Source of the DNA: an uncultured Clostridia bacterium
Lineage (GTDB): Bacteria; Bacillota; Clostridia; Oscillospirales; Ruminococcaceae
Reading direction: 5' to 3'
Assembly (NCBI GenBank): GCA_947624555.1
Contig: CANQKW010000010.1
Location: 1 to 51,173, forward strand
DNA length: 51,173 nt
Position 1 is the stretch's first letter. Every line of letters begins with the position of its first letter. The translations under genes and the position numbers were made by a program. This document shows, one piece after another, positions 1 through 51,173 of the stretch. A model generated the notes under the pieces. That model ran no database searches. It was not told the DNA's origin and worked only from the letters and a program-made list of their open reading frames with translations.

Positions 1-108
1 TATCCGAGAGTACATACGGTGTCGGAGATAAGCAAGGACCGTGCGGTTATAAGCTACGGCAGCGTGGTAGTCGCAGCAGTACATATCAAGGATCTGGAAA
101 AGGCTTAA
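1..108 (+). CDS. C-terminal fragment of a probable cell-wall hydrolase (lysin)
   Basis: An open frame enters from the left edge and ends at TAA 106-108, giving the last 35 residues. They contain a short beta-rich motif (VHTVSEISKDRAVISYG followed by VVVAAVHIKDLEKA) that resembles the SH3-like cell-wall-binding tail of amidase-type lysins of clostridial phages. A strong terminator follows 11 bp after the stop, as expected for the end of a late lysis operon. The catalytic domain lies outside the window, so the assignment rests only on this tail and the position. Confidence 0.45.
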   Translation, partial: YPRVHTVSEISKDRAVISYGSVVVAAVHIKDLEKA

Positions 109-119
109 ATACAATATTT

Positions 120-152
120 CGGCGGGGGATTTATTCCCCCGCCGCTTTTTTT
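120..152 (+). terminator. Rho-independent terminator
   Basis: A perfect GC-rich hairpin (CGGCGGGGGA / TCCCCCGCCG, short loop) is followed by a T-run. It ends the operon entering from the left. Confidence 0.92.
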
Positions 153-284
153 GTTTATTTTGTATAAAAATATGATGAACGTTCGCTTTTAAGCGGTAAT
201 GAACCGAAAGCTCAATAAATTTTTTGCTAAGAAGTATGATTAAATCACAATTTTAAAAATTTTTAAAAATTTACGAAAAACCCC

Positions 285-313
285 TTGACATTTTCCGATT
301 GGTATGTTAGAGT
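285..313 (+). promoter_or_regulatory. Element promoter P1 (TTGACA-N17-TAGAGT, extended -10)
   Basis: TTGACA at 285-290 and TAGAGT at 308-313 are 17 bp apart, with TG at 305-306 making an extended -10. An A/T tract lies just upstream (250-280). A 41 bp block, 277-317, recurs identically at 9202-9242. It drives the gene at 361. Confidence 0.85.
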
Positions 314-360
314 ATAGTTACAGAACAAAACAATACCAAGTGGAAACGGGAGGGTGCAAG

Positions 361-720
361 ATGACCAAGAGTGTGGAAGATATGACGAAAGTTATATCCC
401 ACTTCGTTACTTGCTCATCATGTTCTATACGTCGCTCTTGCAGAATTGTTGACTTCGATTGCCAAAGAGCGGTTCGTAAATGGCTCGGGAAGGAAGCTAT
501 AAGTAATTCTGAAACGAGTGGACGTAGTACCAGATTGATGATGGACCTTTGCATAAAGTACGATTGGTTCACCGGCGGGACAAACGAACAGTATGAAAAG
601 CTTATGGAAAAAGTTGTAGACGGAACCGACTGCCATACCCTTGCAACTTTAATCTGGATGTGCTCTCATAATGTGGAGCTTGATGATGTTGCTGCAATAT
701 TGACCGAAAACGGGTTTTAA
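361..720 (+). CDS. Hypothetical 119-residue cysteine-containing protein
   Basis: Start chosen at ATG 361, behind the GGGAGGG Shine-Dalgarno site; an upstream in-frame ATG at 304 lies inside the -10 element and cannot be used from P1. The N-terminal part has a CSSCSIRRSC cluster (about residues 18-27) that could bind metal, followed by a mixed acidic helical region. It is the only gene of the P1 cassette. I do not recognise the family. Confidence 0.75.
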   Translation: MTKSVEDMTKVISHFVTCSSCSIRRSCRIVDFDCQRAVRKWLGKEAISNSETSGRSTRLMMDLCIKYDWFTGGTNEQYEKLMEKVVDGTDCHTLATLIWMCSHNVELDDVAAILTENGF

Positions 721-847
721 ACCCATTTTCAAGCGAACTTCCAGCAACGCACAAGCCGCTCGTAATCTGCAGATATTGCATACCTACAGTGGTTGTTCGT
801 TACGGGAAATCTCCGCTAATGGCAAGGGAATTTTTTTCGGAAACCCC

Positions 848-875
848 TTGACTTTTTCGGAGAATATGTTAGAGT
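848..875 (+). promoter_or_regulatory. Element promoter P2 (TTGACT-N16-TAGAGT, extended -10)
   Basis: TTGACT 848-853 and TAGAGT 870-875 with TG at 867-868; the same AAACCCCTTGAC lead-in as P1. The spacer is 16 bp rather than 17. It drives the small gene at 931. Confidence 0.78.
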
Positions 876-930
876 TCGTATAGAGAACAAAAATTCTCTA
901 ATACGGGGCAGACCGAGAAAGGAGGATAAT

Positions 931-1062
931 ATGAACGAGATGACGAACGAGCAATACGCCGATGCCAAGGAAACGCTTATACGCTACATTGCCGAGCTTG
1001 TTAAGCACAGCAATGACCTCGGCGAAGCGGTGCAAAAAATAGAAGCCCTACTTAAAAAGTAG
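931..1062 (+). CDS. 43-residue small protein (MTNEQY family copy A)
   Basis: ATG 931 follows AAAGGAGG at ideal spacing and sits downstream of P2. The product is a short amphipathic, probably all-helical protein. It shares the core MTNEQYxDAKETLI and the pattern of its second helix with the oppositely oriented gene at 1153-1293, so the two are paralogues facing each other. A perfect sigma-A promoter on the minus strand at 1128-1156 would make RNA antisense to this gene. Function unknown; it has no membrane segment, so it does not look like a type I toxin. Confidence 0.75.
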   Translation: MNEMTNEQYADAKETLIRYIAELVKHSNDLGEAVQKIEALLKK

Positions 1063-1127
1063 AGCCTCTAACCCACTACAACTCCACACGGGGCGTGTCT
1101 GCCCACGTCCTGTTAGGAGGTGATTTA

Positions 1128-1156
1128 ATTATACCACATCTTAAACGATTTGTCAA
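1128..1156 (-). promoter_or_regulatory. Minus-strand consensus promoter antisense to the 931 gene
   Basis: On the minus strand TTGACA (1151-1156) and TATAAT (1128-1133) are separated by 17 bp. Transcription would run left across 1120-900, where there is no minus-strand gene, so the product would be an antisense RNA to the 43-residue gene. The -35 box overlaps the stop codon of the minus-strand gene 1153-1293. Confidence 0.75.
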
Positions 1157-1293
1157 GTGTTTTTTTGCGGAAGAAGTGTTTTAACTTTTTCAACCGCCTC
1201 GTCAATGCTCGAACTTCCCTTAATCATCTCGATAACGAGAAGAATGAGCGTTTCCTTTGCATCCTTGTACTGTTCGTTAGTCATACCTTCCAT
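1153..1293 (-). CDS. 46-residue small protein (MTNEQY family copy B)
   Basis: The start at 1293 is set by AGGAGG eight bases upstream; longer frames run through the promoter at 1337-1365. The protein (MEGMTNEQYKDAKETLI at the start) is a clear paralogue of copy A at 931-1062, on the opposite strand and convergent with it. It is the only minus-strand gene in the element apart from the antisense promoter. The function is unknown; the duplication and facing arrangement suggest a regulatory pair. Confidence 0.75.
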   Translation of the reverse strand: MEGMTNEQYKDAKETLILLVIEMIKGSSSIDEAVEKVKTLLPQKNT

Positions 1294-1336
1294 AGCAATC
1301 AGCCTCCTATTCGTTATATACTGCAATTCCGCTTTT

Positions 1337-1365
1337 ATTATAGCACGGCGGTAATGCGAAGTCAA
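1337..1365 (-). promoter_or_regulatory. Consensus promoter of the minus-strand small gene
   Basis: Minus strand TTGACT (1360-1365), 17 bp spacer, TATAAT (1337-1342). The -10 is the standard TATAAT, not the TAGAGT of the plus-strand element promoters. Confidence 0.85.
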
Positions 1366-1434
1366 GAGGTTTTTGCTAAGTTGGTACTAAATACACATTA
1401 GCCCTATCGGGCGAGAAATTAAGGAGGAAATTAT

Positions 1435-2370
1435 ATGCCTGCAAATGTAGAAAGTATGTTTTATGTGAGAGAAACTCCTTGGCACGGACTTGGAGTAAAG
1501 GTTGCAAGTGCGTTAAGCTCTGCCGAAGCAATTCAGATTGCTGGACTTGACTGGAATGTAAACCAGCATCCTGTTAAAACCGATGATGGGATTGATATTC
1601 CCAGCTACAAGGCGAATATCAGAAGCAGCGATAACAAGGTTCTCGGCGTGGTTACCGACAGATACAAGGTCGTTCAGAACTCTGAGGCGTTTGCGTTTAC
1701 CGACGGTTTGCTCGGAGAGGGCGTTACCTACGAAACCGCCGGTTCTTTAAGCGGTGGGAAAAAGATTTGGCTTCTTGCAAAACTCCCCGAAAAGTATACC
1801 ATTATGGGGGAGAATGTAGAACCGTACCTGCTGTTTAGTAATTCGCACGATGGCAACGGCGCAATAAGGGTCGCGATGACTCCTGTCAGAGTTGTCTGCC
1901 AGAACACCTTAAACCTCGCGCTTAGAACTGCCAAACGGGCTTGGTCTACCGTCCACGTTGGAGACCTCGCTGAAAAAATGGACGAAGCGCACAGCACCCT
2001 TGCCTTGGCAGAGGATTATATGCGTGGACTTAAAGATGAATTTGAAAGGCTTGAACGTATTTACGTCTCCGACCAGAAGGTTATGGAGTACATAGATATG
2101 CTTATACCGCTCGAAAGCGACGCAAGCGAGTATCGGAAGAAGAACATTGAAAAGCTTCGCAACGATATGAAAATGCGTTACTTTGACGCTCCGGACCTGC
2201 ACCACTTGGGCAAAAGCGGTTACCGTTTTGTATGTGCCGTATCTGATTTTGCAACACATTCTTCAGTGTTGCGCAGGTCGAAACGGCATCAAGAAAATAT
2301 GTTTTCCAAAACCGTCACCGGTAATCCTATGATTGACAAGGCATATAGCATTGTCCTTGATATGGCTTGA
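1435..2370 (+). CDS. DUF932 phage/plasmid-like protein
   Basis: A 311-residue protein with the DUF932 signature near the N-terminus (TPWHGLGVKV, then AGLDWNV) and the conserved central block with FSNSHDG and VRVVCQNTL. Proteins of this family are common on phages and plasmids; their biochemical role is not established. ATG 1435 follows AAGGAGG. It heads a run of closely spaced genes (1435-4547). No obvious promoter sits directly upstream, though a small GCCC/GGGC hairpin precedes the ribosome site. Confidence 0.9.
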   Translation: MPANVESMFYVRETPWHGLGVKVASALSSAEAIQIAGLDWNVNQHPVKTDDGIDIPSYKANIRSSDNKVLGVVTDRYKVVQNSEAFAFTDGLLGEGVTYETAGSLSGGKKIWLLAKLPEKYTIMGENVEPYLLFSNSHDGNGAIRVAMTPVRVVCQNTLNLALRTAKRAWSTVHVGDLAEKMDEAHSTLALAEDYMRGLKDEFERLERIYVSDQKVMEYIDMLIPLESDASEYRKKNIEKLRNDMKMRYFDAPDLHHLGKSGYRFVCAVSDFATHSSVLRRSKRHQENMFSKTVTGNPMIDKAYSIVLDMA

Positions 2371-2384
2371 AAGGAGAATAATGT

Positions 2385-3011
2385 ATGGACATTTTGACTT
2401 GTTTCGGCAAGATAGCCGAGGAAACCGACTGGAAGATAACTAAAGTTGACGATACCTTGTACAGGGTTGAAGATGCCCATTCTTGTCCCGGAGTAGAACC
2501 TTACAGCTTTGAGGTTTCTGATAACGGAAATCCTGTAACTCTTGGTGCGTTTGCTGATAGAGTTCATAGCGAATATACAGATTTTGACAAAAGCTATGCA
2601 ACATACACTCGGTTGAATTCTGACGGGTACAGCAAGGTTGATAGTTCCGTTCCTCTTGAGCGTGTTTTTGGATATATCTTTTCAATGCAGGGGCGACTTA
2701 CAGAATTCGACCGTCTCGTATTTAATAAATACAAGCAACTGGAGAAAAATGCTGAGTTCTACAAGAAATCTCCAACGCCCGCAGAACGCGGAGCTCACGC
2801 AATAAAATCTTATCTTGACGATGACTGCCTTCCTGACGGCGATATCGTTGATATGATGTATTCACTTTGCCAGAAAGTCTCCGAATATGTTGCTGCTAAT
2901 GATAATGGCAAAATAAATTCCCTCGCCAGAATGCTGTTTGGCGATGTATTCCCCGAAGAAGTTCTCAAACAGTTTGACGAACAGGAGGCGAAGCCGAATG
3001 GAGAAAGCTGA
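2385..3011 (+). CDS. Hypothetical 208-residue protein
   Basis: ATG 2385 sits nine bases after AAGGAG, 14 bp behind DUF932, and the end overlaps the next gene by 14 bp, so it is part of the same transcript. The protein is soluble and acidic, with a beta-rich first half and a helical second half. No motif is recognised. Confidence 0.75.
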   Translation: MDILTCFGKIAEETDWKITKVDDTLYRVEDAHSCPGVEPYSFEVSDNGNPVTLGAFADRVHSEYTDFDKSYATYTRLNSDGYSKVDSSVPLERVFGYIFSMQGRLTEFDRLVFNKYKQLEKNAEFYKKSPTPAERGAHAIKSYLDDDCLPDGDIVDMMYSLCQKVSEYVAANDNGKINSLARMLFGDVFPEEVLKQFDEQEAKPNGES

Positions 3012-3246
3012 TATTATCAATCGCTCCGAGAATATAGTTACAGAAGTGTGTCCTCATTGTGAAAGTGAAATCGAGATGACGTGGTCTATTGCTGACCGAG
3101 GCTACAAAGCATTTTGCCCTGTTTGCGGGGAGCGGTTGATGCTCTGTGATGAGTGTTTGCACAGCGGTCCGAACGGAGAGTATGTTGGAAACTGCGATTA
3201 CTGTTCGGAAACAGACTCTTGCAAGCACAACAAAAACACCACATAA
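2998..3246 (+). CDS. Small cysteine-rich zinc-ribbon protein
   Basis: 82 residues; ATG 2998 follows AGGAGG inside the end of the previous gene. It contains CPHC at about 18-21, CPVC at about 40-43, and then a C-x2-C, CDYC and a final Cys, a pattern of two to three zinc knuckles. Similar small proteins (VTEVCPHCESEIEM, then MLCDEC) recur in clostridial mobile elements, usually near DUF932. Probably a zinc-stabilised adaptor or nucleic-acid-binding protein; the actual role is unknown. Confidence 0.8.
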   Translation: MEKADIINRSENIVTEVCPHCESEIEMTWSIADRGYKAFCPVCGERLMLCDECLHSGPNGEYVGNCDYCSETDSCKHNKNTT

Positions 3247-3295
3247 TTCTCGGCAACGGGTTTTACAGTAATGACTTTGTAAAGAGGTGGAAATT

Positions 3296-3574
3296 GTGAG
3301 ACTTAAATCTGCGGACCTTGTCTTGCTCAACAATGTGTTCAATATGCTGCAAAGTCTTGGGGAAACCGAGTGCGCTACGGAATTGAGCAATTTAATTAAG
3401 AGGTTGGAGTACGACCGTCAAATTGAACGCGAAAAGAACCGCCAGCGTGCAACGAATAACCGAAAGGCAGGTTATGCGTGGAAATCGTCGTTCCACCCCA
3501 AACGCAGCAAATGGTACAATGACAAACAGGATTTTCCTTACCGGAATAAGAAAGGGGATAAAAATGAAAGTTAA
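3296..3574 (+). CDS. Hypothetical basic protein, 92 residues
   Basis: GTG 3296 is preferred because AAAGAGGTGG lies five bases before it; an in-frame GTG at 3287 is inside that ribosome site. A helical leucine-rich N-terminal half is followed by a Lys/Arg/Tyr-rich tail (YAWKSSFHPKRSKWYNDK) that suggests nucleic-acid contact. The end overlaps the next start by 11 bp. Family not recognised. Confidence 0.65.
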   Translation: MRLKSADLVLLNNVFNMLQSLGETECATELSNLIKRLEYDRQIEREKNRQRATNNRKAGYAWKSSFHPKRSKWYNDKQDFPYRNKKGDKNES

Positions 3575-4223
3575 ATCTGTATCACGCAAGGTGTATGTCG
3601 CAAATGACGGGAAAAAGTTCGAAAGTGAAGCTGACTGCCTTGCTTATGAAGCGCACCTTGAACGCGAAAATGATTTTATTGCCTTTAAGAAGAAGGTTGA
3701 TGAGATTGAGTGCATCGAAAACACACACGCGCCTTTTGGATCCGGCTATGTTGACGAGGATAAATATGAGTACCGCTGGTATAGACCGAAAAGCTACGAG
3801 GAAGTTATAACTCTTAACACCTTTTTCAACACAGAGGTAGAACAAGGCGAAACTATTGCAGATGTAATAGGTGAGTGGGTCGGCATTGAAATTGATGGCG
3901 GCTATGAAAACTACACAGGACAGGAAGATGTATACTGCTTAGACACGATTTCTAAATCAACCGAATGTCTTATAGAATTTTATGCTTCTCTCGGCTATGA
4001 TGTAAAAATTCAAAAGCGGGACGATACTGTAAAAATTCGAGACGATGCGTTGAAAGATTTGTGGAAGCTTCTTGAAACTATTCCCAGAGACAATTCTGCC
4101 GGATGTATTGAACAGCCGTTTCTCCACTTCGCTAAAGGAACAGGGTTGGACAAAATCTTCAGTTGGTTTTCCGCTCGGTATAGCGGAGGCATAAGAGGTT
4201 TGATGCGCAACACACAAGAATGA
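3564..4223 (+). CDS. Hypothetical 219-residue two-part protein
   Basis: ATG 3564 follows AAAGGGG. The N-terminal 150 residues begin with a short zinc-free motif (YVANDGKKFESEADCLAYE) typical of phage proteins of unknown role. The last about 50 residues (DLWKLLETIP, IEQPFLHFAKGTGLDKIFSWF) resemble a separate small module found alone in other clostridial elements, in which an acidic-aromatic segment ends in WFxxxY. It therefore looks like a fusion. Function unknown. Confidence 0.7.
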   Translation: MKVKSVSRKVYVANDGKKFESEADCLAYEAHLERENDFIAFKKKVDEIECIENTHAPFGSGYVDEDKYEYRWYRPKSYEEVITLNTFFNTEVEQGETIADVIGEWVGIEIDGGYENYTGQEDVYCLDTISKSTECLIEFYASLGYDVKIQKRDDTVKIRDDALKDLWKLLETIPRDNSAGCIEQPFLHFAKGTGLDKIFSWFSARYSGGIRGLMRNTQE

Positions 4224-4247
4224 TGCTGCTGACAAGGAGGCTTTAAA

Positions 4248-4547
4248 ATGAAGAAATACAGAGTCACTATAATCGAAACTCTTAAAAGGAACATAATCGT
4301 TGAAGCCGATGATGGCGATGAAGCAATTGACAAGGTAGACGATATGGTTAGAAATAGCGATATTGTCCTCGACGCTGACGATTATTTTGACAGCGACTAT
4401 GCGATCGAGATAGAACTCGAAAACACCAGAAAGGTGAATTGCTTGCAGTGCGGACGGCAAATTATTGTTTCCGATGATGATATATCCACCGATGAACTTG
4501 GTTCTCATACTGTATGTCCTTATTGTAGGGGAAGCTTTGATGTGTGA
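4248..4547 (+). CDS. DpnD/PcfM-like protein with C-terminal zinc ribbon
   Basis: 99 residues from ATG 4248 behind AAGGAGG. Residues 1-60 (KKYRVTIIETLKRNIIVEADDGDEA) match the small DpnD/PcfM-like domain seen in conjugative and phage elements; the tail has CLQC and CPYC knuckles. Last gene of the DUF932 transcript; promoter P3 follows. The role of the family is unknown. Confidence 0.75.
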   Translation: MKKYRVTIIETLKRNIIVEADDGDEAIDKVDDMVRNSDIVLDADDYFDSDYAIEIELENTRKVNCLQCGRQIIVSDDDISTDELGSHTVCPYCRGSFDV

Positions 4548-4669
4548 CTACCCTGCGGATTATCAACCCGTCAAAACTGTTATCCGGGTGTTAACTGTGT
4601 GCCTGCAAGCACGGTTCAATTCTCTGCACGATTGCAAAGCAAAATTTTTTCGATTTTTGAAAAAACCTA

Positions 4670-4698
4670 TTGACAAATTCCAGTTGGCGTGGTAGAGT
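4670..4698 (+). promoter_or_regulatory. Element promoter P3 (TTGACA-N17-TAGAGT, extended -10)
   Basis: TTGACA 4670-4675, TAGAGT 4693-4698, TG at 4690-4691, with a T/A-rich tract (4641-4665) directly upstream. It heads the genes at 4746-6270. Confidence 0.85.
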
Positions 4699-4745
4699 AC
4701 GTTTACAGAAACAAAATAACCATAGACAAACTGGAGGTAAGTGAT

Positions 4746-5243
4746 ATGACTACGAAAGAGCAAGAGCGCAAGGCACTGGCAGAAATCCAGAAGATAGTTG
4801 ATGGTCTCGGCAATGACAGCTATGTTGCTACTGCGTTGGACGGAGCACTCGATTTGGCTGAAAAGAACATAGATTACGATGCGGATTTTTCCGCTCGGTA
4901 CTACATTGACTCTCTGGCTAAAGCCAATGATAAGATTTCCAAGCTCAATGCTGAAAATAGAGACTTGAGAGATACTGCTGACCTTGCGGTTAAAGCCGCT
5001 CAAAAGACTCGTCTCGGAGATTTTGAGCTTTCTCTTATAACAAAGCTTATAACCGAAAAGATTGATGTGCTTCAGCGCGAAATAAACGATGCGTCCGTTT
5101 GTATAGTTGAGACTGCCGAGGACCCCACCAGCACACAGTTCACCAACGCTGTTGCAAGCCATAGAACCGCTTGTAAAATGCTGAAGGATTGCAACAATGT
5201 GTTGAAAAGCATAACGGAAAAAGAAAGGATGAGAGTACAATGA
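4746..5243 (+). CDS. Hypothetical coiled-coil protein, 165 residues
   Basis: ATG 4746 follows CTGGAGG; an in-frame GTG at 4689 lies in the -10 region and is excluded. The sequence is almost all helical, with heptad-like stretches around residues 55-80 (IDSLAKANDKISKLNAENRD) and 100-125. First gene of the P3 cassette. The stop overlaps the next ATG. Family not recognised. Confidence 0.72.
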   Translation: MTTKEQERKALAEIQKIVDGLGNDSYVATALDGALDLAEKNIDYDADFSARYYIDSLAKANDKISKLNAENRDLRDTADLAVKAAQKTRLGDFELSLITKLITEKIDVLQREINDASVCIVETAEDPTSTQFTNAVASHRTACKMLKDCNNVLKSITEKERMRVQ

Positions 5244-5623
5244 TAAAAGTGGGATACGAGAAATACTGGTGTGACTTCCACCGCCAAAGCGAAGAAATGA
5301 ACTTTAGCACACTCGAAGAGCTTGAAAATTGGATATTCTCGCAAATGGAGGTCAAGTATTCAGATGACGGTTCACACTTAATGTCGTTCCCCACTCCTGT
5401 AAAGGTGGAGCGCATACGGGAGAATGGACCATGGACTATCGAGTTCACTCCAACGACTACAGGTCCGACCATCTGGATACATCAAATTGAAGATGAAAAC
5501 GGAATTATCTTTTCCGACGGCAAGCTTACTTGTGGACTGCGGCACTGGAGCAAAGCCGTACAAGAGTGGCTTATACATTGCGACAAAAGGCAGCACAACC
5601 CACAGTTTAATTTTGTTGAATGA
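5240..5623 (+). CDS. Conserved phage/plasmid hypothetical protein, 127 residues
   Basis: The ATG at 5240 overlaps the preceding stop (ATGA), implying coupled translation. It contains a conserved C-terminal block (IWIHQIEDENGIIFSDGK, then HWSKAVQEWL and FNFVE) that I recognise from clostridial mobile elements, though no function is known. The N-terminal part is a beta-rich aromatic domain. Confidence 0.75.
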   Translation: MIKVGYEKYWCDFHRQSEEMNFSTLEELENWIFSQMEVKYSDDGSHLMSFPTPVKVERIRENGPWTIEFTPTTTGPTIWIHQIEDENGIIFSDGKLTCGLRHWSKAVQEWLIHCDKRQHNPQFNFVE

Positions 5624-5700
5624 AGAGTGCAAGTAGTACAGAACAAATGGCTTCACAGCATAGGAAAAGCAGTCGTGATATTATTTAGGAGGACAAAACT

Positions 5701-6270
5701 ATGGATAAGAGACATTTTGTGGCAGGAATTATGCTAATTTCTGCATTTGCCATTTGGTTTTTGGCAGCGGTAAGAGCGGATGATATCGGATATTATCAGC
5801 CTTCCGACCTTGCATTATCTCTTGTTGGGGTTCTTTTCGGCATCGGTTCGATTGCTGTTTCCGGGGACTTAAGTGATGGCTGTATGAATGAAGAAACGGA
5901 TGAATATGAAGTCACTCTTGACGTGATAGAGCCTGACTTAAATGGCTCTTATAGTGGACAACCTCATACCTACCGGAAACGTTTTACATCTGCCGAGGCA
6001 GCTAAAGAAGGCTTAGAAGAACTGCTTTGGGAATGCGTAGAGATAGAAGGGATCGGGAGCGGAAGAATATGGATAGAGTACCACGTCGAGAAGAACGGGT
6101 TCTACTATGATTGCGACGAGGGGGAACTTGAAATTTACGTCGAGCACACGAACGAGCCGAGCAAACTCTTTGCTGACAACGGATTTCCTATACCCCCGTC
6201 TGTTGACAGAGAAAAAAGCTATTTTCGCTCTACTGAGAACGTGAAAGCTGTGCACGGTGCAAGAATGTAA
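5701..6270 (+). CDS. Membrane-anchored hypothetical protein
   Basis: ATG 5701 follows TTAGGAGG. Two hydrophobic helices (about residues 7-24 and 38-55) anchor a C-terminal domain of about 130 residues that is acidic and beta-rich. The soluble domain (YEVTLDVIEPDLNG) is probably cytoplasmic if both helices span the membrane. Last gene before the terminator at 6317. Family unknown. Confidence 0.72.
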   Translation: MDKRHFVAGIMLISAFAIWFLAAVRADDIGYYQPSDLALSLVGVLFGIGSIAVSGDLSDGCMNEETDEYEVTLDVIEPDLNGSYSGQPHTYRKRFTSAEAAKEGLEELLWECVEIEGIGSGRIWIEYHVEKNGFYYDCDEGELEIYVEHTNEPSKLFADNGFPIPPSVDREKSYFRSTENVKAVHGARM

Positions 6271-6316
6271 TATGTTCTAATGGTTTCCGTACTTGTAATC
6301 CACTCGTGAATATTAT

Positions 6317-6356
6317 CAAACGGAATTGTTTGTAATGAAAACCGTTTGTTTTTTAA
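6317..6356 (+). terminator. Probable terminator
   Basis: CAAACGG and CCGTTTG form a seven-base stem with an 18-base loop, followed by six T residues. It closes the P3 cassette. Confidence 0.6.
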
Positions 6357-6401
6357 AAAAATTAAGGAGGATTTCTAAGATGAGTGACTTTGAAAAAATT
6401 C

Positions 6402-6430
6402 TTGACATTTTGCCTGATTTGGTGTATAAT
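6402..6430 (+). promoter_or_regulatory. Consensus promoter inside the 5' part of an open frame
   Basis: TTGACA 6402-6407, 17 bp spacer, perfect TATAAT 6425-6430. It lies between two possible starts (6380 and 6464) of the same frame, so the transcript from it would make only the shorter protein. Confidence 0.85.
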
Positions 6431-6463
6431 AACAATAATATAGTACCAAGTGGAGGCGATACA

Positions 6464-6967
6464 ATGACTGCAAAAGAAATACTTGAAGCTGTTTTAAGAG
6501 ATACTGGAACATCAAAGTCAGCAGCTGCTGCCAAAATTGGATTGCTGCCGCAGGCATTTAGCAGTCGGCTTAGGATGAAAACGCTTCGTGCAGACGACTT
6601 TCTTGAACTCATGGAAGCTCTTGGCGTGGAGGTTACCTACACAATAAAAGAAACAGGCGAGGCAATAAGAATACGAATCCCCGGCGCAGGGCGAAAAGTT
6701 AGGAAGATGGTAAACGGGATTATATATGACACTTCAGCGTCAAGCGCTCTTTCAAATAATTTTTATTCCGACGGGTTGAACGAGTACACCGATGGAATGG
6801 CTCGGGAACTGTATAAAGACAGCGAAAACCGGTTTTTCTTTGCTGAGTATTCCACCTTGGATGGCGTAAAGGACAGAATAATCCCCATAACAGCGAATGA
6901 CGCTGCGGAGTTTATTAAGAAGTATGGCACGGTGATAGATAAAAAGCCTGCCGATAGCGATGGGTGA
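6464..6967 (+). CDS. Putative HTH-type DNA-binding protein, 167 residues
   Basis: Residues 1-60 (MTAKEILEAVLRDTG, AAAAKIGLLPQAFSSRLR, ALGVEVTY) form a helix-turn-helix of the Cro/C1 kind. The remainder is a mixed domain of unknown kind (FFFAEYSTLDGVKDRIIPIT). The ATG at 6464 follows GTGGAGG and lies 34 bp after a consensus promoter; an alternative ATG at 6380, behind a stronger AAGGAGG site, would add 28 residues. The second start would require transcription from further upstream. Monocistronic; two terminators follow. Likely a repressor or regulator of the element, by inference. Confidence 0.7.
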   Translation: MTAKEILEAVLRDTGTSKSAAAAKIGLLPQAFSSRLRMKTLRADDFLELMEALGVEVTYTIKETGEAIRIRIPGAGRKVRKMVNGIIYDTSASSALSNNFYSDGLNEYTDGMARELYKDSENRFFFAEYSTLDGVKDRIIPITANDAAEFIKKYGTVIDKKPADSDG

Positions 6968-6984
6968 ACAACTGAATAGAATAT

Positions 6985-7023
6985 GACTCTCTTTATTGAT
7001 TATCAAAAAGGGAGTCTTTGTTT
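6985..7023 (+). terminator. Terminator hairpin 1
   Basis: GACTCTCTTT (6985-6994) pairs with AAAGGGAGTC (7007-7016) with one G-U pair; TTTGTTTT follows. Confidence 0.8.
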
Positions 7024-7024
7024 T

Positions 7025-7056
7025 GAGCCTGCTTAATTTAGAGCAGGTTCGTTTTG
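7025..7056 (+). terminator. Terminator hairpin 2 (tandem)
   Basis: GAGCCTGCT (7025-7033) pairs with AGCAGGTTC (7042-7050) with one wobble, then GTTTTGTT. It stands immediately behind the first hairpin, so the HTH gene is tightly insulated from P4. Confidence 0.65.
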
Positions 7057-7134
7057 TTCCTAATGGTTGACCGTTGATAAAGTAAACAAATTTCAAAAAA
7101 AATTAAAAATTTTTGAAATTTTTGAAAAAACCTA

Positions 7135-7163
7135 TTGACACAAGCCGAATGGTGTGTTAGAGT
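7135..7163 (+). promoter_or_regulatory. Element promoter P4 (TTGACA-N17-TAGAGT, extended -10)
   Basis: TTGACA 7135-7140, TAGAGT 7158-7163, TG at 7155-7156; a long A/T tract (7088-7130) lies immediately upstream. It heads the genes from 7306. Confidence 0.85.
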
Positions 7164-7305
7164 ATAGTTACAATAAAACAAAGCCAAATGGAACGAAGCG
7201 AATAGGGTAATTCGGGCGAGCACCTGCAATAGTGGGAGCAAAAAGGACCCGTTTTGGGCGAAAGCTTCGTTAAATGAGGCTGGCAAACACGAAAGGAAGT
7301 GCGCC
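7164..7305 (+). other. Long structured 5' leader of the P4 transcript
   Basis: About 130 transcribed bases precede the first start codon. AACGAAGC (about 7191-7198) can pair with GCTTCGTT (about 7264-7271), enclosing further G/C-rich segments. No open frame with a ribosome site is seen in it. This is a structural observation only; no riboswitch class is recognised. Confidence 0.4.
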
Positions 7306-7470
7306 ATGTACATATTGCAAGTAAAGTATTCCGGACGTTGGAAATGGGGAGTACAACGATACGCCACCGAGGCGGAAGCTGCTGCAAGAGTTGCAGAACT
7401 TGCTAGTGTAGGGATAAAGGCAAGAGTGCGGCTCGTAGCTGAACTTAATTCCCCGGTTGATGCACAGTAA
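7306..7470 (+). CDS. 54-residue small protein
   Basis: ATG 7306 stands behind GAAAGGAAG. The product begins MYILQVKYSGRWKWGVQRY and continues with an Ala-rich helix, then ends LNSPVDAQ. The first strand-rich half (QVKYSGRWKWG) resembles small phage proteins that wrap one beta hairpin and one helix. First gene of the P4 cassette. Function unknown. Confidence 0.65.
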   Translation: MYILQVKYSGRWKWGVQRYATEAEAAARVAELASVGIKARVRLVAELNSPVDAQ

Positions 7471-7590
7471 CTGATAGATACCCTACCGAATATGACAATT
7501 CCGATTGCTGCGATGAAGATTGCTACAAACGCCCATGGCATCGGGAATAAACACAAACAATAAAACCGAAATGCTCAGGAGGTACTAAAT

Positions 7591-8076
7591 ATGGGAAAAA
7601 ACGGTTATCGCAGAGCAGTTGCTAGCGATGTACTCAGATATATTGCAGCAAAAAGCGAGCTTAAAAATTGGCACGGAAATCGTGAGAGTTTAGAAGAAAA
7701 ACTCTACGAGGATTTGCAAGATGACGACGATATTATTTTCTGTTATGATCTCAACTCTGCTATCCCTGAAGCACTTGACAAGTTAGAGAGCGACGGAAAA
7801 TTTGACGAGAAATACTATATTGAATACGGCACAGGAGCAGGCAATAAATATGTTGAGGGCACGCTTGACGAGGCAAAAGCAGAAGCGGACAAGGGAGCAT
7901 CTTACACGCAATGTTTCTACTGTATAAGAGCTGTAGATGACAACGGGAACCCGGCAGAAATAATATGTATTCGCCTGTGGTGGAGTACAAAATACAATCC
8001 TGATATAGATGATGATGATGACATTATATCCTTTGGAGATTTCGGCTTCTATGGGTCGTGGCAGGACGCAAAATAA
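7591..8076 (+). CDS. Conserved hypothetical acidic protein, 161 residues
   Basis: ATG 7591 follows CAGGAGG. The central block (YYIEYGTGAGNKYVEGTL, then AEADKGASYTQ) is a motif I recognise from mobile-element proteins of unknown function in clostridia. Runs of Asp occur near residues 45-50 and 140-146, and the end reads FGDFGFYGSW. Soluble. Confidence 0.75.
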   Translation: MGKNGYRRAVASDVLRYIAAKSELKNWHGNRESLEEKLYEDLQDDDDIIFCYDLNSAIPEALDKLESDGKFDEKYYIEYGTGAGNKYVEGTLDEAKAEADKGASYTQCFYCIRAVDDNGNPAEIICIRLWWSTKYNPDIDDDDDIISFGDFGFYGSWQDAK

Positions 8077-8134
8077 TTTGAAACAAGGCTTAATAATGCT
8101 GTCCTAACAGCTTTACGGGGAGAAAGGGCAAAAT

Positions 8135-8552
8135 ATGAAATTTATATATGATGACGGCGGACGTGCTGAAGCAGGATTTAAAGGAACGGCAGGTGATTGT
8201 GTATGCAGAGCCATAGCAATTGCTACAGGAAGACCTTACAAAAAAATTTATAATCTTATCAATGAGTATTCAAAACAAGAAAAAATCACACAAAATCAGC
8301 GAAAAAGAAGTAGTGCAAGAACTGGTGTACATAAAAAGACCATAAGAAATATAATGAAAGACTTAGGCTGGACTTGGGTTCCAACAATGAAAATTGGGCA
8401 GGGCTGCACGGTGCATTTGTGTAAAGAAGAATTGCCATCCGGAAGACTTGTGGTAGATGTTTCTAAGCATTGCACAGCAGTTATTGATTGATACCTTTGA
8501 CTGTAGTAGAGATGAGACACGGTGTGTGTATGGATATTTTGTAAAGCCATAA
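8135..8552 (+). pseudogene. Frameshifted phage hypothetical protein (GDCVCRAIAIATG family)
   Basis: The intact frame from ATG 8135 gives 118 residues ending HCTAVID at TGA 8489-8491. It has the conserved GDCVCRAIAIATG near residues 21-33 and WTWVPTMKIGQGCTVHL near 86-103. In the +1 frame the next 20 codons from 8490 read DTFDCSRDETRCVYGYFVKP and then stop at 8550-8552. In relatives, as I recall them, this is exactly how the same protein ends after a short GVI-type linker. A Cys/His pattern hints at a papain-like fold, but this is uncertain. The likeliest event is a small deletion of about 11 bp. A programmed +1 shift at GAT-TGA is the alternative. Confidence 0.7.
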
Positions 8553-8613
8553 ATGAATAGATAGAAAAATTAACTGACCTAGCGGCATTATTACCTATGT
8601 GAGGAGGGTAACA

Positions 8614-8790
8614 ATGAGCTTTAAAGAAGCACTTCTGAAGGCTTTGAAAGATGAGCAAGCGGAATTGGACGCGAAAACACGCCGCTTGTATGAAATCGCT
8701 AATAAGCCTGCTGACAACGTTTTTCAAGCGATTACGAGGGCTGCGGAATTTAATGCGGAATACAAGCGGGTTTTCGAGGATAAATGTTGA
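8614..8790 (+). CDS. 58-residue helical protein
   Basis: ATG 8614 follows GAGGAGGG. Two amphipathic helices rich in Lys, Glu and Ala; no known motif. It is the last gene of the P4 cassette, directly before a strong terminator. Confidence 0.68.
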   Translation: MSFKEALLKALKDEQAELDAKTRRLYEIANKPADNVFQAITRAAEFNAEYKRVFEDKC

Positions 8791-8820
8791 AGCGCCCCGA
8801 ATCGGGGCGCTTTACTTTTT
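8791..8820 (+). terminator. Rho-independent terminator
   Basis: AGCGCCCCGA / TCGGGGCGCT hairpin immediately after the TGA, then TTACTTTTT. Confidence 0.92.
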
Positions 8821-9209
8821 GGGCAACCTTTTATACCTTAGAAGCAAACCCTCCTTAAAATGCAAATTTTAGCGTTTGGTAACGTTGACGTTGCGCTCCG
8901 TAAGCAACTCCAATCCCAGACATAAACCGGCAGTACCCGAAGTGGGAACAACAGCAGCATCTGCGACAATCTCCTCGGCATATCACCACACAATGTCCGA
9001 ATGTTACAGCTAGAAATATCAACCACCTAGCCGGCACAGGTAGCAGTTCCAACAGCCGCAGCTTCTGAAAAGAGTATCGGCACGGTGACAGGGCTAACAG
9101 CAGAAACGTTAGAGTTCCACACGCTCGAACGCTTCCTACCCATTCGCAGGGCACTAATAAACGAAAACCGAAAAAATTAAAAAAATTTTTAAAAAATTTC
9201 GAAAACCCC
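8821..9209. other. 389 bp without a convincing gene
   Basis: Neither strand has a frame with a credible start and ribosome site: the longest minus-strand frame here (8855-9259) runs over promoter P5 and has no start site of quality. The last 40 bases are the A/T tract of P5. The base composition is like that of coding DNA, so this may be the remains of a gene. Confidence 0.5.
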
Positions 9210-9238
9210 TTGACATTTTCCGATTGGTATGTTAGAGT
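9210..9238 (+). promoter_or_regulatory. Element promoter P5 (TTGACA-N17-TAGAGT, extended -10)
   Basis: TTGACA 9210-9215, TAGAGT 9233-9238, TG at 9230-9231. A 41 bp segment (9202-9242) is identical to 277-317 of P1. It heads the long gene run from 9294 onward, for which no later element-type promoter was seen. Confidence 0.87.
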
Positions 9239-9285
9239 ATAGATAACGAAACAAAACAAGCCATACGGCTATAAGGAAGGACGGT

Positions 9286-9297
9286 ATGACGATATGA
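9286..9297 (+). other. Three-codon upstream mini-ORF overlapping the next start
   Basis: ATG-ACG-ATA-TGA is placed seven bases after AAGGAAGGA, the only good ribosome site here, and its TGA overlaps ATG 9294. Ribosomes would start at 9286 and re-initiate at 9294. Confidence 0.45.
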
Positions 9298-9644
9298 TTA
9301 GATACGAAGATCAGTGCGTTGGATGCCCGCATGGGATGGGGTGCTTGGGTGCAGGTTGCCCTAATAGGAATGTTCCTGTTGCTTGCTGTGACAGATGCGA
9401 AAGTGATGACGAAGTGTTTTTCTTGCTTGAAGATGAATGCCTTTGCGAGGATTGCTATGTTAAGGCATTGCTCGCATCTGCTAAAATGAAAACCAACGCG
9501 AAATGCGATTGTTGCGAGAAAGACTCGGAAACCTTGTATGAACTGGATGGGGAATGGTTCTGCCGCGAATGTTTTACAGAGGTTGCCATAGATGCTGCTG
9601 ACAGCATAACTTCTGAAAGCATTGTTATGCACGCTTGCTGGTGA
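9294..9644 (+). CDS. Cysteine-rich probable zinc protein, 116 residues
   Basis: About fifteen cysteines in repeated C-x2-C style pairs (CVGCPHGMGCLGAGCPNR, CCDRC, CLCEDC, CDCC, WFCREC) with acidic linkers. The N-terminal block MIRYEDQCVGCP is one I associate with a small metal-binding family of clostridial elements. The ribosome site AAGGAAGGA is 14 bases from this ATG, so the start probably works by coupling to the mini-ORF at 9286. First gene under P5. Function unknown. Confidence 0.75.
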   Translation: MIRYEDQCVGCPHGMGCLGAGCPNRNVPVACCDRCESDDEVFFLLEDECLCEDCYVKALLASAKMKTNAKCDCCEKDSETLYELDGEWFCRECFTEVAIDAADSITSESIVMHACW

Positions 9645-9696
9645 AATAAGGCGGTACCGAGGAGGTAGAAAAGAATAATCTACTGCATATGTTGAA

Positions 9697-9855
9697 GACG
9701 CACTGGAGTGGACACCGAAAACAACGCGGTTTATCTCTTGAGCGAGCTTATGAAATCGGCAGCGGCGGTCGGTAACGCTCCTTGACAAGAATGGTGTTAC
9801 GATCGTAAGGGTGCTTACAAGCAAAATTGAGGTTTTTGGAGGGGACGAGCGATAA
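9697..9855 (+). pseudogene. Small open frame without a proper start (possible decayed gene)
   Basis: The frame is protein-like: from GTG 9709 it reads VDTENNAVYLLSELMKSAAA, then a segment ending RVLTSKIEVFGGDER. Upstream in the same frame is AGGAGG (9661-9666), then ATA at 9676 where a start would be expected, then a TGA at 9694. A GTG start at 9709 lacks a ribosome site. The likeliest reading is a small gene damaged at its 5' end; translation from 9709 giving 48 residues cannot be excluded. The stop overlaps the next start (ATAAG). Confidence 0.5.
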
Positions 9856-10199
9856 GTTACAAGGAAATTTTAGAAACAGCAAAACCAATTGCGCTTAACG
9901 CAGATGAGTATTGCGAGGTTTTAGCTGGCACAAAAGCAGAATTGTGGCGAAGAATAAAGTCAAATCCCCAAATCACAGTTAAGCAGAGAATCACAGAGAT
10001 ACATAGGTCGTATCAGGTTGACGATATTCTCTGTGCACAAGAACCGAAAGCACACGCGAAGATTTTTTTGCGGGTGACAGACGTGAGGATTGAAAGGCTT
10101 CAGCGAGTATCAATACCCGATGAGGAAAGAGAGAACTATCCTTGGACTGAATTGTGGTTTTATATGATTAAGTTTGAGCGTATGGAAGACGCGGACTAA
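9852..10199 (+). CDS. Short ASCH/PUA-like protein starting at ATA
   Basis: In frame upstream there is a TGA at 9828 and no ATG, GTG or TTG until 9942. GGAGGGGA stands seven bases before ATA 9852, which also overlaps the preceding stop, so ATA is the natural start position (either a non-canonical start or a mutated ATG). The C-terminal half (KIFLRVTDVRIERLQ, then WTELWFYMIKFER) matches the strand pattern of ASCH-domain phage proteins, which contain LRVTDVRVERLQ. The middle third usual in that family is missing, so this is a shortened, perhaps inactive, version. ASCH domains are thought to bind RNA. Confidence 0.6.
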   Translation: MSYKEILETAKPIALNADEYCEVLAGTKAELWRRIKSNPQITVKQRITEIHRSYQVDDILCAQEPKAHAKIFLRVTDVRIERLQRVSIPDEERENYPWTELWFYMIKFERMEDAD

Positions 10200-10248
10200 T
10201 TGGCAGATTACCACATTTCCGCATAATTTAATGATTTTAGGAGGAAAT

Positions 10249-10884
10249 ATGACAGAATACACAAAAATTCCAACGATTTTCAAACGCGATACCACTGGCA
10301 GCAAAAAGCTGATAGAGGGTGCGTTTTGCGACGAAACGACCGAGTTTTTGAAAGACAATGTTTGGGTATGCACCGAAAAAATTGACGGCACAAACATAGG
10401 TATTGTCTGGGACGGTCACAAGGTATCATATCAAGGCAGAACTGAACGTGCACAATTGCCCACACATCTCACGGCAAAACTTATAGAGATGTTCGGTGGG
10501 AATGACGCTGAAGAACTGTTTGAGCAAAAGTTTGGCGATATGCCTGTTATTTTGTTCGGCGAGGGTTACGGCGCAAAAATCCAAAGCGGTGAAAAATACC
10601 GTGATGATGTTTCGTTCATACTGTTTGACGTTTATCTTCCCTATAAGCATTTGTGGTTAAAGCGCGATGCTGTTGAAGACATTGCAACAGCATTCGGCGT
10701 TGACGTTGTTCCTATTATCATTGAGGGTACATTGAACGAAGCGGTTGCCTACGTTAAGAGTAAGCCTAAGTCAACCATAGGTTCTGCTGATATGGAGGGT
10801 TTGGTTTGCAAGCCTAAGCAGGAATTGCTTGATCGGCAAGGACATCGTATAATCGTTAAGGTCAAGGCGTGTGATTTTAAATGA
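10249..10884 (+). CDS. RNA ligase of the Rnl2/DRB0094-like nucleotidyltransferase family
   Basis: 211 residues; ATG 10249 follows TAGGAGG. All nucleotidyltransferase motifs are visible: KIDG with the catalytic lysine at 44 (motif I), RTER at 64-67, FGEGYG at about 103-108 (motif III), EGLVCKP at 183-189 (motif IV) and VKVK at 203-206 (motif V). It should seal RNA nicks with ATP through a lysyl-AMP intermediate. Phages use such enzymes to repair tRNAs cut by host anticodon nucleases; that role here is inference. It lacks an extra C-terminal domain, so it is a minimal ligase. Confidence 0.87.
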   Translation: MTEYTKIPTIFKRDTTGSKKLIEGAFCDETTEFLKDNVWVCTEKIDGTNIGIVWDGHKVSYQGRTERAQLPTHLTAKLIEMFGGNDAEELFEQKFGDMPVILFGEGYGAKIQSGEKYRDDVSFILFDVYLPYKHLWLKRDAVEDIATAFGVDVVPIIIEGTLNEAVAYVKSKPKSTIGSADMEGLVCKPKQELLDRQGHRIIVKVKACDFK

Positions 10885-10909
10885 GTAGAAGATTGAAAGG
10901 AAAACAAAA

Positions 10910-11569
10910 ATGAGTCATTTTACTGTTGCGGTATTCTTGGACGGAAGAATTACGCTGGAACAAGCCCTTGCTCCGTATGACGAGACTTTGAAAGTCCCGC
11001 ATTACATTACACGAGAGGAAATCATTTCCAATGCAAGAGCCGAGATTGAGGATTACAAAAACACCAGATACCGCGAGTTCTTGAAAAACAAAAGCGAATA
11101 TATCAAGGAGCATAATGACAATCCGATGCATATCAATTATCTGGAAAACGAGTTTCCGAAAATGCTGCTATGGTCTGATGACGAGCTGTATAAGTACGGA
11201 CTCGAAAATTTAAGCCCGCCCAAAGAAAACATAAAGGACGATGGCTCGGTTTTTGATGATTACAACCCTAATGCCAAGTGGGATTGGTATAGCGTCGGTG
11301 GGAGATGGGACGGCGAATTGATTACGGCAGACGGTCAATGCAACAGAGCGCGTGTCAAAGATGTTTTGTTTTCCGAAATGTCTGATTTTTCTACCTACGC
11401 GGTGATAACTCCAGACGGCGAATGGCATTCATCGGGAACGGTAGGGTGGTTCGGCGTGAGTTCCGAGTCGGAAGATGAATACGACAAATGGGAGCGGGAA
11501 TATAAGCAGAGATTTATCGACCCCGCAAAACCCGACTGGGAAATCGTTATCGTAGATTGTCACATTTAA
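10910..11569 (+). CDS. Conserved phage hypothetical protein (MSHFTVAV family)
   Basis: 219 residues behind GAAAGGA. The N-terminus MSHFTVAVFLDGRITLEQAL and the block NAKWDWYSVGGRWDGEL are hallmarks of a widespread phage family of unknown function. The middle is helical and acidic. It follows the RNA ligase by 25 bp and is probably co-transcribed with it. Confidence 0.82.
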   Translation: MSHFTVAVFLDGRITLEQALAPYDETLKVPHYITREEIISNARAEIEDYKNTRYREFLKNKSEYIKEHNDNPMHINYLENEFPKMLLWSDDELYKYGLENLSPPKENIKDDGSVFDDYNPNAKWDWYSVGGRWDGELITADGQCNRARVKDVLFSEMSDFSTYAVITPDGEWHSSGTVGWFGVSSESEDEYDKWEREYKQRFIDPAKPDWEIVIVDCHI

Positions 11570-11587
11570 TGCAGGAGGAAGGTAAAA

Positions 11588-12106
11588 ATGCGTGATTTGC
11601 TTTGGAAGGCGAAAGCTACAAATAGAACAGAAGACGGAGTGTATGTAAGCCATTATAAGAATGGCGACTGGGTATTTGGCTTGGTATCTGACATTGATAC
11701 AAAGTATGGAATTGTCAAAATGACAGATATATTCGGCGTTCACAACATAGAGGTTGACCCCGAAACAGTTGGGCAATTTACAGGGCTCTATGATAGCACA
11801 AAGTGGGAGGAACTCACCAAATCCGAACAACAGGATTGGCTTAAATGCCACGCTAAGGAAGACTGGAAAGGTAAACCTATTTTCGAGGGGGATATTGTTC
11901 GGGGAGTAGCTTATGGAAGCGAGTGGAGAGGTGTGATTATTTGGATTGAAAAAATAGCCTCGTTTGGCTTATGGCACGGACACGATATTGCGTGGGAAAA
12001 TTGCAGTATCTTGAAAAGAGCAACAAAGGGAATGCATGACGAATTTGCTGCAAAAGTAATCGGCAATATCCATGATAATCCCGAACTGCTGGAGGAAACG
12101 AAATGA
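11588..12106 (+). CDS. YopX-like protein A
   Basis: 172 residues; ATG 11588 follows CAGGAGGAAGG. YopX-family signatures are the segment DPETVGQFTGLYD (about 57-69), the beta-barrel core IFEGDIVRG and the C-terminal VIGNIHDNPELL. YopX proteins are small phage proteins with an SH3-like barrel and unknown role. The stop overlaps the next start (ATGA at 12103). A second copy is at 18149. Confidence 0.87.
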   Translation: MRDLLWKAKATNRTEDGVYVSHYKNGDWVFGLVSDIDTKYGIVKMTDIFGVHNIEVDPETVGQFTGLYDSTKWEELTKSEQQDWLKCHAKEDWKGKPIFEGDIVRGVAYGSEWRGVIIWIEKIASFGLWHGHDIAWENCSILKRATKGMHDEFAAKVIGNIHDNPELLEETK

Positions 12107-12174
12107 GAGTTTTATCCCTTTTTGACGGGATAGCCTGCGGGCGCGTGGCGTTGGAACGCGCGGGTGGTCGGTAG
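12103..12174 (+). pseudogene. N-terminal remnant of a cytosine-5 DNA methyltransferase
   Basis: ATG 12103, behind GGAGGAAACGAA, begins MRVLSLFDGIACGRVALERAG. This is the start of a C5 methyltransferase, with the SAM-binding FDGIACG of motif I. After GGR the frame hits TAG (12172-12174). The sequence beyond (another frame reads WSVGYDQITLEEL then stop) does not continue the methyltransferase, and no PCQ or ENV motif is found nearby, so the catalytic part has been deleted. Confidence 0.78.
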
Positions 12175-12224
12175 GGTATGACCAAATAACACTAGAAGAA
12201 TTGTAAGAACAGGAGAGGTGAAAA

Positions 12225-12677
12225 ATGAAAGCGTGGCGTGTTGAAGATAAGTATGGCGATGAATACAAGGTAGCAATAGTTTTCGCGGAGACACGCGGAA
12301 GAGCAAAGTCAAGCGCCTTGTATTGTAGCGAAACATTTGTATATAGCGAGTATATTGACTTAATTGCTACAAGGTGTCCGCAGATGGACAAGTATTATAC
12401 AGAGGGCAAATACGAGATGGATTGGGAAAACCCAAACGACAGGCTAGCTATGGTTCGGGATTTGGGGTTCCGCAAGAGAATACTGCAGCAAAGGCGAGGA
12501 GGAATGAGAGGTGGATATCGTCAAACCGACTATCGGAAAGAATGCAAGAAGTGCGGCTTCGAGTTCCTCGCTCCCGCCGTTCGGACAGGGACAGGAAAGA
12601 CATTCTTGTGGGTAGACCACGTGAATTACTGCCCTCGATGTGGGGCAAATATCAAAAAACTATGGGAGGAAATGTGA
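12225..12677 (+). CDS. Chimeric hypothetical protein produced by a frame change
   Basis: ATG 12225 follows AGGAGAGG. Residues 1-83 (MKAWRVEDKYGDEY, FAETRGRAKSSAL, MDWENPNDRLAMVRDLGF) belong to a recognised but uncharacterised phage family whose members end in a short Cys-rich tail. At about 12455-12475 the frame is lost: the +1 frame carries the expected tail (SAREYCSKGEEE) ending at TGA 12505-12507. The original frame instead runs into the next gene, a zinc-ribbon protein starting at ATG 12504. The result is a 150-residue read-through fusion of two genes. Confidence 0.6.
   Translation: MKAWRVEDKYGDEYKVAIVFAETRGRAKSSALYCSETFVYSEYIDLIATRCPQMDKYYTEGKYEMDWENPNDRLAMVRDLGFRKRILQQRRGGMRGGYRQTDYRKECKKCGFEFLAPAVRTGTGKTFLWVDHVNYCPRCGANIKKLWEEM
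12504..12677 (+). CDS. 57-residue zinc-ribbon protein (C-terminal part of the fusion)
   Basis: ATG 12504 overlaps the TGA of the +1-frame tail of the preceding gene and stands right after GAGGAGGA, so it was probably an independent, coupled gene. It contains CKKC near residues 15-18 and CPRC near 44-47 around a GTGKTF segment that is not a Walker A motif in context. In the present sequence it is in frame with the 12225 gene and may be made both fused and alone. Confidence 0.55.
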   Translation: MRGGYRQTDYRKECKKCGFEFLAPAVRTGTGKTFLWVDHVNYCPRCGANIKKLWEEM

Positions 12678-12851
12678 ATGGCTGGCATAGAATTAAAGCC
12701 TTGCCCGTTTTGCGGGAGTATAAACCTAGAACTAACATCTACATCTAATGGCTGTAAGGTAATCCATTGCGCGGATTGTGGAGCCACAATGATTGGCGCT
12801 TATATGGAGCGGGCAGTCAAGAAGTGGAACAGGAGGGTGTACGATGACTAA
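12678..12851 (+). CDS. Lar-like restriction alleviation / zinc protein
   Basis: 57 residues; ATG 12678 two bases after the previous stop. The pattern LKPCPFCGS, then IHCADCGA, then AVKKWNRRV is that of the Lar family of short zinc proteins. Lar of the Rac prophage modifies the action of type I restriction-modification. Whether this copy protects DNA is inference. It overlaps the next gene by 8 bp. Confidence 0.8.
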   Translation: MAGIELKPCPFCGSINLELTSTSNGCKVIHCADCGATMIGAYMERAVKKWNRRVYDD

Positions 12852-13143
12852 CTTTGATCGGATCAAAAAGAAACTTAAGAGAGCAGTCATATTAAACGTA
12901 CTCGAAACCATTGATACAGAATTCGAACAGATGGATGTCTGGGACTTGGTGAACGCACTTGCAGAATCTTATAAAAATGGCTGTTATGTTGGCTGCCCTC
13001 TTTGTGAAGAATACTGTAAAGGATATTCTGTGTCTTGCGACAAACGATGGCGGTTTTGGTTATTGCTTGAGGACACAGCAAAAAATAGAAAGGATGAACT
13101 TGTTGACATATTAGTTAATAAGCTTATGGAAAAGTTGGATTGA
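12844..13143 (+). CDS. Hypothetical Cys-containing protein, 99 residues (MTNF family copy A)
   Basis: ATG 12844 follows AGGAGGG inside the Lar gene. MTNFDRIKKKLK is followed by a short cysteine cluster (CYVGCPLCEEYCKGYSVSC, about 47-65). The gene at 13200 starts the same way (MTNFEKIKANIK) and has a similar cluster, so the two are tandem paralogues. Cys spacing suggests one metal site. Function unknown. Confidence 0.72.
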   Translation: MTNFDRIKKKLKRAVILNVLETIDTEFEQMDVWDLVNALAESYKNGCYVGCPLCEEYCKGYSVSCDKRWRFWLLLEDTAKNRKDELVDILVNKLMEKLD

Positions 13144-13199
13144 TCGCAGCGATAATCAAATCGGCAGAGGAATCAATAGCTATAAGGGGAGGCGGTAAA

Positions 13200-13442
13200 A
13201 TGACAAACTTTGAAAAAATCAAGGCGAATATCAAGAAAACGTTTGGAATGACAACGGTTGACTTTGCGGTTAATCAGAGTTTTGAACTTGAATGCCGTTA
13301 TTGCGTACTTTGTAGCAAATGCAAATACACCAACAAGAGCGAAGAAGGGCTGGACTTCCCGGAAAAGGTCCTTAGACTTTGTGGCTGCGGACGTACTCTC
13401 TTGGATTGGCTCGAAAGCGAGGTCGCCGAAGACGAAAGCTGA
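13200..13442 (+). CDS. Hypothetical Cys-containing protein, 80 residues (MTNF family copy B)
   Basis: ATG 13200 behind GGGGAGGCGG. Shorter paralogue of the gene at 12844, with CRYCVLCSKC near 33-42 and CGCG near 62-65. The last part LLDWLESEVAEDES is a helix typical of these proteins. Confidence 0.72.
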   Translation: MTNFEKIKANIKKTFGMTTVDFAVNQSFELECRYCVLCSKCKYTNKSEEGLDFPEKVLRLCGCGRTLLDWLESEVAEDES

Positions 13443-13452
13443 CGACATAATA

Positions 13453-13656
13453 ATGATGCTCTGTGTATACTGCCTCTACAGCAAGGATATTAAAAAGGCG
13501 CATTACAGAATTCCACACCTTGAGGTTGATGATACATACGACTTGAATAAGTATTGCGTTAGGAAGTCGGCACCCCTTGTCGAGCCTAAGTGCTTTTCGC
13601 TTGCTGAAATCAACACAATAATGCGCCTGCGAGAAGATGAAAGTGAGGGCAAATAA
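13453..13656 (+). CDS. Hypothetical 67-residue protein
   Basis: ATG 13453, 10 bp after the previous stop, with no strong ribosome site, so translation is probably coupled. Begins [20 protein letters not shown], which includes a C-x2-C. The stop TAA overlaps the next ATG (TAATG), tying it to the sigma-like gene downstream. Family unknown. Confidence 0.6.
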
Positions 13657-14336
13657 TGGATTACAGGACTTGTTTTAAAGAGGGGCTTCCGTACCCGTAC
13701 AATATTGCAGATATGCTTTTGAGTGAGATGCGGGAACAGATGCCTGATCTTGAAGAAATTGAACTTTCGGCAAGCGGCGTTATGAAAATGATGAATGAAC
13801 GCTTGTCCGTGAGGGAGAGGGAAGTAATCGAGCTGAGGTGGAGAGATGGCAAGACTTGCGATGATTGCGGCAAAGTTTTTTCGGTTACACGGGAGCGAAT
13901 ACGGCAAATCGAGGCTAAGGCGTTGAAAAAACTTTCCTTTTATGCTCGGAAACTGGAGTACAGTTCTGTCCCGTATGCTACATACAACAACCTTAAAATG
14001 CGTTATAACCTTTTGAAACAGCAAAAAGAACAGGCTGAAAGACGGCTTGACATACTGCTCGGAATTATTGGTAATGACAACACGCCTACTGAAGAAGATG
14101 AGCTGCCGCTTACGATTGAAAGCATGGATTTGTCTGTTCGGGCTTATAACTGCTTAAAACGGGCTGGCATTAAAACCTTGGATGATTTGCTTGAGATAGA
14201 CACTTTCGATGGTTTTCTTAATATTAGGAATTTGGGAAGAAAATCGACAGATGAAATCGTAAATAAAATCCATTCGTATGGACTGCTAATGAAGTGGGAA
14301 AGCGAGGAAATCAAAGATGAAGAAAACGAAAATTGA
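13656..14336 (+). CDS. Sigma-70 region 4 / RNA polymerase alpha-CTD fusion protein
   Basis: 226 residues. Residues about 46-95 are a sigma region 4 ([30 protein letters not shown]), the helix-turn-helix that reads the -35 box. Residues 110-135 form a helical linker. Residues about 150-212 are an alpha C-terminal domain: [14 protein letters not shown] and [13 protein letters not shown] keep the Arg, Asn, Lys and Gly-x-Lys-Ser positions that contact the UP element minor groove in E. coli alpha. There is no sigma region 2, so it cannot melt DNA alone and probably acts with host polymerase. Start overlaps the previous stop; the end overlaps the next gene by 20 bp. It may act on P1-P5, by inference. 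Confidence 0.88.
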
Positions 14337-15099
14337 ATGGTGCGACAGCACTTGGAACCCCGTTACGGGATGCTTGCACGGGTGCGAATACTGCTATGCG
14401 AGAAGAATTGCAAACAGATTTTCCTATGAAGGGCAAACATTAGACGCACCGCAAGAGTTACAGCGTGTATGGCTGAGAGACGGTAAAAACGACGCGCGCC
14501 ATGCCAGCACTCACGTTTTACGTTATCCTGTCGATTTGATTAGCGGAAGGACTTGTCCCTATCCGTTTGGGTTCGCTCCAACGTTTCACCGCTACCGCCT
14601 TGATGGGATCCAACGTTGGCAAAAGCCGCAAACAATCTTCGTATGCTCTATGGCAGACCTTTTCGGGGAATGGGTCCCCGATGAGTGGATTGAGGAAGTT
14701 TTCGCCGCCTGCGAAAAAGCTCCGCAGCACCGCTATTTGTTTCTCACAAAAAATCCTTTTCGGTATGAGCAGCTACACCAAAAAGGGATTTTACGCAAAT
14801 CGGAAAATATGTGGTACGGATATTCGGCGACAAAGGACAGTTATGATTTATGGTTTGACCGTCAGTACAATTGCTTCGTGAGCATTGAGCCGCTTCTCGG
14901 AGAAGTTGAAATTACCGATACACATTGGGTGATTGTCGGAGCGGAAACGGGAAACCGCAAAGACAAGGTCGTACCTCAAAAAGAATGGATAGAAAGCATT
15001 TGCAGAACAGCAGATGAAATGAACGTCCCCGTCTTTATGAAAAACAGCCTTATTCCTGTTGTGGGCGAGGAAAATATGAGGAGGGAGTTTCCGTGGTGA
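14317..15099 (+). CDS. DUF5131 (phage Gp37/Gp68-like) protein, copy A
   Basis: 260 residues starting at ATG 14317 inside the sigma-like gene. [15 protein letters not shown] precedes CLHGCEYC, a C-x3-C-x2-C motif (Cys 19, 23, 26) that resembles the radical-SAM iron-sulfur site. [29 protein letters not shown] and [10 protein letters not shown] are all family blocks. The function is unknown; family members are frequent in phages of gut bacteria. A second, more distant copy lies at 18994. The GAGGAGGGAGTTTCCGTGG end is shared with copy B, where it supplies the next gene's start. Confidence 0.88.
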
Positions 15100-15305
15100 A
15101 GTACGAGAAGCCGGAGGTATTCGAGGTCAAAGCGACCAGATGTCAGCGCTGCGGAGGCATACTTCTTTCAGAGTTCGGGCTGAAAAACGGAATGGGTCAC
15201 GTTTGCAAGAAGAAATACGACTGCGAACACGCAACAATCGATGAAAATCAAATCGTTCTTTCGGATGTTTCGGGAAATAATTCACAGGAGGTTAAAAATG
15301 GTTAA
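15093..15305 (+). CDS. DUF6011-like small zinc protein
   Basis: 70 residues; GTG 15093 (or GTG 15096) follows GAGGGAG and overlaps the end of DUF5131. The core CQRCGGILLSEFGLKNGMGH followed by VCKK matches the small DUF6011 motif, in which two Cys pairs surround a Gly-x-Gly-x-x-C loop. The acidic tail has no known motif. The end overlaps the next start by 8 bp. Confidence 0.72.
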   Translation: MVKYEKPEVFEVKATRCQRCGGILLSEFGLKNGMGHVCKKKYDCEHATIDENQIVLSDVSGNNSQEVKNG

Positions 15306-15873
15306 GCACATTAAAAGCCGGATTGAAATAGACGCTTCGGAGAATACCCACAAGAAGCTCAAGGATATCCCGCGCGGGGAAACGTTCTCGTGCTTCGGTC
15401 ACGAATGGGTTATTCTCGAACACGATAAAACAGAGCACACGCTTGTTATTACTAAAGACATTATCGGGAATATGCCGTTTGACGAAAGTAACAGTAACAA
15501 CTGGGCGAAAAGCACACTTCGCAAATACCTCAACGGCGAATTTCTCAATGAAATGTGTCAAGGATTATACCCATCTAATTTAGGATTTTTCTTGCTGACA
15601 ACAAATTTGATAGCCGATGACGGTCTGAAAGATTACGGTGAATCCATAGATATCGTATCACTTCTGACTTGCGACTTATACAGAAAACACAGAGATATAC
15701 TCGAACCGATTGACGAATGGTGGTGGTTGGCTACACCATACAGCACACTCGTCGCCTACTCGTACTACGTTCGCTTCGTCCACACGGACGGCACGCTCAA
15801 CTACTACAGCGCTTACCGTGGGCACTGGGGCGTGCGCCCGCTTTGCTATTTGAGTTCTGAAATCTTTGTTTGA
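15298..15873 (+). CDS. DUF6273 protein with a possible diversified C-terminus
   Basis: 191 residues; ATG 15298 follows CAGGAGG. The first half (ETFSCFGHEWVILE, NNWAKSTLRKYLNGEF) and the ending WWLATPYS ... GVRPLCYL are the DUF6273 pattern, a domain that resembles a C-type-lectin/formylglycine-enzyme fold. The codons for residues 148-183 (15739-15846) are unlike those before: 24 of 36 end in C and the region is much richer in G and C. Such a pattern is seen where an AAC-rich template is copied with adenine mutagenesis by a diversity-generating retroelement. No reverse transcriptase is in the window. Confidence 0.78.
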   Translation: MVKHIKSRIEIDASENTHKKLKDIPRGETFSCFGHEWVILEHDKTEHTLVITKDIIGNMPFDESNSNNWAKSTLRKYLNGEFLNEMCQGLYPSNLGFFLLTTNLIADDGLKDYGESIDIVSLLTCDLYRKHRDILEPIDEWWWLATPYSTLVAYSYYVRFVHTDGTLNYYSAYRGHWGVRPLCYLSSEIFV

Positions 15874-15887
15874 AAGGAGCAAGGGAA

Positions 15888-16361
15888 ATGAGGTGTGATA
15901 ATTGCCCGTTATGCCCAATCGCCGAAGATGATGTATGCCTTGAAACCGAAGGCAAATATGGAATAGAACACGCTGACGGTATGCTGGGTTGCAGGCACCC
16001 AAGAAACTGGGTTGAAAAGATGAGCCGGGAACACGACAAATGCTATGGCGATATGGGTACGGATATGGGAATTGAAATGTCATACTCAAAGAAAGATTTT
16101 GAGCTTTTGTTAGAAGAATGCAAGCATATGGTGGGGATTGATAGGAAAAAGCCTTATCATAGACACGGCAAAGCGTTTTATAAGCCATACCGAAATTATT
16201 ACTCCGCACCCGAATCCGGCAATAGGCTACTTGATAAATTGCCATTTTACATCATTTCAAAAGAAAAGGGCGAGCGTTATATTTGGTACAAATTGACGCG
16301 AGAGGGATTGGATTGGCTTGGCAGGCAGCTTAACATAACGATTAAGAACGAGGAGGTCTGA
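15888..16361 (+). CDS. Conserved phage hypothetical protein, 157 residues
   Basis: ATG 15888 is nine bases after AAAGGAG. The N-terminal MRCDNCPLCPIAEDDVC and GMLGCRHP form a Cys-rich metal-binding start, and the middle block CKHMVGIDRKKPYHRHGKAF with a following KPYRNYY is a signature I recognise in clostridial phages. The C-terminus GLDWLGRQLNI is conserved. No function is known. Confidence 0.8.
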   Translation: MRCDNCPLCPIAEDDVCLETEGKYGIEHADGMLGCRHPRNWVEKMSREHDKCYGDMGTDMGIEMSYSKKDFELLLEECKHMVGIDRKKPYHRHGKAFYKPYRNYYSAPESGNRLLDKLPFYIISKEKGERYIWYKLTREGLDWLGRQLNITIKNEEV

Positions 16362-16364
16362 TTT

Positions 16365-16556
16365 ATGAAAAAACATAAATGTGCTGAGTGTAAATTTATG
16401 CACACATTTCTTGACAGTTCACATCGTGAAATTGCAATCTGCGTATTCGACCAATCCGACAGCTATCTGCAAGAAGTCGGATATTGCACCGAGGACTGCG
16501 AACTCGACGATTATGCAGAAGAAATTTGGCAGGAAGGAAATGATGAGCTGGTATGA
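16365..16556 (+). CDS. Small cysteine-rich protein, 63 residues
   Basis: ATG 16365 behind AGGAGG. Five cysteines (CAEC near 5-8, then three more) in a KxCAECKFMH frame typical of small phage zinc proteins. The stop overlaps the next ATG. Confidence 0.72.
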   Translation: MKKHKCAECKFMHTFLDSSHREIAICVFDQSDSYLQEVGYCTEDCELDDYAEEIWQEGNDELV

Positions 16557-16789
16557 GCATCACCGAAGAATACCCAGAGCTAGAAGCGGTTATTGAAAGA
16601 TGCGTTATAGGTGGAGCGGATAGATGTGAATTCGAATATTTGATTTCCTGCTTGGTTAATTATTCAACAACCTCGCCATTATCAATCAACGACTATTTCC
16701 GCGGGGCGTGTCCTAAAAGCAATATCGCGCAGAAGCAAAGCTTCCGAACGTTTATCAACAAACGGGCAAGAAACAGGAGGAAAAAATGA
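16553..16789 (+). CDS. Hypothetical 78-residue protein
   Basis: Starts at the ATGA overlap (16553) and ends basic (INKRARNRRKK). Contains a serine-rich middle with SINDYFRG. Probably nucleic-acid binding through the basic tail, by inference only. Overlaps the next start by 4 bp. Confidence 0.62.
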   Translation: MSITEEYPELEAVIERCVIGGADRCEFEYLISCLVNYSTTSPLSINDYFRGACPKSNIAQKQSFRTFINKRARNRRKK

Positions 16790-17130
16790 TGAACAGCATT
16801 AAAGGTTTGAATGATTTCGCAAGAGAAGTACACGAGAACGCGAAATCCCACGGGTGGTGGGACGATGAGAGGAGCTTCGGCGAACTTATCGCGCTTTGCC
16901 ACTCCGAATTGTCCGAGGCTTTGGAGGAGTTTCGCAAGGGTAAGGGATACTGCGAAACCTATTCCAACGAAAAAGGCAAGCCCGAGGGTATTCCCTCGGA
17001 GCTGGCTGATGTGATTATTCGCGTGCTCGATATGTGCGCGCATTATGGTATCGACATTGAGCAAATCCTCGAGGTCAAGCACAAATTCAATATCACAAGA
17101 CCTTATAAGCACGGGGGGAAGGTGATTTGA
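16786..17130 (+). CDS. MazG-like nucleotide pyrophosphohydrolase
   Basis: 114 residues; ATG 16786 follows AACAGGAGG. The metal-binding helices of the MazG fold are visible: ELIALCHSELSEALEEFRKG (E-x3-E type) and SELADVIIRVLDM, with the acidic EELAD-type pair. MazG-like enzymes hydrolyse NTPs or dNTPs to NMP and PPi. Phage copies are proposed to adjust nucleotide pools or alarmone levels. Confidence 0.82.
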   Translation: MMNSIKGLNDFAREVHENAKSHGWWDDERSFGELIALCHSELSEALEEFRKGKGYCETYSNEKGKPEGIPSELADVIIRVLDMCAHYGIDIEQILEVKHKFNITRPYKHGGKVI

Positions 17131-17233
17131 ATGGATGAATACATAGACAAGAACGCAGCGGTTGATGAAGGTTATCTTTCAGAACTGTGCGATTTGCGGC
17201 GCGAAGATGGACGAAAAGGAGGATAATCAGTAA
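17131..17233 (+). pseudogene. Internally deleted small phage protein (Cys-tail type)
   Basis: ATG 17131 after GGGGGGAAGG encodes MDEYIDKNAAVDEGYLSEL and stops at 17226 after 31 residues. In the +1 frame the sequence from about 17180 reads FQNCAICGAKMDEKEDNQ and ends TAA 17231-17233, which overlaps the ATG of the next gene (TAATG). Phage proteins starting MxEYIDRxA and ending CPNCGAKM are common, so N- and C-terminus belong together and the centre has been deleted with loss of frame. Confidence 0.65.
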
Positions 17234-18156
17234 TGGGACTGACGGACTGCCAGAAAAACCTTATTAGAGCAATAGCCGAAAACAACATAAGCTCGGCAAG
17301 AAAATGGGCTTTAGCCTGCTGTAACGAAGATGAAACGTATAAAAATTCTATTTTTGTATCGCAATATAAATCGATTTTGTCGCAGCCGGAAAAGAAACTA
17401 TTTGAGCTTCCGCAAAACGTTAGCGGATTTATGTGCGCGGAAAATGTGTCAGAAACGTTTAACGTTCGTAGGTATTACCTTTCCGAGCGGGAACGCGAGC
17501 TTTCGGAAAAAATTACGCGTATGGCAACGGTTGCGGCAAAATTAAAGGAAATGAAAATCGAATATCGAAATTCCACCTTGCTTTTCGGGGAAAGCGGAAC
17601 AGGAAAAACCACGTTCGGGCGATATATGGCATACAAATTTGATTTGCCGTTTTGCTACATAAAATTTTCAACATTAGTTGATAGCTTAATTGGCGGTACA
17701 AGTAAGAACATTGCAAAAGCGTTTTCATTTGCAAAATCCAATCCGTGCGTGTTTATGATGGACGAACTCGACGCGGTTTGCACAAATCGTTCCGATAGCG
17801 GAAGCTCGGCAGCCGAGGAAATGAACAGGGTTACAATCACTATAATGCAAGAGCTTGACCAGCTCCCGAATGATGTTGTGCTTTTGGCGGCAACCAACAG
17901 GATTGATACCATCGATGACGCGGTTCTTCGGAGATTTTCTATAAAACACGAGGTAAAACCGTTTGACGAATGCGAAAAGGAAAGACTTCTTAAAAAGTTT
18001 CTGGTAGATGTCGGTGTAACATTTTCCAAGAGCGAAATCGAAAAGATTATTTCCGAAAGCGGAAATCAATCGGCAATAATCAACCGAGCTGTCGAAAAAA
18101 TCGCAGAAGATATTCTTTGTGGCATTGATGACGAGGAGCGTGAAGAAAATGCGTGA
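17233..18156 (+). CDS. AAA+ ATPase
   Basis: 307 residues; ATG 17233 after AAAGGAGG. Walker A GESGTGKT (119-126), Walker B VFMMDELD (173-180), sensor 1 ATNR (220-223), and LRR (232-234) as the arginine-finger region. The first about 100 residues are a distinct helical substrate domain. The arrangement is that of classical AAA proteins (FtsH or Vps4-like remodelling type) without a protease. It should unfold or remodel a protein complex with ATP; the target is unknown. The end overlaps YopX copy B by 8 bp. Confidence 0.86.
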   Translation: MGLTDCQKNLIRAIAENNISSARKWALACCNEDETYKNSIFVSQYKSILSQPEKKLFELPQNVSGFMCAENVSETFNVRRYYLSERERELSEKITRMATVAAKLKEMKIEYRNSTLLFGESGTGKTTFGRYMAYKFDLPFCYIKFSTLVDSLIGGTSKNIAKAFSFAKSNPCVFMMDELDAVCTNRSDSGSSAAEEMNRVTITIMQELDQLPNDVVLLAATNRIDTIDDAVLRRFSIKHEVKPFDECEKERLLKKFLVDVGVTFSKSEIEKIISESGNQSAIINRAVEKIAEDILCGIDDEEREENA

Positions 18157-18610
18157 GATTTTATTCCGCGGGAAGCGGAATGACAACGGCGAGTGGATTG
18201 AGGGATATTATTCTGGTATAATAGACGATTACAGCGGCGAAGAAGACTGTGTCATTTTCCCATTACAGGACACAAGGATAAACGGCGATGGCGCAGTTGA
18301 AGATTATTGCTTTGTTGTTCCCGAAACTGTTGGGCAATTCACGGGTGTTACCGACCGGAATGGCAAGAAGATATTTGAATTTGATATAGTAAAACGCGGC
18401 GACAGAATATGGATTATAGAATATAACGTGAAATATGCGCAATTTGTAATGAAGACTTTCACGGAGCGCGGCGTTTTCTGGATTAGGTCTTTTGACCTTA
18501 TCCCTTCAGAATGGTGCGAGGTCATCGGAAATAAATTCGACAACCCGAAACTGATAAAAGGCGGTGAAAAAAATGGCAAGAATGACGTCAAAGGACGAAC
18601 ACGGCAATAA
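18149..18610 (+). CDS. YopX-like protein B
   Basis: 153 residues; ATG 18149 gives MREILFRGKRNDNGEWIEG, the standard YopX N-terminus; PETVGQFTGVTDRNGKKIFE is the family core, and VIGNKFDNPKL the end. The more typical of the two YopX copies (compare 11588). Overlaps the next gene by 38 bp. Confidence 0.88.
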   Translation: MREILFRGKRNDNGEWIEGYYSGIIDDYSGEEDCVIFPLQDTRINGDGAVEDYCFVVPETVGQFTGVTDRNGKKIFEFDIVKRGDRIWIIEYNVKYAQFVMKTFTERGVFWIRSFDLIPSEWCEVIGNKFDNPKLIKGGEKNGKNDVKGRTRQ

Positions 18611-18803
18611 CGTAATAATTACAAGTGAAAACTGGGGTTACTCAGAAAACCACGGAACATTGAAGCTTCAAGGCTGTATCGCGGATAAGCTCGCGGATTA
18701 CGAGGAAACCGGACTTTCTCCTGCCGAAATATCGGCGATAATAACTGACAACGTAAGGCTTCACGAACTTATCGATGCGTTTGAAAGCATAGTCGGAAGA
18801 TAG
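18573..18803 (+). CDS. Conserved phage hypothetical protein, 76 residues
   Basis: ATG 18573 follows AAAGGCGGTG. The segment DKLADYEETGLSPAEI is a common motif in short phage proteins, in which a C-terminal helix follows. No function is known. Confidence 0.72.
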   Translation: MARMTSKDEHGNNVIITSENWGYSENHGTLKLQGCIADKLADYEETGLSPAEISAIITDNVRLHELIDAFESIVGR

Positions 18804-18814
18804 GGGGCGATGGA

Positions 18815-18997
18815 TTGAAGAAAAAGCAGATTGTTCTTGCGATTGTATTCTGCGCTTTGGCGGTTGTTACTTTAACCACCTGTAAACCGCGCGAGGATAG
18901 CGCAGGAACAGCCGTTTTCACAAAAACGATAAATTATACCACCAACATCGTAAATTCGATTACAGGCGATTGTCGAGAGAGTGAGGGCATTATATGA
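18815..18997 (+). CDS. Small exported or membrane-anchored peptide, 60 residues
   Basis: TTG 18815 behind AGGGGGCGA. MKKKQIVLAIVFCALAVVTL is a signal or anchor helix, followed by TTCK, an imperfect lipobox. The short external part is polar. The end overlaps the DUF5131 copy B start. Confidence 0.55.
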   Translation: MKKKQIVLAIVFCALAVVTLTTCKPREDSAGTAVFTKTINYTTNIVNSITGDCRESEGII

Positions 18998-19800
18998 AAA
19001 ATAGCAAGATAGAATGGTGCGACAGCAGCTGGAATCCAATTACAGGGTGCTTACACGATTGCGAATACTGCTATGCGCGGAAAATTGCAAATCGTTTCAA
19101 GGGTTGTATAGAGGATGAAAGCGCACCAATTACCGCATCACTTAACGGAATGCAGACGGGAGCGGTTATTGAGCTGGACGCACCGATGAAAAGGAAGACA
19201 GAGGGCGGGGAAATCATTACAGCACCATATCCGTTCGGATTTCAGCCCACATTGCACCGTTATCGCTTGGACGACCCAAAGAAATGGACGAAGCCTAGGA
19301 CGATATTCGTCTGTAGTATGGCAGACATTTTCGGGGATTGGGTTCCCGATGAATGGATAGAAGCCGTTTTTGCAGCTTGCGAGAAAGCCTCGCAGCACCG
19401 ATATTTATTCCTTACAAAGAACCCGAAACGATTATGCGAGTTGGCAAACAAGAAGAAACTACCGAAAAACGAAAACTTTTGGTTTGGAAGCACCGTTGAT
19501 ACTACAAAATCCCGATTATATCCCGGCAGATTACGCGATAACACATTCATCAGCATTGAGCCGCTTCTCGAACCGCTTAACGTGGGGATTGGGAGCTTCG
19601 GCGGCGCAAGATGGATAATCATAGGCGCGGAAACAGGAAATCGGGAAGGAAAAGTCATTCCCAAAAAAGAATGGATTGATAACATCTGTGAAGCAGCAGA
19701 CATTACCCACGCGGCGGTTTTTATGAAAGATAGCCTCCTCCCTATTGTTGGCGAATCGAATATGAGGAGGGAGTTTCCGTGGGAAAATATTACGACATAA
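18994..19800 (+). CDS. DUF5131 (phage Gp37/Gp68-like) protein, copy B
   Basis: 268 residues from ATG 18994 (ATGA overlap). Same KIEWCDSSWNPITGC start and C-x3-C-x2-C (Cys 19, 23, 26) as copy A at 14317, and the same VCSMADIFGDWVPDEWI, FLTKNP, SIEPLL, GAETGNR blocks, but a different insert after the cysteines. The DNA at the 3' end (GAGGAGGGAGTTTCCGTGG) is shared with copy A and provides the ribosome site for the downstream gene. Confidence 0.88.
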   Translation: MKNSKIEWCDSSWNPITGCLHDCEYCYARKIANRFKGCIEDESAPITASLNGMQTGAVIELDAPMKRKTEGGEIITAPYPFGFQPTLHRYRLDDPKKWTKPRTIFVCSMADIFGDWVPDEWIEAVFAACEKASQHRYLFLTKNPKRLCELANKKKLPKNENFWFGSTVDTTKSRLYPGRLRDNTFISIEPLLEPLNVGIGSFGGARWIIIGAETGNREGKVIPKKEWIDNICEAADITHAAVFMKDSLLPIVGESNMRREFPWENITT

Positions 19801-20327
19801 TCTACTCCGACCCACCGTGGTGTCAGACCAAAGGCAACAAGCGGAGATGCAGACCAAATCAAGGTAAAGATTTGGATTATCCGACAATGAGCGTTAAAGA
19901 ATGCATACAAGCGCAAATCCCGTTTTTCAACTCGGCTGCGGAAAAGCATAACGTTTTTATGTGGACAATAGACAAGTTTCTGCACGATGTGGAGGATGAA
20001 ATGAAGAGGAATGGGTATGTACTTCACGCACGGTTTATTTGGGATAAAACAAACGGGATCGCTCCTGCATTCACGGTTAGATTTTCGCAAGAATACTTAT
20101 TGTGGTTTTACAAACCTCATAAAATGTTAATGCCTTGCAAAGAAACACGAGTCAAATACACTACAGTAATGAGAGAACCGTCAACGTACCACAGCCACAA
20201 GCCGATATGCGCTTATGAAATGCTTGAAGATATGTTCCCGAATGCAAGGAAAATTGAGCTATTTGCACGTAATAGGCGCGAGGGTTGGGATTGCTGGGGG
20301 AATGAAATAGAGGACATTTTGGTTTGA
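19779..20327 (+). CDS. MT-A70-type N6-adenine methyltransferase
   Basis: 182 residues; GTG 19779 lies behind GAGGGAG within the end of DUF5131. It begins with the catalytic DPPW motif (IIYSDPPW, residues 7-14) and contains the conserved ECIQ helix, NVFMWTIDKFL and the SAM-binding block SQEYLLWFYKP. These enzymes methylate adenine N6 in DNA or RNA; phage copies commonly protect DNA from restriction. Substrate not deducible here. Confidence 0.87.
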   Translation: MGKYYDIIYSDPPWCQTKGNKRRCRPNQGKDLDYPTMSVKECIQAQIPFFNSAAEKHNVFMWTIDKFLHDVEDEMKRNGYVLHARFIWDKTNGIAPAFTVRFSQEYLLWFYKPHKMLMPCKETRVKYTTVMREPSTYHSHKPICAYEMLEDMFPNARKIELFARNRREGWDCWGNEIEDILV

Positions 20328-20372
20328 GAACTAGGTGCAAGCAATATCAAGAAAAGCGATAAAGGGATAATT

Positions 20373-20678
20373 ATGGCAATCAGCGAACGAAAAAAGAATA
20401 CCGACATTGACGCGCAAAGCAGAAAAGAGGTTCACGAAAGAGACGGGCACAGGTGCGTGTACTGTGGGAGGACGGACAAGCCCATTGAACTTGCACATTT
20501 TGTTAGCCGAGCGCACGGTGGGAAAGGCGTTCCCCGTAATCTTGTGAGTCTCTGCATTGATTGCCATAAGAGGTTTGATGGGGCAGGAAGGGGTGATATG
20601 CAAGGGTATATTGAAAGTTACTTTAAATTACATTATCCCGACTGGGAAAGTCAGGAGCAGGTGTTTAGAAGGTGGTGA
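20373..20678 (+). CDS. HNH endonuclease
   Basis: 101 residues. The HNH motif is complete: CVYCGRTDK, LAHFVSRAHGG (first His), NLVSLCIDCHKRF (Asn and last His, with paired Cys forming a structural zinc site). Free-standing HNH enzymes nick or cut DNA; in phages they often serve packaging or homing. ATG 20373 has only a weak AAAGGGA site, so its start is less sure. Confidence 0.85.
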   Translation: MAISERKKNTDIDAQSRKEVHERDGHRCVYCGRTDKPIELAHFVSRAHGGKGVPRNLVSLCIDCHKRFDGAGRGDMQGYIESYFKLHYPDWESQEQVFRRW

Positions 20679-20682
20679 TGAC

Positions 20683-21210
20683 GTGAATGTTAAAGGATTT
20701 AGGGTGAACGGCGATGAACTCGTGCTTGAAACCACTCACGATGAGGCTATGGAGTTTGCTCTCAAAAACGACCCGTTTAAGCCGGGCAACTTTGAGATTA
20801 CAAGGCGCAGAAAAAAACGAAGCCTTGACGCAAACGCATATATGTGGGCGTTATGTTCGGAGATAGCTGATGTAGTAGGCTGTTCAAAAGAGGAAGTTTA
20901 TCGCAGAAATATCCGCGAGGTCGGCGAGTACACCCCACTTCAGATTATGGAGGATGCTGTTGAGGAATTTTCTCAAATGTGGGAGGCTCACGGCATAGGG
21001 TGGTTTTGCGATGTCGTCGATAACTGCACAACACCCGGATATAAACTGGTATTTGCCTATCACGGGTCAAGCACATATAACAGCAAGCAGATGTCTAAAT
21101 TGATTGACCATATAAAAGAAGACGCTGAATCAGTTGGCATCTTTTCCTTCCCTGCACCACAAATTGAAGCAATTACCGGAGAATTGGGTGAACGGGTTGA
21201 ACAGGATTAA
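20683..21210 (+). CDS. NinB/Orf-like recombination-associated protein
   Basis: 175 residues; GTG 20683 follows AAGGTGGTGA, five bases after HNH. KKRSLDANAYMWALCSEIAD matches the RSLDQN-type helix of NinB/lambda Orf-like proteins; later GSSTYNSKQMSKLIDHIKE is the second conserved block of the clostridial version. Such proteins load or mediate single-strand annealing in lambda Red recombination. This assignment is family-level and moderate. Confidence 0.6.
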   Translation: MNVKGFRVNGDELVLETTHDEAMEFALKNDPFKPGNFEITRRRKKRSLDANAYMWALCSEIADVVGCSKEEVYRRNIREVGEYTPLQIMEDAVEEFSQMWEAHGIGWFCDVVDNCTTPGYKLVFAYHGSSTYNSKQMSKLIDHIKEDAESVGIFSFPAPQIEAITGELGERVEQD

Positions 21211-21255
21211 CAAAATGTTCTGTTTGGTCGTGTAACAAATTTAAGGAGGACTGAA

Positions 21256-21954
21256 ATGACTACAACTAGTAATGATGCAAAGGGCACCGCTTATAAGCTT
21301 TTCCTTATTGGAGCCCTGCTGCTTTTAAACTTCACTTTGGTTTTGGCAATCGGTTTTGCAATTTCTGCAAATTCTTTCCAAAGAGAAATTGAAACCATTG
21401 AAGTGCAAGTAACTTTGCTTGAAAAGTCGCTTTCTGAAACAAGCAGCAAAATTGAACGTGCAGTTGTGGAAACTAACGATATGATCAATGAAATCTTCGA
21501 AAGTCTTGAAAACGTTGCAACCGTTAGCCAAACATCTCTCAATATACCGCCGCTCGACACATCGTTTAAAGGCTATATGGATTATAGAACCATAACCTGT
21601 AGAACATCTGCACAGTATGCTCTTCAGCAAAAAGCATATACTGATGAACTAGGTCTAAGAAAAATAGGCGAATTTTATTGTGTGGCACTCGGCACATACT
21701 ATACGCCCGAATGTGGAGCAAAATTCAAAATAGTCACCGATGAAGGCAATGAGTTTTGTGCTATTGTAGCGGACATTAAAGCAGACTGCCATACCGATAG
21801 CAAAAATATGTATGTTCCTCTCCCTGACGGAAGTGCTAACGTTGTTGAATTTATTGTCGATACTCCTGCTATGGAACGACGTGTTGTATTGCTCGGAGAC
21901 ATAAGTGGGTATGAGCAGTTTTCCGGGAACATTGTTAAGATAGAACGGATATAG
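21256..21954 (+). CDS. Membrane-anchored coiled-coil protein with beta-barrel tail
   Basis: 232 residues; ATG 21256 after AAGGAGG. A single membrane helix (about 14-36) is followed by a coiled coil (about 40-80) and a C-terminal domain (about 100-232) with YMDYRTITCRTSAQYALQQK, GEFYCVALGTYY and IVADIKADCHTDS. I recognise this tail from phage proteins that resemble double-psi beta-barrel or 3D-like domains, though without a catalytic motif. If the helix is a signal anchor, the tail is outside the cell. Function unknown. Confidence 0.72.
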   Translation: MTTTSNDAKGTAYKLFLIGALLLLNFTLVLAIGFAISANSFQREIETIEVQVTLLEKSLSETSSKIERAVVETNDMINEIFESLENVATVSQTSLNIPPLDTSFKGYMDYRTITCRTSAQYALQQKAYTDELGLRKIGEFYCVALGTYYTPECGAKFKIVTDEGNEFCAIVADIKADCHTDSKNMYVPLPDGSANVVEFIVDTPAMERRVVLLGDISGYEQFSGNIVKIERI

Positions 21955-22092
21955 GATGTATTTATATGCACATATTTAAATGATAACTATATTACATACA
22001 CGACAACTACAGTAGATGTATTATACGCCGTTAAACAATATTATAAAGGTTTAATATACCTTTATTAAAACAGAAGAAAAGGGGCTGATTAT

Positions 22093-22509
22093 TTGAATAA
22101 AACGGAGAATTTTAATTATGGTGGTTTTCAAGAACTGTGCGATTCCGGAAAATGGGCTCAAGCATCCTCATTATTCATTGAGAAAGCAGAAGCTTGCCAT
22201 TCTGCCAAGGACTACATTGACGAAATGAAGTTCCTTATCCTATCTTTTTATATTGATATGTCGGGAATAGAGGTACAACCTTTCGTAAACAGTAAAACTG
22301 TATTCGCTATGCAAGAGGCGTGTAAACTATCCGGTATCGGCAATGCTGACCTTGAAAAGCTATACCGCAATTCTGTAAAAATGCTTTCTCTCCCACATCA
22401 TAGTTTTTCCTATAATGGGTGCTTACGGGTACTTACTTATTGTGCTTTTGGGAAATACTGTAAAGCCGACAAAATTCTCCAATACTTGCAAAAATGCCTT
22501 ATAAAGTGA
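22093..22509 (+). CDS. Hypothetical helical protein, 138 residues
   Basis: TTG 22093 behind AAAAGGGG. All-helical, with a pattern like short TPR-type repeats (WAQASSLFIEKAEACHSAKD, then a second helix pair). It may be a scaffold or protein-binding factor; family not recognised. A 138 bp upstream gap (21955-22092) contains a weak AAAGGT/ACCTTT hairpin. Confidence 0.6.
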   Translation: MNKTENFNYGGFQELCDSGKWAQASSLFIEKAEACHSAKDYIDEMKFLILSFYIDMSGIEVQPFVNSKTVFAMQEACKLSGIGNADLEKLYRNSVKMLSLPHHSFSYNGCLRVLTYCAFGKYCKADKILQYLQKCLIK

Positions 22510-22664
22510 TAAAATATTTGTGACGGACGGCAAAGAGAACTTGTTCTGGCGTTCGCACAGGACCGTAAAACCCCTCAAGCAGAACACAAAGGATTATGAC
22601 CTTTTGGTGTTTTCGAGTATTTACTTCGTTGTGTCCGAGCGCAATACAAAAAAGGAGGACTTAT

Positions 22665-22880
22665 ATGGGCGAAATACTTGGAAAATTGCAGTTGGACATT
22701 GGCAAGGCAAAAGGAATAATGGTGGCTATTGAGTCGGCATATCTTAATATTGAGGTTGCTCCACACGAGATTGAAAGAGCTGACAATGCGATTAATACAT
22801 TTTATGTTTTGCTGGATATTTTGAAAGAAATTGAAAAAGATATCTACGACCTTGAAAATTGCAAATTGACAACAAAATGA
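22665..22880 (+). CDS. 71-residue helical protein
   Basis: ATG 22665 follows AAAAGGAGG. It reads MGEILGKLQLDIGKAKGIMV and is predicted to be one helical hairpin. Last gene of the element before the terminator at 22892. Family not recognised. Confidence 0.7.
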   Translation: MGEILGKLQLDIGKAKGIMVAIESAYLNIEVAPHEIERADNAINTFYVLLDILKEIEKDIYDLENCKLTTK

Positions 22881-22891
22881 CCTAGCATCCA

Positions 22892-22925
22892 AAAAAAGCC
22901 GAAGACATAATCTTCGGCTTTTTAT
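22892..22925 (+). terminator. Rho-independent terminator at the element end
   Basis: AAAGCCGAAGA and TCTTCGGCTTT form a strong hairpin with a five-base loop and a T-run. It marks the last element transcript. Confidence 0.92.
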
Positions 22926-23023
22926 TCTTAATTAAGTGGAACTAAATTCAATATTTTGAAATGTATAAAAATTTATATGACCCAAAAATAGCCCAAATTT
23001 TTGTTTGAAATCTTTTAAAGAAG

Positions 23024-23063
23024 AAACCGCTCAACAGAACAAGTGACTCTGTTAAGCGGTTTT
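23024..23063. terminator. Hairpin beside the tRNA 3' end
   Basis: AAACCGCT-C-AACAGA and TCTGTT-A-AGCGGTTT form a long stem. On the minus strand it begins two bases after the tRNA CCA, so it should terminate the tRNA transcript; on the plus strand a T-run also follows. Confidence 0.75.
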
Positions 23064-23065
23064 TA

Positions 23066-23142
23066 TGGTCTGAGTGACAGGATTTGAACCTGCGGCCTCT
23101 ACCACCCCAAGGTAGCGCGCTACCAATCTGCGCCACACCCAG
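23066..23142 (-). tRNA. tRNA-Pro, anticodon GGG, CCA encoded
   Basis: Minus strand: acceptor CTGGGTG / CACTCAG, D stem GCGC / GCGC, anticodon stem CTACC / GGTAG with loop TTGGGGT (anticodon GGG), T arm GCAGG-TTCAAAT-CCTGT, discriminator A and encoded CCA. All stems pair. The 3' end points toward the phage-like block, making it a probable integration site. Confidence 0.95.
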
Positions 23143-23163
23143 ATACTCAAACTCAACAGTAGT

Positions 23164-23192
23164 ATTATATCACAATGTCAAAAATTTGTCAA
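23164..23192 (-). promoter_or_regulatory. Consensus promoter of tRNA-Pro
   Basis: Minus strand TTGACA (23187-23192), 17 bp, TATAAT (23164-23169). Confidence 0.92.
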
Positions 23193-23249
23193 GTACTTTT
23201 TTAAAAAATATCTAATTTTACGCATCATTCTTTTGAAGAATATCCGTGC

Positions 23250-23292
23250 AAAAAATTCGCCGCAGCTTAGCTTTAAACCTGCTGCGGCGAAT
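23250..23292 (-). terminator. Terminator of the heat-shock operon
   Basis: Minus strand ATTCGCCGCAGC and GCTGCGGCGAAT pair around a 14-base loop, then TTTTTT; directly behind the dnaJ stop. Confidence 0.93.
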
Positions 23293-23294
23293 GT

Positions 23295-24449
23295 TCACTT
23301 ATTGGCAAATTTTTCTTTTATCTTGTCGAAAAAGCTCTTGCGCTTTTCATAATTCTTTTCATTAAGCGTTTCTTCAAATGCCTGAAGAGCGTCTTTCTGC
23401 GTTTTATTGAGATTTTTCGGCACTTCAACGCTTATCCTTACCATCTGGTCTCCCCTGCTGCCCTCGCCCTGCTGGAGCCGCTGAACGCCCTTTCCCCGCA
23501 GCCTGAATACCGTGCCGGGCTGCGTTCCGGCAGGAACGTTATAGCTTACCTTTCCGTCAATAGTCGGCACTTCTATCTCCGCACCAAGCGTTGCCTGAGA
23601 ATAAGTAATCGGGAAATCTATCCAGATATTGTAATCCTCTCTCTCGAAAACAGGGTCGGCTTTGACTGAAATTCTTACCTTCAAATCTCCCCTTGAACCG
23701 CCGTTTGAGCCGACAGAGCCCTGACCTCTTACATTGAGCAGCATTCCGTCGTCTATACCTGCAGGGACCTTGACCGTAACGGTTTTTCTCTGACTGACAC
23801 GACCCGAACCGCCGCATTTTGAGCACGGTTTTTCGATGATTTTTCCCTTGCCGCCGCATTTTGAGCAGGGTCTTTGGCTCTGCATCATACCGAACATACT
23901 TCTCTGCTGAACGGTCACAACGCCTCTTCCGTTACAGTCGGGGCAGGTTTTAACGCTGCTGCCCGACGCAGCCCCCGTTCCCTTGCAGTCGGGACATTCT
24001 TCGGTACGGGTTATCGTGACGTCACGGGAAACGCCCTTGCAGGACTCCATAAAGCTTATATCGAGAGATGCGGCAATATCTGCGCCTCTTCTCGGGGCAT
24101 TTGCGTTTGAAGAACGTGTGCCGCCAAATCCGCCAAAACCGCCGCCGAAAATATCGCTGAAAATATCGCTGATGTCAACTCCGTCAAAGCCGCCCGTAAA
24201 GTTGGAACCGCCGTAGCTCGAATCAATTCCTTCGTGACCGAACTGGTCATATCTCGCCCTCTTATCGGGGTCTGAAAGCACTTGATTTGCCTCGTTTATC
24301 TCCTTAAACTTCTCCGCAGCGTCAGGGTCGTCGGGGTTAAGGTCGGGGTGATACTGCTTTGCAAGCTTTCTGTACGCCTTTTTTATCTCGGCGTCGGTTG
24401 CGCCTTTTTGCAGTCCAAGCACTTCGTAATAATCTCTTTTGTCTGCCAT
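23295..24449 (-). CDS. dnaJ: Chaperone protein DnaJ
   Basis: 384 residues from the ATG at 24449 ([13 protein letters not shown]), chosen over an ATG two codons earlier because AGAGGA is then eight bases away. J domain with HPD, a Gly/Phe-rich linker (GGGFGGFGG), four CxxCxGxG zinc repeats ([32 protein letters not shown]) and the C-terminal client domains: a full type I DnaJ. It delivers unfolded proteins to DnaK and stimulates its ATPase. Last gene of the hrcA operon. Confidence 0.98.
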
Positions 24450-24476
24450 AGTCATTTCCTCTTTTATTACGCACTT

Positions 24477-25532
24477 TTAGCTCTTGTCGAACAGGTCGGG
24501 GTCAACAAGCGGAGTAACAAGTTCGCATATTTCTCCGTTTTCGTCGTATCCCCAGAAACATTGATAAAATCCGTCGCCGAAACCCGACGAGATCATAACC
24601 ATACGCTCGCTGCTGTCGGGATTTGTCCACTCGATAAAATCGCCGCCCTCACGCTGAAATTCGGGGAATTTTTCATAGCTTTCTGCGAAAATTGCGGCGA
24701 AATAGTCGTCATAGTGGTTTTTGCCCTGATTTTGCTTGTGCCATTTGTCGATCCATTCGCCCATTTTATCTGCGCCTTTTGCGTCGATAAAGCACGTCAT
24801 TCCTGCGTCAACGGGGTATCCCGTCCACACCGTGCCGTCCTTTGAAACATTTGCTGCGGTTTCGGGGACAGGCTTTGCAAGCTCATATCGGACAGCTTTT
24901 GCGTCCTTGATTTTAAGCCGTGCGGTGCAAATTCTAAGCCCTGCCTGCCTGCTCCTGCAAACCGAAATTTCGGCAGTATAAGTGCCGTTCGGAATTTCCT
25001 GTTCAAGCGTCGGCATAAACTTTCCCATTGCGACATAGCACAACGGGTCTGCGACGACAACGTGATTTGACGTAATATCGACTTTTCCGACCTGTGTAAA
25101 TCCCCGCATTTCGGTATTTACAAACTGCCTGTTGATTTTGTCTGCGTCAAGCGTCAAACTTTGGACATACGCCTGATTTTTCCTGAACAGCGCATTAACA
25201 GCCGCTTTCATTGCCTCTCGTTCATTGAAATTGCGGATAAAAACCGCCATTTTCCGCCCAAATTCAAGCGCAGTCTTTTCGTCGTACAAATCCCTCATAC
25301 CGGTGAAAACGTGTCCGCAGTTTTCCGAAGAATTGCCCACATAGCCTCCTGCAACGCCGATAAACCACTTTCCGAGAGCGGTCTTTTTGTATTTTATGAC
25401 GTAATACGTCATACCGTCCATCACAAAATCGCACGTCGCCTCGATTTTAGCAGGATATTTGCCGAAATCTTTCGTTTTTTTGAGCCAATCGGACAAAGCC
25501 TTGCACGCAGCTTTCGCCTGTTCGCCGTTCAT
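24477..25532 (-). CDS. DUF4241 protein between dnaK and dnaJ
   Basis: 351 residues; start behind GAGGAG. Residues about 150-350 match the DUF4241 pattern: VDITSNHVVVADPLCYV, NGTYTAEISV, VDAGMTCFIDAKGAD, MVMISSGFGDGFYQCFWGYD. The first 140 residues are a separate domain. DUF4241 has no known function. It is unusual as part of a heat-shock operon, where dnaJ normally follows dnaK directly. Spacing (27 bp to dnaJ, 59 bp to dnaK) suggests one transcript, so it is probably heat-shock controlled through HrcA. Confidence 0.82.
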   Translation of the reverse strand: MNGEQAKAACKALSDWLKKTKDFGKYPAKIEATCDFVMDGMTYYVIKYKKTALGKWFIGVAGGYVGNSSENCGHVFTGMRDLYDEKTALEFGRKMAVFIRNFNEREAMKAAVNALFRKNQAYVQSLTLDADKINRQFVNTEMRGFTQVGKVDITSNHVVVADPLCYVAMGKFMPTLEQEIPNGTYTAEISVCRSRQAGLRICTARLKIKDAKAVRYELAKPVPETAANVSKDGTVWTGYPVDAGMTCFIDAKGADKMGEWIDKWHKQNQGKNHYDDYFAAIFAESYEKFPEFQREGGDFIEWTNPDSSERMVMISSGFGDGFYQCFWGYDENGEICELVTPLVDPDLFDKS

Positions 25533-25591
25533 ATTTTCTCCTCACCGCACAATACGCCGAGCAGCGGAAAACCGCCCGGCGTAAAAACTTA

Positions 25592-27433
25592 TTACTTCTC
25601 GGTAAACTCCACGTCAACAGCGCCGTCGTCGTTATTTTTGCCGTTATTATCGGAAGAGGCTGCGCCCGAAACGTCTGCTCCTGCGGCTGCGGCAGCATTC
25701 GGGTCATTCTGATAAACCTTCTGCGCTACCTCGTAGAATGCGCTTTGAAGTTCTTCCTTAGCCTTCTTGACAGCCTCGATATCCGTGCCCTTAAGAGCCT
25801 CTTCGAGAGCGGTGATTTTCGGCTCAACTTTAGCCTTATCGTCCCCGGAAACCTTATCGCCGAAATCGGTCATAGACTTCTTTATCTGATATACCATAGA
25901 GTCAGCCTCGTTTCTTGTGTCGACTTCCTCTTTGCGTTTCTTGTCCTCGGCAGCATAAGCCTCTGCCTCTCTGACAGCCTTGTCGATATCTTCCTTGCTC
26001 ATATTCGTAGAGGCGGTTATCGAGATATGCTGTTCCTTGCCTGTGCCCTTATCCTTTGCGGTAACGTTTACGATACCGTTTACGTCAATATCGAAGGTAA
26101 CTTCGATCTGCGGAATTCCTCTGGGCGCAGGCGCAATTCCGTCAAGACGGAAATTTCCGATAGATTTGTTGTCCTTTGCAAACTCACGCTCGCCCTGAAG
26201 GACGTTTATGTCAACAGACGGCTGATTATCCGCATAGGTCGTAAATACCTTTGTTTCCTTGGTAGGAATTGTGGTATTGCGCTCTATCATTCTCGTGCAG
26301 ACGCCGCCTGCTGTTTCGATACCGAGCGAAAGAGGCGCTACATCGAGAAGAACGATGCCCTGTACTTCCTTATTCATAACGCCGCCCTGAATAGACGCTC
26401 CGATAGCGACGCATTCGTCGGGATTAATGCCCTTGAAAGGCTCTTTTCCGAGGAAGTTCTTTACTGCGTCCTGAACGGCAGGTATTCTCGTAGAACCGCC
26501 CACGAGCAAAATCTTGTGTATTTCGTTCTTGTCAAGACCGCTGTCGGCGATTGCCTGTTTAAGCGGACCCATAGTCATATCAACGAGGTCTGACGTCAGG
26601 TCGTTGAATTTTGCTCTCGAAAGAGTAACATTAAGGTGCTTTGGACCGTTTGCGTCAGCGGTGATATAAGGAATAGAAATATTTACCGTCGTGGAGTTTG
26701 AAAGAGCGATTTTAGCCTTTTCAGCCTCGTCTTTGAGCCTCTGCATAGCGAATTTGTCGTTTGACAGGTCAATTCCGTCGGATTTCTTAAATTCTTCCTT
26801 CAGCCAGTCAATAATTCTCTGGTCGAAATCGTCGCCGCCGAGGCGGTTGTTTCCTGCGGTAGCAAGGACTTCCTGAACGCCGTCGCCGATATTGATGACG
26901 GAAACATCGAAAGTACCGCCGCCGAGGTCGTATACAACGATATTCTGGTCCTCTTCCTTGTCAATTCCGTAAGCGAGAGCAGCAGCGGTAGGCTCGTTGA
27001 TTATACGCTGAACATTAAGACCTGCTATCTGACCCGCATCTTTAGTAGCCTGACGCTGACTGTCGGTAAAATAAGCCGGAACGGTAATAACAGCGTCCGA
27101 AACCTTTTCTCCGAGATAAGCCTCTGCGTCCGATTTCAATTTTTGAAGTATCATGGCGGAAATTTCCTGCGGAGTGTACTTTTTTCCGTCAATATCTACC
27201 TTATAGTCGCTGCCCATATGACGTTTAATCGAAATAACGGTTTTTTCGGGGTTCTGAATTGCCTGGTTTTTGGCGAGCTGACCTACAAGTCTTTCGCCGT
27301 CCTTCGTGAAAGCAACTACCGAAGGAGTTGTCCTTGAACCCTCAGAGTTTGTGATAACAACAGGCTCGCCGCCCTCGATAACAGACACGCAGCTGTTTGT
27401 CGTACCTAAGTCAATACCGATGATCTTGCTCAT
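25592..27433 (-). CDS. dnaK: Chaperone protein DnaK (Hsp70)
   Basis: 613 residues after TAGGAGG. ATPase-domain signatures [11 protein letters not shown] (start), [11 protein letters not shown] and [11 protein letters not shown], then the substrate-binding domain with linker, and a C-terminal acidic tail. Works with DnaJ and GrpE in protein folding, cytoplasm. The Ala/Asn-rich tail ends VDVEFTEK, the usual DnaK end. Confidence 0.99.
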
Positions 27434-27472
27434 AATAATATCCTCCTAAATTTGTTCTTTCAATTGATTGTT

Positions 27473-28009
27473 TTATTCCGCTACCGCCACAACGGCGAAA
27501 CGGATCACCTTGTCGCCTATTTTATAGCCCTTGGCGAACGTCCGGACGATTTTTCCGCTTTCAGCGTCCTGCGAAGGGACTTTTTGCACTGCCTGGTGGA
27601 AATTCGGGGAAAAATCGGCGCCGTCGCTTTCTATTTCCTCGACTCCGAGCCCTTTAAGCGTTTCCGTGAACGAGTCGTAAATCATCTTCACGCCGTTCTT
27701 GTAATTTTCGTCGGCGCAGTCGGCTTTAAGCGCTCTTTCAAGATTATCCATAACGGGCAGAAACTTTGAAGTGACATTTACGATAATATCAGCCCTCAAA
27801 GCGTCTTTTTCCCTCTGAGAACGCTTGCGGAAATTGTCATATTCAGCCATAGTGCGTATAAGCTGCTCCTTGACTGCCGACAGCTCCTCGGCGACTTTTT
27901 CTGCGTCGCTTTCCTCCGCCGTATCCGTCGGCGTATCAGTCGGCGTATCCGTCTGTTCTTCGGCGGAATTTTCTGCGTCGTTCTTTTCTATCTCTTCATC
28001 ATTTATCAT
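27473..28009 (-). CDS. grpE: Nucleotide exchange factor GrpE
   Basis: 178 residues behind AAGGAGG, overlapping the end of hrcA by 11 bp. EYDNFRKRSQREKDA is the GrpE coiled-coil signature, and FSPNFHQAVQKV the beta-domain start. It releases ADP from DnaK. The N-terminal tail contains a tandem repeat TDTPTDTPTDTAEE, an acidic disordered extension. Confidence 0.97.
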   Translation of the reverse strand: MINDEEIEKNDAENSAEEQTDTPTDTPTDTAEESDAEKVAEELSAVKEQLIRTMAEYDNFRKRSQREKDALRADIIVNVTSKFLPVMDNLERALKADCADENYKNGVKMIYDSFTETLKGLGVEEIESDGADFSPNFHQAVQKVPSQDAESGKIVRTFAKGYKIGDKVIRFAVVAVAE

Positions 28010-29042
28010 TGTCGTCCTCCTTGTTTTCTATCAAACGCTCGCTTTCGGAAAGCATCTGCGTCACCTTTGCGCTGAGATATTCGATATACGGAATGACCTT
28101 TCTGTAATCTATCCTCATAGGACCTATAATTCCGAGTTTTCCGGCAGGTTTTCCGTCCTTATAGTAGCTTGCGCTTACTACCGTGGAGTTTGAGATTGCA
28201 AAAGTGTCCTCTTCCTCGCCGAACTTTACCGTAATTCCCGAAAGCGCGCCCTCAAGCATTGATGAAAACTGACTTTTCTGCTCTAGGAACTTCATAACGT
28301 CCTTCATGGGGATTTCTTCACAGGCGAGCAGGTTTGCCTCTCCCCTGACTTCCACGCTGTCCTTCATCATCTCCTCGGACAACTCGTAAACTGCGTGCAG
28401 CAGCGGCGACATCGAAAGCATATAGCTGCTCATAGCCGAAACCAGCTTTTCAACGTACTCTTCCGACATACTTTCAAGATTTACGCCCCGAAGATTATCG
28501 TTGAGAAATTCCGTAAAGCTCTTCATCTGCTCGTCCGAAAGGTCTATTTCCATTCGGCACACCTTATTTTTAATAGCGCCGTTTGAAGTTATCAGGAGAA
28601 GAACGTACATTCTCCTGCCCGTAGGTATGACGTCTACCTTTGTGATCACGGAAAATTTTGAGGCGTGATTTGTGGAAATAGCGGCGCATTTCGTTATCTC
28701 GGCAAGCGCCGTCGACGCACTTTCGATAATCGAGTCGTCCGTAAGGTCGCTTTCCATAAGCAGCTCGTCAATTCGGGAAATATTTTCCTCTGCGACGGGT
28801 TCGGGGCTCATAAGATTTTCAATATAATACCGAAAACCCTTGAAAGTCGGCACTCTTCCTGCGGAAGTATGCGGATGGTCGAGATAACCTTCCTGTTCTA
28901 GAGCAGCCATAGTGTTGCGTATCGTTGCGGAAGAAACCTTCATATCCTTTGACTCCGCAAGCGATTTTGAACCGACGGGCTCTCCCGTTCTGATATACTC
29001 GTCGATAATCGCCGCAAGGATCTTCATTCCGCGAGCATCCAC
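27999..29042 (-). CDS. hrcA: Heat-inducible transcription repressor HrcA
   Basis: 347 residues from GTG 29042 (VDARGMKILAAIIDEY), which follows AAAGGTGGG at correct spacing; longer frames would begin inside the CIRCE operator. N-terminal winged helix (VSSATIRNTMAALEQEGYL, HPHTSAGRVPT) and C-terminal GAF-like domain with NSTVVSASYY. HrcA binds CIRCE and represses this operon until misfolded proteins occupy GroEL. The operator stands 57 bp upstream, so it is self-regulated. Confidence 0.97.
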   Translation of the reverse strand: MDARGMKILAAIIDEYIRTGEPVGSKSLAESKDMKVSSATIRNTMAALEQEGYLDHPHTSAGRVPTFKGFRYYIENLMSPEPVAEENISRIDELLMESDLTDDSIIESASTALAEITKCAAISTNHASKFSVITKVDVIPTGRRMYVLLLITSNGAIKNKVCRMEIDLSDEQMKSFTEFLNDNLRGVNLESMSEEYVEKLVSAMSSYMLSMSPLLHAVYELSEEMMKDSVEVRGEANLLACEEIPMKDVMKFLEQKSQFSSMLEGALSGITVKFGEEEDTFAISNSTVVSASYYKDGKPAGKLGIIGPMRIDYRKVIPYIEYLSAKVTQMLSESERLIENKEDDNDK

Positions 29043-29098
29043 CGAAGTCCCACCTTTCAAAGCAATAAATGCCTGATATCTGCCTGTTTTTCCCTCGT

Positions 29099-29125
29099 TT
29101 AGCACTCGCACTCCCCGAGTGCTAA
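29099..29125. promoter_or_regulatory. CIRCE operator
   Basis: Perfect TTAGCACTC-N9-GAGTGCTAA inverted repeat between the hrcA promoter and start, the binding site of HrcA. Confidence 0.98.
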
Positions 29126-29129
29126 TTAT

Positions 29130-29158
29130 AATTTAACACATTTATTTCGATTTGTCAA
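29130..29158 (-). promoter_or_regulatory. hrcA operon promoter
   Basis: Minus strand TTGACA (29153-29158), 17 bp, TAAATT (29130-29135), immediately before CIRCE. Confidence 0.85.
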
Positions 29159-29342
29159 GGGTTTTTATAAAAAAAGCAAACAAACTCAAAGCTGTTTTTT
29201 ATCAATTTATTGTGCAATATTACTATAATTTGTCTTTTTCAGGAAATTTTTGACAATAATTCTGCGAATTTCCAAAAAAGTCCTTTTCAGTAAAATTAAA
29301 ACCCCCGACAGACAATCCCCTGCGTTTATTATGAAATATATG

Positions 29343-29371
29343 TTGAAAAATTATCCGCTTTATGATATAAT
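29343..29371 (+). promoter_or_regulatory. Probable promoter of the ATP-grasp gene
   Basis: TTGAAA 29343-29348, 17 bp, TATAAT 29366-29371. The -10 lies in the left arm of palindrome A. Confidence 0.7.
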
Positions 29372-29482
29372 AAACGCACAGCGTTTATTATATGTTATGT
29401 CCACGCACATACGCAAATCAAAGATTTGCTCCGTACGGTAATGGACAATTATATCATAAATTCTACGAATTTATGATATAAT
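29365..29482. repeat. Three successive palindromes in the intergenic region
   Basis: Palindrome A: 13-base arms 29365-29377 and 29381-29393. Palindrome B: GCAAATC-AAA-GATTTGC, 29413-29429. Palindrome C: 16-base perfect arms 29448-29463 and 29467-29482. The 13-mer TTTATGATATAAT is in A (29359-29371) and C (29470-29482), and its complement is the left arm of C. An outer GTCCA/TGGAC pair (29399-29403 and 29442-29446) surrounds B. Together they look like a mobile or operator-type structured repeat in front of the gene at 29523. Confidence 0.7.
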
Positions 29483-29522
29483 GAAATTCAGATGTTAAAA
29501 TCATTTCTCGGAGGTCAATACA

Positions 29523-30548
29523 ATGGGAAAGCTAAAAACCTTTTTCCGCAGGCTCGGCGGCGGCAGCTTTAAAAGAATGTTCAGGCAGATAGACCTTATA
29601 CATAAAGAAACGGGCAAAAACCGATTTATAATGTTCTTCGATATGATCTGGTGCATTTTCAGATATTCCGTGGGGTATCTCGATTATCACGTATTCGGTT
29701 TTGCGCTGATAAAGGGCAAAAACCGCCGTACATTTATGACGATGAACGACAATTTAAAGCTCTCTCACGCCCTCAACAGCAAGGAATATTTCCACTTTTT
29801 CGACGATAAAGCGGAGTTTGACGAAAAATTCTCCGATTATATCGGAAGAGATTTCCTCGACGTGAGAAAAACCGACGCAGACGGTCTGAAAAAATTCTGC
29901 GAAAATAAAAGCTGTTTCTTCGCAAAACCGCTAAACGCATTCGGCGGCAGCGGAATAACCCGTGAAACGATAAATTCGGACACAAATTTCGGCGAGCTTT
30001 ACGAAAAGCTCATAAAAAACGGTCAGTATCTCGCCGAAGAGGCAATCGTCCAGCACGAAAAGATGAATTTGCTCTCGCCAAGCTCGATAAATACGATAAG
30101 AATGGTCACGCTTAATTTTAACGGCGAAACGCATTTTATGTACGCTCTTGTAAGAATGAGCAACGGCACCGAGGTCGTGGACAATATTTGCAGCGGCGGT
30201 ATGTACACGGCGGTCTGCCCCGACGGAATAATAAGAAAACCTGCCTGGTGCGACGCAACAAGCGTATATTACGACGCTCACCCGTTCTCAAAAACCGTTT
30301 TCAGCGGCTTTGAGATACCTCTTTTCAGCGAGGCAGTCGAAATGTGCAAAAAAGCGGCGTCTGTTATCCCGCAGGTAGGATATGTCGGCTGGGACGTTGC
30401 AATTACCCCCGAAAAGCCCGTTCTCGTGGAAGGAAATACTCTTCCGAGCTATGATATGGTGCAGAATTACGGTCATCTCGAAGAAAAAACGGGCATTCTC
30501 CCTAAATTTGAGAAAATTGTCGGCAAAGATTTTTTCGGTAAAAAATAA
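29523..30548 (+). CDS. ATP-grasp protein of the sugar-transfer-associated type
   Basis: 341 residues after CGGAGG. The block NAFGGSGI (about 145-152), then QYLAEEAIVQHEKMNLLSPSSINTIRMVT, and the late EGNTLPSYDM match the sugar-transfer-associated ATP-grasp family (C-terminal Glu-x-Asn metal ligand). Members activate carboxylates with ATP, probably for cell-surface polymer or exopolysaccharide modification. Monocistronic behind a structured leader. Confidence 0.8.
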   Translation: MGKLKTFFRRLGGGSFKRMFRQIDLIHKETGKNRFIMFFDMIWCIFRYSVGYLDYHVFGFALIKGKNRRTFMTMNDNLKLSHALNSKEYFHFFDDKAEFDEKFSDYIGRDFLDVRKTDADGLKKFCENKSCFFAKPLNAFGGSGITRETINSDTNFGELYEKLIKNGQYLAEEAIVQHEKMNLLSPSSINTIRMVTLNFNGETHFMYALVRMSNGTEVVDNICSGGMYTAVCPDGIIRKPAWCDATSVYYDAHPFSKTVFSGFEIPLFSEAVEMCKKAASVIPQVGYVGWDVAITPEKPVLVEGNTLPSYDMVQNYGHLEEKTGILPKFEKIVGKDFFGKK

Positions 30549-30568
30549 TATCAATTTTTTTAATTTTT

Positions 30569-30597
30569 TGCAACTTTTTTGCAGGTCATCGGGTATT
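30569..30597 (+). promoter_or_regulatory. Possible ECF-type autoregulatory promoter
   Basis: TGCAACTTTT (30569-30578) and CGGGTATT (30590-30597) resemble the AAC -35 and CG(T)-rich -10 used by ECF sigma factors. It is 20 bp before the sigma gene. Confidence 0.45.
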
Positions 30598-30617
30598 ATT
30601 TTCAGACAGGTGAAATT

Positions 30618-31142
30618 ATGAAATTATCTTTGAAAACATCGGAAAGCTTTAACGAAGTTATGAAACTGTATCTGCCGACGGTGTACCGAATAGCGTTCAC
30701 AAGGCTGAAAAACGCTGCCGACGCAGAGGACGCCGCACAGGACGTTTTTTTGTGGTATTTCAAGGCGGACAAGACCTTTGAAAGCGAAGAGCACAGAAAA
30801 GCGTTTTTGATACGCTGCGCAATAAACCGTGCAAATTCTTATGCGTCAAGCGCTCACGCAAGGCATACCGCTAAAGGCGAGCTGCTTGAAAATATGACCG
30901 AAATTTCTTGCGACAACGCCTCAGAAACCGTCCTGAAAACCGAAACACAGCGTGAAGTACTTGACGCCGTGATGAAACTTGCGCCCAAATACAGGACAGT
31001 AATTCATCTGTTCTATTTCGAGGATATGACTATCGCACAGATAGCCGAAGTCACCGACTCCAAAGAAAGCGCCGTGAAATCTCGCCTGATGAGGGCGAGA
31101 GAAAAGCTGAAATCAACGCTTGGCGGCTATGAATTTGACTGA
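30618..31142 (+). CDS. ECF RNA polymerase sigma factor
   Basis: 174 residues from ATG 30618 behind CAGGTGA. Region 2 (AFTRLKNAADAEDAAQDVFL, residues about 27-46) and region 4 (LAPKYRTVIHLFYFEDMTIA with an HTH of IAQIAEVTDSKESAVKSRL) are present; region 3 is absent, as in ECF factors. Followed 13 bp later by a membrane protein that looks like its anti-sigma partner. Controls its own small regulon, not deducible from this window. Confidence 0.93.
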   Translation: MKLSLKTSESFNEVMKLYLPTVYRIAFTRLKNAADAEDAAQDVFLWYFKADKTFESEEHRKAFLIRCAINRANSYASSAHARHTAKGELLENMTEISCDNASETVLKTETQREVLDAVMKLAPKYRTVIHLFYFEDMTIAQIAEVTDSKESAVKSRLMRAREKLKSTLGGYEFD

Positions 31143-31155
31143 GAAAGGAGTTTTT

Positions 31156-31830
31156 ATGAATTTCAAGGAAGAATATAAATCGGCAATGGAAAAAATTTCC
31201 CCCGACGAAAACGTTTCGCAAAAAATTGAACAGGCGGTTTTGAATGAAATTTCGGGAAAAACCGCTGCGAAGAAGAAAAAACCGTTTTACGTCTGTGCGG
31301 CATTTTCGGGAGCAGCCTGCGCTGCCGCTGCGGCGATTATACTGGTAAACGTCCTGCACGTTCGTACACCAAATAATTTAAGCGCAGAAACACCCTCTGC
31401 AAGCGGAACTTCAAACCTTACTGCAGGCTTTGAAATTTCCGAAGATAAAGCCGAAACGGATATAATTTCCGAAGAGTTTGAACCGACCGATTTTCAGGCT
31501 GCGAACGTAAACGGCTCTTTCAAGGAACAGGACGAGGGCGTTTTCGAAAACGATGCCGACGAACCTAAAGACAGCCTTTCTTCGGCAAATACGGCAGAAT
31601 ATGAGCTGATTTTTACCCCCGAAGGAGATGTTCTCCTTGTCGGACAAAATGAAACGAAAAAATACTCGCCCGAAGGAGTGGTTTCGCATTACACCGATAA
31701 CGCCGATATTGCCGTTTCGTCGGTAAAATGCAGTGACAGCACAGTCGCAGGCGTCGCCGTAAAGGAAAATTTCCTGTATATTTTCGAGGAAGATCTGCAC
31801 ACCGCCGCCGTATACAAACTGAAAAACTGA
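31156..31830 (+). CDS. Putative membrane anti-sigma factor
   Basis: 224 residues behind AAAGGAG. Cytoplasmic N-terminus (about 1-42, charged and helical), one transmembrane helix (about 44-66, VCAAFSGAACAAAAAIILV) and a 150-residue extracellular part rich in acidic residues with a LIFTPEGDVLLVG beta segment. The layout, directly after an ECF sigma gene, is that of an anti-sigma factor, though no zinc-binding ZAS motif is seen. Confidence 0.65.
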   Translation: MNFKEEYKSAMEKISPDENVSQKIEQAVLNEISGKTAAKKKKPFYVCAAFSGAACAAAAAIILVNVLHVRTPNNLSAETPSASGTSNLTAGFEISEDKAETDIISEEFEPTDFQAANVNGSFKEQDEGVFENDADEPKDSLSSANTAEYELIFTPEGDVLLVGQNETKKYSPEGVVSHYTDNADIAVSSVKCSDSTVAGVAVKENFLYIFEEDLHTAAVYKLKN

Positions 31831-31843
31831 CATATATTCAGAT

Positions 31844-31874
31844 TATCCGAGGAAATTTTCCTCGGATTTTTTAT
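31844..31874 (+). terminator. Terminator of the ECF operon
   Basis: ATCCGAGG-N7-CCTCGGAT then TTTTTTAT. Confidence 0.92.
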
Positions 31875-31974
31875 GCCGTTCGCTCAAAAAGTCAAAAATT
31901 ATTTCCGATTTCGGGCAATTTTTTCTTTTATGTAAAATTTTTCTGAAAAAATTGTAAAAATCACAAAAAAAGGG

Positions 31975-32004
31975 GTTGAAATGTTGAAATTATTTTGGTA
32001 TAAT
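31975..32004 (+). promoter_or_regulatory. Promoter of the PAS/GGDEF/EAL gene
   Basis: TTGAAA 31975-31980, 18 bp, TATAAT 31999-32004. Confidence 0.7.
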
Positions 32005-32092
32005 GTATATAGTAAATGAATAATATACTTCATTGTGTGAATTAAAATCCGATAATATAAAAAGCATTATACCCAAACAAGAGGTGATAATA

Positions 32093-34630
32093 GTGTCAAG
32101 ACTTGATAAAGCGGTATTAAACAGCGGAAATTATGCATTTATAATGAAATATAAATCAGGATTTCCCATTGAATTTTTCGGCAAGACAAACCCGTTTTCC
32201 GAAAAGAGAAAAACGATGCTCAGCGAAGTGATACACCCCGACGATTATATGCCGTTCTGCAGTATGGTAAACGAAGTGATAAACGGCAAGGGCAGCGAGA
32301 TAAAAACTCACGCAAGATTAAATACGTCGGGAGAGTACCGCTGGTATTATATGTCGGCGGCGGCGGACCACCCCGAAAAAGGCGCTACGGATTTCTGCGG
32401 AATGTTGTTCGATGTAACGGAATATCTGGAGTGCGAAAGCGAAGACGCCGTAATGCACAAATTTCGCACGAAATTAAAGGAAACCGCAAGCTCTGAAAAC
32501 GAGTTTGACCTGATCGATATTTTGGGGGAAAATTATCTTGAGCTTATCCAACAGCCGTTTTCGCATATAAAGGGGCTGTATTCCGCCATTGTCGCAAACG
32601 ACGGACATATAATTGCCTCGGCTTATCATCAGGACAAAAAGGCAAATCTCAACAAAATGAGCTACCAGCGAAAGAAAAATATACGGGTAAAGCACAGGAC
32701 CTGCGCTACGTGGGTTATTGCGGGAGAATCTCTCGAAGAAGTAAACGAAAGTGCGCCGCTGCTTGAAATAATGGTGCAGACCGTGTCGGAAATCGCAAAT
32801 TCCTATATCGTCATTGGCGAGGAAATGGAAAACAGCCAGAAGGCAAATAAACTTCTCGGAGAAAATTTTGAGGACCAGATACTCGTAAACAACGTGTATT
32901 CGCTGACGCTCAGGAGCGAAAATATCAGCGCCGCCTTTGCAGGAATAATTCCAATGATAACCGATTATTTCGGACTGGATAAAATGCTTTTCTGCGCAGA
33001 TACCGTACTGCCCGTAAAAGTCTATCATTGGGACGCTACGGGCGCATTGATACCCGTTGTTACGGACGCTATAAAAAACGATAAAATAAGCGAGCAGCTT
33101 GACGTAAACGCCGTTGTGTGCGTAAACGAAAAAGAGCTGTGGGACGAACCCGGCGCAAACAGAAGCTGCGCCGTATCAAGAGTACTTCAAAACGGCTGCT
33201 CTATGGGCGTTATCGTGTTTATTTCAAATCAGCCCGACAGAATTTGGTCAAACCGTGACAGAAAATTGCTCAGAAGTCTGACTTCCATTCTTGCGACTAT
33301 GATAAACCGTTCGTTCACGGAAAACGAGCTTGCTTTGTCGCAGGAACACCTTGAAAGGCTCGCCTACACCGACCATAACACGGGTATGCCCAACGAAAGC
33401 GCTTTTGAGCGTGATATGAAGGCAAAAATCAAATCTGAACATCGCTGTTCGATAATCTCGATAGAGCTTTCAAATTACAAGGCATTGTCCGAGTCGTTCA
33501 GCTATCAGTATGCGGACGGCGTGATAAAAAGCGTGGCTGAATATATCGCCGCAATACCCACTCACAGCGCCAAAAAAGTCTACCGCTATTCAAACGATAT
33601 ACTGTTTGTAACGCTTGACTGCGAGGGAAAAGGCGAGGCGGAGGGACTTGCAAAAACCATACTCACGAAATTCCGTTCTCCGTGGTTTTTAAACGAAACA
33701 GAGCATAAAATCGATATGTTCGCAGGAATAACCCACTGCCCCGACGACGCATACAGCTTTGAGGACTGCGTAAAAGCCGCAACAGGCACTCTTCGTCTTG
33801 CAAAAGACAGAAAAATGCACGACGCCGTTTCCTATTCGATCGACCTTGAAGAAAAGCTTGACGAAAATCTTCGTGTAAGACGACTGGTAGTTGACGCCGC
33901 CCAGAACGATTTCAGCGGATTTTACGTGCTTTACACGCCGATAATAAACGCCTCGACGGGAGAAATTATTTCCTGCGAGGGACATACGTTCTGGTCAAAC
34001 AACGAACTTATCGTCCCTAAGAACAAATATCTTCCTATTCTCGAACGTCTGGGGCTGGGCGACAAGGTTTTCGCTTACGTCGTAAGCAGATTTTGCAAAT
34101 TTTGCGCCGCTGCCCGTGAAAGCGGACTGGAAGATTTCAGCGTTTCATTCGATATAGCAGAGTCAACGCTGAGCACCGACAGCTGTATAATAATCCTGAA
34201 AAAATACCTTCAGGAATACAATCTTCCGCCGACGGCATTAAACGTAATAACTTCAGAAAGCTCAGGCACTCTTGCAAAATGCAATATGAACCTGCGGCAG
34301 CTTGCCTCGTACGGAATGAAAATCGCCGCCGATGATAAAAAAGACAGTTTTCTTACGGACGCTCTTCTTGAAAATCCTTTCATAAAGATGATAAAACTCA
34401 GCGTGAACCGTCTTTACGGCGACGAAGTTTCAACGGATTATGTAAGGTCTTTCATCAAAAAAGCTCACGAAAAAGGCATAGTGATCTGCATAAAAGGCGT
34501 GGACAGCGTGCAGATGCTTGAAACCGCAAATGACTTTGAAATTGATTGTATTCAGGGAATTATAAACGGCAGACCCCTCCATACCAAAGAATTTCTGAGC
34601 AGGCTGTCGGTAAAAGCAGGCAGCGATTAG
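32093..34630 (+). CDS. Large sensor with degenerate GGDEF and EAL domains
   Basis: 845 residues from GTG 32093, six bases after AGAGGTGAT; a longer frame begins at 32033 without a ribosome site. PAS-like N-terminus (about 10-115), a GAF-like middle (about 280-420), then a GGDEF-like domain in which the signature is RYSNDIL (residues about 498-504) instead of GGDEF, and an EAL-like domain with EGHTFW (629-634) where EALLRW is expected. Neither active site is intact, so it should be a signal receptor rather than a cyclase or phosphodiesterase. No membrane helix. Terminator at 34659. Confidence 0.82.
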   Translation: MSRLDKAVLNSGNYAFIMKYKSGFPIEFFGKTNPFSEKRKTMLSEVIHPDDYMPFCSMVNEVINGKGSEIKTHARLNTSGEYRWYYMSAAADHPEKGATDFCGMLFDVTEYLECESEDAVMHKFRTKLKETASSENEFDLIDILGENYLELIQQPFSHIKGLYSAIVANDGHIIASAYHQDKKANLNKMSYQRKKNIRVKHRTCATWVIAGESLEEVNESAPLLEIMVQTVSEIANSYIVIGEEMENSQKANKLLGENFEDQILVNNVYSLTLRSENISAAFAGIIPMITDYFGLDKMLFCADTVLPVKVYHWDATGALIPVVTDAIKNDKISEQLDVNAVVCVNEKELWDEPGANRSCAVSRVLQNGCSMGVIVFISNQPDRIWSNRDRKLLRSLTSILATMINRSFTENELALSQEHLERLAYTDHNTGMPNESAFERDMKAKIKSEHRCSIISIELSNYKALSESFSYQYADGVIKSVAEYIAAIPTHSAKKVYRYSNDILFVTLDCEGKGEAEGLAKTILTKFRSPWFLNETEHKIDMFAGITHCPDDAYSFEDCVKAATGTLRLAKDRKMHDAVSYSIDLEEKLDENLRVRRLVVDAAQNDFSGFYVLYTPIINASTGEIISCEGHTFWSNNELIVPKNKYLPILERLGLGDKVFAYVVSRFCKFCAAARESGLEDFSVSFDIAESTLSTDSCIIILKKYLQEYNLPPTALNVITSESSGTLAKCNMNLRQLASYGMKIAADDKKDSFLTDALLENPFIKMIKLSVNRLYGDEVSTDYVRSFIKKAHEKGIVICIKGVDSVQMLETANDFEIDCIQGIINGRPLHTKEFLSRLSVKAGSD

Positions 34631-34658
34631 CCGCAAATTAAAATTGTACCGTATTGTC

Positions 34659-34696
34659 AAAAAAGCCGAAGATTTTAAAAAATTCTTCGGCTTTTT
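34659..34696 (+). terminator. Terminator
   Basis: AAAAAGCCGAAGA and TCTTCGGCTTTTT pair across a loop of about 11 bases. Same stem core as the terminator at 22892. Confidence 0.92.
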
Positions 34697-34745
34697 GGCA
34701 TTTTCGGCGAAATTTCTCTCAAAAAATTATTTCACAAGTTTTCTA

Positions 34746-34774
34746 TTGAAAATCGGCAGAAAAAGGTATATAAT
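34746..34774 (+). promoter_or_regulatory. Promoter of the SEDS gene
   Basis: TTGAAA 34746-34751, 17 bp, TATAAT 34769-34774. Confidence 0.82.
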
Positions 34775-34835
34775 AAGTAGTGTGTAACCATAGTAAACGA
34801 AACAGTTACTATAATTTCAATTACGGTAAAAAATT

Positions 34836-35990
34836 ATGACTAAAATTAAATCTGTTTTAAAATTCTTTCTGACGCATTTAAAGAAAATAGACAAAGTGCT
34901 GGCGATAATCTGTATAGCTTTGAGCGCTTTCGATATTTTTCTGGTAAACGAGATGTACAATACGGGCGTTTTTGAAAGCAGCTCCGTTGTGACAACGCAG
35001 CTTACGGCGGTGATTTTGGGGATTGTAATAGCGTCGGTCATCAGCTTTGTCGATTATAAATTCATCTCGAAATATTGGTTCATATACGCTCCCGTTGCGG
35101 TGATATTGCAGCTTTTGCTGTTCACACCGTTAGGACGTCAGCGCGACGACGACGTGGCGTGGCTCGATTTCGGCTTTTTCAATCTTCAGCCGTCCGAAAT
35201 ATTGAAATTTGTGTTTATTTTGACGCTTGCAACGCACATTTCAAAGCTTGGCGACCGTCTTAATTCTCCTAAGCATTTTCTGCTCGTTTGCGTACACGGA
35301 CTTTTCCCCGTTGCGCTTATCCTGAAACAAGGCGACGCAGGCTCTGCACTGGTTTTTCTGTTCATCTTTATCTGTATGCTCTTTATGGGCGGAATTTCGT
35401 GGAAATATATTGCCGCTGTCATCGTGTCGATACCGCCGATAATGATTTTGGTGTGGAATTTCGTAATGAAAGACCACCACAAAAACCGCTTTTTGGTGCT
35501 TTTCGACCAGCAAATGCAGGAGGCAGAACGCCTGGGAATTTATATGCAGCAGTATGACGGCAAAATAGCGCTGGGTTCGGGGCAACTGACGGGACTGGGC
35601 TTTGAGGACACGTCGAATTACACCTATACCCCCGAAATGTACAACGACTTTGTGTTCTCGTTTATAGGAATGACGCTCGGATTTATAGGCTGTATAGCGG
35701 TGGTAATAGTCCTCGCTCTTCTCTGCCTGAAACTTTTGTCGGACGCCTCGGGTGCGTCCGAGCCCCTCGGAAAGCTTATCTGCGTAGGAGTTTTTGCAAT
35801 GGTATTCTTCCATTGCGTTATAAATATAGGAATGGTGCTGTCGGTAGTCCCCGTAATAGGCATACCGCTGCCTTTCATAAGCACGGGCGGCACGGCAATG
35901 ATGATGATGCATGCTTGTGTGGGGCTTGTACTGAGCGTATCCGCCCACAAGGAAAAGGAAAAACACCTTTTTTATACGGAAAAAGACTAG
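34836..35990 (+). CDS. SEDS-family peptidoglycan glycosyltransferase (RodA/FtsW/SpoVE-like)
   Basis: 384 residues with about ten transmembrane helices. Family blocks: LQPSEILKFVFIL, LKQGDAGSALVF (the Asp of this loop is the catalytic-type acid), the long outer loop with YDGKIALGSGQLTG, and the C-terminal LPFISTGGTAMMM. It polymerises lipid II with a partner penicillin-binding protein that is not in this window. Which of elongation, division or sporulation it serves cannot be told. The ribosome site is weak. Probably co-transcribed with the next gene (34 bp). Confidence 0.93.
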   Translation: MTKIKSVLKFFLTHLKKIDKVLAIICIALSAFDIFLVNEMYNTGVFESSSVVTTQLTAVILGIVIASVISFVDYKFISKYWFIYAPVAVILQLLLFTPLGRQRDDDVAWLDFGFFNLQPSEILKFVFILTLATHISKLGDRLNSPKHFLLVCVHGLFPVALILKQGDAGSALVFLFIFICMLFMGGISWKYIAAVIVSIPPIMILVWNFVMKDHHKNRFLVLFDQQMQEAERLGIYMQQYDGKIALGSGQLTGLGFEDTSNYTYTPEMYNDFVFSFIGMTLGFIGCIAVVIVLALLCLKLLSDASGASEPLGKLICVGVFAMVFFHCVINIGMVLSVVPVIGIPLPFISTGGTAMMMMHACVGLVLSVSAHKEKEKHLFYTEKD

Positions 35991-36024
35991 TCCGCCGTTT
36001 ATTTGCGAACTGAAAGGACATTCT

Positions 36025-37275
36025 ATGAAACCTGTTGTAAAGAAAATCGAAGAAATATACCCGAAAAACTCGGTCGAAACGCAGATAAAGCGCTACCGTG
36101 CCGCAGAATGCGGTTTTGCCGAGCATTTCGGCTCGTTGGAAGAGCACAGGTTCTTTTCTGCTCCGGGAAGAACGGAAATCTGCGGAAATCATACCGACAA
36201 AAGCTGCGGAAAAGCCTTTGCAGCAAGCGTTGACCTTGATACGATAGCTGTCGCAGAACCGACCGGCGACAATATGATAGTCATAAAATCCGAAGGTTTT
36301 GACGAGGACAGAATTGATATAAACGACCTTGACGCCAAAGAAGAAGAAAAACAGACCTCTGCCGCCCTCATCAGAGGCGCAGTCAAAGGCTTTAAGAGAA
36401 AAGGCTATAATATCGGCGGATTTAAGGCTTTTACCTCGTCAAAGGTAATAAAAGGTTCGGGACTGGGCAGTTCGGCGGCGTTTGAAGTGCTTATCGGCAC
36501 GATAATCAACCACCTTTTCAACGACGGACAGGTGCGCTCTTCGACAATATCTCAAATCGCAAGATTTGCCGAAAACGAGTATTTCGGAAAACCGTCGGGA
36601 CTTATCGACCAGGTCGCCTGTGCAGTCGGAGGATTTGTTGCAATAGATTTCAAGGACGACGGTATGCCCATAATCGAAGAAATCCACTGCGATTTCGACC
36701 AATACCATCATGCGCTTTGTATTGTCGATACAGGAGCGCCTGTCGGCGATTTCAGCGAAGAATACAACGAGATATACAGCGAAATGAACGCCGTTGCAGG
36801 CTATTTTGACTGTGAAAGCCTCCGTCAGCTCTCAACCGAAGATATTTTGCTCAATATCAACGATTTGCGGCGAATTTACGGCGACAGGGCGGTCCTTCGC
36901 TCAATCCATTTCTTTAATGAAAACGAGCGTGTCGAAAAAATCGTACACGCTCTCAGAAATGAAAATTTCGACGGATTTTTGTCGTCCGTAAAAGAAAGCG
37001 GCGACTCGTCATTCAAATATCTGCAAAATATCTATTCTCCGAAGGATTTGCGGACTCAGCCGCTCAGTATTGCTCTTAACGTGGCAGAGGACGTTCTTCA
37101 CAGAAAAGGCGCCTGCCGTGTACACGGGGCAGGATTTAAAGGCTCGATACAGGCGTTTGTTCCGTATGAGGATCTGCAGCAGTTCAAGATGAATATGGAG
37201 AAAATTTTCGGCATAAATTCCTGCCATATTCTCTCAATAAGAAACGTCGGCGGCTGTGAAGTACTGCCCGTGTAG
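36025..37275 (+). CDS. galK: Galactokinase-like GHMP kinase
   Basis: 416 residues after GAAAGGA. The galactokinase motif is APGRTEICGNHTDKSCG (46-62), the phosphate loop GSGLGSSAA (144-152) and the third GHMP motif GAGFKGSIQAFV near the C-terminus. It should phosphorylate galactose or a related sugar at C1. The motif ICGNHTD replaces the classical LIGEHTD; clostridial galactokinases often have this form. No Leloir pathway genes are next to it, which leaves the substrate open. Its stop directly adjoins the hflX stop (convergent, no gap). Confidence 0.85.
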   Translation: MKPVVKKIEEIYPKNSVETQIKRYRAAECGFAEHFGSLEEHRFFSAPGRTEICGNHTDKSCGKAFAASVDLDTIAVAEPTGDNMIVIKSEGFDEDRIDINDLDAKEEEKQTSAALIRGAVKGFKRKGYNIGGFKAFTSSKVIKGSGLGSSAAFEVLIGTIINHLFNDGQVRSSTISQIARFAENEYFGKPSGLIDQVACAVGGFVAIDFKDDGMPIIEEIHCDFDQYHHALCIVDTGAPVGDFSEEYNEIYSEMNAVAGYFDCESLRQLSTEDILLNINDLRRIYGDRAVLRSIHFFNENERVEKIVHALRNENFDGFLSSVKESGDSSFKYLQNIYSPKDLRTQPLSIALNVAEDVLHRKGACRVHGAGFKGSIQAFVPYEDLQQFKMNMEKIFGINSCHILSIRNVGGCEVLPV

Positions 37276-38499
37276 TCAGTCGGTTACATACTCGCTCATC
37301 TGCTTTATCAGAACGACATCGACCAGAGCGTCAAGCAAAACTCCTTTTTCGGTGTATTCTTCGGAAAAAATCTTGCCGTTTTCCCGTATCTGCGACGAAA
37401 GACCCGCCTTGTCATAAGGCAGCAGGAGTTTCATTCGCTTTGATGTCTGAGGAAGATTTACGGCAATAGCGTGCAAAAGCTCGTCGATACCCTCGTTGTT
37501 TTTTGCGGAGATTTTCACCGTTTTTTCATCGGTAGGAATGTTTTCGGCGATCTTATCGCACTTGTTTAAAACGGTAACAACAGGAATATCCGCTGCGCCA
37601 AGCTCCGCCAGAGTCCTTAAAGTGACGTCGGTTTTTTCTGACAGATCGGGGTCCGAAACGTCGCATACGTGAATTATAATATCAGCGCAGGCTGCCTCTT
37701 CAAGCGTTGATTTAAACGCCTCTACGAGATTATGAGGAAGTCTGCGGATAAGACCGACGGTGTCCACTATCAGAAGATTTCGTCCGTCGGGCAGCTCTAT
37801 TGCCCTTGAAGTCGGGTCAAGCGTTGCAAAAAGCTTATCTTCGGCAAGAACGTCCGCACCCGTCAAAAGGTTAAGCAAAGTGGATTTTCCTGCGTTTGTA
37901 TATCCGACAATTGCGCCGACTTGAACATTGTCCTTTTTTCTTCTTCCCCGTGAAAAGCTGCGGCGCTGTTCAAGCTCTTTAAGTTCATCGGAGAGCTTGT
38001 CAATTCTTCTTCGGATATGGCGTCGGTCAGTTTCAAGCTGAGTTTCACCGGGACCTCTCGTTCCGATACCGCCGCCAAGCCTCGACAAATGCGTTCCTAT
38101 ACCTGCTAATCTCGGCAAACGATAACGCAGCTGCGCCAATTCTACTTGCAGTTTGCCTTCGGCGGAAACGGCTCTTTTAGCAAAAATATCCAGAATAAGC
38201 ATTGTCCTGTCGATGACACGAACTTCGGTTTCGTCCTCGATATTTCGTATCTGCGAGGCAGTAAGCTCGCAGTCAAATATTAAAAGGTCAGCGTCAAGCC
38301 TTTGGCAAAGCTCCTTTACTTCAGCAAGTTTTCCCTCGCCGATAACGGTTGCGGCACTGTAAGCGTCGCGTTTCTGCACGACTCTTGCGACTTCTGACGC
38401 ACCTGCTGTCTGCGCAAGCTGAGAAAGCTCGTCAAGTGAAACGTCAACGTCAAATTCTCCCGTATCGGCGCTTATTAAAATTACTTTTTCTACGTTCAT
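37276..38499 (-). CDS. hflX: GTPase HflX
   Basis: 407 residues behind AAAGGTGG. HflX N-terminal domain (VIGEGKLAEVKELCQ), Gly-rich linker (RLGGGIGTRGPGETQLETDRR) and G domain with GYTNAGKST, DTVGLIRRLPHNLV and NKCDK. It binds the 50S ribosome and splits stalled ribosomes. A consensus promoter stands upstream at 38553-38581. Confidence 0.97.
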   Translation of the reverse strand: MNVEKVILISADTGEFDVDVSLDELSQLAQTAGASEVARVVQKRDAYSAATVIGEGKLAEVKELCQRLDADLLIFDCELTASQIRNIEDETEVRVIDRTMLILDIFAKRAVSAEGKLQVELAQLRYRLPRLAGIGTHLSRLGGGIGTRGPGETQLETDRRHIRRRIDKLSDELKELEQRRSFSRGRRKKDNVQVGAIVGYTNAGKSTLLNLLTGADVLAEDKLFATLDPTSRAIELPDGRNLLIVDTVGLIRRLPHNLVEAFKSTLEEAACADIIIHVCDVSDPDLSEKTDVTLRTLAELGAADIPVVTVLNKCDKIAENIPTDEKTVKISAKNNEGIDELLHAIAVNLPQTSKRMKLLLPYDKAGLSSQIRENGKIFSEEYTEKGVLLDALVDVVLIKQMSEYVTD

Positions 38500-38552
38500 T
38501 GAACCACCTTTTTACCGAAAAAAATCATCGGAAATACTCCGAATGTATGACA

Positions 38553-38581
38553 ATTATAGCACAAATACTGTTCTTTGTCAA
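38553..38581 (-). promoter_or_regulatory. hflX promoter
   Basis: Minus strand TTGACA (38576-38581), 17 bp, TATAAT (38553-38558). Confidence 0.92.
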
Positions 38582-38640
38582 CAAGGTCAACAAGAGCAGG
38601 CTAATTCAAAACGAAAGGCATTTTGAAGAAAGGCAGAATT

Positions 38641-40119
38641 ATGAAATTCAAAAGATACGATGTTTTAATTGTCGGCACGGGCATATCGGGCATATATGCT
38701 GCGCTCAATCTCGACAGTTCGCTCAATGTACTTATGCTCAGCAAGCGTGAGCTTACGCTTTGCAATTCCGCTTTGGCGCAAGGCGGCGTGGCAGCAGTTA
38801 TGGACAGAAAAAACGACGATTTTGAGCTGCACATCAAGGACACTCTTATTGCGGGACAATACAAAAATAATGTAGACAACGTGAAAATTCTCGTCGAGCA
38901 AGGTCCTTTTGACGTTGAGCGTCTTGCCGAAAAATACGGCGTAGATTTTGACAGAAACGAGGACGGCACGCTTGCCCTGACGCTTGAAGGCGGACATTCA
39001 CGCCGCAGAATAGCTCACCACAAGGATACCACGGGAAAAGAGATAGAAACTTCCCTGATAGAGCAGATAAGCAAGCTTAAAAACGTTTCGGTCATCAATA
39101 ATTCCGTGCTGAGCCGTCTGGAAAGAAAAGACAATATTTTCTTCGCAGAAGTTATCACTCAGGACAGCGACAGAGAATATTTCTGCGCCGATTATGTAAT
39201 TTTGGCAACCGGCGGTATCGGACGAGTATACAATTACACGACAAATTCCGCTATCGCAACAGGCGACGGAATACAGTTTGCGTATAATCTCGGCGCAGAA
39301 ATCAAAAATTTAAGCTACGTCCAGTTTCACCCGACGGCGTTTGCCGATAAAAAGGACCGTGAGTGCTTTCTTATTTCCGAGGCAGTCAGAGGCGAAGGCG
39401 CTTACCTGCTAAACTGCAACAAAAAACGGTTTATGCCCGACTATGAACCCGAAAGAAAAGAGCTTGCCCCCCGTGACGTGGTATCAAAATGCATAATGGA
39501 AGAACAGAAAAAAACGGGTTCTGACGAATTTTGGCTTGATATTTCCCATAAAGACGCCGATTTCATCAAAAACCGTTTCCCGATGATATACGAAAATGTG
39601 CTTAAAAAAGGTTATGATATGACCAAAGAGCCTATCCCCATCTATCCCTGCCAGCATTATCTTATGGGAGGAATAAACGTCGACGGCAAAGGCGCTACGA
39701 ATATCGAAGGACTTTATGCCGCAGGAGAGTGCTCTCATACAGGCGTTCACGGTAAAAACCGCTTAGCGTCAAATTCTCTTCTTGAGGCTCTGGTATTTTC
39801 GAGATTGATAGCCGAAGATATAAATTCTCACAAAAGAATTGACAGCCGCTCGGAAATAGAGTACGATATGTCCTCTCCTCACGGAAAACCTCTTCCCAAG
39901 GGCATCAAAACCGAGATACGTGACATAATGCAAAACTCGTACTTCGTTTTCCCGAATTACAAAGAGGCTGAAAAAGGCTTTAAGCGTGTTTCGGAGATCA
40001 AAAAAGATTTTGAAAACAACAGCTATGAAATAACCGCCGAATACGTTGAAACCAGATCTCTCGTAACGGTAGCATATATAATTCTTAAAGAAATACTTGA
40101 AAGGAAAGACGAACAATGA
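38641..40119 (+). CDS. nadB: L-aspartate oxidase
   Basis: 492 residues from ATG 38641. FAD-binding start (YDVLIVGTGISGIYAALN), SALAQGGVAAV, and the active-site region RVYNYTTNSAIATGDGIQFA, EAVRGEGAYLLN, GVHGKNRLASNSLLEALV. It oxidises aspartate to iminoaspartate for de novo NAD synthesis. The C-terminal helical domain is shorter than in E. coli NadB (about 540 residues). It overlaps nadC by 4 bp (ATGA). No nadA is in the window. Confidence 0.95.
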   Translation: MKFKRYDVLIVGTGISGIYAALNLDSSLNVLMLSKRELTLCNSALAQGGVAAVMDRKNDDFELHIKDTLIAGQYKNNVDNVKILVEQGPFDVERLAEKYGVDFDRNEDGTLALTLEGGHSRRRIAHHKDTTGKEIETSLIEQISKLKNVSVINNSVLSRLERKDNIFFAEVITQDSDREYFCADYVILATGGIGRVYNYTTNSAIATGDGIQFAYNLGAEIKNLSYVQFHPTAFADKKDRECFLISEAVRGEGAYLLNCNKKRFMPDYEPERKELAPRDVVSKCIMEEQKKTGSDEFWLDISHKDADFIKNRFPMIYENVLKKGYDMTKEPIPIYPCQHYLMGGINVDGKGATNIEGLYAAGECSHTGVHGKNRLASNSLLEALVFSRLIAEDINSHKRIDSRSEIEYDMSSPHGKPLPKGIKTEIRDIMQNSYFVFPNYKEAEKGFKRVSEIKKDFENNSYEITAEYVETRSLVTVAYIILKEILERKDEQ

Positions 40120-40958
40120 TACTTCTCCCGTTTTATGTGGACGATCTGATAAAAACTGCGCTTTCAGAGGATATAAATTATATCGACAGCACCGCAGACC
40201 TGCTTATTGACGACAACGATATGTCCGAGGCATATTTTATGGCAAAGGACAACGGCGTTCTTGCAGGAATTGAAGTAGCTTTGAGAGTTTTTACAATTCT
40301 TGACCCCGAGCTTAAAATCGAAATTCTCAAAAAAGACGGCGATAAGGTCAAAAACGGCGATATAATTGCGAATTTCAGCGGTCACACACGCCTTATGCTC
40401 AAAGCGGAGCGCACTTCGCTCAATATTTTACAGCATATGAGCGGAATTGCGACATATACCGATATGTGCGTCGAGGCAGTCAAAGGAACGAATGCCTCGA
40501 TAACCGATACAAGAAAAACGCTGCCGGGACTTCGTGCGCTGCAAAAATATGCGGTAACAGTAGGCGGCGGCAAAAATCACCGTTATAATCTCACGGACGC
40601 CGCAATGTTAAAGGACAACCATATCGACGCTTACGGAGGAATTGTCCCCGCTGTCGAGGCGTTGAGAAAAAAAGCAGGACATATGCTGCAAATCGAAGTT
40701 GAAACGAGAAATATCGACGAGGTAAAAGAGGCTCTTTCCTGCGGCGTAAATGTAATAATGCTCGATAATATGACAAACGAACAGATGAAACAGGCAGTCG
40801 CCCTTATAAACGGAAAAGCCAAAACCGAGGCGTCAGGCAACGTAACGCTTGAAAATATCCGTGAAAAAGCCGAAACAGGCGTGGATATAATAAGTCTGGG
40901 CGCTCTTACTCACAGCGTGAAAGCATTTGATATATCAATGAAGTGGAGGAAAAAATAA
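40116..40958 (+). CDS. nadC: Nicotinate-nucleotide diphosphorylase (carboxylating)
   Basis: 280 residues. Quinolinate phosphoribosyltransferase motifs: DTRKTLPGLRALQKYAV, GGGKNHRYNLTDAAMLKDNH, and the C-terminal ISLGALTHSVKAFDIS. It converts quinolinate and PRPP to nicotinate mononucleotide, CO2 and PPi. Translationally coupled to nadB, and its last codon overlaps the next start. Confidence 0.97.
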   Translation: MILLPFYVDDLIKTALSEDINYIDSTADLLIDDNDMSEAYFMAKDNGVLAGIEVALRVFTILDPELKIEILKKDGDKVKNGDIIANFSGHTRLMLKAERTSLNILQHMSGIATYTDMCVEAVKGTNASITDTRKTLPGLRALQKYAVTVGGGKNHRYNLTDAAMLKDNHIDAYGGIVPAVEALRKKAGHMLQIEVETRNIDEVKEALSCGVNVIMLDNMTNEQMKQAVALINGKAKTEASGNVTLENIREKAETGVDIISLGALTHSVKAFDISMKWRKK

Positions 40959-41215
40959 TGGACGAAATTCAGTACAGATACGATACACAGCTTTTGATAG
41001 ACGGCAAGGATCTGGACGAAGATACAATCGACGAGTATATCCGTGAGCATTTTGAGGGCGACAGCCTGCTCGTTGTGGCGGACGACGACGTGGCAAAGCT
41101 CCATTTCCACACAAACGAGCCGTGGAAAATACTCGAATATTGCCGCACTTTAGGAGAAATTTACGATATTGTGGTAGAAGATATGATCCGTCAGGCAAGA
41201 GGAGATAAAGGCTGA
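40958..41215 (+). CDS. Stand-alone FakA-like C-terminal (DAK phosphatase-type) domain
   Basis: 85 residues; ATG 40958 after GGAGG and overlapping the nadC stop. YRYDTQLLIDGKDLDEDTI, then GDSLLVVADDDVAKLHFHTN and the end ILEYCRTLGEIYDI follow the small C-terminal domain of fatty-acid kinase FakA/YloV, normally part of a protein of more than 500 residues. Here it is a gene of its own behind nadC. Role unknown. Confidence 0.7.
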   Translation: MDEIQYRYDTQLLIDGKDLDEDTIDEYIREHFEGDSLLVVADDDVAKLHFHTNEPWKILEYCRTLGEIYDIVVEDMIRQARGDKG

Positions 41216-41276
41216 TACCGCACAAAATATAGCGTTTATCACAAAAAATTGCCCGAAATATTGTGCAGAATTACGG

Positions 41277-41305
41277 TTGACTTGTACAAGATATTGTGTT
41301 ATACT
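41277..41305 (+). promoter_or_regulatory. Promoter of the 41350 gene
   Basis: TTGACT 41277-41282, 17 bp, TATACT 41300-41305. Confidence 0.82.
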
Positions 41306-41349
41306 ATAAATACGCTCACAAGCGAACACAAAATATAGAGGTGAAAAAA

Positions 41350-41622
41350 ATGATAGACGTAAACATTACAGGGGGAAAAATCGGACAGGAAGAAATCAAT
41401 TATTATATTGAGAACGCACAGGCTCAATATCCTGATAAACATCTCAGAGCGATAGATTTAGAGGTTGACGGGGATTTCATCAACGTGAAATATCACTTTT
41501 CCGATGTTCCTTTTCAGAGAATAAGAAGAATTACGGGTTATCTTGTAGGAACTCTCGATCGTTTTAACAATGCGAAACGTGCCGAAGAGAAAAACCGGGT
41601 AAAACACACAATGCAGCAATAA
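41350..41622 (+). CDS. Small conserved protein resembling the anaerobic ribonucleotide reductase tail
   Basis: 90 residues; ATG 41350 behind AGAGGTGA. MIDVNITGGKIGQEEINYYI is a conserved start in clostridia; RITGYLVGTLDRFNNAKRAEE resembles the C-terminal region of class III reductase NrdD, where a Cys normally stands in place of Thr (CGYL). With that Cys missing it is not an enzyme by itself. Monocistronic with its own promoter and terminator. Confidence 0.55.
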   Translation: MIDVNITGGKIGQEEINYYIENAQAQYPDKHLRAIDLEVDGDFINVKYHFSDVPFQRIRRITGYLVGTLDRFNNAKRAEEKNRVKHTMQQ

Positions 41623-41626
41623 TAAA

Positions 41627-41656
41627 AACCCACCGTAAGCCGCGGTGGGTATTTTT
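41627..41656. terminator. Bidirectional terminator
   Basis: AACCCACCG and CGGTGGGT pair; T-runs stand on both sides, so it serves the plus-strand gene ending at 41622 and the minus-strand gene ending at 41660. Confidence 0.9.
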
Positions 41657-41659
41657 CAG

Positions 41660-42793
41660 CTATTTTACGACGACATTTTTGCCGTTTTCTTTGCCTGAAT
41701 AGAGCTTTTTATCCGCAATAGCAATAATTCTGTCCATACAGACATAGGGATCATCGGCGTTCTGACCTGATTTTTCCAAAACCTTCCTGCTAAGCTCGTT
41801 GCAGTCCGCAAAACCGAACGTCATACTTACCTTGACGTGCCTGCCCTCGTCGATTATGTCAAGTCCGCAAATCTGCTTTCTGATATTTTCCACGCAGTAA
41901 AAGCACTCCCGACTGTCACCCCGCATTATAAGGAGCATTTCCTCTCCGCCCCAGCGGCAAGCCAGATTTTCCTTGCTCATCTGATTCAGGATAATTTCCG
42001 CCACGGATTTCAGCACCAAATCTCCGCACTCGTGCCCGTAGGTATCGTTTATCCTTTTGAAATTGTCCAGATCTCCCAGAGCAACGCAGTAGTGCTCCTT
42101 GCTCTCCAAAAGATCATAAAAATACTTCCACAGGCTGTGGCGGTTGAAAAGACCCGTAAGCTCGTCGTGAGCAGCGGTAAATTCCAGTTTTTGATTTATT
42201 TCATTAAGCTGTCCTATAAGTGAACGATTTTCAATATAAAACAAAAAAGTAAAACTGAAAAGAACTACTACCGTAAAAGCAATATTTATGATCTGCATAA
42301 GCCGAATTTCGCCGTCGGACAATTCCTTCCACCCTGCCAATTCATAAACAAAACCGAAAACATTCTCAAAAACAATGCAGACAGTTATCGCCAGAATCGT
42401 GACAACAGTAAAAATACCCGTCAATTTATTAAAAGATTTTTTGTCAACATAAAAGAAAATTGAATAACCGGCAACAGGAATGATAACCATAAGATACAGG
42501 AAGAAGAAAACCTCAAGTCCCATCATAATCGTGCAAAGCGTCGCATGAAGAACTATCTCCGAGAAAGTCGCAATGATCCACCCGATCGAATGTTTCTCAA
42601 AAGATTTGTTGATGCAGCATATCGCACCTGCGGCATAAAGAATTACGCTGAAAATATTGAACGTCATCATCATATAACGTTCCGTAAAGAGAAAAACCGT
42701 CAAAAAAGTCAGATGCATAAAAGCAGTCGCCGACAAAATTATCTGAAACTTTAAATTCTTATCCAGGACAGGTAACTTCTTCTCGTCACTCAT
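41660..42793 (-). CDS. Membrane diguanylate cyclase (GGDEF)
   Basis: 377 residues from ATG 42793 (MSDEKKL), after GGGGG; a longer frame to 42826 has no ribosome site. About six transmembrane helices fill residues 15-200, then an intact cyclase domain: DELTGLFNRHSLWKY, LGDLDNFKRINDTYGH and GGEEM (about 282-286) as the active-site loop. No RxxD inhibitory site precedes it. It makes c-di-GMP from GTP, and is the likely enzyme partner of the degenerate receptor at 32093. Confidence 0.9.
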   Translation of the reverse strand: MSDEKKLPVLDKNLKFQIILSATAFMHLTFLTVFLFTERYMMMTFNIFSVILYAAGAICCINKSFEKHSIGWIIATFSEIVLHATLCTIMMGLEVFFFLYLMVIIPVAGYSIFFYVDKKSFNKLTGIFTVVTILAITVCIVFENVFGFVYELAGWKELSDGEIRLMQIINIAFTVVVLFSFTFLFYIENRSLIGQLNEINQKLEFTAAHDELTGLFNRHSLWKYFYDLLESKEHYCVALGDLDNFKRINDTYGHECGDLVLKSVAEIILNQMSKENLACRWGGEEMLLIMRGDSRECFYCVENIRKQICGLDIIDEGRHVKVSMTFGFADCNELSRKVLEKSGQNADDPYVCMDRIIAIADKKLYSGKENGKNVVVK

Positions 42794-42828
42794 AAATTCG
42801 TCGCACCCCCAAAATATTACACACAATT

Positions 42829-42857
42829 ATTGTAACATAATTAAGCAAATAAATCAA
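42829..42857 (-). promoter_or_regulatory. Promoter of the diguanylate cyclase gene
   Basis: Minus strand TTGATT (42852-42857), 17 bp, TACAAT (42829-42834). Confidence 0.75.
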
Positions 42858-42906
42858 TAGTTTTTCGACAATATATGCAATAAATGATAAAAATTGTGAG
42901 AAACGC

Positions 42907-42935
42907 TTGACATTTTATTGCGTTTGTGATAAAAT
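42907..42935 (+). promoter_or_regulatory. Promoter of the rubrerythrin operon
   Basis: TTGACA 42907-42912, 17 bp, TAAAAT 42930-42935. Confidence 0.88.
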
Positions 42936-42969
42936 TTAGATATAAAAAAAACCAAGGAGGTTCTTAATT

Positions 42970-43515
42970 ATGAAGTATGTTTGTCCTGTATGCGGATATG
43001 TCTATGTGGGAGAAAGCGCTCCCGAAAAATGCCCTCAGTGCGGCGTCCCCGGCAGCAAGTTTAAGGCTGTTGAGGAGGACGGCAACCTCGTATTTGCCTG
43101 CGAGCACGAAATCGGCATAACAGCAGGCGTTCCCGAGGATATTATCGAGGGACTTCGCGCTAATTTCACAGGCGAATGCACCGAGGTAGGTATGTACCTT
43201 GCAATGGCAAGAGCAGCTCACAGAGAGGGTTACCCCGAAGTAGGTCTTTACTACGAAAAAGCTGCCTGGGAAGAGGCAGAGCACGCTGCTAAATTCGCAG
43301 AGATCCTGGGAGAAGTCGTTTCGGCGTCTACAAAGGAAAATCTGACGAAGAGAGTTGCTGCCGAGCACGGCGCAACCGAGGGCAAGCTTGACCTTGCAAA
43401 GAAAGCAAAAGCTGCAAATCTCGACGCCATTCACGATACGGTTCATGAAATGGCAAAGGACGAGGCAAGACACGGAAAGGCATTTGAGGGTCTGCTCAAT
43501 CGTTACTTCAAGTGA
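42970..43515 (+). CDS. Reverse rubrerythrin
   Basis: 181 residues behind CAAGGAGG. The rubredoxin domain comes first (Cys 5, 8, 21, 24), then a four-helix ferritin-like diiron domain with ExxH pairs ([19 protein letters not shown]). This domain order defines reverse rubrerythrin of clostridia, an NADH-linked peroxide and oxygen reductase that protects anaerobes. It works with the rubredoxin encoded two genes downstream. Confidence 0.95.
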
Positions 43516-43530
43516 TCGGAGGAACAGAAG

Positions 43531-43689
43531 ATGGAAGAAAAAATCGAAAAGCTCCTCGAAGAGGTGTCCGAGTTAAAAAAGAGCCAGGCAGAGCAAAACG
43601 AAAAGCTTGATTATATCGTGAAACGCCTTGATCATATGCGTGATAAGGCTCACGAGGCTCGTGCAAGCGAAGTTAAATTTCCTAAATAA
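43531..43689 (+). CDS. 52-residue coiled-coil protein between rubrerythrin and rubredoxin
   Basis: ATG 43531 after CGGAGGAACAG. Single helix with heptads ([19 protein letters not shown]), then a second short helix. It sits between two oxygen-defence genes with short spacing (15 and 14 bp), so it is co-transcribed and may bridge or anchor them. Family unknown. Confidence 0.75.
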
Positions 43690-43703
43690 GAGGAGGTTTT
43701 GTT

Positions 43704-43859
43704 ATGGAAAAGTATGAATGTCCCTGCGGATACAAGTATAATCCCGCAGTCGGCGACCCCGAAGGCGGCATAGCTCCGGGTACAAAATGGGAAGATATTC
43801 CCGATGATTGGGTTTGTCCCGTTTGCGGTTTGGGCAAAGACGCATTTACCCCCGTATAA
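43704..43859 (+). CDS. Rubredoxin with CPC first knuckle
   Basis: 51 residues after AGAGGAGG. Second knuckle CPVCG (Cys 38, 41) is normal, and [20 protein letters not shown] is classic. The first knuckle is CPCG (Cys 6, 8), one residue shorter than the usual CxxCG. It carries one Fe(S-Cys)4 and should pass electrons to the reverse rubrerythrin. The shorter knuckle would alter iron geometry; confirmed by reading the codons TGT-CCC-TGC-GGA. Confidence 0.9.
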
Positions 43860-43871
43860 GAGCAAAAAATC

Positions 43872-43903
43872 ACGGACTGTCCGAAAAGACAGTCCGTTTT
43901 TTT
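43872..43903 (+). terminator. Terminator of the rubrerythrin operon
   Basis: ACGGACTGTC-N6-GACAGTCCGT, then eight T. Confidence 0.93.
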
Positions 43904-43905
43904 TA

Positions 43906-44199
43906 TCATTCCCACCAAAGTAACGCAGCAAAAGTCGCTCCGACAATGCCGACGATAAGCATAATGGAAATAGTAACGACAGACGCAATAAGACAAGCCT
44001 TGCCCGACTTTTGCTTTCCGTTGCTTAAATTTACGGCGCCAAGAATAATGCCCGCAATAGGAATTATAACGGAAAGAACAACAAGACCGACATCTACCAC
44101 GTCAGGCTGCTGATACGGCTGAAACTGCTGCTGACAGCCGCAAAACGGGCAAACGACAGCGTCATTGTCGATTTCTTTACCGCAGGATACGCAAAACAT
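43906..44199 (-). CDS. Zinc-ribbon membrane protein
   Basis: 97 residues from ATG 44199 after TGGAGG. N-terminal zinc ribbon CVSC and CPFC, a Gln/Pro-rich linker, then two transmembrane helices (about 34-56 and 70-93). DUF4190-like layout; common in clostridia, role unknown. Confidence 0.8.
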   Translation of the reverse strand: MFCVSCGKEIDNDAVVCPFCGCQQQFQPYQQPDVVDVGLVVLSVIIPIAGIILGAVNLSNGKQKSGKACLIASVVTISIMLIVGIVGATFAALLWWE

Positions 44200-44263
44200 A
44201 TAGTACCTCCAAAAATGCTTATTCGGTATAATCATTATACAGCATAATCAGCGATTTGTCAAG

Positions 44264-44298
44264 GCAAAAAAAATTCCCTCCGTAAAAACGGAGGGAAA
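44264..44298 (-). terminator. Terminator of the sugar ABC operon
   Basis: Minus strand TTCCCTCCGT-N4-ACGGAGGGAA, then TTTTTTTT. Confidence 0.93.
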
Positions 44299-44318
44299 TC
44301 GGGTGTATAAGCGGAAAA

Positions 44319-45221
44319 TTAACCTTTTACAGCTCCGAGCGCAACGCCCTTTACTATAAACTTTGACAAGCAAAGGTAAACAATTACGACCGGTATAATT
44401 GAAAGCGCAACAACCAGATAGTTTACGCCGAAATTAGTCAGCTTATCATTGTTAAGAACGTAAGTAACCATCATCGGCATAGTTCTCTGTTCGGGCTTAC
44501 TCGAAATAAGGAGCATAGAAGGCGTATAGTAGTTGTTCCAGCTTGAAACGAAAGCGAAAATCGCCTGTACCGCAAACGCAGGTTTCAGTATAGGAAGAGA
44601 AATCTGCAGGAAAGTGCGCCACTCGTTGCAGCCGTCGATACGAGCTGCCTCGACAATATCAATCGGGAACGATGACTTCATATATTGCAGCATATAGAAT
44701 ACTACCTGCGGAGCCGCAACAGCAGGAAGAATAATCGGCAAATAGTTATCGTTCAGGTGAATTTGAACCATAAACTGTAACAAACCTGTCGAAACGACCT
44801 GCGTAGGAATCATCATAACCGCAAGGATAAACGTAGTAGACGCTCCCTTGAGCTTGAAATCATAAACCGTAAGACCATAAGCTGTCATTCCCGAAAAGAA
44901 TACAGTCAAAATAGTCGAAGAAACTGCGATAAGCAAGCTGTTTCCGTAACCAACCCACAACTGGAACGATCTTACATAAGTACCGTTTGCAACATTGGGG
45001 TCATTAAGAGTCTTAAAGTTATCAATAAGCGAACCGCCCGGCAGCAGCGAAACGCCCTGGTCGATAATTTCGCTTGTTGTTCTCGTGGAGTTAATTATCA
45101 GAATATAAATCGGGAACAAGCAGATGATCGTAATGATAATGCAGACAACAAGTCTAATAATGGATTGAATCATTATACTGCGTCTGTATTCAGAGCTTGA
45201 AAAATTGTATGCGTCAGCCAT
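44319..45221 (-). CDS. Sugar ABC transporter permease (MalG type)
   Basis: 300 residues behind GGAGAGA, with six transmembrane helices. The EAA loop is present (EAARIDGCNEWRTFLQISLPI), as is the MalG-type end FIVKGVALGAVKG. Forms the pore with the permease upstream. No ATPase gene is in this operon; CUT1 systems commonly share one encoded elsewhere (MsmX-like). Confidence 0.95.
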   Translation of the reverse strand: MADAYNFSSSEYRRSIMIQSIIRLVVCIIITIICLFPIYILIINSTRTTSEIIDQGVSLLPGGSLIDNFKTLNDPNVANGTYVRSFQLWVGYGNSLLIAVSSTILTVFFSGMTAYGLTVYDFKLKGASTTFILAVMMIPTQVVSTGLLQFMVQIHLNDNYLPIILPAVAAPQVVFYMLQYMKSSFPIDIVEAARIDGCNEWRTFLQISLPILKPAFAVQAIFAFVSSWNNYYTPSMLLISSKPEQRTMPMMVTYVLNNDKLTNFGVNYLVVALSIIPVVIVYLCLSKFIVKGVALGAVKG

Positions 45222-45238
45222 AATTCATCTCTCCTCCC

Positions 45239-46204
45239 TTACTTACTTTTCTTACGCTTTTTATTATCGCCCTCTGTGTTAAACTTGTATACAAAGATAC
45301 CGAGCACAGCGGTGATAATAAACAGGATAACAGATGCTGCGGCTGAAATACCGTAATTCGGTACTGCCTGGTGGAAGTTTTTGTAGATAAATACAGCGGA
45401 CGTTTCAAGGTACATACTCGTGGTATTGCCCTCGTGGAGCAGATACGGAATATCGAACATCTGCAAACCGCCTATCATAGACGTAATAAATACGTAAATG
45501 AAAATCGGCTTCAATATGGGCATTGTGATCTTGAAGAACGTATTCATACCGCTTGAACCGTCGATAGACGCTGCCTCGTAAATTGACGGGTCAATACCGT
45601 AAATACCCGACAAAAGCAGCAGCATAGTATTACCGAACCACATCCACGACTGAATAAGCATTACAAGAATTCTCGTGATAACTTGGTTATTCAGGAACGA
45701 AACAGGCTCCAAAATAGCTCCTGCATTCAACAGCAGCGAGTTAATTGCGCCGTATTTGCTGTTTCCGAAGAGCATAAGGAACAAAGATGCCACAGACGCT
45801 GCCGTAATAATGTTAGGCATATAAACGACAACTTTGAAGAAACCCGTGCCCTTTATTTTTATGCGGTTATCGGAGAACCACACAGCGAGGAGCAGCGAAA
45901 GAACGATCTGGACAACGAAGTTACCTACCCAAAGGATAAGAGTATTTAAAAAGTCCTGCCAAAAAGACTTCATAAATGCGTTGGCCAATCTGTTACCTTC
46001 CTCGCCGAACAGAATATACTGATAGTTCTGGAAACCGACCCACTGTTCTGCGGTCGGACCATTACCCTTAAAGCTCAGCAAAATGGTGTTTATGAGCGGA
46101 TAAATCATAAACACAGCATATACAAGAAAGAACGGCAGTATAAAGATATAGCCGTACTTTGCATAGCTTATCATTTTCCGCGTTTTTGGAGCAGCAGACT
46201 GCAT
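45239..46204 (-). CDS. Sugar ABC transporter permease (MalF type)
   Basis: 321 residues from ATG 46204, chosen because GAAAGGG lies eight bases before it; a GTG nine bases earlier overlaps that site. Six helices, EAA loop (YEAASIDGSSGMNTFFKITM). 17 bp before the MalG-type gene. Confidence 0.94.
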   Translation of the reverse strand: MQSAAPKTRKMISYAKYGYIFILPFFLVYAVFMIYPLINTILLSFKGNGPTAEQWVGFQNYQYILFGEEGNRLANAFMKSFWQDFLNTLILWVGNFVVQIVLSLLLAVWFSDNRIKIKGTGFFKVVVYMPNIITAASVASLFLMLFGNSKYGAINSLLLNAGAILEPVSFLNNQVITRILVMLIQSWMWFGNTMLLLLSGIYGIDPSIYEAASIDGSSGMNTFFKITMPILKPIFIYVFITSMIGGLQMFDIPYLLHEGNTTSMYLETSAVFIYKNFHQAVPNYGISAAASVILFIITAVLGIFVYKFNTEGDNKKRKKSK

Positions 46205-46243
46205 ATTGCACACCCTTTCGTTTTCCCTGTTAAAAAATCACAA

Positions 46244-46277
46244 TATACGCTTATGAGCCTAAGCCCATAAGCATATA
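46244..46277 (-). other. Intercistronic hairpin between binding protein and permease genes
   Basis: Minus strand TATATGCTTATG and CATAAGCGTATA form a 12-base stem with one wobble pair, without a following T-run. Such hairpins after binding-protein genes often protect the 5' mRNA so that the lipoprotein is made in excess. Confidence 0.6.
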
Positions 46278-46321
46278 CTGTTGATTTCAGGTATTAAATT
46301 TTATTTGTAATTGCCGTCAAA

Positions 46322-47755
46322 TTACTCAACAACAACGCCGGGGCAAGCCTTAGCAACGTCGTCCTTGCACTTCTCGATAGCGGCAGCCTTATCAGCCACT
46401 TCGCCCTTCAGGAGCGACTGTACAGAGTCATTGAATGCGCCCTTGCACTGAGAGTCATATCTTGTTACCTTACCGGTAATGTCGATCTTGTTGGCAACTT
46501 CGTTAAGAACCTTGAAGTGATCCTGGTCGCCAAGATACTTGTTCTTGTTAGTGCCTGCGTTGATGATGTCGTTCATAACAGGCTTGTTGTTTACGAAGTC
46601 GCCTGTCTTCTCAGCGTATTCCTTCATAGCAGCGCTGTCGTTGCAGAAGAGCTCGATCCACTTCTTAGCGGTAGCCTTGGTGTTGCAGCGAGAAGATACA
46701 CCATAGTAAGTACCGCCCCAGTACCAGCCTGCAGGACCCGGGCAGATTGCAAGTGCGTCAGCAGCAAGTACGTCAGCCGAAGGAACAAGGTTTCCGTTTT
46801 CGTCCTTTTCAGCGGTAGCGCCGTTGAAGTTTTCAAGGATAGATCCGCCGCCTGCGGTTGTAAGACCCCAAGTAGGAACGAAGTCGCCGAGAGCCGAGCC
46901 GTCACGGATAGAAGCATACCAAGCAGCTTCCCACTGAGGAACGGCTGCGCAGTAGTGGTTATTCTTATACTCTGTTACGAGATCATAGAACTGTTCAGCA
47001 GTATCGAGCTGGAACTTGTTGTCCTTTACCCAAGGCTGATTTCTAAAGCACTGGAATACCTGCCAAATACCGCCTGCTGTAGAGCAGAGCGAAGTCTTGT
47101 TGCCTGATGCGCTGTAAAGCGTTTCAGCAGTTGCCTTGAAAGTATCCCAATCCTTTACCTTTTCCTGCATCTCATCGGGGTTGTTTACGCCGAGATATTC
47201 CTTAGCGAGGTCAGCTCTGTAAACAAATCCGCCGGGAGTAGCCTGGAAAGACGCTGCCTTGAAAATGCCGTTCTCGGCAGTACCAAGGTCGATAGTGTAC
47301 TTGTAAGCGTCGGGGAAATCAGCTGTCGTAAGACCGATTTCGCTGTAAGGAAGCGTAAGAGTATCGTCGTTTGTGTAGAGAGGTGTCCAGTCAGCGTCCA
47401 TTGTGAACAGGTCAGCGTCCTCAGAACCGAGCATATACTGCTTGATACCGTCACGTCCTGCCTCACCGTCAGCGCCAACTGTAACAATTTTTATCTTGTC
47501 CTCAGAGATACCGGTTTTCTCGCAGAAGAACTTCTTCTGAACCTGAATATCGGAGTTAGACTCCCAAGTAAGGATAGTCAGAGTGTCATCGTCGTCCTTT
47601 ACGTCGGTAGCGGGAGCGCTTTCCTCTACCTTAGAAACTTCGCTTGCGCCGGAACTTGATCCGCCGCTTGTGCCTGCGCCGCTGTTATCGTTACAGCCTG
47701 CAAGCGAGAGAACTGCAGCAGACGCTACGAGCGCTGCCAATAATCTTTTCTTCAT
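46322..47755 (-). CDS. Extracellular sugar-binding lipoprotein of a CUT1 ABC system
   Basis: 477 residues after TAGGAGG. Signal peptide with lipobox LAGC (Cys 21), a Ser/Gly-rich tether, then a family 1 solute-binding fold (DDDTLTILTWESNSDIQVQ start; WYWGGTYYGVSSRCNTKAT). Captures a sugar or oligosaccharide outside the membrane and hands it to the two permeases downstream. Substrate not deducible. Confidence 0.93.
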   Translation of the reverse strand: MKKRLLAALVASAAVLSLAGCNDNSGAGTSGGSSSGASEVSKVEESAPATDVKDDDDTLTILTWESNSDIQVQKKFFCEKTGISEDKIKIVTVGADGEAGRDGIKQYMLGSEDADLFTMDADWTPLYTNDDTLTLPYSEIGLTTADFPDAYKYTIDLGTAENGIFKAASFQATPGGFVYRADLAKEYLGVNNPDEMQEKVKDWDTFKATAETLYSASGNKTSLCSTAGGIWQVFQCFRNQPWVKDNKFQLDTAEQFYDLVTEYKNNHYCAAVPQWEAAWYASIRDGSALGDFVPTWGLTTAGGGSILENFNGATAEKDENGNLVPSADVLAADALAICPGPAGWYWGGTYYGVSSRCNTKATAKKWIELFCNDSAAMKEYAEKTGDFVNNKPVMNDIINAGTNKNKYLGDQDHFKVLNEVANKIDITGKVTRYDSQCKGAFNDSVQSLLKGEVADKAAAIEKCKDDVAKACPGVVVE

Positions 47756-47886
47756 TGGTTTTTCCTCCTAAAAATAAATGTCCCGAATTGTCTTACGGAA
47801 ACCAAAATCCGCAAGTTCTCAATTCAGAAATATCATCGGTAACAGCAAACATCCACATACATTTCTGCTGTCCGATTACAATTGTT

Positions 47887-47915
47887 AGTTTAACATATTT
47901 TTTTACATTTTGCAA
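47887..47915 (-). promoter_or_regulatory. Putative promoter of the sugar ABC operon
   Basis: Minus strand TTGCAA (47910-47915), 17 bp, TAAACT (47887-47892). Weak match. Confidence 0.5.
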
Positions 47916-48169
47916 GTGGTTTTTTTCATTTTTTTAAAAAAAAGCTTTTAATCAAGCCTTCCGAGAGCGAAACTTGTTTATTTTGCCACATTTTTAACTT
48001 TATAACCTAACAAATCCGATGTAACGCAATTACACGACAAACCGCTCAACAAAGCCGTTTTTTTGATTTTTCATTTTAATTTGCAAAGCAGTTTTGTGTT
48101 TGTAAAATAAATGTTACCTATTTGTAACCTTTTATTTGTGCAAAACAACGAATTTTACATATGATTTTA

Positions 48170-48183
48170 TGTAAACGATAACA
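48170..48183. promoter_or_regulatory. cre-like operator
   Basis: TGTAAACGATAACA fits the catabolite-responsive element pattern TGWAANCGNTNWCA at every position. It lies 255 bp upstream of the putative promoter. Either CcpA or a LacI-family sugar repressor could bind it. Confidence 0.55.
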
Positions 48184-48212
48184 GATAGTAATACAAAGTA
48201 ATAAATTTCCAA

Positions 48213-48242
48213 TGAAAAATCCCTGCGTTTCGGCAGGGATTT
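48213..48242 (-). terminator. Terminator of the biotin carboxyltransferase operon
   Basis: Minus strand AAATCCCTGC-N6-GCAGGGATTT, then TTTCATT. Confidence 0.9.
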
Positions 48243-48260
48243 AACAGTCTGTAAAAAAGA

Positions 48261-49664
48261 TCACACGGGGTGCACTTTATTCACCTTATCGGCGTGCTGA
48301 GCGTCGATGCCGAGCTGCTTGTCGCGGCGGTTCTCAAAGAATTTGGGTGCAACCTTCGGGAACATCGCATAAGTGAGTACGTCTTCCACGGAAGAACCGT
48401 CCACCCATTCCTTAGCCTCTTCCTTCATCGTGTCAAATTCCGGAGAGAGCAAGTCCGCAGGACGGCAGGTAATAGGCTCTTCGTCGCCGATGATCTTCCT
48501 GCGGAATTCGGGGTCGATTTCGACGGGAGTTTTTCCGTATTCGCCCTTGACAAGACCCTTAAATTCCTTTGTAACGGTCTTATAGCGCTCGCCCGTGATC
48601 ACGTTGAAAACAGCCTGTGTGCCGACTATCTGCGAAGTAGGCGTTACCAGAGGCGGATATCCCGAGTCCTTACGCACTCTGGGCACTTCCTTAAGCACCT
48701 CTTCGAGCTGATCTGCCTTGCCTGCCTGTTTAAGCTGTGAAAGCAGATTTGAAAGCATACCGCCGGGCACCTGATAGATAAGAGCTTTGGTATTTACGGC
48801 AAGCATAGACGGGTCAAGCAGACCGCTGTCGATATACTTCTTGCGCAGACCCATAAAATACTCTCTTATCTCGTTGAGTTTGATAAGGTCAAGACCCGTG
48901 TCATACTCTGTTCCGAGGAAAGTTGCGACCACAGACTCCGTAGGAGCGTGAGAAGTACCCAGAGCAAGAGGCGACATAGCCGTATCGACAGCGTCAACTC
49001 CTGCCTCAACAGCCTTGATAATGCACATAGACGCAAGACCCGACGTATAATGCGTATGGAGCTGAACGGGTATTTTTACAGCGCTTTTAAGGTCTTTTAC
49101 GAGAGACTCCGCCTCATAAGGCGTAAGAAGAGCCGCCATATCCTTAATGCAAAGAGAATCTGCGCCCGCATTTTCTATCTGCTTTGCATAGTTCATATAA
49201 TACTCGTGAGTAAAAACTTCGCCCGTGGTATAAGAAATTGCCACCTGAGCGTGTCCGTTCTCCTTTTTAGCCGCCTTGATGGCAGTTTCAAGGTTTCTTA
49301 TGTCGTTGAGAGCGTCAAAAATTCTGATAATATCAATGCCGTTAGCGATAGATTTCTGAACGAAATACTCGACAAGGTCGTCCGCATAGTGGCGGTAACC
49401 GAGCATATTCTGTCCTCTGAACAGCATTTGCAGCTTAGTGTTGGGCATTTCCTTTCTGATGATCCTAAGACGCTCCCAGGGGTCCTCGTTAAGAAAACGA
49501 ATGCAGGAATCGAAAGTTGCGCCGCCCCAGCATTCAGCCGAATAAAAGCCGACCTTATCCATTTCGGAAAGAATCGGGCGCATTTCATCAATGGACATTC
49601 TCGTAGCAAGAAGGCTCTGATGTGCGTCGCGGAGAGCCGTTTCCGTTATTTTCAATTTAGCCAT
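48261..49664 (-). CDS. Oxaloacetate decarboxylase alpha / pyruvate carboxyltransferase subunit
   Basis: 467 residues behind AGGAGA. Carboxyltransferase TIM-barrel signatures: ITETALRDAHQSLLATRM, ECWGGATFDSCIRFL, LFRGQNMLGYRHYADD, and DMAALLTP (Lys-Asp-Met biotin-interaction region). It lacks the biotin domain, which is a separate gene next upstream. Moves a carboxyl group between biotin and pyruvate/oxaloacetate. Confidence 0.92.
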   Translation of the reverse strand: MAKLKITETALRDAHQSLLATRMSIDEMRPILSEMDKVGFYSAECWGGATFDSCIRFLNEDPWERLRIIRKEMPNTKLQMLFRGQNMLGYRHYADDLVEYFVQKSIANGIDIIRIFDALNDIRNLETAIKAAKKENGHAQVAISYTTGEVFTHEYYMNYAKQIENAGADSLCIKDMAALLTPYEAESLVKDLKSAVKIPVQLHTHYTSGLASMCIIKAVEAGVDAVDTAMSPLALGTSHAPTESVVATFLGTEYDTGLDLIKLNEIREYFMGLRKKYIDSGLLDPSMLAVNTKALIYQVPGGMLSNLLSQLKQAGKADQLEEVLKEVPRVRKDSGYPPLVTPTSQIVGTQAVFNVITGERYKTVTKEFKGLVKGEYGKTPVEIDPEFRRKIIGDEEPITCRPADLLSPEFDTMKEEAKEWVDGSSVEDVLTYAMFPKVAPKFFENRRDKQLGIDAQHADKVNKVHPV

Positions 49665-49700
49665 ATTTATCTCCTGATTACTAAGATATTTTAAAAACCG

Positions 49701-50051
49701 TTATCCGATAGTAACAACGGGTGCGCCTGTTTCAACGGCGTCGCCCTTGTTTACGAGAATAGCGGCAACCGTGCCTTCCTTGTCGGAAACAATATCGTTC
49801 TCCATTTTCATAGCCTCAAGAACAGCTACAACAGTGCCGTTTGAAACCTTATCGCCTACCTTGACCTTAACGTCAACGATAGTGCCTCTCATAGGAGCGT
49901 TAATGGGCGTTCCTCCGACAGCGGCAGCAGCCTTTTTGGGCGCAGCAGCCTTGGGAGCAGGAGCAGCAGCAGGAGCTGACGAGCTTGCGCCTGTTTCCTC
50001 AACCTGAACGTCATAAGCGTTTCCGTTTACGGTAATAATGTAACTTTTCAT
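49701..50051 (-). CDS. Biotin carboxyl carrier protein
   Basis: 116 residues. N-terminal strand (YIITVNGNAYDVQVEE), an Ala/Pro-rich linker, then the biotinyl domain with EAMKMEN; the Lys of AMKM takes the biotin. It shuttles the carboxyl group between the two flanking carboxyltransferases. Confidence 0.95.
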   Translation of the reverse strand: MKSYIITVNGNAYDVQVEETGASSSAPAAAPAPKAAAPKKAAAAVGGTPINAPMRGTIVDVKVKVGDKVSNGTVVAVLEAMKMENDIVSDKEGTVAAILVNKGDAVETGAPVVTIG

Positions 50052-50084
50052 ATATTCTACCTCACTTTTATTTAATTCGTGTAA

Positions 50085-51173
50085 TTACAGCGAAATATTC
50101 GCATGCTTTCTCGCGGGAGAGCTTTCGCGCTTGCCCATATATACCTGCAATGCGCTATATACCGCCTCGTAAGCGTTTTCAGCCTCGACAACTTGGTCCG
50201 CCATGCCGACTGCCGCCGCCGCAAACGCGGAAATATCGGTCTCCCCTGCGAATGCCGCGAGAGCCTCGGGATTCATAGGCGAGATTTCGGCGTTTTCGAG
50301 AGCAATCGTTGTGTCCGCGCCCGCGAACGCCACTGCCGCCGCGCCGTAAGCCTTGCCTGTGACGAGATTTATCTTCGCGGTGGTGGCATTTGCATACACC
50401 TGAGTCAGTCTTGCGCAATCGCGAACACTGCCCGCAAGCTCCGCCGCGCTGCTGCCCGCAAATCCCTCGGTATTGACCATTGTCACAACGGGAATTGAAA
50501 ATGCGTCCGCAAACTCTACAAACCTTGCTATCTTCGCGCAGTCTGCAGCGGTCAGCTTTTCAGCCTTATCGGTGGTGACAAACGCGGTGGTGGTGGCGTT
50601 TACCGCGGCAATTGCCGTTACAGCCGCCGAACCGAATTTTTCACCAAGCTCAACCACCGTGCCCTTGTCCGCAAACGCCGAAACAAGGTCAATGCCCTTT
50701 AAAGCCGCAGTAATATTCCCGTCGGACTGCGCCGCATCTATCAGGCAATAGGGTGCGGAAAGGTTGTTTTGCGGCAGCATTGCCATAAGAAGTTTCGCTT
50801 TATCGACAGCGTCGTCATTGTCCTTTGCCAAAATCTGGCAAACGCCCGACTTCGCCGCATTTTCGGCAGTACCCGCGCCCGCCAGCTTGCCGTCAGCGTT
50901 GTTGAACGGAGCGGTCAGAAACAGCTCGCTTTTCTCGGTCGCGATAACAATATCTGCGGTCGCCGCCAGCATTGCCGCGCAGCCCGCGCAAACGCCCGTT
51001 ATAACGGCAATCTGCGGAACAACTCCCGAAAGTTTAGCGGACGAGGCGATTATCTCGGCATAGTCTGCGAGAACGCCCGCGCCCTCGGCAATATCGCCGC
51101 CCTTGGAATCGTAAAATCCGACTACAGGCGCGCCCGCCTTTGCCGCGTGCTCGTATGTGCGCTTTAATTTCAT
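50085..51173 (-). CDS. Acyl-CoA carboxyltransferase-like subunit (MmdA/12S type), N-terminus outside window
   Basis: The frame is open at the right edge; 362 residues are seen. Crotonase-fold carboxyltransferase features: GAPVVGFYDSKGGDIAEG (in place of the usual NDSGGARIQEG), GVCAGCAAML, and in the C-terminal half NTEGFAGSSAAELAG, GKAYGAAAVAFAGAD. It resembles methylmalonyl-CoA decarboxylase alpha or transcarboxylase 12S but is divergent. First visible gene of the operon ending at 48261. Confidence 0.82.
   Translation of the reverse strand: MKLKRTYEHAAKAGAPVVGFYDSKGGDIAEGAGVLADYAEIIASSAKLSGVVPQIAVITGVCAGCAAMLAATADIVIATEKSELFLTAPFNNADGKLAGAGTAENAAKSGVCQILAKDNDDAVDKAKLLMAMLPQNNLSAPYCLIDAAQSDGNITAALKGIDLVSAFADKGTVVELGEKFGSAAVTAIAAVNATTTAFVTTDKAEKLTAADCAKIARFVEFADAFSIPVVTMVNTEGFAGSSAAELAGSVRDCARLTQVYANATTAKINLVTGKAYGAAAVAFAGADTTIALENAEISPMNPEALAAFAGETDISAFAAAAVGMADQVVEAENAYEAVYSALQVYMGKRESSPARKHANISL

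Follow-up and report, generated by a model that had tools for sequence, protein, structure and literature searches.

A prophage in the genome of an uncultured member of the Ruminococcaceae encodes a 226-residue protein (13656..14336, plus strand, of the 51,173-nucleotide stretch of DNA analysed here, which we call the window) in which sigma-70 region 4 and the C-terminal domain (CTD) of the RNA polymerase alpha subunit are joined in a single chain, an arrangement that recurs in 13 further intact proteins from viral contigs and genomes. From the sequences and a predicted model we put forward, tentatively and as a reading that falls somewhat short of probable, that this is a mobile-element regulator that would mimic, as a single polypeptide, the upstream part of host RNA polymerase bound at a promoter. 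Phages take over the host polymerase by means of new sigma factors, anti-sigma or co-activator proteins, or modification of alpha; the natural joining of the upstream DNA-reading modules of two polymerase subunits would be another route. We found no description of a sigma region 4/alpha-CTD fusion in the openly licensed literature; this argues only weakly that none exists, and databases may well contain such proteins under automatic names.

Two polymerase modules in one chain

Region 4, which includes the -35-reading helix, occupies residues 49-93 (13800..13934; Pfam PF04545, E 2.8e-13, 49.6 bits against a cut-off of 24.1), and the alpha-CTD occupies residues 144-206 (14085..14273; PF03118, E 5e-21). 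The linker between them (13935..14084), delimited from the model and the domain spacing in the family, is for the most part a single long helix in the prediction (residues 106-139), and N-terminal to region 4 the alignment columns reveal Y-P-Y-N (residues 13-16, 13692..13703), an instance of the family motif Y-P-x-N. Both folds are present in the predicted model, the sole evidence on the fold being a VIA-align comparison, in which PDB 1z3e, a complex of Spx with the alpha-CTD, was the top structural match to the alpha-CTD, and PDB 3n97, sigma region 4 with alpha-CTD on UP/-35 DNA, was also among the matches. The original prediction, made from the letters of the DNA, that one protein combines these two domains is thus borne out by Pfam and by the model, and the structure prediction that it had called for does contain an alpha-CTD fold.

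The protein resembles its host counterparts closely, with a -35-reading helix that is letter-for-letter that of a host sigma-A-type factor (L003) and an alpha-CTD that is 47% identical to that of host RpoA and keeps its DNA-contact residues. It differs from them in being one chain, with a linker of 34-96 residues across the family, and in lacking both sigma region 2 (no PF04542 match at E ≤ 1) and the alpha N-terminal assembly domain, for which there was no Pfam match in the protein; the rpoA models among the best 25 of 48 NCBIfam matches align to it only through their C-terminal 70-80 positions. The missing region 2 rules out an ordinary sigma factor, and the missing N-terminal domain an ordinary RpoA.

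The prophage

As the original prediction of a phage-element protein had it, the gene lies within a prophage. A tRNA-Pro gene at 23066-23142 marks the right prophage end, and the 45 bases at its 3' end (23066..23110), the attachment core, are repeated exactly at 146-190 of contig C50 of the same genome (G000), where an integrase gene (PF00589, E 1.5e-26, minus strand) adjoins the repeat. Because of the repeat and the integrase, we take C50 and C10, the contig of the window, to hold the two ends of one prophage; it is known from its parts on these contigs, and the stretch between them lies outside the data. C50 also carries an HTH_3 repressor-like gene and genes for RecT, an IstB-type ATPase, RusA, SSB and dUTPase. 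When 20 open reading frames of the right part were compared with PHROGs, the matches comprised phrog_1221, an RNA ligase, two proteins of phrog_2045, a methyltransferase, an HNH protein, a NinB-type protein and a pyrophosphatase; none of the 20 matched a terminase, portal or tail family, and the sole head-type match was a partial one to the head-decoration family phrog_10993.

Region 4 without region 2 could also mean a split sigma factor, in which this protein supplies one half and a partner encoded at another place supplies region 2, an arrangement for which YvrI/YvrHa of B. subtilis is reportedly a precedent, and the portion of the prophage between C50 and C10 might hold such a partner. However, the element parts on the two contigs contain no region 2 match at E ≤ 0.01, and of 18 region 2 matches in the host genome one falls in the window, outside the element (30663-30848), and none on C50. 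We regard a split sigma factor as extremely unlikely; that the protein lacks a melting domain, as originally predicted, holds for the element parts on C10 and C50 as well.

Other features of the prophage may be mentioned. The RNA ligase-like protein is encoded at 10246-10884 (phrog_548, E 2.8e-25). The phrog_2045 protein is present in two diverged copies, one directly after the fusion gene (14317-15099) and the other at 18994-19800, the DNA of which is 71-81% identical over three stretches (direct repeats D2, D3 and D5); a further phrog_2045 protein, in an element of genome G015, is 48% identical to the first copy.

A rare family on unlike elements

Searching 247 genomes of the bacterial family with the protein yielded one relative, L020, from the same genus. 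Another member is encoded by the phage record MT835636 (L021), an unannotated sequence from human faeces that covers 73% of the query, and a search with its protein found a near copy, L136. A profile of three sequences gave five members on viral contigs (L057-L061) and, among the matches listed for order-level genomes, copies in G594, G015 and G405; a ten-row profile added one in G687, two in G1026 and one in G1033. The 14 intact members considered below include the protein of the window and leave out L021, as a near copy of L136, and the copy in G405, whose frame is broken by a stop inside the alpha-CTD (L143, from 3404 on). G180 and G1026a are near copies among the 14, and by eye L151, from G1026, repeats the G180 element; the G1026 genome carries two different members (L151 9890-10606 and L152 9237-9812) in different surroundings. 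Matches in two other loci, L105 and L114, ran past region 4, and these were rejected as members for want of an alpha-CTD in the same frame.

In all 14 members Pfam finds RNA_pol_A_CTD and Sigma70_r4 in one open frame, at 21-42% identity to the reference row, and this retention of both domains rules out chance or an assembly artefact as the source of the fusion. The Y-P-x-N motif lies roughly 25-40 residues ahead of region 4, beyond the Pfam limits of the sigma domain, with the proline present in 13 of the 14 members and the asparagine in 12. The Pfam tally also includes additional helix-turn-helix (HTH) domains, HTH_3 in four members and HTH_17 in two, from which six members would appear to carry an extra DNA-binding head; the head was checked singly in L061, L058, L136 and G1033, and those of L057 and L059 are assigned from the tally and by eye.

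The fusion is rare. It was found in 2 of 247 genomes in the single-protein search of the family (E ≤ 1e-18) and, by profile, in 5 of 396 genomes of the family (1e-30), 3 of 391 of the class (1e-32) and 1 of 398 of the phylum (1e-30, the host genome itself), frequencies that are lower bounds because no more than five candidates in each genome were scored in the profile searches and that come from overlapping sets, each of which counts the host genome. At the level of the order, 352 of 394 genomes matched the profile at 1e-20, nearly all of the matches listed being to an alpha-CTD alone (RpoA). A search of genome_contigs with N-terminal peptides returned no close relatives, and the annotated phage and plasmid collections held no record in which one place covered 80% of the query. 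When every open frame of 80 viral loci, drawn from at least 187 relatives, was checked by profile, 78 loci had region 4 and five had a frame containing both domains; region 4 alone is far commoner than the fusion among these loci.

The surroundings of the gene are varied. It precedes genes for the terminase large subunit and portal by about 3 kb in L060 and those for both terminase subunits, small and large, by about 6 kb in L136; it directly follows ssDNA-binding and exonuclease genes in L061, is flanked by an integrase gene and a primase/helicase gene in G1026b, and has integrase and ParA-type genes nearby in G180. In a comparison of the non-fusion neighbours at 12 loci (E ≤ 1e-6, L151-L153 left out), the shared genes were a phrog_2045-type pair (window and G015), a ParA-type and an XRE pair (G180 and G015), a recombinase-type pair (G180 and G405) and two others (L057 and L060, G015 and G405). 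With surroundings that differ and so few neighbours in common, it is therefore the fusion itself that appears to travel, and it has been kept across unlike mobile elements. As to whether the fusion arose once, the fusion rows require four changes in a tree of 63 alpha-CTD columns, the topology of which has several long branches and unsettled bootstrap values.

Constraint on the DNA-reading surfaces

Six positions in region 4 and eight in the alpha-CTD were chosen as those that contact DNA in the E. coli proteins. Over the 14 members the entropy of these columns is 0.55 bits in region 4, against 1.80 for the rest (one-sided p 0.0016), and 0.58 bits in the alpha-CTD, against 1.91 (p 0.00013), so that the DNA-contacting residues originally said to be retained in the alpha-CTD are of low variability across the family. 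Ordinary sigma and alpha proteins conserve the same columns, so the low entropy points to retained function without saying which: the two surfaces that read DNA have been preserved, and a role beyond reading DNA does not follow from it. In one member, G1033, three of the six contact residues of region 4 are lost, with S, T and Q at the equivalents of R584, E585 and R588. The interface between alpha and sigma, to which the 261- and 259-equivalents of alpha and the R603-equivalent of sigma belong, is only partly kept: an acidic residue is present at each of the two alpha positions in 9 of 14 members, and the arginine in 6 of 14.

Sigma region 4 and the alpha-CTD are surfaces of the polymerase that often serve as targets of attack or regulation, and a soluble copy of both might act as a decoy that soaks up anti-sigma or alpha-binding factors of the host or of rival phages, an idea with which the Spx complex as best structural match to the alpha-CTD agrees. 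We think a decoy very unlikely, as the DNA-contact positions are among the least variable and the extra HTH heads in six of the 14 members point to work on DNA.

A series of promoter-like units in the element

The left portion of the window contains a repeated promoter-like unit of about 82 bases, on the plus strand, that consists of an A/T tract, TTGACA, a block resembling CCGATTGG in the spacer, TG and TAGAGT. There are four strong copies and one degenerate copy (repeat families D1, D4 and D6), together referred to as P1-P5. P1 (249..330, family D1) has TTGACA at 285, CCGATTGG in its spacer and TG-TAGAGT, and the other strong copies lie at 4634..4715, 7099..7180 and 9174..9255, with TTGACA at 4670, 7135 and 9210, respectively; the degenerate fifth copy (835..892, families D4 and D6) has TTGACT at 848 and TATGTTAGAGTT and is without the CCNNNTGG block. 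The core pattern, with up to two mismatches allowed, occurs four times in the host genome, always within the element, and its reversed control not at all; the claim of a promoter family peculiar to the element therefore stands at that stringency.

The upstream half of these units is less distinctive. An A/T tract followed by TTGACA and an extended -10 has 29 matches in the whole genome, corresponding to 21 distinct sites, of which the element has four and the rest of the genome 17, those on C8 and C30 being near copies. TAGAGT is the -10 of none of these 17 host sites, and TATAAT is that of 11. As the host thus uses the same upstream design, what sets P1-P5 apart is the weak -10, TAGAGT, and the spacer block. 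The weak -10 would suit a promoter that depends on assistance from upstream. The spacer block suggests another regulator: CCNNNTGG is found in four of the five copies, and the block, which reads CCGATTGG, CCAGTTGG or CCGAATGG, is a near-palindrome between -35 and -10 (285-320, 4670-4705, 7135-7170 and 9210-9245) that could be an operator.

It is a serious possibility, if not one that we would call probable, that P1-P5 are ordinary strong host-type promoters run by some other regulator that binds the spacer block, the fusion protein acting elsewhere or on its own operon. The location of CCNNNTGG away from the expected contacts of sigma region 4 and alpha-CTD, the upstream design common to host promoters and the repressor-like HTH_3 gene on C50 all argue for this, but it leaves the weak -10 common to the element promoters unexplained and names no regulator. 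Such an arrangement would be compatible with the fusion protein being either an activator or a competitor of the polymerase.

The exact pattern TTGACANNNNCCNNTTGGNNTGNTAGAGT has no match in viral_contigs or in genome_contigs. Nor was a series like P1-P5 found around the relatives with one strict pattern (TTGAC and an extended -10) at 11 loci, two of which, L021 and L136, are nearly the same; L057 and L059 had one site each, and L026 had two.

Promoters close to consensus lie on the minus strand of the element, at 1365 (TTGACT/TATAAT) and 1156 (TTGACA/TATAAT), and differ from the TAGAGT units of the plus strand. A pair of small related proteins (MTNEQY...AKETLI...) is encoded tail to tail at 931-1062 (plus) and 1153-1365 (minus).

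How the fusion protein might act

In the mechanism we propose, region 4 would read a TTGACA-type -35 box and the alpha-CTD would grip the A/T-rich minor groove adjoining it, the protein most likely working with the host sigma-A holoenzyme and either sitting on -35/UP DNA or replacing sigma region 4 at the beta flap. Upstream contacts supplied in trans would favour promoters such as P1-P5 that combine a strong upstream half with a weak -10. Being without region 2, the protein should neither open DNA nor act alone as a sigma factor. A single chain on UP/-35 DNA is plausible because in 3n97 a separate sigma region 4 and alpha-CTD are found there; that crystal pairs these domains with DNA of the layout that P1-P5 have, but as two separate proteins from two bacteria, whereas the fusion is one natural protein. 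We infer the DNA binding, the flap contact, the sign of the effect and the target promoters.

Several observations weigh against this mechanism. Because the -35 helix is identical to the host's, there is no evident reason why the protein would prefer element over host -35 boxes, and with the upstream design shared as well, nothing ties it to P1-P5 in particular. The selectivity for element promoters would thus be left unexplained, and the contact residues lost in G1033, the partly kept interface and the want, by one strict pattern, of a P1-P5-like series near relatives also speak against it. The original prediction that the protein redirects host polymerase to element promoters fares accordingly: its statements about the sequence are right, and the family strengthens them, but the role, although possible, is not favoured over its rivals, given 17 host sites with the same upstream layout, distinguishing features (the weak -10 and the CCNNNTGG block) that lie outside the expected contacts of sigma region 4 and alpha-CTD, and a TTGACANNNNCCNNTTGGNNTGNTAGAGT pattern that was in neither contig collection, with no such series by one strict promoter pattern at 11 loci that hold a relative.

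A pure competitor would cover the same DNA positions. Bound to -35/UP DNA or to the beta flap and unable to start transcription, the fusion protein might shut strong sigma-A promoters of host and element alike, as a host shut-off or as feedback on P1-P5. The absence of region 2, the host-identical -35 helix and the 17 distinct host sites are what such a protein would be expected to present, and yet an alpha-CTD would be superfluous in a simple repressor, and a prophage or integrative element, which lives in its host, would pay heavily for general silencing. These last two points are arguments and not tests; we consider a competitor somewhat unlikely. The extra HTH heads of six members lean to a targeted regulator over a general silencer.

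A broader form of the proposed mechanism, which we rate as rather unlikely, is that phages and integrative elements carry a portable promoter clamp, a single-chain module of sigma region 4 and alpha-CTD that would replace or override the polymerase's own upstream contacts, the element providing upstream recognition and host sigma still opening the DNA, with some versions mounted on DNA-targeting heads. The fusion would allow a test of how far upstream contacts alone can determine promoter choice, and the protein is small and could be assayed with laboratory polymerases.

Relation to known systems

In the accounts used here, the closest described proteins are those of jumbo phages, namely single-HTH sigma factors and gp33 orthologues; minimal single-HTH phage sigma factors and T4 gp33 are said there to recruit host polymerase by way of the SBHM (flap) domain of its beta subunit (PMC7824862). 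Like these, the fusion family is phage-encoded and has an HTH of sigma type but no other portion of a sigma factor; unlike them, as they are described there, it adds an alpha-CTD and the Y-P-x-N motif, and its flap contact is putative. The gene transfer agent activators GafY/GafZ and GafA, as presented in the portion of the source drawn on here, are likewise element-type regulators that contact host polymerase (PMC11150451), a functional parallel only, with no relatedness to the fusion protein in any comparison made.

An alpha-CTD on a phage protein is found also in gp005 of Bacillus phage Goe8, annotated as 'RNA polymerase subunit alpha', a protein of 210 residues that ends in this domain (147-203, E 4.3e-22). 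It differs from the fusion in having no other Pfam match and hence no sigma region 4, and because its N-terminal part is a different one, phages would seem to have acquired the alpha-CTD in more than one setting. The gp005 gene (L179, 1599-2231) lies near the end of the Goe8 genome.
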